A stretch of 64,000 nt of DNA, from NCBI GenBank assembly GCA_014377015.1, contig JACMQL010000028.1:1-64000 (forward strand), read 5' to 3'. The notes below the pieces were generated by a model. The model worked only from the letters and a program-made list of their open reading frames with translations. It searched no databases and was not told where the DNA came from. The translations under genes were made by a program, and so were the position numbers. Of the stretch, positions 1 to 64,000 are shown one piece after another; within the stretch, counting starts at the first letter, position 1; each line of letters opens with the position of its first letter. The DNA is from Actinomycetota bacterium. Lineage in GTDB: Bacteria; Actinomycetota; Actinomycetes; Nanopelagicales; Nanopelagicaceae.

Positions 1-2
1 AT

Positions 3-797
3 TTGCAAGGGCGCTTGCCAATAGTGAATGAGGTTCCACGAATAACTATCGGATATTCGACCCTTGCGAGTCGAGTCGAGAATATCCTGTTCCCATCTTT
101 ATCATTCCCGCACTCAATTCTTATCTCAGTTCAGAATCCAGGTTCCAGTAGATTCACAATTCCGCGGTCACTCACCAATGTTTCGGTTGTGGAATCAAAG
201 GAGACGGGCGTAACGAAGAGCCGAAACAAGGTAGTCGAGAACACCTCAACCGACTACTTGATCTTCGCCGATGATGACGCGACCATTGATGCAGAGGGGC
301 TCGCGACGATTATCAGTTATCTTGATTCACACCCCGCCTGCGATCTAGTGACGGCTATAACCACGAATGAGAGTGGGCTAGCTCGAAAGCGCTATGCGAT
401 TCGAGAGGAGAATCTCACTCTCTTTAACAGTGCAAAAGTCGGCACCATAGAAATGGTCCTTCGAGTTGCTTCTGCCAAGAGTCGTCGATTGCATTTCGAC
501 GAGAATTTCGGGGCTGGTTCAGCCAACCCCCTTGGGGATGAGTACATATTCATCAGTGATCTACTTAAATCGGGCGGACAAGCGGTCTTCTTACCGGTGG
601 TTCTCGCTTCCCACCCCGATGAAAGCTCGGGTGCTAACACAGAGGGAGTTGAGAACTCTCACACCCTTACCGCGCGCGCGAAGGTGTTTACTCGGGTCTT
701 TGGTTGGAAATCCCCATTCGTAAGGGCATATTTCTATCTACGTCGTGAGCGGAAAGGTCGAACTTTCCCCGAATTCATTCGTTTTGTGAGAGGTTAA
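3..797 (+). CDS. Family 2 type glycosyltransferase, possibly 5'-truncated by the window edge
   Basis: The protein resembles the catalytic half of GT-A fold (family 2) glycosyltransferases, which move a sugar from a nucleotide donor to a glycan or lipid acceptor at the membrane. The motif GVTKSRNKVVENT (about residues 69-81) followed by FADDDAT with acidic triplet DDD at 90-92 matches the nucleotide-sugar/metal site of that family. A later acidic segment, GDEYIF, fits the acceptor-side region. No membrane helix is visible. The start is uncertain: the frame is open to the window edge with TTG at 3 and GTG at 24, so the gene may begin outside. Donor and acceptor cannot be read from the sequence. 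Confidence 0.7.
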   Translation: MQGRLPIVNEVPRITIGYSTLASRVENILFPSLSFPHSILISVQNPGSSRFTIPRSLTNVSVVESKETGVTKSRNKVVENTSTDYLIFADDDATIDAEGLATIISYLDSHPACDLVTAITTNESGLARKRYAIREENLTLFNSAKVGTIEMVLRVASAKSRRLHFDENFGAGSANPLGDEYIFISDLLKSGGQAVFLPVVLASHPDESSGANTEGVENSHTLTARAKVFTRVFGWKSPFVRAYFYLRRERKGRTFPEFIRFVRG

Positions 798-832
798 CGA
801 CTCACTCTCGACAATATATCCTTAGCAAGCAA

Positions 833-905
833 GCGCCCGTAGCTCAACGGATAGAGCATCTGACTTCGGATCAGAGGGTTGGGGGTTCGAATCCCTTCGG
901 GCGCA
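833..905 (+). tRNA. tRNA-Arg(TCG)
   Basis: A complete cloverleaf: acceptor GCGCCCG (833-839) pairs with CGGGCGC (898-904), discriminator A905. The anticodon stem TCTGA/TCAGA encloses loop CTTCGGA, giving anticodon TCG (reads CGA). The T loop is TTCGAAT. CCA is not encoded. Its 3' end, 16 nt at 891-906, recurs exactly at 1941-1956 and with one change at 3101-3116, which marks it as the anchor of the accessory segments that follow. Confidence 0.95.
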
Positions 906-906
906 C

Positions 907-947
907 AAATTCGACTCCCGTCGCCTTTCACTTCGGGGGTCGAATTT
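907..947 (+). terminator. Hairpin terminator after tRNA-Arg
   Basis: AAATTCGACTCCC (907-919) pairs with GGGGGTCGAATTT (935-947) in a 13-bp stem with one G-T pair, followed by CTTTGTCT. It directly follows the tRNA and probably ends its transcript. Confidence 0.75.
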
Positions 948-1000
948 CTTTGTCTCGTCAGTTCGTTGTGCATTTTTGGCGGATCATCTAAACAAGAGCA

Positions 1001-1885
1001 GTGGAATTAAACAGCGAAGGATTTAGACCTCTAAAATTGCGCCGTGATGATGTCTGTTCACGCTGTGGTGACGTACTTTTAGTAGGTACGAAAGCACTTT
1101 GGAATCCGAGTAAAAGGCTTGTTATGTGCGTAAAGCCTCATTCGGAAGGTGTCCTGTTGAATGATCAGGATGTGCACGAGGTGATTGGTGATGACTCAGT
1201 TCCCGAAGAGGTCGCTTACGACAAAGGTAAGGCCGGCGGATCCGCGATGGCTAAGCATGATCATCTTGTAGAAGCACGTGAAAAACGAGTCATGGCGAGA
1301 GCGCCGAAGATTGGAAAACTTTTGCTTGCCGTTTACGGCGATCCACAAAGCACCAAGGCGTGGGAAACCGGGGCGGAAGGCGAGATCGCGATTGGACACC
1401 TTTTAGATTCGCTGGCAGAGAAGTACGGATTCCTGGTTATCCACGATCGCCTTATTCCAAGGTCCAAAGCGAACATTGACCATATAGCTATTACACAATC
1501 CGGAGTGATCGTTATTGATGCCAAGAATTACCAGGGAACCGTACAAGTTAAAGATCAGAGTGGTTTTTTCTCTACACCGGATCTGCAACTTTGGGTTGGG
1601 CGGCGTAACTGCATGAAGTTGGTTACTGGAATGAAGCATCAAGTCGAGGTCGTAAAGGCGATTTTGAGCAAATATGACGTCGATGTGCCGGTGGTCGGAG
1701 TTCTAGCTTTTTATGCGGCCAGTTGGGGCACCTATAAATTTATGAGGGTGCAGGAGGAAGTTGACGGCGTGTTAATTAATTCAAAAGGCATCGAACCGAT
1801 TGTCGCTCGGCAAGGTGCTCTATGCGCCGAGCAAATTAAACATGTAACGCGAATACTGGCTACTCAACTTAAGTCGGCCGTTTAG
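1001..1885 (+). CDS. NERD-domain nuclease-like protein with N-terminal cysteine cluster
   Basis: Residues about 118-280 carry the hallmarks of a nuclease-related domain (NERD), a restriction-endonuclease-like fold: GAEGE at 124-128, D160-H161, then a beta strand ending D173-A-K175 (VIDAKNY), which corresponds to the D-x-K catalytic pattern. The N-terminus has C19-x2-C22 and C43, possibly part of a small zinc ribbon. No signal peptide is seen, so it should be cytoplasmic. The start is GTG; only a weak purine stretch (AAGAG) lies upstream. It is the sole gene between tRNA-Arg and the first duplicate of the tRNA 3' end, so it looks like mobile cargo. A role in DNA processing or defence is plausible from the fold but is inference. 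Confidence 0.75.
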   Translation: MELNSEGFRPLKLRRDDVCSRCGDVLLVGTKALWNPSKRLVMCVKPHSEGVLLNDQDVHEVIGDDSVPEEVAYDKGKAGGSAMAKHDHLVEAREKRVMARAPKIGKLLLAVYGDPQSTKAWETGAEGEIAIGHLLDSLAEKYGFLVIHDRLIPRSKANIDHIAITQSGVIVIDAKNYQGTVQVKDQSGFFSTPDLQLWVGRRNCMKLVTGMKHQVEVVKAILSKYDVDVPVVGVLAFYAASWGTYKFMRVQEEVDGVLINSKGIEPIVARQGALCAEQIKHVTRILATQLKSAV

Positions 1886-1925
1886 TCGTAGACAGTTGCT
1901 TTGGAGCAAGTTCAATACTTGTTTT

Positions 1926-1957
1926 CCAGTGGCCAGTTTCATCCCTTCGGGCGCACT
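1926..1957 (+). repeat. Duplicate of tRNA-Arg 3' end (att-like remnant 1)
   Basis: ATCCCTTCGGGCGCAC at 1941-1956 is identical to tRNA-Arg 891-906. The 15-18 nt before it (CCAGTGGCCAGTTTC) are not tRNA-derived but recur before the second remnant at 3087. Duplicated tRNA 3' ends are the usual scar of site-specific integration at a tRNA gene. Confidence 0.85.
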
Positions 1958-1988
1958 CGTAGCATCAAACTTGATAAAACGTTAGTAC

Positions 1989-3053
1989 TTATGAGATGTA
2001 ACCCCACTTTGTCCCGATGGCTACCGCCGCTAGACCTTCAACGAAATCTCCTGCGGTGTCGAACTGAGGTTTAATCACAGTCTTTCCTTTTCTATCAATG
2101 TATCCCCATTTTGTTCCGTTTCCAACACGAGCAAAACCATTTACAAAAGGCATCGCATATTTATAGTGTGTGCGGAGTAGGTAGGTTCCTTTCTTATCAA
2201 TGAACGCCGCACTCTTTCCATTGTTCACTACGGCTAGCCCCTTAATAAAATCTTCGCCAAAGCGAGATTGAACTTTAATGACAAACTTTCCAGTCTTGTC
2301 TATGTAACCCCATTCTGTTCCGTTATTTGATACGGCCGCTAGCCCATCAGCGAAACCACCAGCAAAATCACAACAGTGGCTAGCTCCCGATATATACTTG
2401 AATTGAGGTTTGATAACGTACTTTCCTTTTACATCAATGAATCCCCACTTTGTTCCATCCTCGACAGCCGCGAGGCCATCATGGAATCTTCCTGCTCCAT
2501 CAAATTTTGGACTGGCTAAATATTTCCCTTTAGTGTCAACGAAACCATACTTCTGTCCAACTCTTACGGCTGCGAACCCACCAGAGAAATTATCTGCCCC
2601 GTCAAATTGAAGAGGAATTACATACTTTCCAGACTCGTCAATGAAGCCGTAAAGTTTGCCATTTCCAGCGATGGCTAAGCCCTCAGAGAAATTTCCAGCC
2701 GTTCTAAATTTCTGACTAACTTGAAACTTACCTTTCACATCAATATATCCCCAGAGCAGGCTTCCGCTTTTGAAGGCCGGGGCAAGGCCAATTCCCTGTA
2801 CGAAATCACTAGCTAAACCGAGATTAGGAGCTATCACGTATTTTCCAGACTTATTAATGAAGCCCCAACCCGTTTTAGTGTCTACTAACGCGACTCCATT
2901 CACAAAAGTACCCGCAAAATTGAATAGTGGGCTAATCGCATATTTTCCAGTCGGGTGAAACTCTTTTGGAACTGAGGCAGACGAAACACTGCAAGAAGCA
3001 ATCAAAACGGCCAATATCGGAACCGACCAGAGGAACTGACGATGCAGCTTCAT
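1989..3053 (-). CDS. WG-repeat lipoprotein
   Basis: A predicted exported lipoprotein: a basic N-terminus, a hydrophobic stretch, then lipobox IASC with the cysteine at about residue 21. The rest consists of about eight WG-type repeats with the core W-G-[FY]-I-D-x-x-G-K-[YF]-x-x-x-P-x-F, about 40 residues apart, typical of WG_beta_rep (KWG) proteins, thought to act as surface binding or structural modules. The chain stops inside a repeat (KWGYIS-stop), about 30 bp from the tRNA-Arg remnant at 1926-1957, as if the 3' end were trimmed at the segment boundary. It runs against the tRNA and the NERD gene and is the only gene of its segment. Confidence 0.8.
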   Translation of the reverse strand: MKLHRQFLWSVPILAVLIASCSVSSASVPKEFHPTGKYAISPLFNFAGTFVNGVALVDTKTGWGFINKSGKYVIAPNLGLASDFVQGIGLAPAFKSGSLLWGYIDVKGKFQVSQKFRTAGNFSEGLAIAGNGKLYGFIDESGKYVIPLQFDGADNFSGGFAAVRVGQKYGFVDTKGKYLASPKFDGAGRFHDGLAAVEDGTKWGFIDVKGKYVIKPQFKYISGASHCCDFAGGFADGLAAVSNNGTEWGYIDKTGKFVIKVQSRFGEDFIKGLAVVNNGKSAAFIDKKGTYLLRTHYKYAMPFVNGFARVGNGTKWGYIDRKGKTVIKPQFDTAGDFVEGLAAVAIGTKWGYIS

Positions 3054-3086
3054 TTGTTGATCCTAGAGCAGGCATACCTTCGATTC

Positions 3087-3117
3087 CCAGTGCCAGTTTC
3101 ATCTCTTCGGGCGCACT
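3087..3117 (+). repeat. Duplicate of tRNA-Arg 3' end (att-like remnant 2)
   Basis: ATCTCTTCGGGCGCAC at 3101-3116 matches tRNA-Arg 891-906 with one substitution. The preceding CCAGTGCCAGTTTC matches the flank of remnant 1 with one base missing. Together the two remnants align over about 31 nt, so they are closer to each other than to the tRNA gene. Confidence 0.85.
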
Positions 3118-3230
3118 AAAAGTTAAGTTCTCAGATATTGGATAGATAATTTACTTCAACGAGATTGCCGAAGGTGAGTTTTTCTCGAAACGCGAATTGA
3201 CAATTCCCGCATTGGGCGCAGAATCTGACT

Positions 3231-4196
3231 ATGGAAACTTCACAGATCGGTTCGGTCTTGCTCATAATTCTTGCATTAGCCTTCATCGGATGGGCGTTTT
3301 GGTGGAGTTTCACTCCGATCGAACAAGCGACGGTGGGAGTCGTCACGATGTTTGGGAAGTTTCGCAGGATTCTTAATCCTGGTTTGAATTTTCTGATTCC
3401 CTTTATCGAAAAAGTAAATAGCAAAGTATCAATTCAAAATAGAACAGATCAATTGAAGTTTTCTGCAATAACCGGTGATCAGGCCGCCGTTCACTTCACA
3501 GCAACCATTATTTATACAGTGGCTGATCACCTAGAGGAGACGGTTAAATTAGTTGCTTTCAAGTTTATTAATCCTGAGTCTTTTCTCACTGCACTGACGA
3601 GCACTGTGGAGGCAAGCGTGCGGGAATTTGTCGCCATGAAGAAGCAGGCGGAAGTTTTGGGATTACGACAAGATATTGTTTCGCATGCCAAAACTACCCT
3701 CGATGCGCAATTGGCATCATGGGGCTACACACTCGTTGATTTGACCGTTAATGACATAGCTTTCGACTCCGAAGTTATGACATCGATGTCCAGAGTCGTA
3801 GCCGCAACGAACGCCCAACGGGCAGCAGAATTTGAGGGAGAAGCCCTTCGAATCACTCTGGTAAAGAGGGCTGAGGCTGAAGGTGCAGCAATCCGAATTA
3901 CGGCGACGAACGAGGCCGAAGCAGCCCGTATGCGAGGTGAAGGTCTTGCCCAGTTTCGCAAAGCTCTCGCAGAAGGACTAGGAGAGTCTGCTGAAGTATT
4001 GGAGAAACACAATATCGACCCAACAATTCTGGCATTTTCTATGTGGACCGAAATGATTCGAGACACTGCGAAAGAAGGCAGGGGAAATACTATTTTTCTA
4101 GATGGAGGAATAGAGAATCTTGATGATTCTCTGCGACGACTTCAAGCTATGGTTTCAAAACCTAGTTCGGAAATTAAGCGGCAATCTGAGAAGTGA
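3231..4196 (+). CDS. SPFH/band 7 family membrane protein (stomatin-like)
   Basis: One N-terminal membrane helix (about residues 7-28) is followed by a stomatin/prohibitin/flotillin domain (about 30-215; note the GVVTMFGKFRRILNPGLNFLIPF start) and a helical, Ala/Glu-rich coiled-coil segment (about 190-250, ending near AEAARMRGEG) that drives oligomerisation in this family. Such proteins form membrane microdomain scaffolds and often regulate membrane proteases. No NfeD-type partner gene is adjacent. It lies just beyond the last tRNA-Arg remnant, so it may be the first gene of the ancestral backbone or an older insert. No clear ribosome binding site is seen before the ATG. Confidence 0.85.
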   Translation: METSQIGSVLLIILALAFIGWAFWWSFTPIEQATVGVVTMFGKFRRILNPGLNFLIPFIEKVNSKVSIQNRTDQLKFSAITGDQAAVHFTATIIYTVADHLEETVKLVAFKFINPESFLTALTSTVEASVREFVAMKKQAEVLGLRQDIVSHAKTTLDAQLASWGYTLVDLTVNDIAFDSEVMTSMSRVVAATNAQRAAEFEGEALRITLVKRAEAEGAAIRITATNEAEAARMRGEGLAQFRKALAEGLGESAEVLEKHNIDPTILAFSMWTEMIRDTAKEGRGNTIFLDGGIENLDDSLRRLQAMVSKPSSEIKRQSEK

Positions 4197-4305
4197 GTTT
4201 GTCTGTCAATAAGAGTCAGTTACAAGAATTCGGCCACCGAAGCAGCGCTCGTGAATAGTAAGGTGGCAGGAGTATCAACGTGAACGTGGATAGATAATGT
4301 TAGAT

Positions 4306-5490
4306 CTACCACTCCGCAAAAGAACCATCTTGGTGAACCCACTCCGGGATGCGGAAGCGATGACCTTTACCTGCGGCGTTGCGGACTTCTTTCTCATCAA
4401 TTTCTATTCCGAGACCCGGCAACTTCATCAGTTCGATGTATCCATCTTTGGATTGAAAAGGTGAGTAGTCGACAAGATATTTCATCAAGTCGCCAGTGTT
4501 ACCTTCACCGAGACCGAGTATTTGTTCTTGAATAAGGAAGTTGGGAGTAGCAAAATCGAGTTGTAAGCAAGCGGCGAGTGCAATTGGACCCAAGGGACAA
4601 TGTGGCGCCATATTTACGTTGAACGTCTCGGCCATTGCCGCAATTCGCCGCGTCTCGGAGATTCCACCCGCGTGACTTGGATCTGGTTGTGCAACTGCAA
4701 TGCCAGTGCGAAGGACGTCCGCAAAATCGCTACGCGAGAAGAGCCTTTCTCCAGTTGCGATTGGAATTGAAGTCGATTCAACTACCAACCCAAAGTGACT
4801 GGTGTACTCGGGCAGTACAGGTTCTTCGATGAACATCAAGTTATAAGGCTCGAGCAACGGGAAAATCCGGCGGGACATCGCCAAACTAAAACGTCCGTGA
4901 AAGTCCAGACACAGATCAATTTCGTCTCCAACGTATTGCCTTACGGCCTCCACGTTGGCGACGATCCGTTTGAGTTCGGCGGCAGTATCAATATGTTCCA
5001 AAGAATCGGCAGGACACCATTTTAGTGCGGTGAGCCCGCGATCAAGTTGAACCTGCACGCTTTCGAGGAGCTCCTGAGTGCCAACTTCAGTTGCGGCACG
5101 ACCATGTTCATCGCGACTTGGCTTGCCGCCAATATGTCCATAAATTCTTACTCGATCACGAACATGCCCACCGAGAAGTTGATGTACGGGTACGCCTAAT
5201 TTCTTACCCGCGATATCCCAAAGGGCTTGGTCAATACCGGCAACCGCGGAATTTAAGATTCCACCACCCCTGTAGAAGCCTCCCTTCATCATGCGTTGCC
5301 AATGGCGTTCTATTTGCAGTGGATCTCGACCGATTAGGTGATCCATCATTTCATCCACCGCGGCAGCAACGGTAAGGGCCTTTGCTTCAAGAACTGGCTC
5401 ACCCCAACCGGTGATGCCCTCGTCAGTCTCTATTTTTAAAAATAACCAGCGCGGATCAACGAAATAGAGTTTATAGTCGACAATTTTCAT
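4306..5490 (-). CDS. dgoD: D-galactonate dehydratase-like enolase-superfamily enzyme
   Basis: The sequence follows DgoD closely along its length, including the start (WLFLKIETDEGITGWGEPV), AGIDQALWDIAGK, HCPLGPIALAACL and the C-terminal tail ending in SFAEW. Enolase-superfamily residues are in place: D196 and H198 (LDFHGR), E222 (IEEP), E248 (GER), D270 and H297 (APHCPLGP). The reaction would be D-galactonate to 2-keto-3-deoxy-D-galactonate plus water in the cytoplasm. No dgoK/dgoA kinase-aldolase genes sit beside it; KdgK and Eda at 21,995-23,748 could serve instead, but that is inference. It is transcribed alone. Confidence 0.8.
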   Translation of the reverse strand: MKIVDYKLYFVDPRWLFLKIETDEGITGWGEPVLEAKALTVAAAVDEMMDHLIGRDPLQIERHWQRMMKGGFYRGGGILNSAVAGIDQALWDIAGKKLGVPVHQLLGGHVRDRVRIYGHIGGKPSRDEHGRAATEVGTQELLESVQVQLDRGLTALKWCPADSLEHIDTAAELKRIVANVEAVRQYVGDEIDLCLDFHGRFSLAMSRRIFPLLEPYNLMFIEEPVLPEYTSHFGLVVESTSIPIATGERLFSRSDFADVLRTGIAVAQPDPSHAGGISETRRIAAMAETFNVNMAPHCPLGPIALAACLQLDFATPNFLIQEQILGLGEGNTGDLMKYLVDYSPFQSKDGYIELMKLPGLGIEIDEKEVRNAAGKGHRFRIPEWVHQDGSFAEW

Positions 5491-5658
5491 AATCTGCCTT
5501 TTGGGAGTCGCGTAGCCGTAAGTGGTTAACCTAATCTAATTGTTTAGTGATGTCCCCGTCACGCCCTTCTAGCGATTTTCTTACAAAGTTGTATTATCAA
5601 GTAACAGAGTTGATTTGGAGATATCAATTTTCGAGAACTCTGACGAAAGGGGCATGAA

Positions 5659-6111
5659 ATGTCCTCTGCAAAAGGCAGCATGATTGTCGGAGTTGATGGG
5701 TCACCGGCATCTTTACGAGCTTTGGAATGGGCCGCAAAAAACGCACTTGGGTTAAATTGCACCATTGAGGTGATATCAACTTGGGAGCCTTACATTCCTT
5801 CTGGTGAGTTAGTTGGATCGGGGATGGCACCGAGTTTAATACTTCCAAATTTGGATCCAGAACAGATTGCCGATGAAGTCATTGAGAATTGCATAAAAGA
5901 AGTTTTCGGAAATGCTCGTCCTGAACACTTGATTAGTCGGACCTTGATGGGAGATCCAGGTCAAGTTCTGGTTAGTGAAAGCGAAAATGCCACTTTGGTT
6001 GTCGTCGGATCTCGCGGACATGGAAAATTTCATGATTTGGTTTTGGGCTCTGTCAGTTCGACTTGCGCCGCAAAGGCAAAGTGTCCGGTCGTTGTGGTGC
6101 ATGCCAGTTAA
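5659..6111 (+). CDS. Universal stress protein (UspA family)
   Basis: A single Usp domain of normal length (150 residues). It begins with the first-strand motif GVDGSPAS and ends with the ATP-binding signature GSRGHGKFHDLVLGS-VSS, the G-2x-G-9x-G-S/T pattern of nucleotide-binding Usp proteins. A ribosome binding site (GAAAGGGG) precedes the ATG. It is followed after 31 bp by a small gene on the same strand, so the two are probably co-transcribed. Usp proteins are cytoplasmic and respond to starvation or respiratory stress; the specific role here is unknown. Confidence 0.9.
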   Translation: MSSAKGSMIVGVDGSPASLRALEWAAKNALGLNCTIEVISTWEPYIPSGELVGSGMAPSLILPNLDPEQIADEVIENCIKEVFGNARPEHLISRTLMGDPGQVLVSESENATLVVVGSRGHGKFHDLVLGSVSSTCAAKAKCPVVVVHAS

Positions 6112-6142
6112 TCGAATTTAAGAAAGTAGGCGAGGAAGAATC

Positions 6143-6553
6143 ATGACTAAGAAATTTGTAGTGGTTTGCATGAGCAGAAATGAAGCGCGCGTTTGGAACT
6201 CGGGGACAGAACCAAATTCGCAAGTCCTAGTATTTCACCCGCCACACGAGAATGCGGAATATCGCAAAGAGCGGGAGATGCACGAGGGTGGTCGTTTCAG
6301 CGAGCATTTCGACAAAGATTATTTTGAGTCAATCGTGGGTGCCCTTACTGGCGCTGATCAGATTCTCTTTGTAGGTCACGGAAAAGGAAAAGCAAATTGG
6401 ATGTTGCTCCTCATCCAGTATCTGGAAGGAAAACATCCGGCGCTTGCGAGCAAAGTGGTGGATTCCGTGGAAGCTGATATTGAGAACCTGACGGATGGGC
6501 AGGTACTTGCACTTGCACGTGAGTGGAAGGAATTGAACAAGTTCAATAATTAG
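6143..6553 (+). CDS. Small baeRF-like (bacterial eRF1-like) protein
   Basis: A 136-residue soluble protein. The segment ADQILFVGHGKGKANWMLLL, followed by HPALASKVV and the ending LTDGQVLALAREW, resembles small bacterial proteins related to archaeal/eukaryotic peptide-release factor domain 2 (sometimes called host-attachment or translational machinery proteins). Those families are linked to ribosome-associated stress functions, but none has a firm role that can be assigned here. Its position directly behind a uspA gene agrees with a stress-time function. No catalytic GGQ motif is present, so it is not an active release factor. The family assignment is moderate. Confidence 0.5.
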   Translation: MTKKFVVVCMSRNEARVWNSGTEPNSQVLVFHPPHENAEYRKEREMHEGGRFSEHFDKDYFESIVGALTGADQILFVGHGKGKANWMLLLIQYLEGKHPALASKVVDSVEADIENLTDGQVLALAREWKELNKFNN

Positions 6554-6595
6554 AGATTAATTAAGTTTCTAACGATTAAATAACGTTTGGTTAAA

Positions 6596-6640
6596 ATCGT
6601 ATAGGAAATGATTGACACTCACCTATGTGACTCTTACGAT
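6596..6640 (+). promoter_or_regulatory. Promoter of the first sugar ABC operon with upstream element
   Basis: TTGACA at 6612-6617 and TACGAT at 6635-6640 are separated by 17 nt, a near-consensus vegetative promoter. Immediately upstream lies ATCGTATAGGAAAT (6596-6609), which recurs exactly before the binding-protein gene at 8573-8586. Its position just upstream of the -35 suits an activator site. Confidence 0.65.
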
Positions 6641-6682
6641 TGCGAATCAACATCGACGACCACATAGTTTGTGACGGGATAA

Positions 6683-7624
6683 ATGAGTATTAAATCGTTG
6701 CCATCTCGCGCAGATAAGAAGAAGACCGTCGTTTCTCGTTTCACTGATTTATTTGAGGGTAAATACTTCGCTTGGTTGTTGTTGGCACCAAGTTTGGCGA
6801 TGATTGCCTTCTTTATTTTCTATCCCTTATATAGAGGTTTAACGCTCGCTTTTACGCATACAATTTTGATCGAAAGTCCAGACTCAACCTTTGTAGGTCT
6901 AGATAATTTCCGACAACTCCTTAAAGATCCTCTTTTCTGGACCTCCACGCGGCACACCTTAATTTATTTGGTTATTGGGTTGATTTCCCAAGTAGCAGTA
7001 GGTCTCTTTGCCGCCGTATTGCTTAGTCGCGAGCGACGAATGATTTGGCTCCTTCGTATCATTCTGGTTATTCCATGGTTTGTCCCACCGGTCGTGACTG
7101 CTTATATGTGGCGCTTCATGCTGGATCCAGACTTTGGAATCATGGTGAAGTTGGCTCATTACATTGGTTTAGATCTCGGAGGAGCGGGAATCTGGGGAGA
7201 TCCGGACAAGACAATTTACGGAATTTTGTTCGTTGAATTATGGCGTTCCTATCCGTTCTTCATGCTCTTCTTCTTGGCGGGAATTCAGGGAATTCCAAAG
7301 GATATGCGCGAGTCCACATCTGTTGATGGCGCTTCGGCGCTCCAGCATTTCCGTTTCATCATCTTGCCGTTGATTAAGCCAGTTATGTTCATCTCCTCTC
7401 TTTTAGGTGCTATTCACCTTATTAATTCTCCGACCTTGATTTTGTTGATGTCTAATGGCGGTCCGGGCGATAGCACTTTGGTGCTGCCGCTGTACGCCTT
7501 CCGTAAGGCCTTCCAGAACTTTGATTTCGGTTACGCCTCGACAATTTCAGTAGCCGTACTAGTAGCCATTGCAGGATTTGCCATCGTATATGTTCGCTTT
7601 ATCGGATTTGGAAAAGAGGATTGA
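6683..7624 (+). CDS. Carbohydrate ABC transporter permease, MalF/UgpA type
   Basis: A six-helix inner-membrane permease of the CUT1 carbohydrate uptake class. The first helix lies at about residues 30-50 and the EAA loop reads ESTSVDGASALQHF-RFIILPLIKP near residue 215, which docks to the ATPase. It overlaps the next permease by one base (TGATG at 7622-7626), so translation is coupled. The binding protein follows at 8635. No ATPase gene belongs to this operon, so it probably shares a general MsmK-type ATPase encoded elsewhere. The substrate is not evident, but the neighbouring catabolic genes suggest a sugar or sugar acid. Confidence 0.9.
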   Translation: MSIKSLPSRADKKKTVVSRFTDLFEGKYFAWLLLAPSLAMIAFFIFYPLYRGLTLAFTHTILIESPDSTFVGLDNFRQLLKDPLFWTSTRHTLIYLVIGLISQVAVGLFAAVLLSRERRMIWLLRIILVIPWFVPPVVTAYMWRFMLDPDFGIMVKLAHYIGLDLGGAGIWGDPDKTIYGILFVELWRSYPFFMLFFLAGIQGIPKDMRESTSVDGASALQHFRFIILPLIKPVMFISSLLGAIHLINSPTLILLMSNGGPGDSTLVLPLYAFRKAFQNFDFGYASTISVAVLVAIAGFAIVYVRFIGFGKED

Positions 7625-8496
7625 TGACAATGACCTCTACGAATGAGAATCAAATCAAGCCGAAGAAAAAGAAAACTACCTTCGTAGCCAAACTCGGCAC
7701 CTTCGCAATTTCTATTTTCGTGATTTACGCTATCGCTCCGATTTTGTGGACGTTCTACACTTCTCTTCGCACTGGTCGAGATATCATGATTAATGCAACT
7801 GGTTTGAGTTTTAATAATCTATCGTTTGCTGCTTACGGAAGCGTATGGCGTGATACCAACTTCCCGGCGTTGGTACGCAACAGTTTAATTATTTGCACAA
7901 TTACCGTAATTTTAAGCCTTACTCTGGGTACTGGCGCTGCTTACGCGCTCTCACGCAGCAATTTCAGAGGTAGGCAAGGAGTGTTGCTCTCCTATATTTT
8001 GATCCGCTTAATTCCTGGAGTATTGCTATTAGTCCCAATTTATATTTTGATGTTCAAGATCCACCTGCTTGACACATATATAGGGCTAGCACTTGCTTAC
8101 ACAACCTTCACAATTCCCGCGACAGTCTGGTTCATGAAGGGTTTCTTCGATTCCTTGCCAACTGATCTGGAAAATGCGGCACGCATTGATGGATGCAGTC
8201 GTTTAGGCGCGATGTGGCGAGTTTCGCTACCTCTTGTGTTACCAGGATTGGCTGCGACTGGAACGCTGATCGCGATCGAAGCGTGGAATGACATTTTGTT
8301 CGCCTTGCTATTAACGTCTTCCAACAGATCTCGAACGTGGCCAGTAGGTATGCGGGAAATGATTGGTGAGTTCCAACTGCCCTGGGAACAGCTCACAGCA
8401 ACTGCATTCCTCAGTCTCATACCGGTACTCATTGGCTTTGCGTTAGTCGGAAGAAAGATGGTCGCCGGAATAACCGCTGGCAGTTTGAAAGAGTAG
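7624..8496 (+). CDS. Carbohydrate ABC transporter permease, MalG type
   Basis: The second permease of the heterodimer, with six predicted helices and the EAA loop ENAARIDGCSRLGAMW-RVSLPLVLPG near residue 180. I chose the ATG at 7624, which overlaps the TGA of the upstream permease by one base, over the TTG one codon earlier. The operon continues, after a 138-bp gap with its own promoter-like element, to the binding-protein gene, so binding protein and membrane parts can be made in different amounts. Confidence 0.9.
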   Translation: MTMTSTNENQIKPKKKKTTFVAKLGTFAISIFVIYAIAPILWTFYTSLRTGRDIMINATGLSFNNLSFAAYGSVWRDTNFPALVRNSLIICTITVILSLTLGTGAAYALSRSNFRGRQGVLLSYILIRLIPGVLLLVPIYILMFKIHLLDTYIGLALAYTTFTIPATVWFMKGFFDSLPTDLENAARIDGCSRLGAMWRVSLPLVLPGLAATGTLIAIEAWNDILFALLLTSSNRSRTWPVGMREMIGEFQLPWEQLTATAFLSLIPVLIGFALVGRKMVAGITAGSLKE

Positions 8497-8572
8497 TAAG
8501 AGTGGAAAGCGTAGGAAAACTTTTACCAATTCGTTATACCGAAAGTGCTTTACATCACTAAATCGACCAGTT

Positions 8573-8586
8573 ATCGTATAGGAAAT
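8573..8586 (+). promoter_or_regulatory. Second copy of the ATCGTATAGGAAAT element
   Basis: It is identical over 14 nt to 6596-6609. Here it abuts TTGATT (8587-8592), a possible -35, and precedes the ATG at 8635. The matching placement suggests one regulator for the permease pair and its binding protein. Confidence 0.55.
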
Positions 8587-8634
8587 TTGATTGTTCGTCG
8601 GGAGCAGTCAGACTTAAAACAGAGAGAGACATAA

Positions 8635-9963
8635 ATGGAAAATCCAATTGGCAATCTCGATCGAAGATCACTCCTTAAGGGAGTGGGAATAGCTGGTGCA
8701 GCAACCGCAGTCGGAGCCACTGCTGCTACACCCTCACTCGCCGCAACAAAAAAGGTAAACACACCAGGAACAGGCGACGTAACTTATTGGAACCACTTCA
8801 CCGCTGCTCAGGAGCGTCAAGGCTTCACCGCGGTTACCGATGGATTCGCTAAGGCGTCACCAAAGATCAATCTCAGAGTGGAGACCATCCTTAACGATGA
8901 CTGGATGACCAAGTATGTAGCTGCAGTTACTGCTAAGTCGGGTCCAGACGCGCTGATGATGACCGCTCCTCGTATGGGTGACATGATTAAACTTGGTGGA
9001 GTTGCAGAAATCACTACATATGCAAAGCAGTGGCCAGGACTTGAGCCTTCTACTGAGGCACAAAAAGCATTTGTTATCAAGGGTAAGTACTACGGAATTC
9101 CAGTATTCACATTCGTAGACTGGTTGTACTACCGCAAGGATCTTCTCGACGCTAAGGGCATCAAGTCAGCTCCTAAGACTCTTGAAGACTTTCGTCAGAC
9201 TGCGATTGCAATGAGCGATCCATCAAAGGGAATTTACGGATTCGGTTTGCGTGGTGGCTCGGGCGGCGGCGGATATATCCCAAAGATGATCCATGCTTTC
9301 AACGGACCGATCATTAACTGGCGCACACTCAACCGCACCGTTGACTTTGGTGCACTGCGCGATGCAATTGCCTTCTGGGTCAACTTGTCAGTTAAGGATA
9401 AGGCTGTACCACCAACTGTTACTGGTGACGGCTTTGCGCAGATTTTCCAGGCGTTCTATTCGGGAAAGACTGCCATGGTTGCCCACCACACCGGAAGTTT
9501 CGTATCCGTTGGTCAAAACTGGAAGTACGGCACCCAAGTTGAAACCGCCAAGATGCCTGATGGTCCAAAGGCGCCCACCGGCGTCTTCTCTCCATTGGGT
9601 AACGCAGTCTTCAAGGGAGCAAAGAACCCAGATGGCGCATTTGAGTTTGCCAGCTACTGGGGCTCTGCTCCAGCGCAAGGCAAGTTCTTAGCGGCCACCG
9701 GTTACATCCCTACTGCTACCGCAGCCATTGATGACCCATTTGTTACGGCTAACGTGCAGTTCAAGGTTGCCTTCGGTGCACTTCAGTCGGGTTATTACAA
9801 CGACTACACATTCCCTAACTACACGACCTGGGCTTCAAACACGTGCCTTCCAGAAGTTCAGAAGTCGCTTAATGGATCACAAACTATTGACGTTACCGCG
9901 AAGAAGATTTACGACGAACTCGGTCGTATCTGCAAGATCAACGCGCGCAACCGCACTTCCTGA
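8635..9963 (+). CDS. Tat-exported sugar-binding protein of the first ABC transporter
   Basis: An extracellular solute-binding protein of family 1 size (442 residues). The N-terminus has a twin-arginine signal (N-L-D-R-R-S-L-L-K-G at about 7-16), a weakly hydrophobic stretch and an Ala-rich cleavage region (PSLAA), so it should be exported folded by Tat. The mature part starts with the CUT1-type pattern DVTYWNHFTAAQ. ATG is preceded by a purine-rich AGAGAGAGAC. It is followed by a strong terminator at 9976. The ligand is not identifiable from sequence. Confidence 0.9.
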   Translation: MENPIGNLDRRSLLKGVGIAGAATAVGATAATPSLAATKKVNTPGTGDVTYWNHFTAAQERQGFTAVTDGFAKASPKINLRVETILNDDWMTKYVAAVTAKSGPDALMMTAPRMGDMIKLGGVAEITTYAKQWPGLEPSTEAQKAFVIKGKYYGIPVFTFVDWLYYRKDLLDAKGIKSAPKTLEDFRQTAIAMSDPSKGIYGFGLRGGSGGGGYIPKMIHAFNGPIINWRTLNRTVDFGALRDAIAFWVNLSVKDKAVPPTVTGDGFAQIFQAFYSGKTAMVAHHTGSFVSVGQNWKYGTQVETAKMPDGPKAPTGVFSPLGNAVFKGAKNPDGAFEFASYWGSAPAQGKFLAATGYIPTATAAIDDPFVTANVQFKVAFGALQSGYYNDYTFPNYTTWASNTCLPEVQKSLNGSQTIDVTAKKIYDELGRICKINARNRTS

Positions 9964-9975
9964 TTAATTAAATAT

Positions 9976-10018
9976 AAACTCCCGAGGTTCCAACCTAATA
10001 GTTGGTCCTCGGGAGTTT
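9976..10018. terminator. Bidirectional terminator between convergent genes
   Basis: AAACTCCCGAGG (9976-9987) and CCTCGGGAGTTT (10007-10018) form a perfect 12-bp stem; inside, CCAAC/GTTGG extends it. A/T tracts on both sides suit termination of the binding-protein gene and of the opposing operon ending at 10,019. Confidence 0.85.
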
Positions 10019-11122
10019 CTATTTGTGCATGGAAATTTCTTGCGCGGTAGCTTCGGCAAGTGCAGCGAGTGATCCTCTCTCACTCAGGTTCATCACCTGG
10101 AAATTAGTCGAGGCCATCGAAATAAATTCAATTTCAGAAGCAGCACCTGTAGTGATGGCTAGTACCAATTCTTTCGACCGGATGAGAGATCTGCCTTCCT
10201 GAGTCATGGGAAGAAGCTGTACCTCATCAAAATGATCTCGGATATCCTCGGCCAGACTCGTGAGAGCCTCATTGCAGACCAAGAGGCCGATCGGTTTTGT
10301 GGGATCCGCGACAACGCGCGAGGAAGGGAAAATCGGCAAAACCGTTTTCGTGTATTCGCTAAAGGTGCGCACTCGTGAAATGAGCCCGAGGAGCTCCTCA
10401 ACGATTCTCTCAGTCGGGTCTGTGCTGGCAAGATCGAAATCGCCCTGGAAGTGTGCGTGGAAATCCGAGTTCGAACTTACGTTGATTACCGGAGTCATCA
10501 CTGTGCCCACCGGATATTCATCTCGTGGAGTGAAGGCGACGATCGCATGCGTCCCCTCGAGCATCCAGGTACGTAAATCTTGGTCAAAGTTGGCGGAAAA
10601 CTGGCGCAAAATTGGCGAGATGCCCCGCGCCTGGAACTGAGCTACAAGGTCGGTAAGTGCGACGGGTTCATTTTCGTACCCGACGATGACCGAAGGAGAG
10701 GCAATCTCACCAAGTCCAGGAAGTGATTGGGTGCTTAAGTCTGTTGCACCGGAAACCGCGATCTTGATGGCTGCCTCCTGGTTCACTCCATTGCTGATCA
10801 TTAAGTACTCGGTAGTTGAATTTTTTGCGAGCAACTCACCGATGACATCAGATGCCCGGATCGCTTCGTCTCCTGTTGCAATGACAAACGCGCTCGCGGT
10901 ATGTGGATGGGAGATCAGGGCAGGCAGAGTCACTTCACGGAATTCGGTGAGGGCTCTTAAATCATCACCTGCAATGTTGCTTTTAATAACTGTAAGGTCC
11001 ACCAGTTTAGAAATGCCTACTACAGTCTCGTTAGCTCCTTCGGAAAAAGAAATCAGAAGATTGAAAGTGCGGATGCCTGTTGCATGTAGATGGCTATAAC
11101 CGATGAGAGGGTCAGTCGACAT
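10019..11122 (-). CDS. Divergent UxaA/GarD-family (altronate/galactarate dehydratase-like) protein
   Basis: The chain follows the second and third domains of the UxaA/GarD family: the start GYSHLHATGIRTFNLL matches the G-x-x-R-x-D-G-R-x-G-T-R-N region, EFREVTLPALISHPHTASAFVIATG matches the RTLAGLARHPNxAGxLVVGLG block, and MTPVINVSSNSDF with an upstream GTHAIVAFT matches the C-terminal block. Cysteines conserved near the family's NCSATV and GC motifs are replaced here (FSEGANETV), and an N-terminal SAF domain is absent. So it may be inactive, regulatory, or have a changed chemistry. It is the last gene of a four-gene operon with overlapping ends (11 bp shared with the MFS gene). Confidence 0.55.
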   Translation of the reverse strand: MSTDPLIGYSHLHATGIRTFNLLISFSEGANETVVGISKLVDLTVIKSNIAGDDLRALTEFREVTLPALISHPHTASAFVIATGDEAIRASDVIGELLAKNSTTEYLMISNGVNQEAAIKIAVSGATDLSTQSLPGLGEIASPSVIVGYENEPVALTDLVAQFQARGISPILRQFSANFDQDLRTWMLEGTHAIVAFTPRDEYPVGTVMTPVINVSSNSDFHAHFQGDFDLASTDPTERIVEELLGLISRVRTFSEYTKTVLPIFPSSRVVADPTKPIGLLVCNEALTSLAEDIRDHFDEVQLLPMTQEGRSLIRSKELVLAITTGAASEIEFISMASTNFQVMNLSERGSLAALAEATAQEISMHK

Positions 11123-12320
11123 CTTTGACCGCCGTTTTTCTTACGAACATTACCGCCATGAGCATCGCTCCGGGGATTATGAGTGCAATAGGAAGTGAAA
11201 GCCATTGCGCCGTCCAAGCGATGACTGCCTTCACCAGATATGTAAGCCCATTGTTGATTACACCGAGTTGCCCGATGACTACTCCACCTGGTGACTTAGA
11301 TTGTTGATTTGCGATGTTCATAAACATTGGACCCATAAACGAAGAACAGAAGCCAGAAATCGCAAATGCCAGACTGACTAAAATGAATGAAAGTGTATGG
11401 TGGTTCACGCTCAATCGGTCGCTCAACAGGATTCCGATGATGAAGCTTGACCCACCAACTAACCCACCGACTTTAATTAAGGAGTCAACACGGTATTTTG
11501 CAAGGAATCGATGGAAAGTCAGGCGACCCAGAATCATTGCGCACATGAAAATTATGTAAGGAATTGTGGCGACTCCAGCTGAAAATCCTAGATTTTCTTT
11601 CGAGTAAATCGTTGCCCAATCCCCAGCCGAGAACTCCAACTGCACGCCAAGTAGCATGCCAAAACTGACCATCCAATTCACTTCGAAGGATTTGAAAACG
11701 GTGCGAAGGCGGTAAGAATTGTCTTTAGCGCTGGTGCCAGCAAGTTCGTGCGGGCGAATTTTGAGAATCAAGTAGATGATTCCGATGCCAGAAATCAAGA
11801 CCGCAAGTCCGATGTGTAAAACAAGTGAAACTCTGGTGGTGAGGTATCCAGCGAGCAAGATAGAGACCAGCGCGCCACTGCTCCAGGCGCCCGCAGTGCG
11901 AGGCACCAGAACCTCACCACTTAATTCCTGTTCATAAAGTACTTGTGCGTTGATCGAAATATGAAAGCCCGCTACCGCGGCTCCGATGAGAAGATTGAGA
12001 ATCAAGAAGATCGGCACGGAGGTTACGTGAACGATCAAACCCAGCCCGATCAGGAAGCTCATTGAGCTTGCCGCCATTACGATTGTCGTCCCAAATCGGT
12101 GAACAATGTGCCCGCCGATGAGTAGCAACACAATTCCGCCTAAAGCTCCAACGCTGATGACAGAACCGAATTGACCGTTGGTGAGGGACATTTGAGCTTT
12201 CACTTCTGGAAAGCGTGGAACCCAACCCATAATGGAAAAACCAAAGAGAAAAAATATCCCGTAGAGGTATTTTTTTGTATTTTTGGAATTTTCGTCGCTA
12301 CGTTTATGTGTGACTGTCAT
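11112..12320 (-). CDS. MFS transporter, likely sugar or sugar-acid carrier
   Basis: About twelve hydrophobic segments across 402 residues, with a central cytoplasmic loop near residues 190-215, fit the major facilitator superfamily. The early segment IMGWVPRFPEVKAQMSLTNGQFGSV resembles FucP/YbjJ-like MFS members, which carry sugars or act as efflux proteins. The ATG overlaps the stop of the epimerase-like gene by 4 bp and its end overlaps the following gene by 11 bp, so it is embedded in the lactonase/epimerase operon. That context supports uptake of the substrate handled by the two enzymes, but the substrate is unproven. Confidence 0.85.
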   Translation of the reverse strand: MTVTHKRSDENSKNTKKYLYGIFFLFGFSIMGWVPRFPEVKAQMSLTNGQFGSVISVGALGGIVLLLIGGHIVHRFGTTIVMAASSMSFLIGLGLIVHVTSVPIFLILNLLIGAAVAGFHISINAQVLYEQELSGEVLVPRTAGAWSSGALVSILLAGYLTTRVSLVLHIGLAVLISGIGIIYLILKIRPHELAGTSAKDNSYRLRTVFKSFEVNWMVSFGMLLGVQLEFSAGDWATIYSKENLGFSAGVATIPYIIFMCAMILGRLTFHRFLAKYRVDSLIKVGGLVGGSSFIIGILLSDRLSVNHHTLSFILVSLAFAISGFCSSFMGPMFMNIANQQSKSPGGVVIGQLGVINNGLTYLVKAVIAWTAQWLSLPIALIIPGAMLMAVMFVRKTAVKDVD

Positions 12321-13366
12321 ATCTCAAATACTTCGAAGGAAAGTACCTGCACCTTCTCCGAATGCGGAACGAAGGTTAACGTCGTTCCGTTTGCGAGTGC
12401 ATCCGCAATTCCGCTTGTCGAGTAGCTTGAAAAGGGCTCTAATCCGATGTTGTAGTGATGTCCGTACCATGGGTCACCCTTAGTGGCACCGTATTCTTGC
12501 CAATACCAAAGGTATGGAAAGACCGTGTTATCCCACTTGACTTCGGCAGCTAACTTTTTGCTTGGTGTTTCAACTCGATACTTTCCTTCAACCATTTTGT
12601 GTACATACAACATTTCACCTGTGGTGTCGCGCGGTGGCAATTGCGAGAAATCGATGTCGTTTCCGTTCTTGTCCTTGCCGACCGGCCAAGGGAATCGATC
12701 TTCGCTTCCGATACGTCGTGGAGTTGTTAAATCTGCGAAATGGTGAGGAATTACTTCCCCATTACCTTCAATGATGACGCGGCTGTCGGTATCGAGGAAA
12801 GGTGGACCAAAAGTGAAATGTTCTCCCCACATGGCCTGCAAAGTTTGATCTGAAAGATTGGTCACTTTCTCGATAAGTTCGCACTTAGCTGAACCTGAAG
12901 TGATGGTGAGAGTCTTTTCGACTTTATACGGAAATCGCTTTGTGAAAACGGTGAATTTCACAGAGGATTTTTCTGGCGTGTCTTCTACGATTTCATAAGT
13001 CCACGGGACCACGGAAATTTCGGCATGCTGGCCCATGGCAACACCGTTGTACTCCGAAGGTGCTCCACCGTTTGGAAAAATGGTCTGCCATCCGCCCGGA
13101 TACTCATCCATGAACGAATCAAGTTGGCCAGGAGCATCGGCATCAATGGCGTTTCCACGAATGCCCGTGAAAGTAAGCCACGCAAAGTCCATGTCTCTTG
13201 GCTTGTAAAGAAATTCAACGACATCTGCACCTCGGCCAGCCAATACAGTGATTCGCAACTTCTCATTCTCGATCACCAGCGCCGATAGGTGCCCGAGTGA
13301 GACTCGCTCGGTAATACGACAACCGAAATTCCGCGCTTTTATCGGCGTATCAAAGCGTTCAACCAT
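12317..13366 (-). CDS. Aldose 1-epimerase-like protein (DUF4432 type)
   Basis: A beta-rich protein of the galactose-mutarotase fold: blocks LRITVLAGRGADVVEFLYK, an aromatic WxYW segment (LWYWQEYG), MWGEHFTFGPPF and HHYNIGLEPFSS correspond to the sugar-binding and C-terminal blocks of DUF4432 proteins. It would act on free sugars in the cytoplasm, presenting the right anomer to a downstream enzyme. I chose the ATG at 13366, which overlaps the lactonase stop (ATGGTTGA), over a longer frame starting at 13405. It lies directly behind a gluconolactonase-type gene, a sensible pairing: epimerisation and lactone opening. Confidence 0.75.
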   Translation of the reverse strand: MVERFDTPIKARNFGCRITERVSLGHLSALVIENEKLRITVLAGRGADVVEFLYKPRDMDFAWLTFTGIRGNAIDADAPGQLDSFMDEYPGGWQTIFPNGGAPSEYNGVAMGQHAEISVVPWTYEIVEDTPEKSSVKFTVFTKRFPYKVEKTLTITSGSAKCELIEKVTNLSDQTLQAMWGEHFTFGPPFLDTDSRVIIEGNGEVIPHHFADLTTPRRIGSEDRFPWPVGKDKNGNDIDFSQLPPRDTTGEMLYVHKMVEGKYRVETPSKKLAAEVKWDNTVFPYLWYWQEYGATKGDPWYGHHYNIGLEPFSSYSTSGIADALANGTTLTFVPHSEKVQVLSFEVFEI

Positions 13367-14246
13367 GAAACACCGTGCTTTCTTGTCCGGAATAACCCAG
13401 ACCATCGATTGCCAACGGCAATCCGTTGAGGGGTTCAGTGACGATATTCGTTCCGCCCGAGGCAGAAGTGACGATCAATGTCTTCCCGTCCTTTCCAGCA
13501 AAAGCGCACGAACTGGGCTGTTGTACGGGTACAGGAATCACTTCCTTAAGGACTCCATCCGAGGAGTAGACCTCGACTCGATATCCGCCCCACATTGCGA
13601 CAAAAAGTGAACCATCGTCGGAGACGCACATTCCATCTGGAACTGATCCATCGTCGGCAAAAGTAATGAGCACTCGTCGATTAGAAATATCGCCGCTTTC
13701 TAGATCAAAATCATATTTCCACATGACGTGCTGCATGCTGTCCACGAAATAGAAACTCCTATTGTCGGGACTCCAGCCCAAACCGTTGGGCAATGTCAAG
13801 CCAGTTTCCATTGTTCGGATAACTTTATTTTCATCAATCATGTGAAGCTTTCCTTGACCCGGTGCAAAGCCGAGTTCGCAACTGCCTGCCCAGTATCGGC
13901 CCGCAGAATCTGCCTTTGCGTCGTTCATTCTTTCATTGGCAGAGAGAAAACTAATATCGGACGAATACAGACCATTCGCCGAGATTAAACCGAATCCTTC
14001 TTTCACCGCAGCAAAGTATCCACCACCACTTCGCTCGACGATTGCACCGATAACGGTCGATACTCTAAAAGTTTTGGTCGAAGTGTCAGTGACAGAATTC
14101 AATAACACTTGGTGCCATTTATTGCCTGCGATATCCACCCACGACAAGATTCCTGTTGTGGAATTCCAGATCGGACCTTCGCCGCAATCCGATCTTTCAT
14201 TTGAAATTGCTCTAAGTGAAAATGATTCAGGAGTTCGTGTGAGCAC
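13359..14246 (-). CDS. SMP-30/gluconolactonase (regucalcin) family lactonase
   Basis: A six-bladed beta-propeller of 295 residues. The start has CGEGPIWN with the metal-binding Glu, then LSWVDIAGN; the middle has LTLPNGLGWSPDNRSFYFVDS (metal-binding Asn and the N-G-L/D pattern), and the late VPDGMCVSDDGSLFVAMWGG carries the catalytic/metal Asp. The family opens sugar lactones to aldonic acids using a divalent metal. As the first gene of a four-gene operon with an epimerase-like protein and an MFS carrier, it probably delivers a sugar acid to the dehydratases nearby. It is divergent from manD across a palindrome-rich 158-bp region. Confidence 0.9.
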   Translation of the reverse strand: MLTRTPESFSLRAISNERSDCGEGPIWNSTTGILSWVDIAGNKWHQVLLNSVTDTSTKTFRVSTVIGAIVERSGGGYFAAVKEGFGLISANGLYSSDISFLSANERMNDAKADSAGRYWAGSCELGFAPGQGKLHMIDENKVIRTMETGLTLPNGLGWSPDNRSFYFVDSMQHVMWKYDFDLESGDISNRRVLITFADDGSVPDGMCVSDDGSLFVAMWGGYRVEVYSSDGVLKEVIPVPVQQPSSCAFAGKDGKTLIVTSASGGTNIVTEPLNGLPLAIDGLGYSGQESTVFHG

Positions 14247-14292
14247 CGAAGAATTATAACTTCTAGAAAAAGATTTGGCACGTAGACTTGTA

Positions 14293-14355
14293 GATAATTA
14301 TCAAATCTCTGGAATTTGATTGATAATTCGAATTATTTTTAGTTGAACGGTTCAA
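14293..14355. promoter_or_regulatory. Three stacked palindromes between the lactonase and manD genes
   Basis: GATAATTATC (14293-14302), ATAATTCGAATTAT (14323-14336) and TTGAACGGTTCAA (14343-14355) are perfect palindromes (the last with a single central base). They fill the space between two divergent genes. The last shares half-sites TTGAAC/GTTCAA with sites at 15723 and 23788, suggesting a common regulator; the A/T palindromes could bind a different one. Confidence 0.6.
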
Positions 14356-14404
14356 TCTTGCATTTCGCTTTACATTCGTATTTATTGCTTTTAGGCTTCC
14401 GAAC

Positions 14405-15622
14405 ATGACAAAACCTATAACCATTACAGATGTCCGCACGATTTTAACCGCACCTGAGGGAATCAATCTTGTCATAGTAAAGATTGAAACCTCGGAGCCA
14501 GGTCTCTACGGCCTTGGCTGCGCAACATTCACGCAGCGCTATTTGATGGTGGCAACTGCGATCGAGGATTATCTGAAGCCCTTCTTGATTGGTAAAGACG
14601 TTTCGCGAATTGAAGATATTTGGCAGACGTCAATGGTTAATTCTTACTGGCGCAACGGGCCAGCACTTAATAACGCGATATCTGGCGTTGATATGGCGCT
14701 TTGGGATATTGCAGGCAAGAGAGCTGGCATGCCCGTGTACGACCTCATGGGTGGTAAGGCGCGCGAGGCTGCCGCGGTGTATCGCCATGCCGACGGACGC
14801 ACTGTCAATGAAGTTGAAGATAACGCTCGCAAATTTATCGAGCAAGGACTTCTGTACGTGCGATGCCAGATGGGCGGATATGGCGGCCGACTGCACGACA
14901 TTCGCTCGCCAGAAGGCGCGCTTCCGGGTGCCTATTTTGATCCGCAGGCGTACGCGCGCGATACCGTGAAACTATTTGAGCACATGCGCGGAGCCGTCGG
15001 CAATGAGATTGAGCTCCTACATGACGTTCACGAGCGCTTAACGCCGATTGATGCAGTGCGTTTGTCGAAGAATCTTGAGCCGTACCGACTCTTCTTCCTC
15101 GAAGATGCGCTGGCTCCGGAAAACGTTGACTGGTTCAAAGTGATGCGCCAGCAGAGCGCAACGCCTATCGCGATGGGCGAGCTCTTCACCAATCCGCAAG
15201 AGTGGCTGCCTTTGATTGAAAATCGCTTGATTGACTTCATCCGATGCCACATCAGCACAATCGGCGGCCTCACACCGGCTAAGAAACTCGCCCACCTGTG
15301 CGAAGCCTTCAGTATTCGCACCGCTTGGCACGGTCCGGGAGACGTATCGCCAATCGGGCACGCGGCTAATCTCCATCTCGATCTGAGTTCCTACAACTTC
15401 GGAGTTCAGGAGTGGTGGGGACCGCAGGACATCATCTATGAGATGTTCCCTGGCACCCCGGTCCTTACGAATGGTTACGTGTACGCCAATGACAAGCCTG
15501 GCCTCGGCATCGACATTGACGAGAAGTTAGCCGCGAAGTTCCCATGCGATAACACCCAATCTGTACGACCACCCTCTTGGACGACGGCGCGCACCCCTGA
15601 CGGGGGTTCGGCACGTCCGTAA
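14405..15622 (+). CDS. manD: D-mannonate dehydratase, enolase superfamily (ManD/RspA type)
   Basis: The sequence carries ManD signatures: YRHADGR at 126-132 (an Arg/His-rich loop over the active site), D207-V-H209 (metal ligand and general acid), E233 (LED), E259 (MGELFTNPQEW) and WHGPGDVSPIGHAANLHLDL with H309. The reaction is D-mannonate to 2-keto-3-deoxy-D-gluconate. Its family also contains low-efficiency or D-gluconate-acting members, so the true substrate may differ. An unrelated enzyme for the same reaction (UxuA) is encoded at 19,080. The gene is preceded by the TTGAACGGTTCAA palindrome and transcribed divergently from the lactonase operon. Confidence 0.85.
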   Translation: MTKPITITDVRTILTAPEGINLVIVKIETSEPGLYGLGCATFTQRYLMVATAIEDYLKPFLIGKDVSRIEDIWQTSMVNSYWRNGPALNNAISGVDMALWDIAGKRAGMPVYDLMGGKAREAAAVYRHADGRTVNEVEDNARKFIEQGLLYVRCQMGGYGGRLHDIRSPEGALPGAYFDPQAYARDTVKLFEHMRGAVGNEIELLHDVHERLTPIDAVRLSKNLEPYRLFFLEDALAPENVDWFKVMRQQSATPIAMGELFTNPQEWLPLIENRLIDFIRCHISTIGGLTPAKKLAHLCEAFSIRTAWHGPGDVSPIGHAANLHLDLSSYNFGVQEWWGPQDIIYEMFPGTPVLTNGYVYANDKPGLGIDIDEKLAAKFPCDNTQSVRPPSWTTARTPDGGSARP

Positions 15623-15722
15623 TTTTCCATGAGGAAAATCACCAAATATAAAGTTTTGTAATCAAACTTTAATTTTCACGGAGAGCAAAAAGAAGCGTAA
15701 TCGTTACCTATTTTCCTTGTAA

Positions 15723-15734
15723 TTGAACGTTCAA
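15723..15734. promoter_or_regulatory. Palindromic operator TTGAACGTTCAA before the second ABC/uxuA operon
   Basis: A perfect 12-bp palindrome 76 nt upstream of the chosen start of the binding-protein gene. Half-sites TTGAAC/GTTCAA are directly joined here, whereas they are 1 nt apart at 14343 and 2 nt apart at 23788. Confidence 0.6.
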
Positions 15735-15809
15735 TCTGGAATCTTTCAGTCAACTTGTTCGGCAGTTAATTCTCGATTACTGCTGCACGCTACGAAAGGA
15801 CGGCAAGAT

Positions 15810-17159
15810 TTGAAACTCAAGATCTCAGCTATCGCAGCTGTTGCATTCTTGGCCATTGCAATGACTCCAGCGGTTACAGCTCAAGCTGCAACCAACCCGG
15901 CGTTGCAAGCAGAAGTCAAGGCACTTAATGCCAGCGGTAAGAGTTACACGTACTGGATTGGGCTAATTTTTTCTGATGTAGCTAACCAAACTGCTAGCGA
16001 TAATATTAAAAAATGGGCAGCTGCAAAGGGAATTAAAGTTGATCCAGTTATGGTCAACCAGAACAACCTCACTGCAAACATAACCGCTGCTCTCACGGCG
16101 GGAACGATGCCTGACGCACTCGATATTGGTTCAGGTTTAATGCTTCAACTCGGTTCCAAGAACTTAGTAAATGTGCAAAGCGTTTACGATGAATTGGGAC
16201 AAAAGTACGGCGGATGGAATAAAGCCGCGCTTAACTTCAATGCAGAAACATACGCAGGCAAGGGGCTTGGAGTTCCATTTGGAATTAACGGCAACCTGAT
16301 TAACCGTCGACTCGATATTCTCGCAGCTGCCAAGCAGAAGAGGACTTCACCAGTTACATGGGAAGAATCTCTAAATATGGCAATTGCGACTAAACAGCCT
16401 GGCGCATGGGGTTTTGCAACTGGCAACGTAGGAGATGCTGAATCTGTATTTGGTGCGCAGCTAAAGGGCTACGGCGGACGTATTGCAAATGATGCCGGAA
16501 CCAAGTGCACCTTAGATACCCAAGCTACGAGAGACTTCCTCGCTCTGACAATGAAGGCTTACAAGGCTGGCGCATATGCGTCCGACTCGGTTACCTCCGA
16601 TGGAGCATGGGATAACAACAAGTACCTCGGTGGCAAGACAGTATTTATTGCTAATCCAGGTTCGGTTTACACCACCCTCATAAACGGTTCTGCAACATGG
16701 GAGAAAAACCCAACACTTGCAAGAAACACCGGATTTTCAGCTCTTCCCGGTGGACCTGTGCTTCGTGTAGCTCCTTCTGATGCATGGTTGCGGGCAATTC
16801 CAAAGTCATCCAAGTACCCAGAATTGGGCAAGGATTTGATTCGCCAACTTGCAAAGATTGGTCAGGCAAAGGCTTACTATGCTGCAGCCATTTATGGTCC
16901 AGTCTTGAAGCAGTACAACTCATTCTCCTTCTGGCGTGTGTCTGTTGATCCTGCTCGTGCCGGTCTATTTGACCTAGCAACGAACGGAACTTCAAGCACC
17001 TTCCCAGATACCAACAATGCCGCATACGCAGAGTTTGGTTCTGGCTTCAACTTGTCCCAGATGGTGCAGAGATACCTCTACGGAGGAAAGTCTGCAAATG
17101 AAACCATCGCGCAGGCGCAGTCCACCTGCCAAGCAATCTATGACAAGTACAACAAGTAA
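15810..17159 (+). CDS. Sugar-binding protein of the second ABC transporter
   Basis: An exported solute-binding protein. I chose TTG at 15810 because a ribosome binding site (AAAGGA, 15795-15800) lies 9 nt upstream and the resulting N-terminus is a clear Sec signal peptide (LKLKISAIAAVAFLAIAMTP... cleaved after AQAA). A longer frame from 15723 would start inside the operator and add a non-signal leader. The mature protein has the CUT1-type architecture, with no lipobox. It is followed by a 19-bp hairpin, then two permeases, uxuA and an SDR gene, so its ligand is probably a uronate, aldonate or an oligomer of one (inference from context). Confidence 0.9.
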   Translation: MKLKISAIAAVAFLAIAMTPAVTAQAATNPALQAEVKALNASGKSYTYWIGLIFSDVANQTASDNIKKWAAAKGIKVDPVMVNQNNLTANITAALTAGTMPDALDIGSGLMLQLGSKNLVNVQSVYDELGQKYGGWNKAALNFNAETYAGKGLGVPFGINGNLINRRLDILAAAKQKRTSPVTWEESLNMAIATKQPGAWGFATGNVGDAESVFGAQLKGYGGRIANDAGTKCTLDTQATRDFLALTMKAYKAGAYASDSVTSDGAWDNNKYLGGKTVFIANPGSVYTTLINGSATWEKNPTLARNTGFSALPGGPVLRVAPSDAWLRAIPKSSKYPELGKDLIRQLAKIGQAKAYYAAAIYGPVLKQYNSFSFWRVSVDPARAGLFDLATNGTSSTFPDTNNAAYAEFGSGFNLSQMVQRYLYGGKSANETIAQAQSTCQAIYDKYNK

Positions 17160-17200
17160 GCACTAGCTAGATAGCTAGGAAATGTAAGTAAGAGAACGCT

Positions 17201-17245
17201 CTAAAAGAGAGTGGCGGTCAAGATTCGACCGCCACTCTCTTTTAG
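17201..17245 (+). terminator. Strong hairpin inside the operon, after the binding-protein gene
   Basis: CTAAAAGAGAGTGGCGGTC (17201-17219) and its exact complement at 17227-17245 form a 19-bp stem with a 7-nt loop. The 3' arm ends CTCTTTTAG. Placed between binding protein and permeases, it likely stops most transcripts or stabilises the upstream message, giving excess binding protein. Confidence 0.85.
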
Positions 17246-17304
17246 ATATCGGATCCTTTAAATACGATTATTCAAAAGTTTTGCGAGAGAAGGTATTCGA
17301 CCAG

Positions 17305-18219
17305 ATGTCCTTGGCCACGAAAACAGAGGAAAGATCCGCACCCGGAAAATTAGCCTGGTTATTTAAGGGCGATAATCTTTTTGGTTATCTGATGATGGCA
17401 CCAGCAATCGGCGTGCTCTTTATGTTCTTTGCCTACCCTCTCTTTTATGAGGTGTACTCAAGTTTTACTGATCGCACCGTAGGTCACGCAGGAAAATTTA
17501 TCGGATTAAAAAATTACATTTTTCTATTGGAAGATCCCACCTACATCAAGGCAGCGATAAACACCCTTGTTTATGTTTCGTGTGTCCAAATCGGAAAATT
17601 CATTCTTGGACTTGGAATCGCACTTTTGCTTCAGCAAAAATTGTTTGGTCGCGGCCTGTGGCGCGCTTTAGTTTTGGTGCCGTATGCAATGCCGGGATTC
17701 GTTGCTTATATGGTCTGGAAACTGATCTATAACCCTGACGTTGGCGCACTCAACATTTTTCTCAATCAAGTCGGTCTCATTGATACCCACATCGCATTTT
17801 TAAGCGATGGACATTACGCGATGCCGGCGGTAGTAATTGCCACAATTTGGCGTGGCTTTCCATTTTGGACAATTATGTTCTTGGCTGCACTGCAAGCTGT
17901 GCCCAAGGAACTTTACGAAGCTGCGGCGATTGATGGTGGAAATGCTTGGCATCGGTTCCGCCATATTTCTCTGCCAGGAATTCGTCCAGTAATTTTGATT
18001 GTGTTTATGCTCTCCACGGTCAGCACCATCAACTCATTTGAGGCAGTTTGGTTGACGACGGGCGGTGGTCCAGCTGATGCAACGCTCATTCTCCCGGTCT
18101 TCGCCTACCGCGGACTTGTGCAATTCCAAATCGGCCAGTCTGCCGCCGCGGCGTTGAGTTTGATGCCCGTCATTCTTGCCTTCGTAATACTCATCTTAAG
18201 AAAACTGAAGAAGGACTAG
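17305..18219 (+). CDS. Carbohydrate ABC transporter permease, MalF/UgpA type (second system)
   Basis: A CUT1 permease with six helices; the EAA loop reads YEAAAIDGGNAWHRF-RHISLPGIRP near residue 210, closer to consensus than that of the 6,683 permease. I chose ATG at 17305 with AGAAGG at 17288-17293 over TTG at 17281. The next permease starts 3 bp after its stop. No ATPase is encoded in this operon either. It should partner with the 15,810 binding protein. Confidence 0.9.
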   Translation: MSLATKTEERSAPGKLAWLFKGDNLFGYLMMAPAIGVLFMFFAYPLFYEVYSSFTDRTVGHAGKFIGLKNYIFLLEDPTYIKAAINTLVYVSCVQIGKFILGLGIALLLQQKLFGRGLWRALVLVPYAMPGFVAYMVWKLIYNPDVGALNIFLNQVGLIDTHIAFLSDGHYAMPAVVIATIWRGFPFWTIMFLAALQAVPKELYEAAAIDGGNAWHRFRHISLPGIRPVILIVFMLSTVSTINSFEAVWLTTGGGPADATLILPVFAYRGLVQFQIGQSAAAALSLMPVILAFVILILRKLKKD

Positions 18220-18221
18220 TA

Positions 18222-19052
18222 ATGTATAGAAGAAATTTGAAATTCTCTATTTTCAAGTACAGCATTCTTGCAGTTGTCCTCGTTTTTGTGCTTTTCCCGC
18301 TCTATTACATGGTTGCGACGTCGTTTCGGAGCCAGTCCTCCATGTATATGAACCCCAGTTTTCTGCCTGTTGACCTCCAATTGAAAAATTATAAATCGGC
18401 TTTGGCCAGTAAGGATTTCATAAAGAGTCTAATAAATAGTTTGACGGTTGCAGGAGTGGCAACGACAGTTGCCGTTGTGTTCAGTGTCATGGCCGCTTAT
18501 GCGCTCACTATTCTGCGTTTCAAGGGCCGTGACACTCTCGGACGAGTAATAGTTGTCGCCTTCTTGACTCCCGGAGCCCTGCTATTCATTCCATTGGCTG
18601 CGATAACGGCCAATATAGGAATGTCTAATTCGCTGCGCGGGCTCATACTTGTTTATCTAAGCTTCACGGTTCCGTTGGGCACCTACCTTCTGATTGGTTT
18701 CTTCAAAAATCTCGTCGGCGAACTGGAAGAGGCGGCGCGAATCGACGGGGCGACACGTCTGCAAGCGCTTTGGTACATCTTGCTTCCGTTGATCGCACCC
18801 GGTTTGGTTTCGGTAGCGATTCTCACCTTCACTGCGGCCTGGAATGAGTTGCTGTATTCCTTGGTAATAAATATTTCACCTGGAGTCCGAACCCTGCCAG
18901 TGGCAATTCTTAACTTGAGCGTGGCAGATGAAACACCGCTTACCTTGATCATGGCGTATTCAACAATTGCGGCGGCTCCAGTCATGCTGCTTTATTTTGT
19001 CGGACAGAAATTCATTGTTGAAGGGCTGCAAACAGGAGCAGTAAAAGGCTAG
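18222..19052 (+). CDS. Carbohydrate ABC transporter permease, MalG type (second system)
   Basis: A 276-residue permease with six helices and the EAA loop EEAARIDGATRLQALW-YILLPLIAPG near residue 172. It is separated by 2 bp from the upstream permease and by 27 bp from uxuA, so transport and catabolism are co-transcribed. Confidence 0.9.
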   Translation: MYRRNLKFSIFKYSILAVVLVFVLFPLYYMVATSFRSQSSMYMNPSFLPVDLQLKNYKSALASKDFIKSLINSLTVAGVATTVAVVFSVMAAYALTILRFKGRDTLGRVIVVAFLTPGALLFIPLAAITANIGMSNSLRGLILVYLSFTVPLGTYLLIGFFKNLVGELEEAARIDGATRLQALWYILLPLIAPGLVSVAILTFTAAWNELLYSLVINISPGVRTLPVAILNLSVADETPLTLIMAYSTIAAAPVMLLYFVGQKFIVEGLQTGAVKG

Positions 19053-19079
19053 TTACAACCACTATCTAAGGGGAAGAAC

Positions 19080-20033
19080 ATGCGTCCAGGGTTCGGTCAA
19101 TTTCAAGTCGCCAGCGAAGAATACTTGTTGTTTGCAAAGCAGTTCGGGGCAACTGACGTTCTTCTCAACACTCCACTCATCCCGGGAGATGGTGGGCGTT
19201 GGGCGTTGCAAGATCTTGTGAAATTGCGTCTGCGTGTAGAACAATTTGATCTTTCGCTGACTGCTCTTGAAAACGTGCCTACCAGTTTCTACGACCACAT
19301 CATGCTCAATGGTCCCCGTCGTGACGAGCAAATTGAAAATATGATCGCCACCGTTCGCAACATCGCGCGCGCAGGTATTCCAATCTTTGGCTACAACTGG
19401 ATGCCATCTCACGTATGGCGTACCCCACCCGTGGCTATCCGTGGCGGCGCACTTGCAACGGCATTTGATGAAAACCTAGCCAAGAATTATCCATTAACTC
19501 ACGACCGCGTTTACAGCGAAGAAGAGATGTGGGCCAACCTTGAATACTGGATCAAGATCATCACGCCGATCGCAGAAGAAGAAGGAATCCGCCTCGGAAT
19601 CCATCCCTGCGACCCTCCTGTTGAGTCATTAGGCGGAATTCCTCAACTCCTACGCAGTTTTGCGGCGTACAAGCGCCTGGTAGAAATCTATCCGAGTGAT
19701 TCAAATGCCATTGAATTCTGCCAGGGAACCTTCTCTGAAATGAAGGATGATATCTACGAGATGATCGAGTACTTCGTATCACGAAAGAAGATTCTTTACG
19801 TTCACTTCCGCAATGTCTCTGGCAAGGTACCTGTCTTCTACGAAGAGTTCGTGAATACCGGTTATGTAGATATGCATAAAGCGATGAAGATTTACCACAA
19901 GCATAATTTCGACGGCTTCTTCATCGACGATCACGTTCCACACACACATGGAGATACACCTTGGGGACACCGTGGTCGCGCATTCGCCAACGGCTACATC
20001 CAAGCCATGATTGAGGCGGTTCAAAAAGGATAA
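19080..20033 (+). CDS. uxuA: Mannonate dehydratase, xylose-isomerase-like fold
   Basis: UxuA catalyses D-mannonate to 2-keto-3-deoxy-D-gluconate in the hexuronate pathway, using Fe2+ or Mn2+. Family blocks are present: LGIHPCDPPVESLGGIPQ, IEFCQGTFSEM (metal-binding Cys), YVHFRNVSGKVP (metal-binding His) and DGFFIDDHVPHTHGDTPWGHRGRAFANGYI (metal-binding Asp and His). At 317 residues it is shorter than the E. coli enzyme (about 394) and matches the shorter clade. AAGGGGAAG lies just before the ATG. Its stop overlaps the SDR start (TAATG). Being in the transporter operon suggests the imported compound is converted to mannonate. UxaC and UxuB are not encoded in the window. Confidence 0.9.
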   Translation: MRPGFGQFQVASEEYLLFAKQFGATDVLLNTPLIPGDGGRWALQDLVKLRLRVEQFDLSLTALENVPTSFYDHIMLNGPRRDEQIENMIATVRNIARAGIPIFGYNWMPSHVWRTPPVAIRGGALATAFDENLAKNYPLTHDRVYSEEEMWANLEYWIKIITPIAEEEGIRLGIHPCDPPVESLGGIPQLLRSFAAYKRLVEIYPSDSNAIEFCQGTFSEMKDDIYEMIEYFVSRKKILYVHFRNVSGKVPVFYEEFVNTGYVDMHKAMKIYHKHNFDGFFIDDHVPHTHGDTPWGHRGRAFANGYIQAMIEAVQKG

Positions 20034-20890
20034 TGAAAGTCCTCATCACTGGAGCCCTCGGGCTTCTCGGAAAAGTAGCAACACAGAAACTAGTTGACGA
20101 GGGACATGACGTAACAGCCATTGATCGTATTGATGGAGATGTTCCTGATGGCGTACAACTTCATGTCGGCGATATCGAAGATCTGGATTTTGTTCGCGGT
20201 GCGATTAGAGGCGCAGAGGCAGTAGTGCATTTGGCTGCAATCCCAAGTCCGCAACCAAATCGAGAGTACGAAGTTTTCCGCAATAACGTCTTGGGAGGCT
20301 TCACCGTCTTTAATGCCGCCGCCGACGCAGGTTGTCGCATCGTCGCCTACGCATCCTCTCTCTCTGCTTACGGCACCGCCTGGTCGCCGAAGTGGACTTC
20401 GCCTCTCTATGTGCCAATCGACGAATCGCATCCCTTGATCTATTCCGAGAGTTACGCATTGAGCAAAGAAGTAAACGAACTCACTGCATTGGAATGGTCA
20501 CGGCGATGCGATACGGCCTACGTTGGATTTCGTTTCCCCAATACCAATACGCCTGAGGGCTTGCTCGACTTCGCCCGCCAGATCAATGGCGGCGATCCAG
20601 ACCTCGTGCAAACAGATGCCAAGATTTTGTGGGCATATCTTGATGCGCGCGATGCCGCGGCTGCATTGGAGTTGACCATCCGAAGTGATCTCAAAGGAGC
20701 GCACATATTCAATATTGCCGCTCCTGATACAAATCACTTGACGCCGACGGCTGAGCTCTTTGCCCAGTTCCACCCAACCACCGAACTTCGGGGAGATTTC
20801 TCCGGCCATCAGAGTCCGGTTTCGTCGGAGCACTGGCTCAAGACGATGGGGTATGCGCCGAAGTACTTCCTTGATAGGTCGGCGTTGTAA
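20033..20890 (+). CDS. NAD(P)-dependent epimerase/dehydratase (extended SDR)
   Basis: A Rossmann-fold protein: GALGLLG at 7-13 is the nucleotide-binding glycine motif, HLAAIPSP marks the fourth strand, the catalytic pair is Y-x3-K in SYALSKE (about residue 142-146), and Ser in SSLSAYG precedes it. It overlaps uxuA by one base. Context suggests a sugar-acid oxidoreductase: possibly a uronate dehydrogenase-like enzyme, or a substitute for the fructuronate reductase UxuB missing here. Sequence alone does not decide; nucleotide-sugar epimerases share all of these motifs. Confidence 0.75.
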   Translation: MKVLITGALGLLGKVATQKLVDEGHDVTAIDRIDGDVPDGVQLHVGDIEDLDFVRGAIRGAEAVVHLAAIPSPQPNREYEVFRNNVLGGFTVFNAAADAGCRIVAYASSLSAYGTAWSPKWTSPLYVPIDESHPLIYSESYALSKEVNELTALEWSRRCDTAYVGFRFPNTNTPEGLLDFARQINGGDPDLVQTDAKILWAYLDARDAAAALELTIRSDLKGAHIFNIAAPDTNHLTPTAELFAQFHPTTELRGDFSGHQSPVSSEHWLKTMGYAPKYFLDRSAL

Positions 20891-20908
20891 AAAATCCTAT
20901 ATTATTTA

Positions 20909-20922
20909 TTGACACGTTTCAA
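20909..20922 (+). promoter_or_regulatory. LacI-type operator overlapping the promoter of the LacI gene
   Basis: TTGACACGTTTCAA is one change from the symmetric TTGAAACGTTTCAA, with the central CG typical of LacI-family operators. Its first six bases also read as a -35 box (TTGACA). The ATG follows 22 nt later, so binding should block the gene's own transcription. Confidence 0.65.
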
Positions 20923-20943
20923 TGAATACGGCAGGATTTGCTC

Positions 20944-21984
20944 ATGCCTTCAAGTCTCCGAGACGTTGCCCGAAAAGCCAAAGTCTCAACTGGAACCGTT
21001 TCTAATGTGCTCAATCGCCCGGAAATCGTTGCGCCTGAAACTCTGGCGCGTGTTCGCAAAGTTATTGATGAACTTAAATTCGTTCCAAACGGATTTGCAC
21101 GTCATCTTCGGTCAGGTCAATCGCGCACCATCGGTTTGATCATCCCCGATATTACTAACCCTTTTTACACGGAAGTCGCTCGTGGCGCTGAAGATGCTGC
21201 CAATAAACATGACTACGCAGTCTTTCTTTGCATTTCAGATACGGATGGCGCCAAGGAGACAAGTTATATAGGAGTCCTCCTTGAGCAACGAGTACGTGGA
21301 GTTTTGATTGCTCCGACCGATGATGCTCACAAAAGTGTAGAACTGCTTCGCTCTCACCACGTTGGTGTCGCCCTGCTGGATCACAAATCAGTGGGGTCAC
21401 AAGAATGTTCCGTCTCTGTTGATCATGTACGGGGCGGTGAAATTGCGATTCAACACTTAGCCGACTTGGGGCATAAAGAGATTGTCTGGATTACCGGTTC
21501 TGAGGATTATCGCCAGTGCGTGGATCGCGGAATCGGCGTAGCTAATATTGCAGAGCGAGCAGGAGTAGAACTCACAATTATTCCTCTCAAGATTTTGAAT
21601 ACTTCCACTGGCGAAGAAGCTGCAAAGAAAGTTATGGCGCTCGAAAAACGACCAACAGCAATCTTTTGTGCGAATGACATGTTGGCATTCGGTGTCATGC
21701 GTGAATTATTGCGCATGGGAATAAAAGTGCCGCAAGATATCTCGTTAATTGGTTATGATGATATTTACTTTGCACCGACCGCAGCCGTACCACTTTCCTC
21801 GATATTCCAACCTGCTTACCAATTAGGTTTCACTGCGGCCGAACTTCTGATTTCCGAATGTGAAGATACGGGAGAGCATCAGCACAAGCAGATTGTGTTC
21901 GATCCTGAGTTGGTCGCACGTTCATCGACTGCGCATGTATCTACAATGCGCACGGTGCGAGTTATGGAAGATATTTCGGCTTAG
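20944..21984 (+). CDS. LacI-family transcriptional regulator
   Basis: The first 25 residues hold the LacI helix-turn-helix (SLRDVARKAKVSTGTVSNVLNRPE), followed by a hinge (RHLRSGQSRTIGLIIPDITNPF) and a periplasmic-binding-protein-like effector domain ending near GYDDIYFAP. It binds DNA as a dimer and a sugar or sugar-acid effector. I chose ATG at 20944 rather than the TTG two codons earlier. The operator-like palindrome in its own promoter suggests autoregulation; related TTGAAC/GTTCAA sites before manD, the 15,810 operon and the eda/23,889 pair are candidate targets. Confidence 0.92.
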   Translation: MPSSLRDVARKAKVSTGTVSNVLNRPEIVAPETLARVRKVIDELKFVPNGFARHLRSGQSRTIGLIIPDITNPFYTEVARGAEDAANKHDYAVFLCISDTDGAKETSYIGVLLEQRVRGVLIAPTDDAHKSVELLRSHHVGVALLDHKSVGSQECSVSVDHVRGGEIAIQHLADLGHKEIVWITGSEDYRQCVDRGIGVANIAERAGVELTIIPLKILNTSTGEEAAKKVMALEKRPTAIFCANDMLAFGVMRELLRMGIKVPQDISLIGYDDIYFAPTAAVPLSSIFQPAYQLGFTAAELLISECEDTGEHQHKQIVFDPELVARSSTAHVSTMRTVRVMEDISA

Positions 21985-21994
21985 TTTAAATATC

Positions 21995-23089
21995 TTAACG
22001 TTGCACTCGCGCCGAAGCGCCTTTCACTAACGCTTGCACTTCTGAAAGAGTTGCCATACTCGTATCGCCAGGTGTTGTCATTGCAAGTGCACCGTGTGCG
22101 GCGCCGTAATCGACTGCTGATTGCAAGCTATCAAGTTCCATAAGTCCATAAATTAACCCTGAAGCAAAACTATCTCCGCCACCGACCCTATCGAAAATCT
22201 CCAACTCCGGTCGCTGTGTGGACTCCACAAAACCATCTTTAGTCGACCAAGCGATGGCGGCCCAATCATTGACCGTCGCTGAATGGACTCCGCGCAAAGT
22301 TGTTGCAACCACCTTGAAATTCGGGAATTTTTCAACAGCTTGAGTGATCATATTGCGAAAGTTTGCCGAAGAAAGATCGCGTAAGTCTGCGGAAGTATCC
22401 TCAACAGTGAGACCTAAGCAAGCTGTAAAATCTTCCTCGTTGCCAATCATTACGTCGACGTATTTGGCGAGCTGAGTGTTTACCTCCTGCGCCTTCTTCT
22501 TTCCTCCGATGTCCTTCCAGAGACTGGAACGATAGTTAAGGTCGTAAGAAACTACCGTTCCATACTTCTTTGCGGCTTTCATGGCCTCTTCAGCGACCGC
22601 GGCAGAATTTTCAGAAAGGGCGGCGAAAATCCCTCCCGTGTGCAGCCAGCGAGTTTGCAGTTTTCCGAAGATCATTTCCCAATCGATGTCGCCGGGCCTA
22701 ACTTGCGAAATGGCGGTACTGCCACGATCTGAAACGCCTAATGCGCCACGGACACCAAACCCACGTTCAGTGAAATTTAATCCGTTGCGCACTTTGCGAC
22801 CAACCCCGTCGAAGTCCATCCATTTGATAAATGAGGAATCGACTCCACCTTGCAAAATGAGATCCTCCACCAGGCGACCGACTTGGTTTTCGGCTAGCGC
22901 AGTTACAATCGCTGTCCGCATGCCAAAACATCTGCGCAATCCGCGGGCGACGTTGTACTCTCCTCCGCCTTCCCAGACATCGAAGGATCGCGCCGTATGA
23001 ATCCTGCCATCGCCTGGATCGAGGCGCAGCATTACTTCACCGAGGGAAACCAGATCATAGGTCACGCAATCTGAACCCTTAATATCCAT
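21995..23089 (-). CDS. kdgK: 2-keto-3-deoxygluconate kinase (PfkB family)
   Basis: A ribokinase-family sugar kinase of 364 residues. The N-terminus has LGEVMLRLDPGD and GGGEYNVARGL (substrate-binding glycines), and the C-terminal signature D-R-V-G-G-G-D-S-F-A-S-G at 300-311 contains the catalytic Asp. KdgK phosphorylates 2-keto-3-deoxygluconate to KDPG with ATP. It lies 8 bp behind the aldolase gene on the same strand, a classical kinase-aldolase pair of the Entner-Doudoroff branch, and converges on the LacI gene. The long N-terminal extension (about 10 residues) is unremarkable. Confidence 0.88.
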   Translation of the reverse strand: MDIKGSDCVTYDLVSLGEVMLRLDPGDGRIHTARSFDVWEGGGEYNVARGLRRCFGMRTAIVTALAENQVGRLVEDLILQGGVDSSFIKWMDFDGVGRKVRNGLNFTERGFGVRGALGVSDRGSTAISQVRPGDIDWEMIFGKLQTRWLHTGGIFAALSENSAAVAEEAMKAAKKYGTVVSYDLNYRSSLWKDIGGKKKAQEVNTQLAKYVDVMIGNEEDFTACLGLTVEDTSADLRDLSSANFRNMITQAVEKFPNFKVVATTLRGVHSATVNDWAAIAWSTKDGFVESTQRPELEIFDRVGGGDSFASGLIYGLMELDSLQSAVDYGAAHGALAMTTPGDTSMATLSEVQALVKGASARVQR

Positions 23090-23097
23090 ATTTATAC

Positions 23098-23748
23098 CTA
23101 CTTTCCAATCTGGGACGCTGATTCAATCGCCGACTTAGTCAGACCCGACATCTCGGCCCGATTCTGAGATTCCACAAGAGCGGCTGAGACCATCCAACTT
23201 CCACCGATTGCTGAGACGAACTTCTCTTGCAGATATGAAGCCATGTTGCTCAGGTTAACTCCACCCGTTGGGACAAACTTGAGATCTGGAAATGGAGCGG
23301 CGATGGCTTTAAGCGAAGTGATTCCACCGAGGGCTTCGGCCGGGAACCATTTAACAACGTTAAATCCAAGCGAGAGCGCCAGCATGATCTCCGATGGAGT
23401 GCTCACACCTGGTAGGAAAGAAAGTTGACACTTCTCCGCCATTTCTGCAATCGGCGCGAGCAGGCCAGGGGAGACCGCAAACGCGAGTCCTTCATCTTTT
23501 GCGCGCACGATATCCTCTGGACTCTTAACTGACCCGACTCCAACAATGAGTCCATCGACTTTCTTGAGTTCGCCCACGGCGTCCCAACTTGCGGGAGTAC
23601 GCAGAGTCACTTCGACAACTGGCAAACCACCATTGACGAGCGCCTCACCTACTGCGCGAGCATCCGCAGCGTTCCTTATAACTAGAACTGGCACGACGCG
23701 ATACGCCAATATCTCTGCTAACGGAAATCTACCCTGAGAGTCGGTCAC
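23098..23748 (-). CDS. eda: KDPG aldolase
   Basis: A class I aldolase of normal length (216 residues). E46 in VVEVTLRTP and the Schiff-base K133 in NVVKWFPAEA are at the positions known from the E. coli enzyme, and the phosphate loop FVPTGGVNLSN follows. It cleaves 2-keto-3-deoxy-6-phosphogluconate to pyruvate and glyceraldehyde 3-phosphate; some members also cleave the galacto epimer or 4-hydroxy-2-oxoglutarate. The start is GTG. It heads the eda-kdgK unit, divergent from the 23,889 dehydratase across an operator-like palindrome. Confidence 0.92.
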   Translation of the reverse strand: MTDSQGRFPLAEILAYRVVPVLVIRNAADARAVGEALVNGGLPVVEVTLRTPASWDAVGELKKVDGLIVGVGSVKSPEDIVRAKDEGLAFAVSPGLLAPIAEMAEKCQLSFLPGVSTPSEIMLALSLGFNVVKWFPAEALGGITSLKAIAAPFPDLKFVPTGGVNLSNMASYLQEKFVSAIGGSWMVSAALVESQNRAEMSGLTKSAIESASQIGK

Positions 23749-23787
23749 TCAGTAATCATAACTGGTGGGCAATTATTGACAATATTA

Positions 23788-23801
23788 TTGAACACGTTCA
23801 A
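23788..23801. promoter_or_regulatory. Operator-like palindrome between eda and the 23,889 gene
   Basis: TTGAACACGTTCAA has perfect 6-bp arms around AC. It lies 40 bp from the eda start and 88 bp from the divergent start, so one bound dimer could control both units. Confidence 0.6.
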
Positions 23802-23888
23802 CGAGATTTCTTGCAGTGCATGTAAAAAGTATCTACCCGTGTCCTAATATTGTGCATTGAGATTGATAGTTGAACTGGAAGAGGAAAA

Positions 23889-25067
23889 ATGAAAATTGAA
23901 TCGGTGGATCTCTTTTATCTTCGCATGCCGGAAGTTTTGGATATTGGCGATGGAAGTCAGGACGGCCTCGTGTTTCGAGTTAGGTCTGGAAACTTCGAAG
24001 GATGGGGAGAGGCTGTAGCGTCACCGCTAACTTCAATCGCAAGTTGGATTGCACCAATGTCTCACAGTGGATGTCACCCAGTGATTGACTCTGTATTAGG
24101 AGAGAACATCGATTCCCCGGCGGACATCGCGCGAATTGCCCAAAAGGTACGTTCCATTTCTTTCTATGGGATTATTCAGAGCGATCTAACTTTTTCAGGT
24201 GTTGAAATCGCGCTATGGGATTTGTTGGGTCGCGCCAAAGGCGTACCTATTTACCAACTTCTTGGTTATCAGAAATCAGAGCGTAAGACACCGTACGCGT
24301 CCGTTCTCTTCGGTGATACTCCACAAGCAACGCTCGAGAAAGCGCAGTTGATGCGCAATAGCGGTTTCAACGCGATTAAGTTTGGTTGGGGTCCTTATGG
24401 ACGTGAGTCAGTTGCTATTGACAGAGAGCACGTGATCGCGGCACGCGAAGGAATTGGTGCAGATGCACATTTGATGATTGATGCCGGAACAATATTTAAT
24501 GAGGATGTTGAAGCCGCTGCACTCCGACTTCCTGCTTTGGAAGAGGCAAAAGTTAAGTGGTACGAAGAACCCGTCGATGCTGCTGCCATTTCTCTCTATA
24601 AGCAACTTTCTCTACGGAACTCTAATGTTCGCCTGGCAGGTGGGGAAGGCGCCCACAATGCGATGCAAGCTGAAGCTCTGATTGAAAATGGCGGAATTGG
24701 CTTTATCCAAATTGATACTGGATACATCGGGGGAATTGGACCGGCATATCGCGTGGCACAGTTTGCACAAGCAAGAGGTGTGCAATACGTGAATCACACC
24801 TTTACTTCTCAATCTGCTCTCTCTGCGTCCATGCAGCCTTTCGCTGGACTCAAGGATTCTTGGATTGCAGAATATCCGATGGAGCCAAAGGCGCTTTGCC
24901 AAGAATTGAATCTCAACAAGATCTCCATGGATGCGGACGGGATGATTTCAGTACCGGAAAGCCCAGGTCTGGGCATCGATTTCAATCTGGATACGGTGCG
25001 CAAGTACCTCGTAGATGTTGAGATTGTCGTGAACAAGAAAGTTTTGTATCAGACTCCTACTGTTTAA
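23889..25067 (+). CDS. Enolase-superfamily sugar-acid dehydratase, substrate unknown
   Basis: A mandelate-racemase subgroup protein of 392 residues. Expected residues are visible: K164 (IKFGW), metal ligands D198 (MIDAG), E226 (YEEPVD) and E253 (GGEGAHN), D276 (QIDTGYIGG) and the general base H303 (VNHTFTS). These predict abstraction of the alpha proton from an acid sugar and loss of water. The K-F-G pattern and HTFTSQSALSAS block do not match the dehydratases I know well, so I assign no substrate. It shares a control region with eda-kdgK, so its product is probably a 2-keto-3-deoxy acid feeding them. GAAGAGG precedes the ATG. Confidence 0.75.
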   Translation: MKIESVDLFYLRMPEVLDIGDGSQDGLVFRVRSGNFEGWGEAVASPLTSIASWIAPMSHSGCHPVIDSVLGENIDSPADIARIAQKVRSISFYGIIQSDLTFSGVEIALWDLLGRAKGVPIYQLLGYQKSERKTPYASVLFGDTPQATLEKAQLMRNSGFNAIKFGWGPYGRESVAIDREHVIAAREGIGADAHLMIDAGTIFNEDVEAAALRLPALEEAKVKWYEEPVDAAAISLYKQLSLRNSNVRLAGGEGAHNAMQAEALIENGGIGFIQIDTGYIGGIGPAYRVAQFAQARGVQYVNHTFTSQSALSASMQPFAGLKDSWIAEYPMEPKALCQELNLNKISMDADGMISVPESPGLGIDFNLDTVRKYLVDVEIVVNKKVLYQTPTV

Positions 25068-25071
25068 CTCT

Positions 25072-26592
25072 CTATTCGGCGGTAATAAAAATACTGTGAT
25101 AACCCTCCGCACCGTTGGGTAACACAGCAACACTCTTTTCACCTTGCAGGTCACCGCTGCCATCTGTTGCCCGCGCAGAAATTCTGTGTTCACCTGATGT
25201 CGCGTTCCATTTCAGCCACCACTGACGCCATGTTGTGTTGGCGAGCTCGGGTCCCAATTTTGCGTTCTGCCATTCACCGTTATCTATTTTCACCTCGACT
25301 TTAGTGATGCCACGGGTAGGCGCCCACGCCACCCCTCCTATGACCGCTTTTCCTTGCACTATGCGGGCGCCATTTCTCGGAGTATCAATTCTGGTTGAAG
25401 TTTTTATTGGTGCAAGCACCGACCAACCACGAGGAATCCAGTAGCCGCGTTTCTCATCAAAGCGAGTGAGTTCTATTCTAGATAACCACTTAGTTGCAGA
25501 GACATATCCATATAGTCCGGGCACTATTATGCGTGCAGGAAATCCATGATCAGTTGGGAGAACCTCTCCATTCATTCCAAAGGCGATCATCGCATCTCGC
25601 CCATCGAGTGCCGCTAAGGGAAAGCCGGCAGTGAATCCATCCACTGAATGACCCATTATTTGGTCAGCGCGCGATAACGGTCCAGCTTCCTTGACTAAAT
25701 CATCCAGGCGGATTCCTAACCATCGCGCGTTGCCTACTAAGTTTCCACCGATTTCATTGGAAACGCAGGCGATAGTGTCATCCAATTCGAAAAAGGGACG
25801 ATTCGTTAACTCTTTATAAGTGAACTTAAGTGGTGTCGAGACCATTCCATCAATGGTGAGAGTCCACGTGTCGAGTGAAATATCAGGCAGCGAAAGTGCG
25901 GTATCTATTCGGTAGAAATCAGAATTTGGCGTGAAGAGTGTGGAAAGTCCTGGCACGCCGAGCGCCGGATCCGTGGGCGGTGGAGGAAGTGGCCGCAGCG
26001 CCTTAGGAAGAATTACCTTGAGCCTTTCCAATTGTGTGTTGGCCTGCTGCTGCAGGAGTCGACCAAAACCAACGCTCGCAACTGCAACTGCCCCGATCAA
26101 GCCAGCGAAAGTGAGCGCTTCTCTCCTGGTGTATTCACCGCCGAAAGATTCCGCTTTCGTTTTTCGACGAGAAAAAGAATTAAGAATGAGCGCAGTAACT
26201 CCTCCGGTGATCAAGGAAGGCATCACCGCAAATGGACCAGCTTTCGCATCAAATAATGACGCCAAAACTGCGATCCCCGTCATTGCAAGAATTACATATT
26301 GGCCTTGTCGGGCTTTTTGTTGCGCGAAGAGGCGTCCAATAACCATTGCGAGAAGAGCGATTGCGATAGTGATGCAGGTGAGCAAGAAAGTTTTGTCGTT
26401 CACGCCAAAAAAGCGAATGACTAATTCCTTCATAAAGTTTGGTACAAAGTCAACTACCCGATTACCGATTGAAATTATGGGATTGTGGAGATTAGTGGCT
26501 AGGTGAGTGGAAATCTCTCCCGTTGCCAATCCACCTAACACCGCAGCGAGGCCGACAGCTTCTCCGTATCGAGTTATTTTAGTGAGCATCAT
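25072..26592 (-). CDS. Membrane-anchored sulfite-oxidase-type molybdopterin oxidoreductase
   Basis: Four to five membrane helices in the first 180 residues are followed by an extracytoplasmic molybdopterin domain of the sulfite oxidase/YedY family (about 225-400) and an Ig-like dimerisation domain (about 400-506). The molybdenum-binding Cys is C276 in TIACVSNEIGGNLVGNARW. The GFPARIIVPGLYGYVSATKWL block is typical. The helix before the catalytic domain begins YTRREALTFAG, a residual twin-arginine-like segment. The substrate of these fused actinobacterial proteins is not established; sulfite or oxidised methionine/sulfoxide repair are possibilities. It converges with the 23,889 gene, 5 bp apart. 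Confidence 0.85.
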   Translation of the reverse strand: MMLTKITRYGEAVGLAAVLGGLATGEISTHLATNLHNPIISIGNRVVDFVPNFMKELVIRFFGVNDKTFLLTCITIAIALLAMVIGRLFAQQKARQGQYVILAMTGIAVLASLFDAKAGPFAVMPSLITGGVTALILNSFSRRKTKAESFGGEYTRREALTFAGLIGAVAVASVGFGRLLQQQANTQLERLKVILPKALRPLPPPPTDPALGVPGLSTLFTPNSDFYRIDTALSLPDISLDTWTLTIDGMVSTPLKFTYKELTNRPFFELDDTIACVSNEIGGNLVGNARWLGIRLDDLVKEAGPLSRADQIMGHSVDGFTAGFPLAALDGRDAMIAFGMNGEVLPTDHGFPARIIVPGLYGYVSATKWLSRIELTRFDEKRGYWIPRGWSVLAPIKTSTRIDTPRNGARIVQGKAVIGGVAWAPTRGITKVEVKIDNGEWQNAKLGPELANTTWRQWWLKWNATSGEHRISARATDGSGDLQGEKSVAVLPNGAEGYHSIFITAE

Positions 26593-26732
26593 TTTTTAAT
26601 AACTCTCGATACCTTGTATGGGGCAGGAGCAACATAATCGCCACGATAATGAAAGCGACAATCGGTTCGTTGACATGCTCGCAACTTCACCACTTTGCAA
26701 GACGTGAGTCAAGGACGTTGATAAAGACAAAA

Positions 26733-26760
26733 GAACCACGTCCCCGAAGAAACGTGGTTC
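26733..26760 (-). terminator. Terminator after the secreted phosphoesterase-like gene
   Basis: GAACCACGT (26733-26741) pairs with ACGTGGTTC (26752-26760); on the minus strand the stem is followed by TTTTGTCTTT. It lies 30 bp past the stop of the 27,908 gene. Confidence 0.75.
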
Positions 26761-26789
26761 CGTTGCCATAGATGGTGGTGCTTGACGGA

Positions 26790-27908
26790 TTAGTGCTTAC
26801 CGATATTGGCTGCGACTAGATGTACCTTGAAGTTCCACAAATTAGGGTCGCGTGGATCGATGACCAACTCGACCCAGTGGTTAAAGCCTGATCCAAAAGT
26901 CTGTACCCGGGTGAAGTTTTCAACCAAAGTGCCTTTATCCTTTTCAATCAATTTGCCTCCAGTTTCATTCATTGGCATATCAACCTGATACCAATGCTCA
27001 TCTCCATTTTGGAGTAGCACGGGTCGTTTGAACTTAAGTGTGTTTGTCAGTAAGGCTTGCTTGGTCGCCGCGTATGCTGCGCTATTTTCATTGTTTGGCA
27101 CGGCTGCATCTCTTGCATACCCCTCCCAGTCCATATTTGCTTGCAAAACTACGATTATCCCGACGGAGTTTTTTTCAGTGGCGTAATTAAATCCCTTGTT
27201 AATCCACGCCACATTTGCGGCATCTCGTGCAACGAATTCAACAGCGTCGCCATCTGCGGAAGTGTCGTTGTATGTCTTGAAAGCTGGTGTAGTTACCGAT
27301 GAATTATTGGCAGATCCGGGTACATTGGGAATGATCACGGTGATTCCACGGTATTCAAAAATCTGCATTTCTGGATATTTAGGATCGTGAAGTATTGGAC
27401 TCAGCAAAGTTGACTGACCTAATGAAATATAATTTCCGCCTTTTTGGAAGAAGTTGCTTCGTACGAGGGCAAGACGCGAATTTGGATCAAATGCATCCTT
27501 AACGGCGCGATCACAGTCCACCCATTCGTTATCTCCTACTGAGTAGAACAATGGGGCTTGGAATTTGTCGAAAAAGCTGGTCTTTAAAGCGGGATAAGCA
27601 GCATCCGCGCACTTGTCGCCCTTGCCGCTCATTGTGTCACCATCAAATAAAGTGAACTTGATCTTTGAGTCGGCATTAATTTCTGCAATGACATTCGGAG
27701 TCTCGAAGGCTCCTTTAGCGTCGTATGGCATATCTCCAATAAGTGCTACAGAAAACTTGACATTAAGTGAGGCGGCAGAAGCCTGAATTGAAAAATAGAT
27801 TCCATATCCAATTGCCAAAGTGGCAATGAGCACGGTTGCGGTGAGTCTCTTGGCGTTTAAATTCTGAGATTTAATTGAAGTCACGACCGAATAGTGTCCA
27901 TCGCACAT
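26790..27908 (-). CDS. Exported calcineurin-like phosphoesterase-type protein
   Basis: An N-terminal hydrophobic helix (about residues 22-45) ending in ASAA is followed by a domain with metallophosphoesterase-like blocks: ALIGDMPYD, LFDGDTMSGKGDKC, FYSVGDNEWVDCDR (the G-D-N-E/H block) and a late NGDEHWYQVD in place of the usual GHxH. It should act outside the membrane. The last block being D-E-H-W rather than G-H-x-H makes the metal site unusual. I chose ATG at 27908; TTG two codons earlier and GTG at 27884 are alternatives and none has a good ribosome binding site. It is monocistronic, with its own terminator and an inverted repeat upstream. Confidence 0.65.
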   Translation of the reverse strand: MCDGHYSVVTSIKSQNLNAKRLTATVLIATLAIGYGIYFSIQASAASLNVKFSVALIGDMPYDAKGAFETPNVIAEINADSKIKFTLFDGDTMSGKGDKCADAAYPALKTSFFDKFQAPLFYSVGDNEWVDCDRAVKDAFDPNSRLALVRSNFFQKGGNYISLGQSTLLSPILHDPKYPEMQIFEYRGITVIIPNVPGSANNSSVTTPAFKTYNDTSADGDAVEFVARDAANVAWINKGFNYATEKNSVGIIVVLQANMDWEGYARDAAVPNNENSAAYAATKQALLTNTLKFKRPVLLQNGDEHWYQVDMPMNETGGKLIEKDKGTLVENFTRVQTFGSGFNHWVELVIDPRDPNLWNFKVHLVAANIGKH

Positions 27909-27915
27909 GAACAAA

Positions 27916-27960
27916 AGTTGTACTACAAGATTGCCGAATTTGAACCCAAGATGTACAACT
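27916..27960. promoter_or_regulatory. Inverted repeat AGTTGTAC...GTACAACT upstream of the 27,908 gene
   Basis: Perfect 8-bp arms at 27916-27923 and 27953-27960, with another ACTACAA beside the first arm. The spacing (29 nt) is long for one dimer but could hold two or a DNA loop. It overlaps the likely promoter of the 27,908 gene. Confidence 0.4.
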
Positions 27961-27968
27961 AAATCTAG

Positions 27969-28388
27969 TTAAAGCGAAATATCTAAGGTCCAGGCGCAAC
28001 CATCTTTATCTGCTTTGGCTTTACCAGTGCCCGCAATTCCCTTGAGTTGGTCGATTCCAGACCCCGATAGTAATTCCAGAGTTGAATTTACGACTCCCCC
28101 AGAATACGTGCCGATTTCCTTCACTGTAAACGTCCCTGTGCGTCCTGCTATTTGCCCGGTTACTTGTGCGAGTCCAACGAAAGTTGCCTCTGATCGGTGC
28201 ATTTCCGATGCATCAAATTCACTATAAAACATTAAGTATTCGACTTTTGCCGTTCCTTCAATATCGCCAGTGAAATTACAATCGATACTGGCTTTTGTTG
28301 TTTTTGTGCCAGCAAGTGTTGGACCGTAATCAACTTCGTCCCACTTGGTAGGGATGTATGTAGCAGTGATTTTCATGGAATTCGCCAT
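27969..28388 (-). CDS. DUF3224 family protein
   Basis: A 139-residue beta-rich protein with no signal peptide. The blocks TKASIDCNFTGDIEGTAKVEYLMFYS, FVGLAQVTGQIAGRTGTFTVKEIGTYSGGVV and the glycine-rich GSGIDQLKGIAGTGKAKADKDG fit DUF3224, an allene-oxide-cyclase-like barrel family found in actinobacteria. The function of the family is not known. It starts 3 bp after the last permease gene and should be co-transcribed with the Pot-type transporter. Confidence 0.75.
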   Translation of the reverse strand: MANSMKITATYIPTKWDEVDYGPTLAGTKTTKASIDCNFTGDIEGTAKVEYLMFYSEFDASEMHRSEATFVGLAQVTGQIAGRTGTFTVKEIGTYSGGVVNSTLELLSGSGIDQLKGIAGTGKAKADKDGCAWTLDISL

Positions 28389-28391
28389 TCT

Positions 28392-29198
28392 CTAGAAGCG
28401 TCCGCCGGAAGTTGAGTCCTGACTCAAGCGTTGCGATAGATAGATAGGGATCACAGATACAACAATCAAAGTAGCAGCTACGACATTCACGATTGGTGCT
28501 TGGTTTGGACGGAAGAGGTTGTTATAAATCCAAATTGGCAAAGTCTCTATTCCCGGACCGGCAGTAAATGTGGTCACAACAATCTCATCGAACGAGAGTC
28601 CAAATGCTAAAAGTCCTCCCGCAAAAAGCGCGGAGGCGAGATTTGGCAATGTTATCAATCGGAAAGTTGTTATGCCGTTGGCTCCTAAGTCCATGGAAGC
28701 CTCCTGGAGTGAAGTACCCATGCGCTTTAAGCGGGCAAGTGCGTTGTTGTAAACGACGACAATGCAGAATGTCGCATGTCCAATAACGATAGTTAGCACT
28801 CCAGTTGAAAGTCCTATTTGCTGATTGAAAGCATTGCTTAAAGCGATACCTGTCACGACGCCGGGTAGCGAAATTGGCAGCACAACAAGCAGCGAGATAA
28901 CTTCTTTTCCGAAAAATGAATAGCGGCTGACAGCATAGGCGAGGCAAGTACCGAGAACTAACGCGATTGCAGTAGCGGAAAGTCCTGCAGTGATGCTCCA
29001 ACCCAGAGCCTCCCTCACTCCTCGATTTTCTATCGCTTTACTCCACCATTTTGTGGTGAATTCATTCGGTGGCCAACTAAAAGTCTTGCTCGCGTTAAAT
29101 GAATTGATTACCACGACTGTGATCGGCACATAGATAAAAGCCAGGCCAATCCCCATGAGGGAGGTGAGTGCGTATCGAGCTCCCTTGGATATTGTCAT
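28392..29198 (-). CDS. potC: Polyamine-type ABC transporter permease PotC
   Basis: A six-helix permease of the PotC class, with the EAA loop QEASMDLGANGITTF-RLITLPNLA near residue 175. It abuts the PotB gene with no spacer. Spermidine/putrescine is the usual assignment for this class, but other small cations or amino-acid derivatives are imported by relatives. Confidence 0.85.
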   Translation of the reverse strand: MTISKGARYALTSLMGIGLAFIYVPITVVVINSFNASKTFSWPPNEFTTKWWSKAIENRGVREALGWSITAGLSATAIALVLGTCLAYAVSRYSFFGKEVISLLVVLPISLPGVVTGIALSNAFNQQIGLSTGVLTIVIGHATFCIVVVYNNALARLKRMGTSLQEASMDLGANGITTFRLITLPNLASALFAGGLLAFGLSFDEIVVTTFTAGPGIETLPIWIYNNLFRPNQAPIVNVVAATLIVVSVIPIYLSQRLSQDSTSGGRF

Positions 29199-30059
29199 TT
29201 AGAGGCTCGCCAATGCGCCAGTACGACGAACCAACCATAAGTAGATAGCCATGATGGCCACTGGCACTGTTGCAATCGTCGCTGCAAATGGCAGATTGAT
29301 GCTGAAATTCTGATACACGACGTTTCCGAGCATCTGCAATTTGCCACCGATGATTTGTGCAGTGATGTAATCGCCAAGACTTAGAGAGAAAGTAAACATC
29401 GAACCAGCCACCAGGCTTGGAAAAATCAAAGGAAGAATCACTCTGCGGAAGGTATAGAAATTATGCGCCCCAAGGTCGCCAGATGCATCCAGGAGTGAGT
29501 TTGGTAGGCGCTCAAGTCCGGCGTAAATCGGCAGAATCATGTAGGGCAGCCACAAGTAGGAGAGCCCGATGATGATGGCTGGCCCGCCGAAGCCTGGTGA
29601 ATGAATTCCGAGCGGAGAAAGCAACCAGTCGACCACGCCAGTACCAGGCTCGAGCATTGTTCGCCATGCATAGATTTTTACGAGATAGGAAGCCCAAAGT
29701 GGAGTGAGTACTAGAGCCACCAGAATTTTCTGACTCTTCGGCTTCGCAATTTTCGCCATAAAAAATGCCATGGGGATCGCGAAGAGAACGCAGATCGCCG
29801 TGACAGAAAGAGCGATTCCAATTGTTCGCAAAATAACGTTGCGGTAGGCGGGATCGGTGAACATGTCGTGGAAATTGTCGAGGTTGAATTTTGCAACGAC
29901 ATCTCCTGTGAAACTGTTGATCGTAAAAAATGCAGTAATGAGCAATGTGCCAAGAGCGCCGAGGTAGGCAACAACGAGCCATGAGGTTGGAGCAAAAAGA
30001 AGTGCGGCCAACCTGAATTTAGGATGCTTATGCATCCAGGTCGGGATTGTTGACTTCAT
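29199..30059 (-). CDS. potB: Polyamine-type ABC transporter permease PotB
   Basis: A 286-residue permease; the EAA loop reads LDASGDLGAHNFYTF-RRVILPLIFP near residue 195, and the first loop has the large extracytoplasmic segment typical of PotB. Gene order potA-potD-potB-potC matches a single operon, interrupted by the hairpin at 30115-30147 between potD and potB. Confidence 0.85.
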   Translation of the reverse strand: MKSTIPTWMHKHPKFRLAALLFAPTSWLVVAYLGALGTLLITAFFTINSFTGDVVAKFNLDNFHDMFTDPAYRNVILRTIGIALSVTAICVLFAIPMAFFMAKIAKPKSQKILVALVLTPLWASYLVKIYAWRTMLEPGTGVVDWLLSPLGIHSPGFGGPAIIIGLSYLWLPYMILPIYAGLERLPNSLLDASGDLGAHNFYTFRRVILPLIFPSLVAGSMFTFSLSLGDYITAQIIGGKLQMLGNVVYQNFSINLPFAATIATVPVAIMAIYLWLVRRTGALASL

Positions 30060-30114
30060 TTCACCTCCAAATTATCTATCGCAGGGCAACCAGCATCGCC
30101 ATAGAAAAAATAGC

Positions 30115-30147
30115 GCCGAGGTGCGAGAGTAAATCCCGCACCTCGGC
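30115..30147 (-). terminator. Hairpin inside the pot operon, after potD
   Basis: GCCGAGGTGCG (30115-30125) pairs perfectly with CGCACCTCGGC (30137-30147). On the minus strand it is followed by GCTATTTTTTC. It should limit read-through from the binding-protein gene into potB-potC. Confidence 0.8.
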
Positions 30148-30154
30148 ACCATAT

Positions 30155-31345
30155 TTAAGCGTTACGTAAACTGGACCAGGCTTTAACCCACTCTGAGTAC
30201 GGCACGCATGTTGCATCAGCGCGTCCGTCTAGGCAGGCCTCGGTTGGTGTGTTCCAGTAGTAGACGTCAGTCCAGTAAGCATCATCTGCAGCATGAAAGG
30301 TCTCACAGAAATTCTTGTCCGATGTGAGATCGCAGGCCTTTGCGTTGGATGGTGCTTCGCCAAACCACTCAGCAACTCCTGCGTTGGCCTTTGGAGATGC
30401 GATGTGATCCATCCACATATAACCGCAATTTGGATGCTTAGCCTTACTGCTGATCATCCAAGTATCGGACCAGCCAGTGGATCCCTCGACTGGCTTTATG
30501 CCCTCGACGGGAACTCCTTCGCTTTTAGCAAGATTGATATTTACTTGCCAAGTTGTGCCAAGGACAGTTCCGCCTGACTTGAGTGATGCGACATGCTTGA
30601 GATAGTCACCCCAGTACTCGCCGATCAGCGGCTTTTGGATATTGAGCAGTGCAATTGCTGCATCAAATTGCTTCTGATCGAGTGCATATGGATAAGTGAT
30701 TCCTAGATCAGGTTGTGTCTTCATCAAATACAGCGCTGCGTCAGCGATATAAATGGGTGAATCATATGCAGTGATCTTTCCGGCATATGGTGAAGCGGCA
30801 TCAAATACCGCGCCCCATGAAGTTGGTGCGGGCTTCACGATGTCGGTGCGGTAAGCCAAGAGATTTGCACCTCGACCGTGAGGAACTCCGTAAGCAACTC
30901 CCTCAACTGAGTTCCATTGCTGATTCTTCAGACCTTTGAAGATGTCCGCGTAATTAGGAATGAGATCAGTATTGACTGGGGCAACGTCTCCGCCGTAAAT
31001 CAAACGAAGTGATGCATCGCCTGAGGCAGACACGACGTCGTAATCACCAGTCTTCATCAACGTGACCATCTCATCAGAAGTTGCTCCGACTTTCACGTTA
31101 ACTTTGCAACCGGTTGATTTTTCAAAATCGCTCACCCAGTCAACTGCTGGATCATTTGAGCCGTTTTCAACGTAACCGCCCCAAGCGACGACATTGACTT
31201 CGCCTTCGCCGGTACCCAGGGTCTTCATCATGTCGACCTTGGGGAGGGCCGAATCTGAAGCACCATTGTTTGAACTGCAACCAGCAAGGATTAATGCAAC
31301 TGCGGATGCCACCGCGATCTGCGAAAACAGACGCTTTGAGCGCAT
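30155..31345 (-). CDS. potD: Polyamine-type substrate-binding lipoprotein PotD
   Basis: A lipoprotein signal with lipobox LAGC (Cys at about residue 23) precedes a PotD/PotF-type binding domain (VNVVAWGGYVENGSNDPAVDWVSDFEKSTGCKV). At 396 residues it is somewhat longer than E. coli PotD (348). Several extra cysteines near the C-terminus (AKACDLT, KNFCETF, EACLDGR, ATCVP) suggest disulfides in the second lobe. Ligand uncertain within the polyamine/opine-like class. Confidence 0.85.
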   Translation of the reverse strand: MRSKRLFSQIAVASAVALILAGCSSNNGASDSALPKVDMMKTLGTGEGEVNVVAWGGYVENGSNDPAVDWVSDFEKSTGCKVNVKVGATSDEMVTLMKTGDYDVVSASGDASLRLIYGGDVAPVNTDLIPNYADIFKGLKNQQWNSVEGVAYGVPHGRGANLLAYRTDIVKPAPTSWGAVFDAASPYAGKITAYDSPIYIADAALYLMKTQPDLGITYPYALDQKQFDAAIALLNIQKPLIGEYWGDYLKHVASLKSGGTVLGTTWQVNINLAKSEGVPVEGIKPVEGSTGWSDTWMISSKAKHPNCGYMWMDHIASPKANAGVAEWFGEAPSNAKACDLTSDKNFCETFHAADDAYWTDVYYWNTPTEACLDGRADATCVPYSEWVKAWSSLRNA

Positions 31346-31404
31346 CTTTACCCCCCTCTTTACAGACCGCGCTCAACCATTGAACGTGGTTTCCCTAGTT
31401 TTGT

Positions 31405-32394
31405 TTAATTAACCAGGAATTCTTTTTCGGACTCCCAGGACAAAATGACAGAGTCTCCGACCGCAATATCTTCATGCCTTTGTGTGGCGATAAGAGTCCC
31501 ACCATCGACGGTGTCGACGAGGAATCGCGTAGTTGCTCCCACAAAAATTGCATCGCGCAATTTTCCAGCGACAGTCCGATCACCAAAAGTTTCGCCTTTT
31601 GAAATTGTAATGAATTCTGGACGGATGTTAATTGTTGTGCCGTTGAGGTCGTACTTATTGGTCTGACCGACGAATTCAGAGACAAAGGTTGTATAGGGAT
31701 TGTCGTATACCTCGCGCGGAGTGCCGAGTTGTTCAATTTTTCCGCGGTTGAAGATCGCGATGCGATCACTCATTGTGAGCGCTTCTTCTTGGTCATGTGT
31801 AACGAATATAAAAGTGATACCGACTTCGCGCTGCAACTCCTTGAGTTCAATTTGCATCTGTTCGCGCAGCTTTAGGTCGAGCGCCCCCAGCGGCTCGTCC
31901 AAGAGGAGCACGGACGGGCGATTCACCAGCGCTCGCGCCAAAGCAACTCGTTGGCGCTGGCCGCCGGAAAGTTGCGCGGGCTTGCGCTCGCCGTATCCTC
32001 CTAAGCGAACTTGTTCCAATGCAACAAGGGCCCGCGCGCGTCGTTCGACCTTCTCGACGCCTTTGACACGTAGTCCGTATTCGATATTAGAGATGACATC
32101 CATATGTGGGAAAAGCGCGTAATCCTGGAAGACCGTGTTGACATCTCGCTCGTACGGCGGGAGTTGGGAGACATCTGTGCCCCCGAGTTCGATGGAGCCA
32201 CGATCGGGCTTTTCAAATCCGGCGATCATGCGCAACACCGTCGTTTTGCCTGATCCGGAAGGTCCCAAGAGGGTGAGAAATTCTCCGGCGTACACATCCA
32301 GACTCACGTCATCGACAGCTTGGACAACGCCAAACGAGCGAGAGAGATTTCGAATTGAAACAAGTACTGGTCTATCAGGTTGAGGTAGGACCAC
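31405..32394 (-). CDS. potA: Polyamine-type ABC transporter ATPase PotA
   Basis: Walker A GPSGSGKTT (about 44-52), Q-loop VFQDYALFPH, signature LSGGQRQRVALARAL, Walker B VLLLDEPLGALD and H-loop THDQEEA are all present, followed by a C-terminal TOBE domain (about 240-329). It is the first gene of the pot operon. It is the only carbohydrate/polyamine-type importer ATPase in the window; the two sugar transporters at 6,683 and 15,810 lack their own, but a Pot-type ATPase serving them would be unusual. Confidence 0.92.
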   Translation of the reverse strand: MVLPQPDRPVLVSIRNLSRSFGVVQAVDDVSLDVYAGEFLTLLGPSGSGKTTVLRMIAGFEKPDRGSIELGGTDVSQLPPYERDVNTVFQDYALFPHMDVISNIEYGLRVKGVEKVERRARALVALEQVRLGGYGERKPAQLSGGQRQRVALARALVNRPSVLLLDEPLGALDLKLREQMQIELKELQREVGITFIFVTHDQEEALTMSDRIAIFNRGKIEQLGTPREVYDNPYTTFVSEFVGQTNKYDLNGTTINIRPEFITISKGETFGDRTVAGKLRDAIFVGATTRFLVDTVDGGTLIATQRHEDIAVGDSVILSWESEKEFLVN

Positions 32395-32516
32395 AGTGCC
32401 TCTCCGACGTCGCCCCGTTACTTGAAAAGCGACCGAATTACGATCGCCTCAGGAACGGTGGAATGGCGCTTACTTTACCCAGATTTCATCCTATTAGTAG
32501 GCATTTTCGGGCAGAA

Positions 32517-33494
32517 CTACTTCTTGGGCCCCGAGCCATTTTGGTCAGAAAGCGCAACGCTAGATACGCATTTATTGGAGTGCGCGGGTACGTTTTGCTG
32601 GATTAAGAATTTGCGTCCACCAAGTTCCATGTTAGAGAACGAACCGTTGGCACCTTGGATTACGTCGCCGTACTTCCATGAGCATTTGTCGGCATTTTCT
32701 AACCCACTCTGGTCGAACCACGATGTGAAATACGGATCCGAGATTGGCTCAGCCAGTTCGTGAGCCAACACGGAGGCCATGCCATCGGCGGCGGGGTTGT
32801 TATTTGGCGAACGCAGCACTTGGGAGACGCACGAGCCAAGACTGGCTGAGGGGTCACCGACAAACGCGTACAGAATTTTCGAGGAGTCGTTGGCGGTAAA
32901 GGAGTGGTATCCGCAGAAGTTTGTGAGGAAGCCGTTGACATTCACATTCGAACTAGTCAGAACTAGATACACGCCGTTGGGATCTTTTGGCAGGAGGTTT
33001 GAATTGAGGACGTGGTTAACGACATCGCTTACCTGCGGTCCTGTTGATCCATCCAGAGAGAGTCCGACAGAGCCAGAATCCACCACGCAACCTGAATACT
33101 TTATGGACGGGGAAACGAAGGTACGTATGCCCTTAATGATTTGGTAATAAGTGGCGTTGATGTTGTTCCACGGAGAATCGCCGATATTTGTAACAAGATC
33201 ATTGATGATGGAGGCCGTCGAATCTGAGCCAGGAGTTGGCGTGCAACTTTGTGAATCCCAATTGCCGTACCAGATCACGTAGGAGTTGGGGTTTGCCACA
33301 ATCGGCCCGCCCATGATGTAGTTGACAGCACCAATCCCATCGGATGCTCCAACCGAAGCTGCGTTGCTCGTGCTTTTTTCCTTAGTGAGATGAAGACCCC
33401 TCGCTGGGCTGCCAGCCTGTGAGGCCGAAAGTGGGAGAACTGAGAGCGCGGTTAAAATCGCAAGGGCTGTCGCGGCTGATCTGACCTTCAACAT
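32517..33494 (-). CDS. Secreted EXORDIUM-like (phosphate-induced protein 1 family) protein
   Basis: A Sec signal peptide (residues 1-26, ending SASQA) precedes a domain matching plant EXORDIUM/PHI-1 proteins: YVIWYGNWDS, GVYLVLTSSNVNVNGF-LTNFCGYHSF, ILYAFVGDP, DGMASVLAHELAEPISDPYFTSWFD, ENADKCSWKYGDV and GRKFLIQQ. The H-E-L-A-E segment inside a helix resembles a zinc-binding HExxE/H, hinting at a metallopeptidase-like fold. In plants the family is extracellular and growth- or sugar-related; its bacterial function is not known. Six or so cysteines suggest disulfides. It is transcribed toward potA, separated by 122 bp. Confidence 0.75.
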   Translation of the reverse strand: MLKVRSAATALAILTALSVLPLSASQAGSPARGLHLTKEKSTSNAASVGASDGIGAVNYIMGGPIVANPNSYVIWYGNWDSQSCTPTPGSDSTASIINDLVTNIGDSPWNNINATYYQIIKGIRTFVSPSIKYSGCVVDSGSVGLSLDGSTGPQVSDVVNHVLNSNLLPKDPNGVYLVLTSSNVNVNGFLTNFCGYHSFTANDSSKILYAFVGDPSASLGSCVSQVLRSPNNNPAADGMASVLAHELAEPISDPYFTSWFDQSGLENADKCSWKYGDVIQGANGSFSNMELGGRKFLIQQNVPAHSNKCVSSVALSDQNGSGPKK

Positions 33495-33630
33495 GGTGTC
33501 TCCAGGGGGAAAGGGAAATGTAGTCGAACTTTACCAGCAGTAAATTTACAAAAGATAGGGTACGCGTGAGTAATCTGCGACCACATCACAAAGCCTGCTG
33601 CTTTGAGAGATACAGGCATACCCTTGAGAC

Positions 33631-35031
33631 ATGGGTAAAGTAACGATCACTTTTTTGGGAGCAACCTCGACTGTTACGGGGAGCCGATTTCTTGTCAGTA
33701 GCGAAAAATCCAAGATTCTCGTCGATGCGGGGTTGTTCCAAGGTCTGAAGAAAGTTCGACTCATGAACTGGGAACCATTTCCTGTTGAGCCATCCTCGAT
33801 CGATGCGTTGGTGCTGACCCACGCGCATCTGGATCATTGTGGCTACATCCCGCTTTTGGTCCGCAATGGATTCACAAAAGAAATCGTCATGACCCACTAC
33901 ACGGGAAAACTCGCAACAGTCATTTTGCGCGACTCAGCTTTTCTTCAGATGGAGGATGCGCGATACGCGCAAGAGAAGGGATTCTCCAAGCACCCTATTC
34001 CGCTGCCACTCTACGACGAATCCGATGTTGAACGAGCTAGGCAGCTTTTCACTACTGTCGAATTTAGAACACGTCGTCAATTGACGCCAGATGCGTTCGT
34101 GACCTTCTTTCCCTCGGGGCACATCTTGGGTGCCGGCTTTGTTCTTCTGGAAGTTGATGGCAAGAATTTTCTTTTCACCGGTGACATGGGTCGAGATAAC
34201 CATCCCCTTCTTGCGCCACCAGATCTACCGCCTAAGGTACCAATCGATGTTGTAGTAACAGAATCAACTTACGGCGATCGCGTGCATGACACCCCGACCG
34301 CGACATTTGCCTATGAGATCAACGCAGCGATAAAGCGCGGAGGTTCTATTCTGATTCCGGCGTTTGCTGTCGATCGCACTGAAGTCATCTTGATGGCGTT
34401 ACACGAATTAATCGAGAACGGCGATATTCCAAAAATTCCAATTTATGTTGACTCGCCAATGGCGTTAGCCGCTCTCGATTTTTATCGGGATGCGGTGCGA
34501 ACAAATTCCAAGGAAATCCGCGAAGGTGTTGCCGATAAATGGCGCAACGTAGATCCTTTCGATTCAGGAAATCTTTCTGAGTTGCATACGGTAGAAGAAT
34601 CAAAATCCCTCAACGATATAACAAAGACAAGCATCATCATCTCTGCAAGTGGAATGGCTACAGGTGGTCGAGTAGTTCACCATCTGGCTAATAAACTTCC
34701 CGATGCGTCGAACACAGTGATTCTGGTTGGGTTTCAGGCGGCGGGAAGTCGTGGTCGTTCTTTGGAAGAGGGACAAAAAGAGATAAAGATTCACGGACGG
34801 TGGGTCCCTGTGAAAGCCACGATAGTAAAAGTTGAGAGTTTTTCGGTGCACGCTGATTCAGATGAATTAGTGAAGTGGCTCAGGGGCGTGAACGCCGCAA
34901 CTAAAGCGCCCGCACAGGTATTTGTGGTGCATGGCGAACCGGATTCGCAAGAATTCTTGGCTGCGCGGCTGGAAAAGGAGTTGCACTGGAACGTGACAAT
35001 TCCGAAGAGTGCGCAAGTATTCGAGATTTAG
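33631..35031 (+). CDS. Beta-CASP metallo-beta-lactamase RNA-processing nuclease
   Basis: The metallo-beta-lactamase motif THAHLDH (about residues 66-72) and the later FPSGHILGAGF and FTGDMGRD give the two-zinc site. A beta-CASP insert (about 210-390) includes STYGDR, ASGMATGGR and VESFSVHADSDEL, the motif B/C histidine. This architecture is shared with bacterial CPSF73-like/YhcR-type RNA nucleases acting in the cytoplasm. Target RNA unknown. A divergent promoter region of 136 bp separates it from the EXORDIUM-like gene. Confidence 0.88.
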   Translation: MGKVTITFLGATSTVTGSRFLVSSEKSKILVDAGLFQGLKKVRLMNWEPFPVEPSSIDALVLTHAHLDHCGYIPLLVRNGFTKEIVMTHYTGKLATVILRDSAFLQMEDARYAQEKGFSKHPIPLPLYDESDVERARQLFTTVEFRTRRQLTPDAFVTFFPSGHILGAGFVLLEVDGKNFLFTGDMGRDNHPLLAPPDLPPKVPIDVVVTESTYGDRVHDTPTATFAYEINAAIKRGGSILIPAFAVDRTEVILMALHELIENGDIPKIPIYVDSPMALAALDFYRDAVRTNSKEIREGVADKWRNVDPFDSGNLSELHTVEESKSLNDITKTSIIISASGMATGGRVVHHLANKLPDASNTVILVGFQAAGSRGRSLEEGQKEIKIHGRWVPVKATIVKVESFSVHADSDELVKWLRGVNAATKAPAQVFVVHGEPDSQEFLAARLEKELHWNVTIPKSAQVFEI

Positions 35032-35038
35032 CGAGATA

Positions 35039-36772
35039 TTACGATCGGCCGATTACAGGGGGAACAAATCTGCGCATCTCGGGTGTCGGCGCTCGCAAGA
35101 AATCAAAATCAGATCCCTCATCGGGTTGGAGTACATGGGCTTGATAAAGTGATGGCCAGCCACGCAAGTGCTCTGTCTGCAATCCTGCCCATGATGCTTT
35201 TCTCACCGCGAGCTCCTCATCTGAAATTTTGAGAGAGAGTGAGCGACGCGAAACATCAAGTTCAATGATGTCACCATCCTTCACTAAACCAATCACGCCT
35301 CCGACAGCGCCTTCTGGAGAGACATGCAAAACACATGTGCCGAAAGATGTTCCGCTCATGCGCGAATCAGTGACTCTCACCATATCGACAACGCCCTGTG
35401 CGGCAAGTTTCTTTGGAATTGGAATCATTCCCCACTCAGGCATTCCTGGCACGCCAACCGCACCGCATCCAGAGAGAACAAGAACGCTCTCCTTTGTAAC
35501 TTCGAGCTCGGGGTCATCAATGCGATTTCGCATATCGTTATATCCCGTAAAAACAACTGCCGGACCGGAATGAATTATTAGTTCATCGGATGCAGCCGAG
35601 ACTTTAATGACCGCACCAGTGGGCGCAAGATTTCCGAAGACCACCTCAAAAGCACCCGTGGTCCGCAACGGATTATCGAGGCCCCGAATGGCCTTAGATG
35701 TGGCCGATTTCGAAGTGCGTGAATCACCTAACGATTTTCCTGTGAGGACTTTTGAATCGAGTTCCAGCAGATCATCCATCTCATTTATCAACGCAGGCAA
35801 TCCTCCTGCAGCGTGAAAATCTTGAATCAAACCAGTACCCGAAGGCTCGACATCTGCAAGTACTGGAATATTTTCTCCGAGAGTTGCAATCTTCTCTAGC
35901 GTGAGCTCACCGCCGATGCGCCCGGAAATTGCGATCAGATGGATAAGTGCGTTAGTTGATCCACCACAGGCGTGCAGTACTCGAATTGCATTGCGAAAAG
36001 CTTTCGGGGTCATGATTTCTGAAGGAACTGTGTTGGCCTTTACCATCGCAACAATTTCTTTTCCAGAATCCACAGCCGCAACTTTGCGGGCGGGATCTCC
36101 GCTAGGAATTGTGGAAGTGCCTGGCAGGCTCATTCCTAAAGCTTCAACCATAAGTGCAACTGATGATGCGGTACCCATGGTGTTGCACGATCCGAGCCCG
36201 CAGTTGAGGCAACCTTCGAATTCGTTCCATTCCTCTTGTGAGATTTTTCCTGATCGAAAATCAGCCCACATTCGCCACAGATCGGTGCCGGTGCCAATTT
36301 TCTTTCCGCGATACACCGCAGCTGGTCGTGCCCCCGCAGTAAACATGATGGTTGGGATGTTTGCACTAGCAGCGCCCATCAGCGCACCTGGCACGCTCTT
36401 ATCGCAGTTAGCGAGTAAGACAATTCCGTCCAGGGGGTAGGACCGCACGTATTCTTCGATTTCCATTGACAGAAGATTTCGATAGAGCATGGCAGAGGGC
36501 TTCATCAAATCTTCACCCAGGGACATGACGGGGAAAACAACTGGTATTCCACCCGCCTCAATCACTCCGGCTTTTATGTCTGCAATGTAGTCACGTAATG
36601 GGAGATTGCAAGGATTGAGTTCGCTCGAAGAATCAGCAATTCCGATTATCGGACGGTCATTATCTGGCTCGACTTTGTATCCCACTGATGCCATGACGAC
36701 GCGGTGAGATAGGGCAACCTCATCATTTCCGTTGAACCACTGACTGCTTCGAAGAGTGTATGTGCTTGTCAT
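35039..36772 (-). CDS. IlvD/EDD-family sugar-acid dehydratase (arabonate/xylonate type)
   Basis: An iron-sulfur dehydratase of 577 residues. The N-terminus RSSQWFNGNDEVALSHR matches sugar-acid dehydratases rather than dihydroxyacid dehydratase IlvD. Cluster cysteines are in LLANCDKSVPGALMG, NCGLGSCNTMGTASS and LHACGGSTNALIHL. The C-terminal CGAVGVPGMPEWG and SRMSGTSFGTCVLH blocks are typical. Likely reaction: an aldonate such as L-arabonate or D-xylonate to its 2-keto-3-deoxy acid. It is monocistronic and converges on the nuclease gene; no kinase or aldolase is adjacent. IlvD function cannot be excluded from sequence alone. Confidence 0.8.
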   Translation of the reverse strand: MTSTYTLRSSQWFNGNDEVALSHRVVMASVGYKVEPDNDRPIIGIADSSSELNPCNLPLRDYIADIKAGVIEAGGIPVVFPVMSLGEDLMKPSAMLYRNLLSMEIEEYVRSYPLDGIVLLANCDKSVPGALMGAASANIPTIMFTAGARPAAVYRGKKIGTGTDLWRMWADFRSGKISQEEWNEFEGCLNCGLGSCNTMGTASSVALMVEALGMSLPGTSTIPSGDPARKVAAVDSGKEIVAMVKANTVPSEIMTPKAFRNAIRVLHACGGSTNALIHLIAISGRIGGELTLEKIATLGENIPVLADVEPSGTGLIQDFHAAGGLPALINEMDDLLELDSKVLTGKSLGDSRTSKSATSKAIRGLDNPLRTTGAFEVVFGNLAPTGAVIKVSAASDELIIHSGPAVVFTGYNDMRNRIDDPELEVTKESVLVLSGCGAVGVPGMPEWGMIPIPKKLAAQGVVDMVRVTDSRMSGTSFGTCVLHVSPEGAVGGVIGLVKDGDIIELDVSRRSLSLKISDEELAVRKASWAGLQTEHLRGWPSLYQAHVLQPDEGSDFDFLRAPTPEMRRFVPPVIGRS

Positions 36773-36955
36773 TATCGCAATCTCTTAAAGTTTTAGATTT
36801 CCCAGTCCTAGTGCTCCAGGCTTGGATTGAATTAATGGTGCCCTACCTCGGCTGAGCCACTCCATAGGAGTCCATTCGGTAGTGCCGAACTCCATTCGGC
36901 AACACAAGTATTCGACGAAGGTAATTCAAAGTCAATAATTTTTACCAAGAATGAA

Positions 36956-37384
36956 CTACTTGATATATATCTTTCCGGATTTCTCGGTGACCTTATATTT
37001 CGTCAGTGGCTTGATGGAACTCTTCGAACTTCCGTTAGGACCCATAATGACGGCTCCCGAAGCAGGATTGAAAACCGAACCATGACACGGGCAGACCAAA
37101 CTGTTTTTCTTGAGGTCAACGAGGCAACCTTGATGAGTGCAGGTGCCTTCAAGGGCGGTCACTCCAGTTCTTGTTCTAGTGAGGACGACTTCGAAACTTC
37201 GGCCGTTGGAATCTTTCGCGCCGTAGATCTGTGTTTGGCCCAACTTGATTGCTGTCGATTTGGCTAGGAAAGATCCATACGGAGACGCCGCGGCTTCGGC
37301 TTTGCCGAGTAGGGCAGATGGAATTAACGCGGAGACAAAAGCGAGAAATGTACGACGATTGAATTTGCCCATTTGGAAAGTCAC
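36956..37384 (-). CDS. Exported Rieske [2Fe-2S] protein
   Basis: A 142-residue protein with an N-terminal signal (KFNRRTFLAFVSALIPSALLG, twin-arginine type with NRRTFLA) and a Rieske domain. Cluster ligands sit in GTCTHQGC and CPCHGSVFN, with the C-terminal P-loop GAVIMGP-N. A small stand-alone Rieske protein acts as an electron carrier; it lacks the size and helix of a cytochrome bc1 subunit. It follows a DedA gene by 8 bp. The Tat signal is consistent with folded export. Confidence 0.9.
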   Translation of the reverse strand: MTFQMGKFNRRTFLAFVSALIPSALLGKAEAAASPYGSFLAKSTAIKLGQTQIYGAKDSNGRSFEVVLTRTRTGVTALEGTCTHQGCLVDLKKNSLVCPCHGSVFNPASGAVIMGPNGSSKSSIKPLTKYKVTEKSGKIYIK

Positions 37385-37392
37385 CTATCTAC

Positions 37393-38019
37393 TTATTCTG
37401 CTTCGATAACTTTTTCAAGTTTATTTTTGAGATAGAAAATTACTGCGATAACTACTGCAAGGAAGGCGATAGCCCAATACTTGAGGGCATTCTCGAGCTT
37501 CGCTAATCTGTCAGCAAATTCGTATCCCAAGAGCACGACAATAGTTGAGAAAACAATTCCTCCCGCCGCATTCCACTTGAGAAAGGTTCGGTAAGGCACG
37601 TGGTTCATGCCGGCCAGCGCTGGGACGAGTGCCCGCAAGATAGCTTGGGCGCGACCGAAAAAGATTGCCCCGCCGTGATATTTATCGAAAATTCTTTGTG
37701 CCATTCGCCAACGTTTAGCACCGACCATTCGACCCAGCCGTGAGACTTCTATCCTCGGTCCGAAATGTCTGCCGACTTTATAACCAACGGAGTCTCCCGC
37801 GATTGCACCAAAAATTGCCGCGATCAGGAATGCCCAAAGGGGCCAAACTCCTTTTTGCGCAAGGACGCCACCAATAATGAGCGAAGTCTCCCCCGGTAGG
37901 ACGAAGCCGACAAATGCCGCCGCCTCCATGAATACGAAAAAGATGAGGAGAATGAAAAGCGGCGTTTGAAGATTTTGCGCGACAAGCCAATCCGCGGCAG
38001 TGTGAATCCAACTAGACAT
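37393..38019 (-). CDS. DedA/VTT-family membrane protein
   Basis: About five hydrophobic segments over 208 residues and the family signature FGRAQAILRALVPALAGMNHVPYRTFLKWNAAGG, with E for membrane entry near GFVLPGETSLIIGG. DedA proteins are thought to move lipids such as undecaprenyl phosphate or phosphatidylethanolamine between leaflets and depend on the proton gradient. It heads a two-gene unit with the Rieske protein. A second member is encoded at 40,827. Confidence 0.88.
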   Translation of the reverse strand: MSSWIHTAADWLVAQNLQTPLFILLIFFVFMEAAAFVGFVLPGETSLIIGGVLAQKGVWPLWAFLIAAIFGAIAGDSVGYKVGRHFGPRIEVSRLGRMVGAKRWRMAQRIFDKYHGGAIFFGRAQAILRALVPALAGMNHVPYRTFLKWNAAGGIVFSTIVVLLGYEFADRLAKLENALKYWAIAFLAVVIAVIFYLKNKLEKVIEAE

Positions 38020-38082
38020 GGCGGTAAGCCTATTGGTCGTGCGCAGATAAATGGATTCAGTGAACCTAGGTAGACTCTGAGA

Positions 38083-39855
38083 ATGGCCCGCAACTTGGTG
38101 AATCTTGAGGCCGTCTCAAAATCCTTCGATATAAAGAATCTCCTCGTGGAGGTTTCCCTCGGAATCGCGGAGGGTGATCGGATCGGAATCGTCGGTCGAA
38201 ACGGCTCGGGTAAGAGCACGCTCCTCAAGGTGATGGCCGGGCTAGAGACCCCCGACGGGGGCCGGGTTACGCGCGCTGGCGATGTGCGGGTAGGTCTACT
38301 TTCGCAGGTGGATTTCGCCGACCCGCATGCGACCATCCGAGATGTCGTACTGGGAGATAAAGAGAAGCACGAATGGGCGAGTGAATCTGGAATTCGGGAT
38401 ATTTTTGATGGGCTGTTCGGCGGCCACTCGGACGAACTTTTCGACCGTAAATTCGCGGCCCTTTCGGGTGGCGAACGTCGACGAGTGGGATTAGCGAAAC
38501 TGCTTATCGACGACCTCGATTTATTGCTGCTAGACGAGCCGACCAACCACCTCGACGTCGAGGGGGTGGCATGGCTCTCCAGACACATAAATCTGCGCAA
38601 GGACGTAGCGGTTGCCGTCATCACCCACGATCGTTGGTTCTTGGATGCCGTGACAGAGCGCACCTGGGAAGTCATTGACGGAAAGATCGAGGAATACGAC
38701 GGCGGATACTCGGCATTCGTACTTGCGAAAGTAGAACGTAATCGCCAAGCCTCCGCCATGGAAGGTCGCAGAAATCAGTTGATTCGAAAGGAATTGGCTT
38801 GGTTACGTCGCGGTCCACCTGCTCGCACATCAAAACCAAAATTCCGGGTTGATGCCGCTAATGAATTAATTTCAACCGAACCGCCACCGCGTGATACCAC
38901 TGAGCTGTTGCGCTTTGCGCGCAACCGCCTCGGCAATACTGTTTACGAAGTTCAGCATGCAGAGGTTCATGCGGGCGATAAAAAGATTCTCGACAATCTT
39001 TATTGGAATGTAGGCCCAGGGGATCGAATCGGAGTTGTAGGTGTAAACGGCGCGGGCAAGACCACTCTTATGCGAATGTTGACCGGAGAGATAAAGCCGA
39101 CATCTGGAAAATTGGTCACAGGCGTAACTGTTAAAGCCGCGCTACTGACCCAGCACCTTGCTGAGTTGAATCCGAAATGGCGAGTTCTCGAGGCGGTAGA
39201 GCAGGTTGCTAACCGAATCGAACTCGGTAACGGTAAGGAACTGTCCGCTTCGCAACTGTGTGAACGCCTTGGCTTCGACCGAGAATCTCAGTGGACACCT
39301 GTTGGAGATTTATCCGGTGGTGAAAAAAGACGATTGCAACTCACTCGTCTTCTCATGGACAGTCCTAACGTGCTGTTGCTGGACGAGCCCACTAATGATT
39401 TTGATATTGAAACGCTAACTGAGTTGGAAGATTTATTGGATAGTTACAGTGGGACATTGTTGGTTATTTCGCACGACCGATATTTCCTTGAGCGCGTTTG
39501 CGATCGTTTCGTGGGACTCCTCGGTGATGGTGAAATGCGCGATCTTCCGCGCGGTGTTGACCAATATCTCGAGCAGCGTGAAGCGCAGATCGCGCAAGCA
39601 AATCAAAAGGAATCGGTCTCGAAGGTAAAGTCGTCTGCAGCACAGGAACGTCAGTTGAAAAAAGATTTGGCGCGCCTTGAGCGACAAATTGAGAAAGCAA
39701 CTGAACGAACTGCCCAATTACGCACGGATCAACAAGAATTTGCCTACGAGCCCACCAAACTTATAGAAATAGAAAGCGATCTGGCACGGACCAGCAAGAT
39801 GTTGATGCAATATGAAGAGGAATGGTTGATAACGACTGAGGCTCTGGGAATCTAG
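38083..39855 (+). CDS. ABC-F family ATPase
   Basis: Two ABC domains without membrane parts: Walker A motifs GRNGSGKST and GVNGAGKTT, signatures ALSGGERRRVGLAK and DLSGGEKRRLQLTR, and Walker B LLLLDEPTNHLDVEG and VLLLDEPTNDFDIE. A C-terminal coiled coil (about 510-590, QLKKDLARLERQIEK) follows, as in Uup-type members. Such proteins bind the ribosomal E site or resolve stalled translation and some give antibiotic resistance. The frame is intact and the length typical. Confidence 0.92.
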   Translation: MARNLVNLEAVSKSFDIKNLLVEVSLGIAEGDRIGIVGRNGSGKSTLLKVMAGLETPDGGRVTRAGDVRVGLLSQVDFADPHATIRDVVLGDKEKHEWASESGIRDIFDGLFGGHSDELFDRKFAALSGGERRRVGLAKLLIDDLDLLLLDEPTNHLDVEGVAWLSRHINLRKDVAVAVITHDRWFLDAVTERTWEVIDGKIEEYDGGYSAFVLAKVERNRQASAMEGRRNQLIRKELAWLRRGPPARTSKPKFRVDAANELISTEPPPRDTTELLRFARNRLGNTVYEVQHAEVHAGDKKILDNLYWNVGPGDRIGVVGVNGAGKTTLMRMLTGEIKPTSGKLVTGVTVKAALLTQHLAELNPKWRVLEAVEQVANRIELGNGKELSASQLCERLGFDRESQWTPVGDLSGGEKRRLQLTRLLMDSPNVLLLDEPTNDFDIETLTELEDLLDSYSGTLLVISHDRYFLERVCDRFVGLLGDGEMRDLPRGVDQYLEQREAQIAQANQKESVSKVKSSAAQERQLKKDLARLERQIEKATERTAQLRTDQQEFAYEPTKLIEIESDLARTSKMLMQYEEEWLITTEALGI

Positions 39856-39866
39856 GAGATCAATTA

Positions 39867-40814
39867 ATGAGACTGGATTTCATCGCCATGTTGGTCGGTT
39901 TACTGACTGCAATTCAATCGCGCGCGAATGGAGAGTTATCCATCCGAATTGATAACAGTCTGCAGGCATCTCTCATCTCTTTTTCAAGTGGGCTCGTTCT
40001 CATTCTAGCAATTGCAATTTGGCATCCAGGAATCAAACAAGGCGCGGTACAACTTCGCGCTGCCGTTCGTGCGGGTGCAATTCCACGTTGGCGATTATTC
40101 GGCGGAGTGCTCGGCGGATTTCTAGTTGCGATTCAGACTCAAATTGTTCCTATTATCGGAGTGGCTATCTATTCCGTCACAATGATCGCTGGACAAACTA
40201 CGGCCTCTCTCTGGGTAGATCACAGCGGTCTCACCGGTGGGGATAAAAAGTTGATTTCACGGCGAAGAATCTTGGCAGCTCTTGTGACGGTTGTTGCGGT
40301 ACTGGTTTCTGTTTGGGATCGAATTGACGCAAAAAATCTTTCCCTCTGGGCGGTATTTATGGGCGTGTTCGCCGGATTCTTCATAGGGGTGCAGCGCGCA
40401 TTGAACGGACAGGTTAATCAGCAAACTCAGCAAAGTTTCACCACGTCGCTTTTGAATTTCATCATGGGAACTTCTACCTTAATAATTGTGGTAATTCTCG
40501 GTTTGGTTTTTCATCGATTCCATTTTTCGGCAATAGTTCCTGGTCCATGGTGGATGTTTCTTGGAGGTATTGTCGGAGTTATTTATGTGGCATTCTCGGC
40601 AACAGTGGTGCAGCAGATCGGTCTGCTTAGTTTCACGCTCTTCAGCGTTGGCGGACAATTAGTAGGCGCGCTACTCATTGATTTCTTCTCACCCACTCGC
40701 GGAGTTCACGTCGGTCCGTTTCTCATTGCAGGCATCGTGCTTACTTATGTCGGTGTAATCATCAATAACGAAAGCGTTCTGAAGAAGAACCGATTCAGCA
40801 TCCGTAAAGAATAA
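39867..40814 (+). CDS. DMT-family membrane transporter, duplicated DUF606 (YdcZ) type
   Basis: About ten hydrophobic helices in two homologous halves: half one begins AMLVGLLTAIQSRANGELS, half two begins VFMGVFAGFFIGVQRALNGQV, each with the family's A-x-Q-x-x-x-N-G pattern. It belongs to the drug/metabolite transporter clan; the substrate is unknown. It follows the ABC-F gene by 11 bp and is probably co-transcribed. Confidence 0.85.
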   Translation: MRLDFIAMLVGLLTAIQSRANGELSIRIDNSLQASLISFSSGLVLILAIAIWHPGIKQGAVQLRAAVRAGAIPRWRLFGGVLGGFLVAIQTQIVPIIGVAIYSVTMIAGQTTASLWVDHSGLTGGDKKLISRRRILAALVTVVAVLVSVWDRIDAKNLSLWAVFMGVFAGFFIGVQRALNGQVNQQTQQSFTTSLLNFIMGTSTLIIVVILGLVFHRFHFSAIVPGPWWMFLGGIVGVIYVAFSATVVQQIGLLSFTLFSVGGQLVGALLIDFFSPTRGVHVGPFLIAGIVLTYVGVIINNESVLKKNRFSIRKE

Positions 40815-40826
40815 GTTGTAACGGTT

Positions 40827-41441
40827 TTAAGCTTCTTTTTGCTTGGATTTGTAATAATTCCACGTTGCCGAGACCAATGAGCCGCCGATAAAGAAGAAAG
40901 CCAAGGCGTAGGAAGAGCTTTTAACCCAAGGGAAACGCGCTGCATAGTAACCAGCCAATGTGATGCCGACGCCCCACAGAAGTGCACCGAGGGAGTTGGC
41001 TGACAGGAATCTGTAGTAATTCATCCGGGCTGCTCCGGCAATCGGTGGGACGAAAGTTCTTATCCATGGAAAAAATCGTGCGGCGACAACTGCCCACCAG
41101 CCACTTTGTTCGTAAAAGCGCTCTGCCCGCGCAATCATTTTGATCATGCGAGGCGACGTTCGCTTATCCATGTATGGTCTGCCAATTTTGCGCCCGAGCA
41201 CGAAGCCGACTTGATCTCCCAAAAAAGCCGCTAAGAAGATTAGAAAAACTAACAGGGCAATATTGAGATCATTGCGAGAGGCCGCCACCAGACCAGCACT
41301 AAAGAGAATGGAATCGCCCGGCAAGAAAAAACCAAGCACGATTCCAGTCTCGCAAAAGATGACAACGAACAGAATGAGGTAGATCAAAAATGGGGTTAGT
41401 GAAGAAAGGTTGGAGTCAAACGACGCCGCGAGTTCAATCAC
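40827..41441 (-). CDS. DedA/VTT-family membrane protein (second copy)
   Basis: A 204-residue DedA protein with ETGIVLGFFLPGDSILFSAG near the start and VVAARFFPWIRTFVPPIAGAARMNYYRFLSANSLG, the family's F/A-R-x-x-P-x-x-R-x-x-x-P-x-x-A-G motif. It starts at GTG 41441, which overlaps the malic enzyme stop by 4 bp (GTGA). The two DedA proteins are only distantly alike, so they are not a recent duplication. Confidence 0.88.
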   Translation of the reverse strand: MIELAASFDSNLSSLTPFLIYLILFVVIFCETGIVLGFFLPGDSILFSAGLVAASRNDLNIALLVFLIFLAAFLGDQVGFVLGRKIGRPYMDKRTSPRMIKMIARAERFYEQSGWWAVVAARFFPWIRTFVPPIAGAARMNYYRFLSANSLGALLWGVGITLAGYYAARFPWVKSSSYALAFFFIGGSLVSATWNYYKSKQKEA

Positions 41442-42814
41442 ACATTCTTCTTTACTGCAGCGGCCACTTCCTTAACGACATTTGGATCAAAGACGCTCGG
41501 GACGATAAAGGAAGTATTGAGTTGTTCGGGTGAAACGCAAGCCGCTATCGCCTCTGCCGTTGCGACCAAGAGTTCGTCTGTGATCTTATGGGCGTTCGCA
41601 TCGAGCAGACCGCGGAAGATTCCGGGGAATGCCAGTACATTGTTGATCTGGTTAGGTTGATCACTGCGTCCCGTCGCCACTACAGCCGCATATTTTCGCG
41701 CGATTGTTGGATCAATCTCAGGATCTGGATTTGCCAACGCAAAGACGATGGAATCCCTACCCATTGAAGCTACGTCAGATTCGCTGAGAATATTTGCTGC
41801 GCTGACCCCGATGAAGATATCCGCACCCTTCATTCCTTCAGACAAACTGCCCGTGAAATTAGTTGGATTGCAGTTATCTATGAACCAACGCCGCATGGGA
41901 TCTTCGGTTTGTGTGCCCGAATGAATTGCGCCCTTCGTATCAAAGGCGATGATGTTGGTAGCTCCGCTTATCGTGAGCAATCGGGCGATTGCGGTGCCAG
42001 CGGCACCTGCGCCGCTCATGACAATTTTGCAGTCAGATAACTCCTTCTTGACAAGTTTAAGAGAGTTGCGCAGAGCGGCGAGTACGACGATTGCCGTGCC
42101 GTGTTGATCATCGTGAAAGACGGGGATATCAAGCAATTCTCGCAGTCTGCGCTCTACTTCAAAGCAACGTGGAGCGGAGATATCTTCGAGGTTAATGCCA
42201 CCATATACAGGAGCAATGAGTTGCACTGTGCGGACTATTTCGTCTACGTCCTGGGTATCTAGGCATACTGGCCATGCATCTACATCTGCGAAACGCTTGA
42301 AAAGAGCGGCCTTTCCTTCCATTACTGGCAAAGCGGCAGCTGGACCGATATTGCCCAGTCCAAGAACAGCGGAGCCGTCGGTGACGACGGCAACGGTATT
42401 TCGTTTGATTGTCAGGCGACGCGCATCCGATGGGTCGTCAACGATTGCCTGGCAGATGCGGGCTACACCAGGAGTGTAGGCACGTGAAAGGTCATCACGA
42501 GTTTTAAGAGGCACCTTGGATTGAACTTCCAACTTTCCACCGAGGTGAAGGAGGAATGTCCTATCGCTGACTTTGCGTACCGTAAGTCCTTCATGGGCGC
42601 TAATAGATCTTGTTATCTCTTCGGCATGCTCGGCGTTGATTGTGTCGCACGTGACGTCAACTACTACTCGCTCAATGAGAGATTCGACAACGTCGAGCGC
42701 TGTAATGGTTGCTCCGGCTCGCGTAATAGCTGCAGTCGCTTCAGCAACTGGTTGCGCAGAAGGATGCCCTTCAACTCGAATAGTGATTCCGTAACCTGGA
42801 CTAGTTGATGCCAT
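41438..42814 (-). CDS. NAD-dependent malic enzyme with N-terminal ACT domain
   Basis: The first ~85 residues form an ACT-type ligand-binding domain (GITIRVEGHPSAQPVAEATAAI), followed by a malic enzyme core: SRAYTPGVARICQAI, the metal-binding VFHDDQHGTAIVVLAAL, nucleotide motif GAGAAGTAIARLL and FALANPDPEI. It decarboxylates L-malate to pyruvate with NAD(P)+. Lacking a C-terminal phosphotransacetylase domain, it is the short bacterial form with an added regulatory ACT domain. It directly follows upp without a gap and overlaps a DedA gene. Confidence 0.9.
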   Translation of the reverse strand: MASTSPGYGITIRVEGHPSAQPVAEATAAITRAGATITALDVVESLIERVVVDVTCDTINAEHAEEITRSISAHEGLTVRKVSDRTFLLHLGGKLEVQSKVPLKTRDDLSRAYTPGVARICQAIVDDPSDARRLTIKRNTVAVVTDGSAVLGLGNIGPAAALPVMEGKAALFKRFADVDAWPVCLDTQDVDEIVRTVQLIAPVYGGINLEDISAPRCFEVERRLRELLDIPVFHDDQHGTAIVVLAALRNSLKLVKKELSDCKIVMSGAGAAGTAIARLLTISGATNIIAFDTKGAIHSGTQTEDPMRRWFIDNCNPTNFTGSLSEGMKGADIFIGVSAANILSESDVASMGRDSIVFALANPDPEIDPTIARKYAAVVATGRSDQPNQINNVLAFPGIFRGLLDANAHKITDELLVATAEAIAACVSPEQLNTSFIVPSVFDPNVVKEVAAAVKKNV

Positions 42815-43453
42815 TTATACAACTCCGTATAGTCGATCGCCCGCGTCTCCAAGACCCGGCACGATGTATCCATGTTCGTTTAGCTTTATGTCTAGCGCCC
42901 CGGTCACAATAGTGATTGGAACCTCACAATTCTCGAAGGATTTCTCCATATGCGCAATTCCTTCTGGCGCTGCCAATATGCAAATAGCTGTGATATCTGT
43001 CGCACCTAAATCAATCAGATAGTTGATTGCCGCAACAAGAGTCCCGCCTGTAGCTAGCATGGGATCTAAGATAAAGCATTGTCTCCCGGAAAGATCGTGC
43101 GGAAGTCGGTTCGCGTATGTACTCGCAAGTAAAGTTTTTTCGTCGCGTACCATGCCGAGAAATCCCACTTCTGCGGTTGGTATCAAGCGCACCATTCCAT
43201 CTAACATACCCAGGCCGGCTCGGAGAATCGGCACCACCAGCGGTTGTGGTGAAGCCATCTTCACGCCTTGCGTGATTGTGACCGGAGTTTTGACCGAGAC
43301 GACCTCGGTGCGCACGTCTCGTGTCGCTTCATACGCTAACAGCGTGACGAGTTCTTCCACGAGTCGACGGAAGGTAGGGGAGTCAGTTCTTTCGTCGCGA
43401 AGTACGGTCAATTTATGCGAAATAAGTGGATGATCAGCGATATGGACTTTCAT
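42815..43453 (-). CDS. upp: Uracil phosphoribosyltransferase
   Basis: UPRTase converts uracil and PRPP to UMP in pyrimidine salvage. The 212-residue product from the ATG at 43453 has the normal length; a longer frame would run into the promoter region. Key motifs are [14 protein letters not shown], the PRPP loop [17 protein letters not shown] and the uracil-binding [16 protein letters not shown] near the end. Confidence 0.95.
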
Positions 43454-43536
43454 GTTGACTACCTTACAGGGCTTTCTTTCCTTGCCAATGAGTGTCAATA
43501 TGCGACATATAGGCTGAAAATATGCGGAGGTAGACG

Positions 43537-43998
43537 ATGAGCGATGACGCAGACATTGCCGTAGTCGCGTGGCATGAGGACGGGCGTTGGACACTTGAGA
43601 AGTTGGCTCGCGCGCAAGATTTAACTCAAATAATTGATCGGCTCAAAAGTCAAAGGACCAACGGAGGATCAATCGCCCTCATTTCGATCGATGAGGAATT
43701 CTTTATTTTAATTCGAGTTCTCGGAACCCATATCAGTATGTTTCTAAGCGATGCAACGTGCGCTCTGGATTACGAAGTCGCGGCAGAATTTATTGAACTC
43801 GCAGACTTGCCAGCGGTCGAAGAGGACGATGAACCGTTTCCTGTCGGCCACCTCGACATCCTTGCGGACCTTGGAATGAACCACATGGAAATTTCCGCAT
43901 TGTGTGACGACGCAGAACTTTTCCCAGACGAACAACTTGAGGCCATCGCCATGCGTCTTGGCTTTGGTGAACAATTCCGGCAATTGCTAGAACAATAA
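43537..43998 (+). CDS. tRNA adenosine deaminase-associated protein
   Basis: A 153-residue acidic protein preceding tadA by 7 bp. It matches an actinobacterial family named for that position ([15 protein letters not shown] start, and [14 protein letters not shown] in the middle). The function is unproven; the conserved pairing suggests a role with TadA. GGAGG lies 7 nt before the ATG. Confidence 0.85.
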
Positions 43999-44005
43999 TT
44001 TTGCG

Positions 44006-44467
44006 ATGAATCTTGAAGAGGCGATGTCCCTTGCCCTCGATCTTGCTCAAAAGTCGACGCTGATTTCCAATGATGTCCCCGTTGGAGCGGTTATCCTGAA
44101 CAGCGCTGGTGAAGTTGTTGCAACCGGCACCAACGAGCGCGAGTTGCATAAAGATCCGACTGCTCATGCCGAGATAGTTGCGCTTCGAAAAGCTGCACTC
44201 AACTCCAATAAGTGGCGTCTTGATACCCATACTCTGGTGGTGACACTTGAGCCTTGTGCCATGTGCGCCGGCGCTATTGGCCAGTCGCGAATCAACCGTC
44301 TTGTTTTCGGCGCGTGGGATGTTAAGGCCGGAGCCGTTGGTTCGGTCTGGGACGTTCTTCGAGATCCGCGCGCGCTACATAAAGTGGAAGTCGTGACAGG
44401 GGTGCTGGCCAAACAGAGTGCAGAACTCTTGCAGGATTTTTTCAAGGCTCAACGTCAGAGAAATTAG
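44006..44467 (+). CDS. tadA: tRNA-specific adenosine deaminase
   Basis: TadA converts A34 to inosine in tRNA-Arg(ACG) with a zinc ion. The deaminase site is H54-A-E56 and PCAMC at 84-88, with DVPVGAVIL and the following GARD-type region (FGAWDVKAGAVGSV). Length (153) is typical. The window's own tRNA-Arg has TCG, so the substrate tRNA lies elsewhere. Confidence 0.93.
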   Translation: MNLEEAMSLALDLAQKSTLISNDVPVGAVILNSAGEVVATGTNERELHKDPTAHAEIVALRKAALNSNKWRLDTHTLVVTLEPCAMCAGAIGQSRINRLVFGAWDVKAGAVGSVWDVLRDPRALHKVEVVTGVLAKQSAELLQDFFKAQRQRN

Positions 44468-44494
44468 GAATCGACTTACTGTATCCTCACTCCT

Positions 44495-44584
44495 GGTGGC
44501 GTGTCCGAGCGGCCAAAGGAGCACGCCTCGAAAGCGTGTGTTGGGGAAACTCAACCGTGGGTTCAAATCCCACCGCCACCGCCA
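44495..44584 (+). tRNA. tRNA-Ser(CGA)
   Basis: A class II tRNA with a long variable arm. Acceptor GGTGGCG (44495-44501) pairs with CGCCACC (44574-44580), discriminator G44581 and encoded CCA (44582-44584). Anticodon stem CACGC/GCGTG encloses CTCGAAA, giving CGA (reads UCG). Unlike the other two tRNA genes here, no copies of its 3' end follow. Confidence 0.95.
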
Positions 44585-44625
44585 GGCGTAGATATGAAAA
44601 TTCTGATGCTTCTTCGTGATGCCTT

Positions 44626-46491
44626 CTATAGATTCATTTGAATCGCCAGGGTAATTACCCGATCGTCGGGCAGTCCGTAGTAGTGGGCAGCCGTTGAGGA
44701 ATTTCGGTGAAGAAAGGAAAAGAATTTGTCCGCCGAACCGCGTAATTCTCCTGACTCAGGTGAGATAAACTTTCGATCGGACAAGTAGTAAGTTGCTTTA
44801 GCTTCTTCATCAAGGGAAATACAGAATGAAGTTAGAACTTTAGGAACATTAGGCGTCTCCATGAAGCCCGTGTAGATAGTTACTTGTTTAACGCGTGCGT
44901 TGATTGTTGCGAGCTTAGGTTTCGATTCAGACACGGGAAAATCCTCGGTAACGACGGTGACAATCAATATTTTTTCGGGAATGGAATGCAAGTTTCTGAT
45001 TTGCGATAAGACTGCTTGGGGAACTTTGTTGGCGGCCGAAGATAAATAAATCCCAGTCGTAGGAATAAGTTCGGCTTCACCCTTCTTGATAATGTCTTCA
45101 ACATCTTGCCATTGAGTAGCATCCTTCATCAACGAGCTTGCAAGTACGGATTGACCCTTTCGCCATACCCACATCATGTATACGACAAACAAACTGAGTA
45201 GCAGTGGAACCCAAGCCCCTTTGAAAAGTTTCGTAACGGTTGCCAAGAAGAATGAGAGATCGATAATTCCCAATACTGCAATTAATGGTACGACAAATAA
45301 TTTGTTCCATTTCCATCTGTCTATAGCCACTATCGCAAATGCCATCGTTGTAATAAGCATGGTGCCAGCAATTGCAAATGAATAAGCATTTGCTAACGCG
45401 GTCGAACTCTTGAAATACAAAACTAGAAATATGGAGCCGACTCCGGTGAGAGCATTAACGACTGGCACGTAAATCTGCCCCTCATGCTCTTCGCTCGTGT
45501 GAACGACTTTAAGTCTAGGAAAGAGGCCGAGCTGGACGGCCTGCCTCGCAATTGAGCCGACTCCGGTGATTAGAGCTTGGGATGCAATTATTGTCGCCAA
45601 GGTGGCCAAGAGTACGAGATAGATAGCTATGGCTTTATTTGGTGCCAAGTTGAAGAAGAGATTCTCTTGTGATTCTGGATGACGGATTACAAGGGCAGCC
45701 TGACCCAAATAGCACAGCACTAATGACGGACCTGCTATCAAAAACCAGCCAATGCGAATTGGACGCTTTCCAAAATGTCCAAGGTCAGCGTATAAAGCTT
45801 CCGCTCCTGTTATCGCCAATATAACTGAGGACATAATGATGAGCGTATGGAATCTGTGGTGGACGACGTACTCGAAGGCGTAGTAAGGAGAGAGCGCCTT
45901 GATCACAGAGGGTTCCTTAAATATCTGAATTAACCCCAGACTACCGATTGAAATAAACCACACCAAGATTACTCCCCCGAATAACTTACCGAGAGAAGCG
46001 GTGCCTTTGAACTGAACGCTGAATAGAATGGCAAGAATCAATACCGTTATTGGGACTGAAAGATGGGCCAAACCCGGACTGATAGAGGCGATTCCCTCAG
46101 TAGCAGACAGTACTGATATCGCCGGTGTTAGGACTCCATCGCCAAAAAGTAGAGCCGTGCCGATAAGCAGCAACATAAAAATAACGTAACGGTAGCCACC
46201 TTCTGCGCGGCGAATTGTTTGGGGAAGCAATGAAAAAAGCGCGAGGATTCCACCCTCTCCTTTGTTGTCGGCACGCAAGACGAATACCAGATATTTAAAG
46301 GAAACGACGATCATGAGTGACCAAAATATTAGGGAAACAACTCCGAAAATATCGTAGACCGTGCTGCCAGCAGTGGCGAGAGATTCTTTCAACGCATAAA
46401 TTGGGCTCGTCCCGATATCGCCGAAAACAACACCCAGGGCGCTAAGTGTCAAGAGTGAAGAAGTTTTAAGACTTGATTTGCCATTTTGCAC
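44626..46491 (-). CDS. kup: Low-affinity potassium transporter Kup
   Basis: Twelve or so hydrophobic helices in the first 430 residues and a cytoplasmic C-terminal part, 621 residues in total, as in Kup/HAK proteins. The start LGVVFGDIGTSPIYALKE is the family signature, followed by GDGVLTPAISVLSATEG. It imports K+ with protons. The next gene upstream is an APC-type permease with KimA-like features, so two potassium-linked carriers may be side by side. Confidence 0.93.
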   Translation of the reverse strand: MQNGKSSLKTSSLLTLSALGVVFGDIGTSPIYALKESLATAGSTVYDIFGVVSLIFWSLMIVVSFKYLVFVLRADNKGEGGILALFSLLPQTIRRAEGGYRYVIFMLLLIGTALLFGDGVLTPAISVLSATEGIASISPGLAHLSVPITVLILAILFSVQFKGTASLGKLFGGVILVWFISIGSLGLIQIFKEPSVIKALSPYYAFEYVVHHRFHTLIIMSSVILAITGAEALYADLGHFGKRPIRIGWFLIAGPSLVLCYLGQAALVIRHPESQENLFFNLAPNKAIAIYLVLLATLATIIASQALITGVGSIARQAVQLGLFPRLKVVHTSEEHEGQIYVPVVNALTGVGSIFLVLYFKSSTALANAYSFAIAGTMLITTMAFAIVAIDRWKWNKLFVVPLIAVLGIIDLSFFLATVTKLFKGAWVPLLLSLFVVYMMWVWRKGQSVLASSLMKDATQWQDVEDIIKKGEAELIPTTGIYLSSAANKVPQAVLSQIRNLHSIPEKILIVTVVTEDFPVSESKPKLATINARVKQVTIYTGFMETPNVPKVLTSFCISLDEEAKATYYLSDRKFISPESGELRGSADKFFSFLHRNSSTAAHYYGLPDDRVITLAIQMNL

Positions 46492-46554
46492 GGGTTAAAG
46501 ATACAGAATTCCTGACACCGTGGTTACAAATAGCATCAACTTCCCGAGGTGGTT

Positions 46555-48921
46555 CTAACAGTTAATCTCATAAGAGGGATTAAGGATGGTGAGATTTCCT
46601 TCAATATCGCCGACCATTCCTTCGGCGCGCAAAATTACCCCAACATCGAGTCCAGCGATTTCTCTGCGGCCCAAAAACTGCAAGGTGACTCCACCCGTTT
46701 CATCCCACACTTCTACTTCCACTATCGGCGCAGATCCTGTTGGGGCGCTCCTAATGGAGGTGACTCGGCCCTGGACGTGCGCACGACTTCGCCAAGTGAT
46801 ATTTCCAATCGGTGTCATCTTTTCGGCGTAATGGCTAACGGGTTCGTTGCTCTTAAACGTAACCACACTTGAAGGAGTAATTTTTTGCGTTGGAGGAACG
46901 ATCGGCGCAGGTGGTAAACCTGCCTTCGCATCTGACTCCTGCTTGTCTTGAAATTCAATTTCTCTCCCAGCAATAATGCGAGCAACATCAAACGGAACAA
47001 TTGTTGCAACTACTCGCGGCAGTTGCGAGATCGGACGGGCAATCTCTTCGGCCGTTTGGTCGTGCAGCAACTTGCCGAGGAAAGGACTGTACGAGCGTCG
47101 CGGAAGCAGAAGGGTTAATTCGACATCTGGCGAAACCGTTGTGCGGATTGCGTAATCCATGGCGGAATTGGGAAGCCGTCTATCAGGGCAATCAATTAGT
47201 TCGAGCATCACATCATTAAGAGCGGGAGTTTCCGCCCAAACTTTTCGTATATCTTCTGCGCGCTGATCGTCGATGACGAAATGAACTGCCGATAAAGAGT
47301 GTGGCTTTAAACTTCGGGCGTATCTAACGGCGCCTATCGTCGCGACGTCCACACTATCGACCAGAATCGTTACGTCGTGTTTGCTGATCGAGGTGGCACG
47401 GGTCTGCGCCCCACGTACGTTAAGAGCATCTTGTTCCAGTCGATATTGTCTGTTGAGGCGCAGCAGGAAGAAGATCGCTATTGGCGAGATCGTTAGAACG
47501 ATCCAAGCACCTTCTGTGAATTTTACGATAGCGAACACGAACACGACAATCAGGGATACTCCACCTGCGAGTCCATTTATGAAAATGAGCCATCGCCAGT
47601 GACCTCGACGGTGACGGAATGCGTGTTTTGCCATTCCAAATCCTGCGAGAGTGAATCCAGTGAATACTCCAATGGCGTAAAAAGCGACTAGGTGTTCGAC
47701 TGAAGCACCCGTGAAAATAACTAAGACGGATGCCGAGCCTGCCAGGAAAATAATGCCATTAGAGAATGCAAGTTTATGTCCGCGCTTTGAAAGTTGATGT
47801 GGCAGGTATCCGTCTTCTGCCACGAAATTACAGAGAATCGGGAAAGCGCTATAAGTCGTGTTAGCGCCCGCGAAGAGAATTAACATGGTAGCCGTTTGGA
47901 CAATGATGAAAAATACCTGACCGGCAGGTCCTTCGCCTAGTGCCGCCTTAGCAATTTGTGAAATGACAGTCGGTGTACCTGATTCATAAGGCATTGCATG
48001 AATGCGTTGGGCAAACCATGAAACTCCGAGTACGAGAGAACCCAGAATGGTGCTCATGATGACCAGAGTCTTACGGGCATTTTGCGCTTCAGGAACTTTG
48101 AAAAGAGCAACACCGTCTGAGATTGCTTCTAGGCCCGTAAGGGAGGATCCGCCATTAGCAAAAGCGCGCAGCAGAATGAATATTGCACCGAGTGTGAGTA
48201 GCCCTTGAGCTTCGCCAAGTTCCACGGCACCTGGCGCATCTGTGGCTAGAACAGGCAAGGTGCCAGTTGCAACGCGATAGAGGCCCATTCCAAAAACTAT
48301 TGCCATTGATCCGACGAATAAATAAGTTGGCAGCGCAAAGGATTTTCCAGCTTCTTTGACTCCACGTAAATTTCCATAGGTAATTAAGACAATTACGGCA
48401 AGTGTCATCACAAGTTTGTACGGGTGAAAGGAAGGGAAAGTCGAAATAATCGCGGCAATTCCTGCCGCAGATTGAATTGCAACAGTCACGATGTAGTCGA
48501 GCATCAAGGCAACTGCTGCAACAACAGACATTCCCGGACCGAAGTTGTCGCGTGTGACTATGTAGGCTCCGCCAGTTTTCGTGTAGACAGCAATGACGTT
48601 GCGATAACTAAGGGTGATGATTGTCAAAATTATCAAGACGACTATCGTCATCGGCATCATCAATGCGAATGCGGCCAATCCAAATGCAGGCAGTAGAGCG
48701 ATTAAGATCTGCTCACTTCCATAAGCCGATGAAGAAATACAGTCAGAAGAAAGAATTCCTAAGGCGTACCGTTTTGGCAGACGTTGATGACCAAGAGTGT
48801 GGCGATTAAGGGGATTGCCCAGAATGCTGCGCTTGATCTTGTACGACAGCGGATCTTTTAAGTGGGCATGTTCTTTCAATACAACTGGAGTGGGCGCGCC
48901 ATCAGTCCAAGACTTAGCCAC
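46555..48921 (-). CDS. APC-family (KimA-like) permease with fused C-terminal OB-fold domain
   Basis: A 788-residue protein. Residues about 45-500 form a 12-helix APC-type permease resembling KimA/YdaO K+ importers (LGILSSDCISSSAYGSEQIL, TGGAYIVTRDNFGP). About 520-690 is a cytoplasmic domain. The last ~80 residues (WRSRAHVQGRVTSIRS...VEVWDETGGVTLQFLGRREIAGL...GMVGDIEGNLTILNP) read as an OB fold like the separate OB-fold nucleic-acid-binding genes usually found near Trk genes in actinobacteria. Such a fusion is unusual. It lies 63 bp from kup on the same strand. Substrate: K+ or amino acid, undecided. Confidence 0.85.
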   Translation of the reverse strand: MAKSWTDGAPTPVVLKEHAHLKDPLSYKIKRSILGNPLNRHTLGHQRLPKRYALGILSSDCISSSAYGSEQILIALLPAFGLAAFALMMPMTIVVLIILTIITLSYRNVIAVYTKTGGAYIVTRDNFGPGMSVVAAVALMLDYIVTVAIQSAAGIAAIISTFPSFHPYKLVMTLAVIVLITYGNLRGVKEAGKSFALPTYLFVGSMAIVFGMGLYRVATGTLPVLATDAPGAVELGEAQGLLTLGAIFILLRAFANGGSSLTGLEAISDGVALFKVPEAQNARKTLVIMSTILGSLVLGVSWFAQRIHAMPYESGTPTVISQIAKAALGEGPAGQVFFIIVQTATMLILFAGANTTYSAFPILCNFVAEDGYLPHQLSKRGHKLAFSNGIIFLAGSASVLVIFTGASVEHLVAFYAIGVFTGFTLAGFGMAKHAFRHRRGHWRWLIFINGLAGGVSLIVVFVFAIVKFTEGAWIVLTISPIAIFFLLRLNRQYRLEQDALNVRGAQTRATSISKHDVTILVDSVDVATIGAVRYARSLKPHSLSAVHFVIDDQRAEDIRKVWAETPALNDVMLELIDCPDRRLPNSAMDYAIRTTVSPDVELTLLLPRRSYSPFLGKLLHDQTAEEIARPISQLPRVVATIVPFDVARIIAGREIEFQDKQESDAKAGLPPAPIVPPTQKITPSSVVTFKSNEPVSHYAEKMTPIGNITWRSRAHVQGRVTSIRSAPTGSAPIVEVEVWDETGGVTLQFLGRREIAGLDVGVILRAEGMVGDIEGNLTILNPSYEINC

Positions 48922-49079
48922 AAATTCTCCCGATAACTGTCAATGATGAATGGCACTGACTCACTCGGTATATCTTAGATTGTCTCGTGCTCGGAGTGGG
49001 TATTAGCGCTGACGCCTATCCGACCTATCCGAACTTGCGGCCAACGGAGCGAATTTCGGCCCGGGGGTATGCTCTTTCC

Positions 49080-50498
49080 ATGCGTACACAGCTATTTATT
49101 GATGGAAAATGGATCGACGGCAATGCGACCATGCCGGTCTATGACCCAAGTGACGGCTCGATTATTGCCGAGGTCGCTACTGCCGGTGAAGACGAATGCG
49201 AAGCTGCCCTCGCGGCGGCAACGGCTGCTGCGGAAGATTGGGCTAAAACAGCGCCGCGTGTTCGTGGAGAGATTTTACGAAAAGCTTTCGAATTGATGAT
49301 TGCTGAAAGCGACGTTTTGGCCACCTTGATCTCCCGCGAAAACGGAAAAGTCTTCTCGGATGCAAAAGGCGAGGTTGCGTACGCTGCAGAATTCTTCCGC
49401 TGGTTTGCCGAGGAAGCAGTTCGCGTGCCGGGCGACTTTAGACATTCTCCAAGTGGAGACAAACGAATTCTTGTGACACATCAACCAATCGGCGTCTCAT
49501 TACTTATTACCCCATGGAATTTTCCAGCTGGAATGGCAACGCGGAAAATCGGCCCTGCTCTCGCGGCGGGTTGCACCGTGATTCTAAAGCCAGCAGGAGA
49601 AACGCCTCTGACCGCTCTCGCGATCGTAGATATTTTGCACCGTGCGGGCGTGCCAAAGGGAGTGGTAAATGTAATTCTGCCAAATCCGGTCGGGCCGTTA
49701 ATTAGCAAGATTTTGCACGACCCACGAGTTCGTAATCTTTCATTTACTGGATCTACAGAAGTCGGCCGCGTACTTTTGCGCGAAGCCTCGGATCGCGTTA
49801 TTCGCTGCTCAATGGAACTTGGTGGCAATGCTCCATTCGTAGTCCTCGACGATGCCGATGTTCAGGCAGCAGTACAAGGTCTGATGATTGCGAAAATGCG
49901 AAATGGGGGTGCCGCTTGTACGGCGGCCAATCGAATTTACGTGCAACGTCCGATCGCCGACCAGTTCATCACTGAATTCACGCAAGCAATGGCGGCACTT
50001 GTTGTCGGTCCGGGGCTTGTAGAGGGCGTAAATCTCGGTGCGAGTGTTTCGCTGAAGGAAAGAAACAAAATCGCCGACCTTGTTGATACCGCTGTCAGTG
50101 AAGGTGGAAAGATTACGACTGGCGGCACAACTCCAGATGGCCCAGGAGCTTTCTATCCGGCGACAGTATTAACTGTCGAACGATCTAACTCCATTCTGAG
50201 CCATGAAGTATTCGGACCCGTTGCTCCGATCGTCATTTTCGACACCGACGAAGAAGCAGTCGCGCTAGCCAACGACACTGATTTCGGACTTATAAGTTAC
50301 ATCTATTCAGGCGACCTCAGTCGCGGAATTCGAATGGCAGAAGCGATTGAATCTGGCATGGTTGCAATCAATCGTGGCGTAATTTCCGATCCAGCGGCGC
50401 CGTTTGGTGGAGTCAAGCAGAGTGGCCTAGGACGCGAAGGCGGATTTGACGGAATTCATGAGTTTCTTGAAACCAAGTTCATCGGAGTAACCATCTAG
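49080..50498 (+). CDS. gabD: Succinate-semialdehyde dehydrogenase-type aldehyde dehydrogenase
   Basis: A 472-residue aldehyde dehydrogenase with PWNFP (145-149), NAD-loop FTGSTEVG (222-229), E246 in MELGGNAPF and the catalytic C280 in GGAACTAANR. These and KQSGLGREGG near the end place it among NAD(P)-dependent succinate semialdehyde dehydrogenases; close relatives oxidise glutarate semialdehyde or glycolaldehyde. I chose ATG at 49080, where homology starts, over an upstream GTG frame from 48987. No GABA transaminase is adjacent. Confidence 0.85.
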   Translation: MRTQLFIDGKWIDGNATMPVYDPSDGSIIAEVATAGEDECEAALAAATAAAEDWAKTAPRVRGEILRKAFELMIAESDVLATLISRENGKVFSDAKGEVAYAAEFFRWFAEEAVRVPGDFRHSPSGDKRILVTHQPIGVSLLITPWNFPAGMATRKIGPALAAGCTVILKPAGETPLTALAIVDILHRAGVPKGVVNVILPNPVGPLISKILHDPRVRNLSFTGSTEVGRVLLREASDRVIRCSMELGGNAPFVVLDDADVQAAVQGLMIAKMRNGGAACTAANRIYVQRPIADQFITEFTQAMAALVVGPGLVEGVNLGASVSLKERNKIADLVDTAVSEGGKITTGGTTPDGPGAFYPATVLTVERSNSILSHEVFGPVAPIVIFDTDEEAVALANDTDFGLISYIYSGDLSRGIRMAEAIESGMVAINRGVISDPAAPFGGVKQSGLGREGGFDGIHEFLETKFIGVTI

Positions 50499-50575
50499 CC
50501 ACGAGCAATTTGCGACGCAAATCATGCAGTGGCACCTTGCTCTTTCAGTCGCGAAATATCGCATCAACCCCACGC

Positions 50576-50601
50576 AGCTCTCATTCAACTTAATGAGAGC
50601 T
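50576..50601 (+). terminator. Terminator after gabD
   Basis: AGCTCTCATT (50576-50585) pairs perfectly with AATGAGAGCT (50592-50601) around a 6-nt loop. The following TCTGCCTGTTCTCT has a weak T tract. The remainder of the 122-bp gap holds nothing else I can identify. Confidence 0.65.
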
Positions 50602-50620
50602 TCTGCCTGTTCTCTGTATC

Positions 50621-50977
50621 TTACATAACTGAAATTGACGAATTTTGAGTAATCATGCCCGCTTCACTTTGGGCAAAGAGCTCAATTAACATTTCAATTT
50701 TTTTGGACCTAGAAGTCGGAATTGGTGCCTGAATGGTCACACGCGCTTCTAAATACAAGGTATGAACGGATTTAGAGGTATATAGACCATCTTGAATTGA
50801 ATACTCAATTGAGTATTCAGCCTTATTAATTGATAGAAACTCAGTTGATAAGAATTCTGACGCTTGCTTTTCATAGTGCGAGCGTTCATCACGCATTAAT
50901 CTGAAGCAAGTTGTCAATAAATTTCGTTCCATGCGCTTTTGATCGGGAGTCAGAAAATCTGGATCTTCAATGTCCAT
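50621..50977 (-). CDS. Hypothetical protein, accessory
   Basis: I do not recognise this 118-residue protein. It starts with an acidic, Met/Glu-rich helix (PDQKRMERNLLTTCFRLMRDERSHYEKQA) and continues with short beta-like segments. No signal peptide or membrane helix is seen, so it is probably cytoplasmic. It starts 14 bp after the end of the four-cysteine protein gene on the same strand and, with it, forms the outermost part of the tRNA-Ser-linked array. Composition (AT-rich, Ser/Ile/Thr-rich) differs from the housekeeping genes beside it. Confidence 0.5.
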   Translation of the reverse strand: MDIEDPDFLTPDQKRMERNLLTTCFRLMRDERSHYEKQASEFLSTEFLSINKAEYSIEYSIQDGLYTSKSVHTLYLEARVTIQAPIPTSRSKKIEMLIELFAQSEAGMITQNSSISVM

Positions 50978-50991
50978 ATTTGTAGGTTATC

Positions 50992-51465
50992 TCAAGTGCC
51001 GCACTCAAGGGGGATAATTTTGGTGGAGAGCACATGCCGGGCAAATTGCCACTTTCCAGCGATGAATGCTCTTGAGTACGCCACACCGTAATAACTCGTT
51101 GAAACTTTATCTATACAGACTCGAAAAGTTTTAAAGTTGTTGACTTGAGACTTTGGAAGTGTTGTGCCGGAACTTAAAACAACGCTTTTCCAGACAAAAT
51201 GATTACCTAAAGTGCCGGTTTTCCAAATTTCAACCGTTAGGGTGACATTGCTTTGCGGAACGTTACATATTGAAGAGGCATTTACTTTCACTGCCCTAAT
51301 TCGAGACTTCTCGAAAAGATTCGTCGAAATGTGCGCGATGCCAATTTGGCTTCGGCACGGAGGTTTTGGTTCTGTAACTTTGAATTGATCCCCCGCAATG
51401 GCGGAGGATGAGAGGTCCATTTTTATTGAAGAAGGCACTACGGTTGATAAATGAAACGCTTCCAA
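50992..51465 (-). CDS. Four-cysteine protein, 5' end disrupted at a tRNA-Ser remnant
   Basis: From residue ~35 on, this protein parallels the 53,716 protein: a first Cys (PPCRSQIGIAHIS), then a block K-x-N-x-x-x-x-C-N-V-P-Q shared by both (KVNASSICNVPQ here, KLNITTKCNVPQ there), a third Cys (FRVCIDK) and a C-terminal Cys (LECGT). Four spaced cysteines suggest two disulfides and export. But no signal peptide or ribosome binding site is visible: the start region (TTG 51465 or ATG 51420) is replaced by a copy of the tRNA-Ser 3' end (51397-51415). The gene therefore looks truncated at a recombination junction and may be inactive. Confidence 0.5.
   Translation of the reverse strand: MEAFHLSTVVPSSIKMDLSSSAIAGDQFKVTEPKPPCRSQIGIAHISTNLFEKSRIRAVKVNASSICNVPQSNVTLTVEIWKTGTLGNHFVWKSVVLSSGTTLPKSQVNNFKTFRVCIDKVSTSYYGVAYSRAFIAGKWQFARHVLSTKIIPLECGT
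51397..51415 (-). repeat. Remnant of tRNA-Ser(GGA) 3' end (outer copy)
   Basis: AATGGCGGAGGATGAG at 51397-51412 is identical to 53774-53789, the 3' end of the functional tRNA-Ser plus its CCA and two flanking bases. It sits inside the 5' part of the four-cysteine gene, 1,221 bp from the next copy at 52618. Confidence 0.8.
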
Positions 51466-52575
51466 TCAGCTTTTATTTTTGTCACTTCGATAGCGCTCAT
51501 TCTCTGCGTACCAAGTGCAAGCGCCGCGACCAAAATAGGTATGGCTTGCAAAAAGGTTGGCCAAAGTGCAAAAGATTCTGGAAAAAAATATCAGTGCGTA
51601 AAATCTGGAAAAAAGTTAATTTGGTTAGAAAAAATATCGACTGGAGATTCAAATCCGCAAAATAAGCTTGATCCAAAGGTGCAAAGTTTCGCTTGGCCAA
51701 GTCCTGACGCTAAATACATCACAGCAGTACCGGTCGACTTAGATCAGATCAATAGTATTTCAAAATATGCAAGTTGCTCAGGTCACAATCGTGATGGATA
51801 CACTTTTGACAAGATTTTAGTCACCAATCTTTCACTTAAACATTATTGGTACCCGATAACGACATTCCAAGGAACATTAGACAAAGTTAAAGTGTTTGCA
51901 CCTTTTAATGGAACAGTTTCTACTATTCAACTTGAAGCAGACAAGGGGGGCTTAGGTCGTCCAAAGAACGGCAACGGCTTAGGCCTTTCCACTTCAGAAG
52001 ATAAGAATGTCATTTTTTCATTCGGTCATATTTATTTTTCAAAAAAATTAAAAATTGGAGATTCTGTAAAGGCAGGAGAGTTGTTGGGTTATGCAGCATT
52101 GTCAGACCCGAATTTTGATTTTGATATCGATTTGGAAGGAAAGACGCACGCACCCAATGGTGCTGAAATACTGGGAAGCATTTTTGATCATATGACGAAG
52201 AAAGTATTAGATACCTTCGTGGCACATTCGATCACTCCAGAAGAGATGAAGATTCCACTTGCCCAGCGTCAATCAAATCCCTGTGATTACAACGCAGGGA
52301 AAGGGCGTACTACTTCGGATTGGGTAGCGCTGAAAGGCGAAAAATTCGCTACTACAGAAATTTCAACACAAAATAAGTTGAGTAATTCAAACAGCGGCGT
52401 GAAACCAGCCGAAACTCAACGACCAATTGCTTCTACGGAATCAGGTAATCCAAATTTCCAACAGTTAGGTACCCTCTGTGATCCAACAAAAGGAGCGAGT
52501 GGGAAAACTTCTGATGGAAAAGACTTATTGTGCAACGCCGCAAGCGACGGAAAGAGCTATTGGCAGATAAAATAA
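51451..52575 (+). CDS. Secreted degenerate M23-like (LytM fold) protein
   Basis: A signal peptide (residues 1-25, ending PSASA) is followed by a Lys-rich cysteine motif (GMACKKVGQSA...YQCVKSGKKLIW), a LytM-like barrel (about 145-235: KVKVFAPFNGTVSTI, NGNGLGLSTSEDKNVIFSFGHIYF, IGDSVKAGELLGYAA) and a C-terminal second copy of the Cys motif (GTLCDPTKGAS...DLLCNAASDGKSYW). The usual final H-x-H is replaced by F-D-F-D, so peptidase activity is unlikely; binding to peptidoglycan or a surface glycan is more plausible. It is the only gene of its segment of the tRNA-Ser array and is opposite to the tRNA. Confidence 0.65.
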   Translation: MKRFQSAFIFVTSIALILCVPSASAATKIGMACKKVGQSAKDSGKKYQCVKSGKKLIWLEKISTGDSNPQNKLDPKVQSFAWPSPDAKYITAVPVDLDQINSISKYASCSGHNRDGYTFDKILVTNLSLKHYWYPITTFQGTLDKVKVFAPFNGTVSTIQLEADKGGLGRPKNGNGLGLSTSEDKNVIFSFGHIYFSKKLKIGDSVKAGELLGYAALSDPNFDFDIDLEGKTHAPNGAEILGSIFDHMTKKVLDTFVAHSITPEEMKIPLAQRQSNPCDYNAGKGRTTSDWVALKGEKFATTEISTQNKLSNSNSGVKPAETQRPIASTESGNPNFQQLGTLCDPTKGASGKTSDGKDLLCNAASDGKSYWQIK

Positions 52576-52600
52576 CTAACTAGTCAACATGCCTGATGTA

Positions 52601-52611
52601 TCCAAGGCGAG
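52601..52611 (-). repeat. Fragment of tRNA-Ser(GGA) 5' flank
   Basis: TCCAAGGCGAG repeats exactly 53861-53871, which is the first three bases of tRNA-Ser(GGA) plus its upstream flank. Here it lies 6 nt beyond the 3' end of the decayed tRNA copy, as expected if a tandem tRNA duplicate was cut. Confidence 0.6.
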
Positions 52612-52617
52612 TGAAGT

Positions 52618-52705
52618 TGGCGGAGCGTGAGGGATTTGAACCCTCTGTAGGTTGCCCTACACACGCTTTCCAAGCTTGCGCATTTGACCGCTATTCAAAT
52701 TTACC
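52618..52705 (-). pseudogene. Decayed full-length copy of tRNA-Ser(GGA)
   Basis: The 88-nt segment aligns without gaps to the functional tRNA-Ser(GGA) at 53776-53863. The T arm, variable arm and anticodon (GGA) are kept, but the acceptor no longer pairs (GGTAAAT against ACGCTCC) and an anticodon-stem pair is lost. Mismatches cluster in the 5' half, while the 3' half is nearly intact, the pattern expected when only the 3' part is needed as a recombination site. Confidence 0.85.
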
Positions 52706-52713
52706 TAAATCTT

Positions 52714-53214
52714 TCACCTACCTTTGAGTTTATTAAGTAATTCGCGATCGTTTGTTTTGATTCGATTTACGAGTCCAAGCAGTTTGCCTTTGCCATCAGA
52801 ATAGTAATTTAGATCGTAATAAGGATATACATTGATACCAAATCCGCTATCGGACTGTGGATTCAAGCCGGGTAAAGGAAAGTTACGTATAACGTCGACA
52901 TCACTTTGTGCAAAAAATTTCTTTAGTCTGATGATGTCATAAAACTTAATCCCGGTCAGTTTTATTTCACGTATGACGGGAGTAAATTCGTCAGAATCCA
53001 ATCGGCGTGTGGAGTAATTGACTAATCCGTCTTTGACCAAATAGTAAATCTGACCGTTTGCGATTGTTTTATTTAGCAATCCATTTGTTACTAGTAAATT
53101 CGCTTGGGATTTATAATTGCCATTGTTACTTCTTAAAAAGTACTTATAAAGAGCCCTGCGATTCTCCTGGCTCAGCCAATCGCCAAGAGTCAGACACTCT
53201 TCTAAAAAGTTCAT
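52714..53214 (-). CDS. Hypothetical protein, accessory
   Basis: I do not recognise this 166-residue protein. It is rich in Tyr, Asn, Lys and Leu. The first half is helical and charged (ENRRALYKYFLRSNNGNYKSQANLL, then VTNGLLNKTIANGQIYYLVKDGLV, which could be a winged-helix-like unit); the second half is beta-rich with many Tyr (FGINVYPYYDLNYYSDGKGK). No signal peptide. It starts 4 bp after the stop of the 53,716 gene on the same strand, so the two form an operon within the segment between the two tRNA-Ser copies. Confidence 0.55.
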   Translation of the reverse strand: MNFLEECLTLGDWLSQENRRALYKYFLRSNNGNYKSQANLLVTNGLLNKTIANGQIYYLVKDGLVNYSTRRLDSDEFTPVIREIKLTGIKFYDIIRLKKFFAQSDVDVIRNFPLPGLNPQSDSGFGINVYPYYDLNYYSDGKGKLLGLVNRIKTNDRELLNKLKGR

Positions 53215-53218
53215 GTGC

Positions 53219-53716
53219 TCATTTTGCCACGATCTTGCAGGAAACCGCTACGAATTTTCCTGAAGACCCTTGGATTGGGTAATCCTGACCATGCTTTAAG
53301 TGAATGTATCCCTTAGCTTCTCCGCTGTATGCAACGTTTGAACCCTTGACACAGGTTGCGTATAATTCCTCGAAAATGACAACGTGCGGCGACTTAGTTT
53401 TTGAGTATCTCCGATCAGATTCAAATTTATGTGCGGTCGCCTGTCTATTATTTTCTATTTTTTGGATACTTGAAGTAATTTCCGTGTATCTCTGAGGCAC
53501 ATTGCACTTTGTAGTTATGTTGAGTTTTATAGCATCTATCTTCTTATATTCATACAAATAGGAGGAGTAATGGGGTCTTTCAATATTTATACTGCACTTA
53601 GGCTCAGGGCTATTCCCAAGTCCAAAGACCAGATATTGCGCAGCTAATAAACCTATGACGAACAGACTTGGAATTCTTGGTTGGAGGGGAAAAGGTCTTG
53701 GAATTGTGAGTGGCAT
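53219..53716 (-). CDS. Membrane-anchored four-cysteine protein
   Basis: A 165-residue protein with one hydrophobic segment near the N-terminus (about 17-33, SLFVIGLLAAQYLVFGL), either an anchor or a signal. The exported part has four cysteines (EPKCSIN, KCNVPQ, ATCVKG, VSCKI) matching those of the 51,465 protein in order and rough spacing, and shares the CNVPQ block. I know no family for this pair. Its ATG lies 59 bp from the 3' end of tRNA-Ser(GGA), so it is the tRNA-proximal gene of the array, followed by the 53,214 gene. Confidence 0.6.
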   Translation of the reverse strand: MPLTIPRPFPLQPRIPSLFVIGLLAAQYLVFGLGNSPEPKCSINIERPHYSSYLYEYKKIDAIKLNITTKCNVPQRYTEITSSIQKIENNRQATAHKFESDRRYSKTKSPHVVIFEELYATCVKGSNVAYSGEAKGYIHLKHGQDYPIQGSSGKFVAVSCKIVAK

Positions 53717-53775
53717 GCCCCAAAGTACTTTTAGACATCAAGACATGAGTTGAGTTATCCACAAAGGTAAAAAAA

Positions 53776-53863
53776 TGGCGGAGGATGAGGGATTTGAACC
53801 CTCGGTAGGTTGCCCTACACACGCTTTCCAAGCGTGCGCACTCGGCCGCTATGCGAATCCTCC
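53776..53863 (-). tRNA. tRNA-Ser(GGA)
   Basis: On the minus strand: acceptor GGAGGAT pairs with ATCCTCC, discriminator G and encoded CCA (53778-53776). Anticodon stem CACGC/GCGTG with loop TTGGAAA gives GGA (reads UCC/UCU). A long variable arm marks a class II tRNA. It is the anchor of the accessory segments to its left; the position next to the SRP RNA is typical of actinobacteria. Confidence 0.95.
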
Positions 53864-53905
53864 AAGGCGAGAACTCTATCGGTGTGCAAACTATGATGAG
53901 CACCA

Positions 53906-53993
53906 GATCCCTCGTGCGGCGCTATCGTGCTGAACTCCCCCAGGGCCGGAAGGCAGCAAGGGTAGGTGCGCTCTAGTGGGTGCACGAGGGGTC
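53906..53993 (+). ncRNA. ffs: Small (4.5S-type) signal recognition particle RNA
   Basis: The conserved tetraloop core GGGCCGGAAGGCAGCAAGGG (about 53943-53962) with symmetric and asymmetric loops is the Ffh-binding domain. Ends pair as CCCTCGTGC (53909-53917) with GCACGAGGG (53982-53990), extended by GAT/GTC. It lies between tRNA-Ser and dnaX, the usual order in actinobacteria. Confidence 0.9.
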
Positions 53994-54020
53994 CTTCAAG
54001 TAGGAAAGGAGCGTGATGCC

Positions 54021-55742
54021 ATGTCGCTAGCGCTCTATCGCAAATATCGCCCATCACTTTTCTTGGATGTGATCGGCCAGGAGCATGTGACGGTTCCACT
54101 TTTTAACGCACTTTCGTCCGGACGAATCCATCATGCCTATCTATTCTCTGGACCTCGCGGCTGCGGAAAAACTTCTAGCGCTCGCATCATGGCGCGCAGT
54201 CTTAATTGCGTAAACGGACCAACTCCGACCCCTTGTGGTGTTTGCCAATCCTGCACAGACTTAGTCGCAAATGGACCGGGTTCACTTGATGTCATCGAAC
54301 TAGATGCCGCAACTCATGGACTCGTAGATGATGCGCGAGATTTACGCGACAAAGCATTCTTCGCACCGGTGCAAAGTAAATACAAGATTTACATCATCGA
54401 TGAGGCGCACCAGCTCGGACCGGGTGCGGCAAATGCGCTATTGAAAGTTGTGGAAGAACCGCCGGCACATGTGATTTTTATTTTTGCCACGACAGAGCCA
54501 GAGAAATTGATTTCTACGATTCGTTCTAGAACTCATCACTACCCATTCCGTCTAGTACCCCCCGGAATCTTGGCGGCACATCTTGAAAAAGTTTGCAACG
54601 CAGAAGGCGTAAAAGTTGCCAAAGGTGTGATCCCGCTGGTGGTCCGTGCGAGCGGCGGCTCTGTTCGTGATGCACTTTCAGTGCTGGGCCAACTTCTTGC
54701 TGGTGCGGGAGCAGAAGGCGTCAGTTACGATATTGCAGTTCAATTGTTGGGATTCACTGACAGCGCTCTTCTTGATGATGCAATCGATGCACTTGCAGCA
54801 GGGGATGCCGCGACACTCTTCAAAAGTATTGACAGGGTTATCGAATCTGGCCACGACCCACGCCGTTTTGCGGCAGATTTGTTAGAACGCCTGCGCGACC
54901 TCATTATCGTGGATGCGCTTCCCGATGGTGGTGCGCAGGCGATTTTGCGTGAAGTTTCCGATGATCAACTCGAGCGGATGCGCAATCAAGCACAACGTAT
55001 CGGGACCGCTGGATTATCGCGCTCGGCAGATATCGCGGCAGAGGGTCTGACACAGATGCGTGGTGCTACCGCGCCGCGTCTTATGTTGGAACTTATTTGC
55101 GGACGAATGCTTCTTCCGGTGGGTGATACATCCCAACGCGGATTAATGGCACGAGTAGAAAGACTCGAACGCGCAGAAAATCTTGCACCAATGACATCGC
55201 GAACGCCAAGTGCTGCCGATCTGCCCTCGGTAGTTTCTACCCCAGCGGTCGACGTTGATAAAGATGTCCCAGTTCGCGAATCAACGCTGGTGCAGCCTGC
55301 TGCTTCACGCGTTGCTCCCCAAACACCGACTGTTGCAAAACCAAGTGGACCCTTCGATGTCGCCGCACTTCGGAGGCTTTGGCCCGATGTAATCGAGGAT
55401 GTAAAGAAGCGCCGTCGCCTGACCTGGTCGTTGCTCAGCACCAGCGCACAGGTCCTTGCTTTAGATGATTCGATGATCACGATTGCAATCGTCAATGCAG
55501 GCGCCCGCGATTCATTCCTTCGATCTCAAAGTGATGAGATTTTGCGCCAATCCTTCATTGATGTTGTCGGCATCGATCGCAAAATCGAGGTAGTTGTAGA
55601 TCCCTCGATTAATCCGAATACGCCACAAGCGCGCGCGGTGCGGGTTGATGAATCACCTAACGATGCCGATCAACTCTCTGGTCCTGCCTTATTGGCTAGC
55701 GCGCTCGGCGCGCAGTTCATCAGCGAGACCCCTCGCCCATGA
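54021..55742 (+). CDS. dnaX: DNA polymerase III subunits gamma/tau
   Basis: Clamp-loader ATPase. Walker [10 protein letters not shown] (about 43-51), zinc cysteines 63, 72, 75 and 78 ([18 protein letters not shown]), DEAH near 129 and the sensor region [18 protein letters not shown] are visible. The C-terminal ~200 residues carry the tau-type extension. I chose ATG at 54021 with a strong ribosome binding site (AGGAAAGGAG) over an upstream frame that overlaps the SRP RNA. Its end overlaps recR by 4 bp. I saw no A6G-type slippery site for a gamma form. Confidence 0.95.
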
Positions 55743-56347
55743 GTGGAATGTACGAAGGTGCGATCCAGGATTTGATTGATGCGCTTGGTCGTTTGCCTGG
55801 TATCGGGCCCAAGAGTGCGCAGCGAATTGCTTTCCATATTCTGCAATCTGATTCTGAAGTTGCAGCATCCCTCGTCGATGCGATCCGCACTGTGAAGGAG
55901 AGAGTGAAGTTCTGCACCGAATGCGGAAATGTCTCGGAAGAAGCTCAGTGCCGCATTTGCCGTGATCCACGCCGGGATTCGACCTCGATCTGCGTGGTCG
56001 AGGAGAGCAAAGATGTCATCGCTATCGAGCGCACCCGCGAGTTCCGTGGTAAATACCATGTACTCGGTGGGGCGATTAGCCCGATCGACGGCATCGGCCC
56101 GGACCAGCTGCGTATTCGAGAGCTCATGGCCCGCCTGGCAGATAGTGCAGTCGTGGAAGTCATCCTTGCGACCGACCCCAATCTAGAAGGAGAGGCGACC
56201 GCGACCTACGTGGCGCGTCTTCTCAAACCGCTGGGACTTAAAATTTCTCGATTGGCGAGCGGTCTTCCAGTGGGTGGCGATCTTGAATACGCCGACGAAG
56301 TGACCCTTGGCCGCGCTTTTGAAGGTCGGCGAACCGTCGACCAGTAG
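55739..56347 (+). CDS. recR: Recombination mediator RecR
   Basis: RecR helps load RecA at gaps together with RecF/RecO. The protein has a helix-hairpin-helix ([18 protein letters not shown]), a zinc finger with C59, C62, C71 and C74, and a Toprim domain ([28 protein letters not shown]). Length 202 is typical. Coupled to dnaX by an ATGA overlap. Confidence 0.96.
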
Positions 56348-56429
56348 TAATCTCATTATTTGAACGCTTACGTATCTCAAAGATTGGGATTAATTTCCGA
56401 TTTCGATGTTTTTGCTTCACACTTACGAT

Positions 56430-57701
56430 ATGGGATTGATTGTCCAGAAATTTGGTGGCTCCTCCGTAGCCGATGCCGAAGGAATGAAGCGAGTCGCAGC
56501 GCGCATTGTGGCGACAAAACGGGCTGGAAATCAAGTCGTTGTGGTTGTAAGCGCCATGGGCGATACGACTGACGAGCTCATTGATTTGGCCAATCAAATT
56601 ACCCCGATGCCAACGGGGCGCGAGTTGGACATGCTTTTGACTGCGGGCGAGCGGATATCTATGGCCCTGCTTGCCATGGCAATCTCGAATTTAGGCCACG
56701 AAGCCCGTTCGTTCACGGGCAGCCAGGCTGGGGTTATCACCGATTCTGCCCACGGCCGAGCCCGGATCATTGACGTCACTCCGGGTCGAATTCAGGAAGC
56801 ACTGAAGGAAGGAGCAATTGCCATCGTGGCCGGATTTCAAGGGATCAGTCAGGACACTAAAGACATTACGACGTTGGGCCGTGGCGGATCCGATACGACT
56901 GCGGTTGCCCTTGCCGCCGCCCTCGATGCCGACGTTTGCGAGATCTATACCGATGTCGACGGAGTTTTCAGTGCCGACCCGCGCGTTGTTCAACAAGCTC
57001 GTAAATTGAAATCAGTTACGTACGAGGAAATGCTCGAACTCGCGGCGAGTGGCGCCAAAGTTTTGCACTTGCGATGCGTTGAGTATGCCCGTCGTTTTGA
57101 ATTACCCATTCACGTCCGTTCTTCATTTTCAACTAACGAAGGCACATGGGTGGTTAAGAACCATCCCGAGGGAGGCACCATGGAAAAGGCCATCATTGCT
57201 GGAATCGCACATGACAAGAGCGAAGCCAAGATAACAATCGTTGGCGTGCCAGACCGCACCGGTGTTGCCGCGCGAATTTTCCAAGCGATCGCCGACTCCG
57301 ACATAAATATCGACATGATTGTTCAAAACGTGTCAGCAGCTGCAACTGGGTTGACCGACATCTCCTTCACTCTTCCGAAGAGCGAAGGCGGTGACGCAAC
57401 TGCAGTCTTGCAGAAGATTCAAGGTGAAGTCGGTTTCAAGTCGATTCAGTACGACGATCAGATCGGCAAGATCTCACTAGTCGGCGCCGGAATGCGATCG
57501 CACCCAGGTGTGACAGCGACATTTTTCGCAGCCATGTCAGAGGCCGGCGTAAATATCGAAATGATTTCTACTTCCGAAATTCGTATCTCGATTATTTGTC
57601 GCGCTACAGATGTAGAGCGTGGAGTAAAAGCTGCGCACACTGCATTCGAACTTGATGCGGATAGCCCCGAGGCGGTTGTTTACGGCGGTTCGGGGCGATG
57701 A
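56430..57701 (+). CDS. lysC: Aspartate kinase, alpha subunit frame
   Basis: First step of lysine, threonine and methionine synthesis: ATP + aspartate to aspartyl phosphate. The kinase domain has [12 protein letters not shown] at the start and [36 protein letters not shown]; two ACT domains follow (about 255-423). I chose ATG at 56430 because homologues start [10 protein letters not shown]; an upstream ATG at 56406 would add eight residues. No ribosome binding site is seen at either. An internal start at 57180 probably gives a separate beta subunit. The stop overlaps asd by 4 bp. Confidence 0.95.
57168..57182 (+). promoter_or_regulatory. Internal translation start for the aspartokinase beta subunit
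   Basis: GAGGGAGG (57168-57175) precedes ATG at 57180 within lysC. The product [17 protein letters not shown] corresponds to the start of the Corynebacterium beta subunit, which consists of the ACT domains only and assembles with alpha for feedback control. Spacing of 4 nt is short, but the homologous position supports it. Confidence 0.6.
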
Positions 57702-58750
57702 CAAAAAAACCTTCACTGGCAGTTGTTGGTGCCACTGGCGCCGTTGGCACTGTGATGCTGGAAATTCTTTCCTCGCGCGAAGATGTGTGGGGAGAGATTC
57801 GCCTCATTGCATCGGCCAGAAGCGCTGGAAAGAAATTGATTTGCCGCGGAGAAGAGTTAACAGTTGTTCCCCTTACTCCCGCGGCCTTTGACGGCATTGA
57901 CGTTGCAATGTTCGATGTTCCTGATGAGATTTCAGCAGAGTGGGCGCCTATTGCTGTTTCACGCGGTGCCGTAGTCGTAGATAATTCCGGCGCCTTTCGA
58001 ATGGACGCAGATGTTCCGCTAGTTGTGCCAGAAGTCAATCCGGATGATGTCACCAAACGTCCGCGCGGAATTATCTCGAATCCGAATTGCACAACCCTTT
58101 CTATGATTGTTGTAATGGGTGCGCTGCATCAGGAATTCGAACTCAAGGAATTAGTTGTCTCCTCCTACCAAGCCGCATCTGGTGCGGGACAGGTGGGGAT
58201 TGACACTTTGCGCGCGCAGATTAGCGCTGTTGCCGGGACGGCCGCCGGTACAGATGCTGGTGATGTTCGTAATTTAATTTCCGATCTCGGACCTTTTCCT
58301 GCACCACTTGCACTCAACGTGATTCCTTGGGCCGGCTCGCTAAAGGCAGATGGTTACACATCTGAAGAGCTAAAGGTGCGCAATGAATCGCGCAAGATTT
58401 TGGGGTTGAGTGATCTCAAAGTTGCGGCAACATGCGTCCGCGTACCAGTCATCACGACTCACTCGTTAACCGTGCATGCGGTATTTGCCAAGGAGCCTTC
58501 GCGCAAAGCGGCGCAAGATATTTTGCAGAATACTGTTGGTGTGCACTTGGTCGATGATCCCGAAAATTATAAATTTCCAACGCCGGCTGATGTTGTCGGC
58601 ACGGATCCAACGTGGGTCGGACGTATTCGAAAGAGCATCGATGATCCGATGGCCCTAGATCTTTTTGTTTGCGGAGACAATTTGCGCAAAGGCGCGGCTC
58701 TCAATACTGCGCAGATTGCCGAACTTCTCGCGGTGGAATTCTCAAAGTAG
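57698..58750 (+). CDS. asd: Aspartate-semialdehyde dehydrogenase
   Basis: Reduces aspartyl phosphate to aspartate semialdehyde with NADPH. GATGAVG (11-17) is the nucleotide motif, C131 in SNPNCTT is catalytic, and later blocks [11 protein letters not shown] and [12 protein letters not shown] complete the family pattern. Length 350 is usual. It overlaps lysC by 4 bp, the classical actinobacterial order. Confidence 0.96.
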
Positions 58751-58776
58751 GATTTCTACAGCGGGGTGTGGCGCAG

Positions 58777-59592
58777 TTACTTTGACGTGAGCGTAATGAG
58801 TGAAACCTCTGGTGGGCTGGCCACGCGGATTCGCGCGTAAGGACTGGTACCCATTCCAGCCGAAACATTTAGCCATGGTTCTAAGGCAAATTTCGTAAGC
58901 CCGCGTGCCCGCCACGTCGGCAAGTCACAATTAGTTGTGAGCGCCCGACTTCCGCCGATCCACGGCAAGCGAACTTGGCCGCCGTGTGTGTGACCGGCAA
59001 ATATTGCATCTAGATGGTCCTGTGCCATGGCATTGAGTATTCGCTTGTATGGCGCGTGTGTAACGCCGATTGCAATATCTGCACTTTTCGCGGGCGGACC
59101 AGCAACAAGAGAGTAATCATCACGGTGGAGGTGAGCGTCATCCGTGCCACGTGCTTCTATGGAAGTTTCATTAATCTTCATTATTGCGCGAGAAAAATTC
59201 AAATTTAACCAACCGCGATCGCTTAAACCGGCGGCAAGTTCGTGCCACGGTAGATCGGGACCGTGAATCCGCTTGCCCTTATCGGGAAGTAAGTATGAAA
59301 ACGGATTTTTCGGAAGAGGGGCGAAATAATCATTCGAACCGAAAACAAATAATCCTGGTAAATCGAGCAAGGAATCGAGAGCTTTGAGTGCCACGGGCAC
59401 GGCATCTTTGTGTCCCAAGAAGTCACCAGTGCTGATGACGAGATCCGGCTCTAAATCGATGAAACTCTCGATTGCACGAATCTCGGTCCTGCGCGCAGGA
59501 GTCAGATGTAGGTCCGAGAAATGAAGTACGCGAATGTCATCATGACCGATCGGAAGTATCGGCATCTGTGCTTGGCGAACTACAAAACTCAT
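58777..59592 (-). CDS. Cytoplasmic metallophosphoesterase
   Basis: Calcineurin-like phosphoesterase with all five blocks: FSDLHL (D-x-H), STGDFLG, FGSNDYFAP (G-N/S-D), VTHAPYKR and FAGHTHGGQVRLP (G-H-x-H). No signal peptide is evident, so it acts in the cytoplasm or at its membrane. The substrate is unknown; it is common next to a GatB/YqeY gene in actinobacteria, from which it is divergent here. Confidence 0.9.
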   Translation of the reverse strand: MSFVVRQAQMPILPIGHDDIRVLHFSDLHLTPARRTEIRAIESFIDLEPDLVISTGDFLGHKDAVPVALKALDSLLDLPGLFVFGSNDYFAPLPKNPFSYLLPDKGKRIHGPDLPWHELAAGLSDRGWLNLNFSRAIMKINETSIEARGTDDAHLHRDDYSLVAGPPAKSADIAIGVTHAPYKRILNAMAQDHLDAIFAGHTHGGQVRLPWIGGSRALTTNCDLPTWRARGLTKFALEPWLNVSAGMGTSPYARIRVASPPEVSLITLTSK

Positions 59593-59651
59593 CGAACCCC
59601 CGAGACTTTCGACAGCGACATGATTCGTTGCAATCGTGAGAAGATAAGCCT

Positions 59652-60104
59652 ATGGGAATTAAAGGCAAACTTAGAGCCGACCTGACTGAGGCAATTCGCG
59701 GTCGTGATGAAGTCACTTCAAGCACAATTCGAATGGTTTTGACCGCAATAACTATGGAAGAAGTAGCAGGTAAAACTGTTCGCGAACTCTCTGACGATGA
59801 GGTTATTACGGTGCTCTCCCGCGAAGCTAAGAAACGACGTGAGGCGGCCGAGGCATTTGAAACTGGGGCGCGCCCCGAGAAGGCTGCGCAAGAAAAAGCA
59901 GAGGGTGAAGTGATTGCAAAGTATTTACCGGCTCAATTAAGCGAAAAAGAACTTGCTTCATTGATCGCCGAAGCGATTGCCGAAACAGGTGCTAACGGCC
60001 CCGCAGGGATGGGGTTGGTGATGAAAGTTCTTTCGTCAAAAATCTCAGGCAAGGCCGATGGCGGCGTAGTTTCGGCAGCGGTGAAAGCTGCGCTTGCTAA
60101 CTAA
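59652..60104 (+). CDS. GatB/YqeY domain protein
   Basis: A 150-residue YqeY protein, related to the tail domain of aspartyl/glutamyl-tRNA amidotransferase B: start LRADLTEAIRGRDEVTSSTIRMV, middle EAAEAFETGARPEKAAQEKAEGEVIAKYLPAQLSE, end AKVLSS-type MKVLSSKISGKADGGVVSAAV. The function of stand-alone members is not settled. GGGAAT precedes none; the ATG is placed by homology. Confidence 0.9.
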   Translation: MGIKGKLRADLTEAIRGRDEVTSSTIRMVLTAITMEEVAGKTVRELSDDEVITVLSREAKKRREAAEAFETGARPEKAAQEKAEGEVIAKYLPAQLSEKELASLIAEAIAETGANGPAGMGLVMKVLSSKISGKADGGVVSAAVKAALAN

Positions 60105-60110
60105 CTTTGG

Positions 60111-61307
60111 CTAGTTTGCTTTAGCGCGAATTTTCAGCGCTGCTTCTTTGAAAATCTCAAGCGCATCACGATTGAGTTCGACACCAAGTCCTGGTTTTTC
60201 GGGAATGCTTACCTTGCCCTCAGATAGTTTTACTTCGTCCGTGACGAGTTCTTTGCGCAGGCGCGATTCGCATAATGCGGGAGGTAGGAACTCGAAGAAC
60301 GGCATGTGGGGCGTGACTGTTGCAAGATGGGCTGCTGCTGCAACTGAAAGGCCGGTCTTCCAAAGATGGGGAACAACAATCTTTCCTTTGCGAGCAGCCA
60401 TTTGGGTGACTTTAAGAGCTTCGCTGAGTCCGCCGACGCGACCAATATCTGGTTGAACCACGGCGACTCCTCCTTGATTCACGAGTGCATCGAACTCGTA
60501 GTGAGTGGTAAGCCATTCGCCCGCCGCGATTTTGATCGGAACTGATTCGGCAAGTGCGCGGTAGTCATCGAGATCATCTGTCCAGAGTGGAGTCTCAACA
60601 AAATACACATCAAAGTCTGCCCACGTTGAGATTGTCTTTTGCGCTCTCTCCAATGAATCGAAGGCATATTGGACATCCACCATCAAAATGAAATCCGGTC
60701 CAACTTCATTTCGCACCGCGGAAATCACCTCAGTCATGCGTTCATCTTTTTCGCGGATTCCCATGTTTGCATAAGGGCCAGAGAAGGTCGTCTCTAGTTT
60801 GGCGGCTTTGAATCCCATCTCCTTCGCTGATCGTGCCCACACCAGCATCGAAGAAAGATAGGCATCGAAGTTGCTGACTTCAGGTTGCAAAGATGCATAT
60901 GCACCCAGATGGTCGCGCGATTTTTCGCCTAAGAGTTTCCAGGTAGGAACGCCCGCTGCTTTTCCTGCGATGTCCCACAGGGCAATATCTATTGCCCCCA
61001 TTGCAGAAACTAGCGCGCCGCGCCGGCCAGTCATCGCGGTTGCTTGGTAGGCATCCCACCAAGCCTTTTGAGGTTCCAGCGGGTTCATGCCAATGTAGAC
61101 AGAGCCGAGTCCTTGATCCATCGTGTGCGTTCCGGGCGCTTCAATGCACTCGCGCGCAATCCACGGATTGAGGTCAGTTTCGCCAATACCGACGATTCCT
61201 TCATCAGTATGGACTTCCACTACGAGATCGTCTTGCGCCGAACTTGTTGCGCCGATGTCGTAATCCGGATCTAGCAGCACATGGCATTCGATCTTCGTAA
61301 TTTTCAT
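60111..61307 (-). CDS. Enolase-superfamily enzyme (mandelate racemase subgroup), substrate unknown
   Basis: A 398-residue protein with MR-subgroup residues: K170 (AAKLETT), metal ligands D211 (MVDVQYAF), E238 (VETPLW) and E264 (AAGEWL), D287 (VVQPDIGRVGG) and base H314 (VPHLWKTG). It starts 45 bp after the stop of a D-aminoacylase gene on the same strand. That link could mean racemisation or dehydration of an amino-acid-derived compound, but the His/Asp dyad fits acid-sugar dehydratases better than Lys/Lys N-acylamino acid racemases. It converges on the YqeY gene. Confidence 0.75.
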   Translation of the reverse strand: MKITKIECHVLLDPDYDIGATSSAQDDLVVEVHTDEGIVGIGETDLNPWIARECIEAPGTHTMDQGLGSVYIGMNPLEPQKAWWDAYQATAMTGRRGALVSAMGAIDIALWDIAGKAAGVPTWKLLGEKSRDHLGAYASLQPEVSNFDAYLSSMLVWARSAKEMGFKAAKLETTFSGPYANMGIREKDERMTEVISAVRNEVGPDFILMVDVQYAFDSLERAQKTISTWADFDVYFVETPLWTDDLDDYRALAESVPIKIAAGEWLTTHYEFDALVNQGGVAVVQPDIGRVGGLSEALKVTQMAARKGKIVVPHLWKTGLSVAAAAHLATVTPHMPFFEFLPPALCESRLRKELVTDEVKLSEGKVSIPEKPGLGVELNRDALEIFKEAALKIRAKAN

Positions 61308-61352
61308 GGGTTACCTTTCCTCGAGTGTGCAGGACGTCGATTGACGGCTTAC

Positions 61353-62948
61353 CTAATTTCTGCGAAGTACTTTTCCTGGTCGTTTGCCGGTATGCGTTCC
61401 ATTATCGACGACGATTGTTCCGTTAACACTCACACATCGGATTCCGTCTGGGTAGACGCGAGGTTCTTCTACCGTCGAGCGAGTGCGCACATTTGCCGCA
61501 TCGAAAACAACCAGGTCTGCGAAATTACCAACGGCAATTTCACCACGTCCTGCAAGTCCGAACCGCTTCGCTGGCTTGGCTGCCATTTTGTAAATAGCGT
61601 CTTCAAGCGTGAGAGTTTTCATTTCGCGAACATGGTGTGCTAGATATTCGATGTGACCGCAGTACGCCTGCTGGTTAACGGTGACTTCACTGAGCCGTCC
61701 GTGAGTGGCGCTCGTGTAGCCATCCACGCCGAGACTGAATTCTGGATGCGAGATCATTTCCGCGAGATGCTCCTCAGTGAAGAGTGTCCCAACTACGATT
61801 ATTTCGTCCATGTCTTCGCCAGCTTCCATCAAGATATCGAAAGTGGTTTCCCACTCATCCTTCTTCATGAGTTTGGCGATTTCGGGAAAACTCATTGCTT
61901 TAAATTCTTGGAAGTTAGGGCTCGAAGACAACCGAAGTCGATCCCATTGGCCCTTATGGACAAATCGCCAGTATCGGTCGCACTCGGTGCGCAAGCGATC
62001 GCGTACGAGATTATCTTTCAATGCGTTTGCGGCTTCTCCGAAACCATCTTTTAAAATCCACTCTGGCAAAATCGCGGTGAGTTTACCAATGCCCGTTTTA
62101 AATGGAGTGGTATCGGCCTCAACATCCATTCCGCTGCGACGAGCGTCCATCATCATCTCGGTCGCGCGCTTCCAAGCATTTTCCGGCGCATTAGTGTCGT
62201 GTCGAACGTTGAAGTGAGAAATTTGCGCGGGCAGATCGCCAATCCGCGCCAAGTCGAGAAATTCTTGGATTGATTCAAAGATTGAGGAGTCACGGTTTCT
62301 TACATGGCTGGTGTAAATACCGTTATGTCGTCCAGCTTCTGTGACGAGAAATTCAAGTTCTGCTCTCGTGCAATAACGACCGGGTGCGTACTCCAACCCC
62401 GTCGAGAGTCCGAGGGCTCCTGCTTCCATCGCTTCCGCGATGAAGCCTTTCATTGTGCGAAGGTGAACGTCGGTAACGTCTTCATCTCCGACCAACCCGG
62501 CAGCGGCTCGAATCGAATTATGTCCAACAAAACTTGCAACGTTCGCGCTAATTCCATCGCCTTCCAGGCTCTCGAGGTATTCACCGAAAGTTCGCCAGTC
62601 AACATCTCCTTCGTAGGCATACGACTTTAACCGCGCCGCGACGATTCCAACTGACTCGTCAGTCAATGGAGCGTTGGAAAATCCACAATTGCCAACAACT
62701 TCAGTAGTGACGCCTTGCCGAATCGTGCTGTGTGATTCGCGATTGGAATGTAAAGTGAAATCCGAGTGGCTATGTGGATCCACGAAGCCGGGCGAGACAA
62801 TAAGACCCGTGGCATCAATTTCATTGAGGGCTGTCGGAACTCGACCGATCTCCACAATTTTCTCGCCGACGACTCCGATATCTGCACGGAAGCGTTCCTT
62901 GCGAGTGCCGTCAATTACCCAGCCGTTACGAATCGCAAGGTCGATCAT
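61353..62948 (-). CDS. D-aminoacylase / N-acyl-D-amino-acid deacylase family amidohydrolase
   Basis: An amidohydrolase of 531 residues, typical for the family. VDPHSHSDF (H-x-H) forms the first metal site, EVVGNCGFSNAP the metal-binding Cys, TSHVRNRD and QISHFNV the histidines, and LGVDGYTS the catalytic Asp region. It hydrolyses N-acyl-D-amino acids to D-amino acids in the cytoplasm, releasing nutrients from peptidoglycan or racemised peptides; the side-chain preference cannot be read. Operon with the 61,307 gene. Confidence 0.85.
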   Translation of the reverse strand: MIDLAIRNGWVIDGTRKERFRADIGVVGEKIVEIGRVPTALNEIDATGLIVSPGFVDPHSHSDFTLHSNRESHSTIRQGVTTEVVGNCGFSNAPLTDESVGIVAARLKSYAYEGDVDWRTFGEYLESLEGDGISANVASFVGHNSIRAAAGLVGDEDVTDVHLRTMKGFIAEAMEAGALGLSTGLEYAPGRYCTRAELEFLVTEAGRHNGIYTSHVRNRDSSIFESIQEFLDLARIGDLPAQISHFNVRHDTNAPENAWKRATEMMMDARRSGMDVEADTTPFKTGIGKLTAILPEWILKDGFGEAANALKDNLVRDRLRTECDRYWRFVHKGQWDRLRLSSSPNFQEFKAMSFPEIAKLMKKDEWETTFDILMEAGEDMDEIIVVGTLFTEEHLAEMISHPEFSLGVDGYTSATHGRLSEVTVNQQAYCGHIEYLAHHVREMKTLTLEDAIYKMAAKPAKRFGLAGRGEIAVGNFADLVVFDAANVRTRSTVEEPRVYPDGIRCVSVNGTIVVDNGTHTGKRPGKVLRRN

Positions 62949-63063
62949 AAGCCTGGATATTATCAGCGAAGAATCTGGCGATCTAGAGAAAAGTCCTGCT
63001 TATATTTGTCTAGACTGATGTCATTATTGGAGTCTTCACAATAAAGTCGGCGGAGGGTCGAAA

Positions 63064-63219
63064 ATGAAATTTGAATACGTCACAGTCCCGCTTCTCACTC
63101 ATGCAACAAAACAGATACTTGATAATTGGGGATCAGAGGGATGGGAACTCGTCCAAGTAATTCCAGCTCCGGGTGGCGGAGATCAGTTAGTTGCTTATAT
63201 GAAGCGAGAACTCAAATGA
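63064..63219 (+). CDS. DUF4177 small protein
   Basis: A 51-residue protein (MKFEYVTVPLLTHATKQILDN start, GSEGWELVQVIPAPGG middle) of the DUF4177 type, corresponding in position to the small gene before ridA and crp in mycobacteria. No known function. CGGAGGG lies 9 nt before the ATG. Its stop overlaps the ridA start (ATGA at 63216-63219), so translation is coupled. Confidence 0.8.
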   Translation: MKFEYVTVPLLTHATKQILDNWGSEGWELVQVIPAPGGGDQLVAYMKRELK

Positions 63220-63686
63220 GCCAATCAAGTCTGGTACGCGCCAAACTTGCCGAACTCGGATTAGAACTTCCGGTTGCAGCCAAGCCACTTGCAGCGTATG
63301 TTCCAGCGGTTCGAACTGGAAATTTAGTTTTCACTGCTGGTCAACTTCCATTCGTCGACGGCAAGCTGCCATTTACCGGCAAAGTTGGCGGCGACGTTAG
63401 CATCGAGCAAGCGAAGGAACTCGCCAAACTCAGCGCACTCAATTGCCTCAGCGCCGTAGGCACTGTCGCAAGCGTTGATGACATTGTTCAAATCGTCCGT
63501 GTGGTCGGATACGTCAACGGCGTTGCTGGATTTGTCGATCAATCTGCCGTCGTCAACGGTGCTAGCGAACTCTTCGTACACATATTTGGCGAAGCCGGCA
63601 AACATGCACGCTCAGCAGTAGGCATGGCGGAGTTGCCAATGAACTCGCCAATTGAGGTTGAACTTACGGTGGAGTTGCGCAGCTAA
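63216..63686 (+). CDS. RidA-family protein
   Basis: A 156-residue YjgF/YER057c/UK114 member of the longer actinobacterial type. VRTGNLVFTAGQLPFVDGKL near residue 30-50 and VELTVELRS at the end are typical; the family hydrolyses reactive enamines/imines made by PLP enzymes. I chose ATG 63216, overlapping the DUF4177 stop; a longer frame from 63126 would read antisense-like sequence of that gene. The strict Arg of the RidA subgroup (position 105 type) is not seen where expected, so it may belong to a Rid1-7 subgroup without proven deaminase activity. Confidence 0.85.
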   Translation: MSQSSLVRAKLAELGLELPVAAKPLAAYVPAVRTGNLVFTAGQLPFVDGKLPFTGKVGGDVSIEQAKELAKLSALNCLSAVGTVASVDDIVQIVRVVGYVNGVAGFVDQSAVVNGASELFVHIFGEAGKHARSAVGMAELPMNSPIEVELTVELRS

Positions 63687-63691
63687 GAAAA

Positions 63692-64000
63692 TTAGCGGCC
63701 GCGCTTGCTGAGCCGATCTAGATCGATGATCAGTACGGCGCGACCGTCCAGTCGAATCCAGTTGCGACCCGCAAAATCGGCGAGCGCCTTATTCACGGTT
63801 TCGCGGGAAGCACCGACGAGTTGCGCGAGTTCTTCTTGCGTAAGATCGTGATGGACGTAGAGACCCTCGTCGGTAACTTTTCCAAATCTTTCGCCAAGAT
63901 CAAGCAGCGCCTTTGCGACACGGCCAGGAACGTCAGAGAAAACAAGATCACCTACAACTTCGTTTGTTCTGCGAAGTCGCTGTGCCAGACGTTCGAGAAG
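63692..64000 (-). CDS. Crp/Fnr-family regulator, C-terminal part only
   Basis: The last 102 residues of a Crp-type regulator; the rest lies beyond the window. Visible are the end of the central helix ([23 protein letters not shown]), [17 protein letters not shown] and the helix-turn-helix [25 protein letters not shown] followed by the tail [13 protein letters not shown]. The segment closely matches actinobacterial GlxR/Crp. It converges on the RidA gene, 5 bp apart, as in mycobacteria. Confidence 0.9.

Follow-up and report, generated by a model that had tools for sequence, protein, structure and literature searches.

The galactarate dehydratase GarD of Escherichia coli carries a SAF domain. 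Within the UxaA/GarD superfamily (COG2721), four cysteines have been proposed as common iron ligands, corresponding to Cys134, Cys173, Cys208 and Cys276 of the D-arabinonate dehydratase C785_RS13685, as stated in PMC6336799. The same article describes sulfolactate sulfo-lyase, SuyAB, as a functional superfamily enzyme composed of separate subunits and without conservation of the four cysteines (PMC6336799). A search of open-licence papers for a three-part altronate dehydratase, or for the protein described here, yielded nothing relevant.

The protein described here, the query, is encoded in an actinobacterial stretch of 64,000 nt that was analyzed as a whole and is referred to as the window. 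Its gene has an ATG start and an intact frame, and is the last in a head-to-tail run of lactonase, DUF4432, MFS and query genes. The initial annotation had described it as tightly coupled to a lactonase, an epimerase and an MFS carrier, and this coupling is supported by consecutive ORFs that overlap end to start, with listed overlaps of 47, 4 and 11 nt in run order, given that the start of the DUF4432 ORF was set at its longest option. The features of the run are as follows, where UxaA2 (like UxaA3, below) is a name coined in this analysis.

10019..11122, minus strand: UxaA2-like protein without iron-site cysteines, 367 aa (the query)
10733..11101, minus strand: N-terminal lobe, residues 8-130, GD_AH_second-like; the Cys1 position is G29, the Cys2 loop is absent and the Cys3 position is D85
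10328..10705, minus strand: second lobe, residues 140-265, a GD_AH_C remnant without the CGGSD / GNxxGG / EKSLG part
10430..10516, minus strand: most conserved stretch in the query group, residues 203-231, YPxGT...PV[IL]N...S..H...[DE]FDL
10022..10315, minus strand: C-terminal extension, residues 270-367, an alternating beta-alpha domain when predicted alone
11112..12320, minus strand: MFS transporter, 11-nt overlap with the query gene (ORF list, Pfam)
12317..13405, minus strand: DUF4432 protein, named an epimerase in the initial annotation (ORF list, Pfam)
13359..14246, minus strand: SMP-30/gluconolactonase-like lactonase (SGL; ORF list, Pfam)

Both core domains of the UxaA/GarD family are found in the query in collinear order, each below the Pfam threshold: GD_AH_second (PF04295) on residues 60-129 with 14.1 bits against a cut-off of 27.3 (E 0.05), and GD_AH_C (PF20629) on residues 185-233 with 12.1 bits against a cut-off of 26.8 (E 0.12). 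The match is lifted above chance by a homologue in genome G003, which is 43% identical to the query and exceeds the GD_AH_second cut-off with 38.7 bits, by matches of UxaA2 proteins to the query of up to 78 bits (E 2.5e-23), and by the predicted structure of the core, whose top match in the PDB is E. coli GarD (6u7l; Z 15.7 over 230 residues, rmsd 4.0, 13% identity; next-best structure, Z 10.6). The GarD match came from realigning Foldseek's 1000 best candidates, GarD not being among Foldseek's own 50 best rows. The query model, built from 6 sequences, has a mean pLDDT of 65.9; the core (about residues 13-265) lies mostly above 70, and most of the C-terminus falls below 50 when modeled as part of the full-length protein. 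The query is a true UxaA/GarD relative, and the family blocks that had been recognized earlier hold up in the Pfam order, the relatives and the GarD-like predicted fold alike. Sequence searches of NCBIfam and the PDB with the query gave nothing convincing; a YqgE match in NCBIfam (E 0.058), a DNA ligase in the PDB (E 1.4) and a profile match to a designed protein (E 7e-4) were all judged spurious. Membership in another family, which had been named as the finding that would overturn the assignment, receives no support from the Pfam, NCBIfam or PDB sequence searches.

Aligned with the family, the NCSATV-type block of the query reads GANETV (residues 29-34), just as first noted, the H-x-x-GC block is gone, which agrees with the reported loss of a GC motif, and the equivalent of GLGCE is ATGDE. 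None of the four family cysteines is left in the alignment, their positions being occupied by G29, a gap, D85 and Y149, so that the claim of lost cysteines stands and no overlooked intact active site came to light; the sole cysteine of the protein, C283, lies within the C-terminal extension. Among the rows of the query group, to which genome G235 contributes two partial ones, Cys1 is present in 2 of the 5 that cover it, Cys2 in 0/5, Cys3 in 2/6 and Cys4 in 0/5, and all 5 rows covering its place lack the Cys2 loop. G003 and G022 keep both Cys1 and Cys3; the window, G234 and G235 have Gly and Asp instead. The span containing CGGSD, ANP, GNxxGG and EKSLG measures 41 residues in the 5 covering rows of the query group; its CGGSD...ANP and GNxxGG...EKSLG parts are missing from these rows and occur in the 36 UxaA3 and the 13 canonical proteins. 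The query is best read as having lost the iron chemistry of the family, and very probably is not a dehydratase of the family's type. Similarity-based annotation could label proteins of this type altronate dehydratases, very likely wrongly.

The window genome (G000) also holds, on its contig C33, adjacent genes for a 98-aa SAF protein, a 269-aa GD_AH_second protein (94 bits) and a 386-aa protein that has GD_AH_C in full (304 bits). The second of these represents UxaA2 (about 270 aa), which has Cys1-3 and lacks about 100 GD_AH_C residues, and the third represents UxaA3 (about 386 aa), which has Cys4 and the whole of GD_AH_C. Our alignment comprised 6 query-group rows, 37 UxaA2, 36 UxaA3 and 13 canonical proteins, after two partial proteins, the UxaA2 of L069 and the UxaA3 of L058, had been left out. 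Cys1-4 occur in 13, 12, 12 and 13 of the 13 canonical proteins; Cys1-3 are found in 37/37 UxaA2 and 0/36 UxaA3, and Cys4 in 0/37 and 36/36, respectively. The CGGSD-EKSLG span follows the same division, with 33-43 residues in UxaA2 (37 rows), 144 in UxaA3 (36) and 143-145 in the canonical proteins (13). With decay this complementary, the enzyme looks like an obligate heteromer in which each half supplies what the other lacks. A strict neighbour test, which may overlook genes whose predicted starts are too long or whose SAF motifs are unusual, places UxaA3 immediately after UxaA2 in 33/37 cases and SAF before it in 30/37. The split trio is seen at C33 of the window genome, at L027:8075-10337, and also at L026 and L028-L031. 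In some relatives the trio adjoins genes that would be expected together in a galacturonate pathway, one for a UxaC-family isomerase and one for a mannitol-dehydrogenase-family protein: both lie beside it in L030, and the dehydrogenase gene is likewise found in L026 and L029. Inspection by eye revealed neither of these neighbours beside the trio of the window genome.

This split enzyme context explains both the missing cysteines of the query and its missing SAF domain. The loss of SAF that had been noted is correct as an observation, with no Pfam match to SAF in the query up to E 1, but it is not special to the query, because SAF is encoded by a separate gene in this bacterial family. Pfam found no SAF domain in the three operon partners either, and inspection of the ORF lists by eye showed no SAF or UxaA3 neighbours at the five query-group loci. 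We rejected as improbable the view of the query as a whole UxaA/GarD protein minus SAF, given the separate SAF gene and the grouping of the query with UxaA2.

Two trees were computed, the first with 4 query-group rows (without the G235 pieces), 15/37 UxaA2 and 15/36 UxaA3 sequences chosen for spread, and the second with the longer G235 piece included and 15/37 UxaA2; long branches were flagged in both. The query group is monophyletic (100/99), UxaA2 forms a clade (96/95), and the two together lie on one side of a 100/99 branch. The query group is a fast-evolving sister branch of UxaA2 that carries the same deletion of about 100 GD_AH_C residues. Of 69 positions at which UxaA2 proteins hardly vary, the query retains 23. 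Positions invariant within the query group crowd at residues 190-231 (16/42 versus 31/309 elsewhere; p 1.2e-5, for a region picked after the alignment had been seen). Inside the group, the window and G003 pair with support of 85/90, and a clade of the window, G234 and G235 was not rejected (p-AU 0.448), the trees allowing for one loss of Cys1 and Cys3 or two. At these two positions (10868-10870 and 11036-11038 in the window), Gly and Asp are shared by the window and the distant G234/G235 pair even though the nearest relative of the window keeps both cysteines, which would reflect either parallel replacement or an incompletely resolved tree. The contrast between G003 and G022, with two cysteines, and their relatives with none makes the steps of the loss testable.

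The last ~100 residues of the query are absent from the aligned UxaA2 proteins and are common to the query group. Predicted alone, this extension is modeled as a four-strand alternating alpha/beta domain (pLDDT 75, from 3 sequences). No clear fold family emerged for it, the best Z of 9.5 lying among common alpha/beta folds, and Pfam and PDB sequence searches with the extension gave no match of weight.

Members of the query group were found in 5 of the 296 genomes of the bacterial family (G000, G003, G022, G234 and G235); the frames are intact and 343-374 aa long in four of them, and in the fifth, G235, the gene lies on two contigs. An order-level search, also of 296 genomes, added no further members, and of 394 genomes drawn from the class, the 8 with a match at E 1e-5 are all members of the same bacterial family. 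No relatives were found in viral contigs, nor did a single-sequence scan of the contig collection with the query find any; an alignment-based scan gave 6 loci, of which 2 fall in the query group and, to judge by their length and place, are the G003 and G022 contigs again. The loci from this collection carry the label Actinomycetota, and some of them Actinomycetes as well. The element common to all five loci lies on the other side of the query gene, and comprises in the window:

6683..7624, plus strand: ABC importer permease 1
7621..8496, plus strand: ABC importer permease 2
8635..9963, plus strand: solute-binding protein (SBP) of the importer, with a Tat-like signal, below the Pfam cut-off; conserved convergent neighbour
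9970..10024, no strand assigned: inverted repeat between the convergent genes, 18-nt arms, 94% complementary; minus-strand RNA -31.1 kcal/mol, z -7.5

The SBP of one ABC sugar importer converges tail-to-tail on the query-group gene in 5/5 genomes, and both permeases follow at 4/5 loci, the G003 contig stopping inside the second permease. An inverted repeat lies between the two convergent genes at all five loci; the repeat of the window, at 9970..10024, is probably a two-way terminator and does not appear in a consensus scan restricted to loops of 3-8. The upstream side varies. In G003 the query homologue is preceded by an SDR gene and an enolase-superfamily gene, both below NCBIfam cut-offs, the latter having L-rhamnonate dehydratase as its top-scoring match (308.7 bits against a cut-off of 393); in G022 by a divergent pyridine-nucleotide oxidoreductase; in G234 by a protein without a Pfam match; and in G235 by a histidine-phosphatase-family protein. 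The four-gene operon that was to be sought elsewhere occurs, among the five carriers, only in the window genome, and a conserved operon of this kind was rejected on account of the upstream partners, which vary among the lineages seen.

The wider surroundings in the window (4306-36772) form a dense sugar-acid island with two sets of ABC permeases. It includes enolase-superfamily proteins at 4306, 14405 and 23889, a UxuA-like protein at 19080, an NAD-epimerase-family protein at 20033, a LacI regulator at 20938, a PfkB sugar kinase at 21995, a KDPG aldolase at 23098 and an IlvD/EDD-type dehydratase at 35039.

The SBP itself is present in 9/296 genomes (E up to 1e-60). Four of the nine, all of one genus and 78-89% complete, show no query homologue, so the importer seems not to need the query; an enolase-superfamily gene lies upstream of the importer in these genomes. 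At the corresponding loci (L097-L100, genus g12) this holds in 4/4, with three such genes confirmed by search and, at the fourth locus, a second such gene likewise confirmed. A FAD-type oxidoreductase was seen by eye downstream of the SBP at 3/4 of them, one being confirmed by search.

The query evolves far faster than the importer beside it. Between G000 and G003 its identity is 43%, compared with 86% for the SBP and 92% for permease 2 (214 residues available), and between G234 and G235 it is 53% (partial), compared with 91% and 90%. In these two closest pairs, codon positions 1/2/3 differ by 46/34/69% and 38/27/66%, respectively. The order of third over first over second position indicates that the query protein is constrained, but loosely; dN/dS for the query group was not computable because synonymous sites are saturated.

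Taken together, descent from UxaA2, lost cysteines with a partial catalytic domain, an added domain and an importer neighbour suggest that a retired enzyme part has probably been reused. Comparison shows the query to be a derived relative of the UxaA2 half of a split altronate-dehydratase-type enzyme, with a predicted two-lobed, GarD-like core, without the iron-site cysteines and with an added C-terminal domain. It has presumably abandoned sugar-acid dehydration by the family's iron mechanism. Most plausibly it would bind the sugar acid that is imported, or an intermediate of the pathway, in a cleft around YPxGT...PVIN...H...DFDL, and relay the bound state through the C-terminal domain. On this reading, to which we give about an even chance, the query would be a non-catalytic, sugar-acid-binding accessory or regulatory relative of UxaA2, mostly partnerless, that serves the importer and an oxidative sugar pathway. 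Since the Pfam scan found no DNA-binding domain in the query, a transcriptional role is not indicated. Two of the five carriers (G000 and G022) do have UxaA3, which counts against an accessory role, and since the convergent genes are not co-transcribed, the importer link may mean a shared island only. More tentatively, the dead half of a split iron-dependent sugar-acid dehydratase may have become an intracellular signalling protein of a new class, which would bind sugar acids, have an added alpha/beta output domain and serve a single ABC sugar importer family of streamlined actinobacteria.

Because sulfolactate sulfo-lyase works though its four cysteines are not conserved, the missing cysteines alone are no proof of lost catalysis. 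The main rival to an accessory role is a new iron-free enzyme. Such an enzyme, possible though rather doubtful in our estimate, would have its cleft reshaped for another reaction on sugar acids or lactones (as an epimerase, isomerase or lyase), and its site would be completed by the C-terminal domain. The query does sit in an oxidative sugar-acid module in 2/5 genomes (lactonase, DUF4432 and MFS in the window; SDR and the enolase-superfamily gene in G003), nine polar residues (R18, D54, H72, E86, Y203, N214, H222, D230 and E256) do not vary in the rows that cover them, the three cysteine-less genomes all have Asp in place of Cys3, and SuyAB, as described in PMC6336799, is a precedent for function without the four cysteines. 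Yet an enzyme of this kind fits poorly with a query that changes far more quickly than the genes around it (between G000 and G003, 43% identity versus 86% for the SBP), with the missing CGGSD half of the former active site, and with upstream genes in G022, G234 and G235 that are not recognizable as sugar-acid genes.

Two further explanations are less likely. The patchy occurrence (5/296 genomes), fast evolution, stepwise loss of cysteines and lack of a detected GD_AH_C partner in 3/5 carriers would suit an orphan subunit in decay that does little and persists on a sugar-acid island by chance; this is made unlikely by frames of 343-374 aa that stay open across three genera, by the codon-position pattern of a constrained protein, by the clustered invariant motif and by the shared C-terminal extension. 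Alternatively, the query could be a small subunit that pairs with UxaA3, or with another GD_AH_C protein, and modulates UxaA3, as the sister relationship to UxaA2 and the UxaA3 genes of G000 and G022 might suggest. This we consider quite improbable, as no GD_AH_C protein was found in G003 (92% complete), G234 (76%) or G235 (65%), and the split enzyme of G000 sits on a separate contig with its own UxaA2. If the query is indeed a reused accessory protein, it shows a route by which the splitting of an enzyme into complementary halves frees one half for a new job, with the partner gone, the metal site eroded stepwise and a domain added.

Set against the systems known to us, the query model finds its best structural match in GarD, which differs in being a single longer chain (526 residues in entry 6u7l) whose C-terminal part matches UxaA3. 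With the D-arabinonate dehydratase C785_RS13685 and its superfamily (PMC6336799) the query shares descent, but it has no equivalent of any of the four cysteines, as judged through the family alignment. SuyAB, compared here by its description in the same article (PMC6336799), is likewise a separate-subunit superfamily member without the four conserved cysteines and, unlike the query, is a characterized lyase. With UxaA2 (window genome C33, L020:1459-2268) the query shares the two-lobe core by alignment, the gap of about 100 residues in GD_AH_C and the G....PVIN...S..H...FD stretch, at 22-31% identity in the matches looked at. UxaA2, however, has Cys1-3 and usually stands beside SAF and UxaA3, whereas the query has no cysteine site and neither of these neighbours, and carries an extra C-terminal domain of its own.

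Follow-up and report, generated by a model that had tools for sequence, protein, structure and literature searches.

A probable gene-cassette array at the 3′ end of tRNA-Ser(GGA) in Nanopelagicaceae, possibly moved by a tyrosine integrase supplied in trans

We analyzed a 64,000-nucleotide stretch of DNA (the window) from an Actinomycetota genome of the family Nanopelagicaceae (GCA_014377015.1, contig JACMQL010000028.1, positions 1 to 64,000). The accessory genes beside its tRNA-Ser(GGA) gene probably form an array of gene cassettes anchored where this tRNA ends (3′), the members of which would be moved by a tyrosine integrase supplied in trans. A cassette would consist of one to few genes and one recombination site, and the site of a conserved tag of ~45-80 nt that leads into the final ~18 nt of the tRNA. 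Acting in trans, the integrase would use either the tRNA gene or the core of a cassette already in place as the partner of this site. Insertion would restore the tRNA and leave a core copy on the far side, so that repeated insertions could stack cassettes. Many of the cassettes share one tag at their end, together with a copy of the tRNA tail, which suggests that an enzyme from elsewhere inserts genes into the tRNA. We infer that the cassettes are mobile, with ongoing excision and integration, and that they enter cells.

Three tRNA copies partition a 3.3-kb strip, with gabD on one side and SRP RNA-dnaX on the other (Table 1), the housekeeping neighbours already named in a first-pass annotation made from the sequence alone. 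The unusual composition reported there is also evident, as GC content is 38-44% in intervals across 50500-53750 (~40% over the strip) vs 50-55% outside (flanks ~52%). The functional copy scores 53.8 bits with Rfam and is also called by ARAGORN. The alignment of the second copy spans all 88 nt of the tRNA with 12 mismatches. This copy is almost certainly dead, as had been proposed: of its seven acceptor pairs, four are broken, and no tRNA is called there by either program. The copy-to-copy distances of 1,158 and 1,221 bp were given correctly. The third copy, described as 16 nt long, is an exact match, but the real tRNA 3′ end accounts for 14 nt only (51399-51412), and two matching flank bases extend it to 16 nt (51397-51412). 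By arithmetic, the chance expectation of one specific 14-mer in 3.3 kb is ~2e-5. A core copy also lies near the equivalent junction in genome G204.

Table 1. Features of the tRNA-Ser(GGA) locus, in positions of the window
Feature	Position	Strand	Evidence or remark
gabD-type aldehyde dehydrogenase; conserved left flank	48987..50498	+	Aldedh PF00171, 4.9e-149
118-aa gene, partner of family B, segment 3	50621..50977	-	ORF
5′-truncated family-B CNVPQ gene, segment 3	50992..51398	-	BLASTP to 53219-53716
tRNA 3′-end copy, 14-16 nt; distal boundary of putative cassette 2	51397..51412	-	exact match
374-aa putative secreted protein; cargo of putative cassette 2	51451..52575	+	ORF
Full-length tRNA-Ser(GGA) copy, almost certainly dead; segment 1/segment 2 boundary	52618..52705	-	76/88 identities; breakpoint in relatives
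166-aa protein, partner of 165-aa gene, segment 1	52714..53214	-	ORF
165-aa putative secreted protein, family A with CNVPQ motif, segment 1	53219..53716	-	ORF
Functional tRNA-Ser(GGA); proposed attachment site, 3′ end = repeated core	53776..53863	-	ARAGORN + Rfam
SRP RNA; conserved right flank	53903..53999	+	RF00169, 64.8 bits
dnaX	53976-55742		ORF; right flank, after SRP RNA

None of the five accessory proteins of the window has a significant match in Pfam, PADLOC or PHROGs, in agreement with their earlier description as unrecognised. The 374-aa protein has at most a weak Peptidase_M23-like match in Pfam, which is not significant (E=0.048), and its AlphaFold model is poor (mean pLDDT 39). Its relatives in cassettes of G204, G001 and G029 are 65-81% identical to it. 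Relatives of the family A protein recur at the same locus in other genomes, and the 166-aa protein recurs beside family A in L143, L151, L154, L152 and L199. The listed ORF 50992-51465 reads across the short tRNA copy; the gene at 50992 is a 5′-truncated relative of the family A gene (40% over 50 aa, 1e-10 in BLASTP). Family-B relatives are found in L152, L157 and L199, in all three beside the 118-aa gene, which in the window extends the accessory strip toward gabD. Two gene pairs (families of 165+166 aa and 157+118 aa) recur at the locus, and their order differs between the window and G204.

How does the same site look in relatives? The tRNA-Ser(GGA)-SRP RNA-dnaX block is present in most genomes of the genus (21 examined). 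The gabD stop and the tRNA lie 0.05 to 13.8 kb apart: their spacing is ~50 bp in G002, 0.5-1.1 kb in G010, G011 and G017, 3.1-4.0 kb in G020, G001 and the genome of the window (G000), 8.4 kb in G015 and 13.8 kb in G013. Copies of the tRNA 3′ end also adjoin tRNA-Ser(GGA) in G006, G020, G015 and G001. A filled and an empty site are seen in G001, which has a 1,411-bp segment, and G005, which lacks it. Their flanks form two collinear blocks, 97.5% identical, whose overlap in G005 is precisely the duplicated 20-nt core, and the flank found directly after the tRNA in G005 is the one found after the distal core in G001. The start of the 374-aa cassette directly follows the functional tRNA in G001 and G029; what precedes it is the dead copy in the window, and a tag with its core in G204. 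The first-pass annotation had expected breakpoints in relatives to coincide with the tRNA copies and had named breakpoints elsewhere as its refutation. The breakpoints coincide with the 3′-end copies, since the G001/G005 blocks meet at the core and the 374-aa cassette starts after the tRNA, the dead copy or the tag and core. The related claim that the segments are delimited by tRNA copies is thereby borne out in relatives, but in the window itself the boundaries are worn and tag-less, with a truncated third segment.

The dead full-length copy and the repeated gene family of the window are what could be expected if the tRNA region had simply been duplicated in tandem and had then decayed, without any mobility. 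We consider this extremely improbable: gene content differs between the segments, the two gene pairs of the window are distantly or not detectably alike, and single segments are missing or swapped in relatives, G001/G005 being a direct contradiction.

The tag was first visible in five distal copies of G020, G015 and G001, which are alike just 5′ of the core. A pattern search with the conserved cassette end, CGGGGAATTACCCAGGNTGAAGAGGATAAATCCCTCATCCTCCGC, matched 27 of 296 genomes in four genera, and the reversed control pattern gave no match in the same genomes; these 296, to which the tag counts refer, are also everything returned by an order-level search. The consensus of 27 aligned cassette ends is TGCTAARTTGCCTTTTATGACCCGTTTACCTAAAAAACGGGGAATTACCCAGGNTGAAGAGGATAAATCCCTCATCCTCCGC, a few of them being without the upstream hairpin part, and conservation of the tag-core region ends at the tRNA 3′ end. 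For the stem CCCGTTT/AAACGGG, 90.5% of the cells are paired, and slid controls score far lower; compensatory changes occur at two of the seven stem pairs, in only five changed cells, so that the covariation is thin. The tRNA-Ser core directly follows 28 of the 30 distinct tags. In the two exceptions, G152 and G156, the same tag has a different core and other cargo, and it lies at a site that is not a tRNA, close to a gene that looks whiB-like by eye. This argues that the tag is part of the element and not a tRNA relic; decayed tRNA was ruled out as its origin by this site and by the conservation across genera. The tag has no match in IMG/VR. The tRNA core was found there in four contigs, inside a called tRNA-Ser in three and without a called tRNA in one.

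Cassettes bounded by tags number 19 and measure 641-6,555 bp (median 1,300), 18 of them being under 4 kb. Their cargo is mutually unrelated and its gene orientation mixed. As judged by eye from ORFs, without HMMs, it includes secreted proteins that share an N-terminal domain, a Doc-like toxin and its partner, a histidine kinase together with a response regulator, GNAT-like and quinone-oxidoreductase-like enzymes and many unknowns. The same inspection recognised no recombinase and no relict integrase or transfer gene in the cassettes. Those shared between species or genera are 84-94% identical vs 67-79% for the backbone. The values are 88.5% against flanks of 72-76% for G278 (genus g12) and G041 (g2), 94% against a backbone of 70-79% for G155 and G156, and 84% against 67% in gabD for the window (g1) and G204 (g12).

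Such sharing could also arise by homologous recombination between the gabD and dnaX flanks after natural DNA uptake, the tRNA copies being relics of rare old insertions. Conserved flanks do border the locus on both sides in many genomes, and no recombinase was recognised in the arrays. Yet the high-identity block of G278 and G041 consists of the tRNA, the cassette and the tag only; it stops at the tRNA and the core and does not decay into the flanks. Unrelated cargo is joined to one shared tag, and the filled and empty sites of G001/G005 are exact. These points make recombination through the flanks quite unlikely.

If the cassettes are moved by a recombinase supplied in trans, then we can ask: Where is it encoded? 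The genome of the window has two PF00589 proteins, XerC/XerD-like by their length and their presence throughout the genus, and the PF00589 genes of the genus lie away from the cassettes. The single-contig genomes G278 and G156 hold tagged cassettes and only two tyrosine recombinases each, also XerC/XerD-like; of resolvase-type recombinases, G278 has none and G156 one. With no other tyrosine recombinase in these two array-bearing genomes, XerC/XerD might themselves move the cassettes. This is very improbable to us, the argument being one of context: a dedicated integrase with an inverted tag adjoins the same tRNA. In G204 this tyrosine integrase (PF00589, 7.8e-19; R, HxxR, H and Y family motifs kept, by eye) is encoded 0.6 kb after tRNA-Ser(GGA). 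In G225 a 90% identical one follows a tRNA-Ser(GGA)/tRNA-Ser(CGA)-like pair. A 186-aa MraZ/AbrB-like protein is encoded next to the integrase. Of the 296 genomes, these two alone yielded the integrase; both loci are cut by contig ends before the far end, where a tag plus core would be expected, and no transfer genes were seen up to there. IMG/VR gave no match to the integrase, INPHARED phages gave none either, and plasmids gave no close one (a single partial match of 29%).

The tRNA-side end of the integrase element, GTAATTCCCC with TGG before it, is the reverse complement of the tag. The sequences directly behind the tRNA, CCTGGGTAATTCCCC in G204 and CGTGGGTAATTCCCC in G225, correspond to the reverse complement of GGGGAATTACCCAGG in the tag, and the G225 end has one mismatch to the inverted tag. 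As its tRNA-side end carries the inverted repeat of the tag, the G204/G225-type integrase is likely to be the helper that moves the cassettes. A shared recombinase would presumably need inverted sites at both ends. Recombinase-less cassettes in G181 and G193 share the tRNA-side end of the integrase element (93% and 87.5% over 40-44 nt including the core); most cassettes have no visible inverted tag at the tRNA-side end. The clade allele CCCCTATCC is found in the tRNA of G015, whose distal tagged copies have CCCTCATCC, and in both copies of G001. The simplest reading would place strand exchange 3′ of the allele difference of G015, within ATCCTCCGC.

The presence of an integrase-bearing element at the site is also in keeping with another scenario, in which each segment was once an ICE, IME or prophage with its own integrase and shrank by deletion, with no cassette system behind the array. 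Such accretion of CIMEs is documented (PMC5704250), and the array of the window looks decayed. However, tag-intact cassettes are small, gene-dense and common to different genera in intact form, and no relict integrase or transfer genes were recognised in them by eye. We therefore regard an origin from shrunken elements as unlikely.

Within the cassette system as we propose it, the array of the window is best described as an old, tag-less member. Signs of its age are the loss of its tags (the tag pattern finds nothing there with up to three mismatches allowed), a dead tRNA copy and a truncated gene. Its assignment to the system comes from its position, the core copies and the cassette that it shares with tagged arrays.

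The window has another array, at tRNA-Arg (833-3116), with a cassette end of its own, GATTCCCAGTGCCCAGTTTCATCCCTTCGGGCGCAC. This end was found in five genomes and was absent from IMG/VR. The arrays stand at tRNA-Arg and tRNA-Val genes, and G006 has about five cassettes of 0.4-1.0 kb of this second system. As an independent example, these arrays support the general reading as a cassette system. A broader reading would be lineage-wide, integron-like gene capture with tRNA genes as receptors. It would involve a shared pool of one-gene cassettes (tag plus tRNA core), a rare helper acting in trans and at least two independent versions in the same bacteria, at tRNA-Ser and at tRNA-Arg/Val. We consider the chances of this broader reading to be evenly balanced.

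The accounts of plankton genomes, as excerpted, appear to leave open the mechanism by which integrase-less additive islands gain single genes. A shared cassette end together with a candidate integrase makes such a mechanism directly testable. The tag can serve as a search key for listing the cassette pool of a small-genome lineage, and the system may yield a compact tRNA-targeted integration tool.

Cassette islands of the additive type, anchored at tRNA genes and with 3′-end repeats, are already known. What is new in detail is the tag common to four genera, the candidate helper with an inverted tag and the second system at tRNA-Arg/Val. Additive flexible genomic islands have been described in Alteromonas, Actinomarinales and Methylopumilus (fGI-2) (PMC4119200, PMC7771536, PMC10872708). 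As far as the excerpts of these reports go, they share with our locus a conserved tRNA target, accumulating cassettes, direct repeats of the tRNA 3′ end and many cargo genes of unknown function. The locus analyzed here has the features by which such islands are recognised: a fixed conserved tRNA target, 3′-end direct repeats and gain or loss of cassettes between relatives. In contrast, the same excerpts mention neither a cognate integrase nor a conserved tag at the cassette ends, both of which are proposed here, for cassettes that are mostly of ~1 kb and shared across genera. Tycheposons, as summarised in PMC10872708, are likewise tRNA-bounded cargo elements of small-genome plankton with a tyrosine recombinase, but they measure 4-200 kb and carry it inside. 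The cassettes here, mostly of 0.6-3.7 kb and recombinase-less, fall outside that definition.

The ssrA islands of Dehalococcoides stand in tandem after an RNA gene, with 20-bp 3′-end repeats immediately preceded by a conserved 15-bp motif, and about half of them are without integration genes (PMC3146451). The tandem architecture, the 3′-end repeats and the short upstream motif are alike; the tmRNA target, the island-borne serine recombinase, the reductive dehalogenase cargo and the motif sequence are different. In CIME accretion, att-bounded segments without integration or transfer genes are stacked at one site (PMC5704250). Our cassettes are similarly att-bounded, with integration and transfer genes absent by inspection, and the integrase-bearing element shares one end with two of them. 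Unlike CIMEs, they look like one family with one dedicated site.

An integron is an array of small cassettes, each with one conserved recombination site, which a tyrosine recombinase inserts at a fixed receptor site. The same logic appears to apply here, with small cassettes of one site each arrayed at one receptor. The attC sites of integrons have paired R/L boxes that fold as a single strand; in the tag, a 7-bp hairpin with two covarying pairs was observed. IntI, which in integrons stands next to attI, is absent from the complete array-bearing genomes, as G278 and G156 have no extra tyrosine recombinase. Here, in contrast to integrons, gene orientation is mixed and the receptor is a tRNA gene.

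The array at tRNA-Arg(TCG) in the window has a conserved cassette-end motif, GATTCCCAGTGCCCAGTTTCATCCCTTCGGGCGCAC, which differs from the tag of the tRNA-Ser cassettes. The motif recurs in G000:C39, G006, G011, G013 (nine hits), and likewise in G061; these sites coincide with tRNA-Arg(ACG/TCG) and tRNA-Val genes or lie close to them. In G006 five motif-ended cassettes of 0.4-1.0 kb lie in one run, and their cargo, named by eye, includes GNAT-like, NUDIX-like and NERD-like genes.

The tyrosine integrase in G009 adjoins the same tRNA that this array uses, and is a possible helper of the second system. An inverted motif was looked for at this integrase/tRNA-Arg(TCG) site and was not found.

Coordinates of arrays, integrase, tRNA units and segment ends
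Feature	Locus	Position	Remark
tRNA-Arg(TCG) and two cassettes	window	833-3116	first array
Cassette run after tRNA-Arg(ACG)	L238 (G006:C14)	320-4132	each ends in second-system motif
Tyrosine integrase, 397 aa	L095 (G009:C30)	6166-7507	end 75 bp after tRNA-Arg(TCG)
CGA-anticodon tRNA-Ser unit	L213	822-934	
CGA-anticodon tRNA-Ser unit	L148	7404-7517	
CGA-anticodon tRNA-Ser unit	L152	2767-2850	
Tag with different core	L144	G156:C1:603431	non-tRNA site
Tag with different core	L145	G152:C16:296136	non-tRNA site
GAGGAACCCCTGCC...GGTTSGGACATCCTCCGC end	L146	~6744-6850	reverse strand
GAGGAACCCCTGCC...GGTTSGGACATCCTCCGC end	L152	~2050-2130	
GAGGAACCCCTGCC...GGTTSGGACATCCTCCGC end	G013, G015		after tRNA

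At tRNA-Ser, the distance from gabD to tRNA-Ser(GGA) reaches 13.8 kb in G013 (L037, G013:C1:506557-526000), the genus maximum among those seen. In several genomes a unit of ~112 bp, a tRNA-Ser with CGA anticodon whose acceptor and T arm are those of tRNA-Ser(GGA), adjoins the latter or lies within arrays, and its end is the attachment core. Some segments next to this same tRNA-Ser core have an end of another, shorter type, GAGGAACCCCTGCC...GGTTSGGACATCCTCCGC. The cassette tag itself occurs with another core near a whiB-like gene, where cargo differs between the two species.
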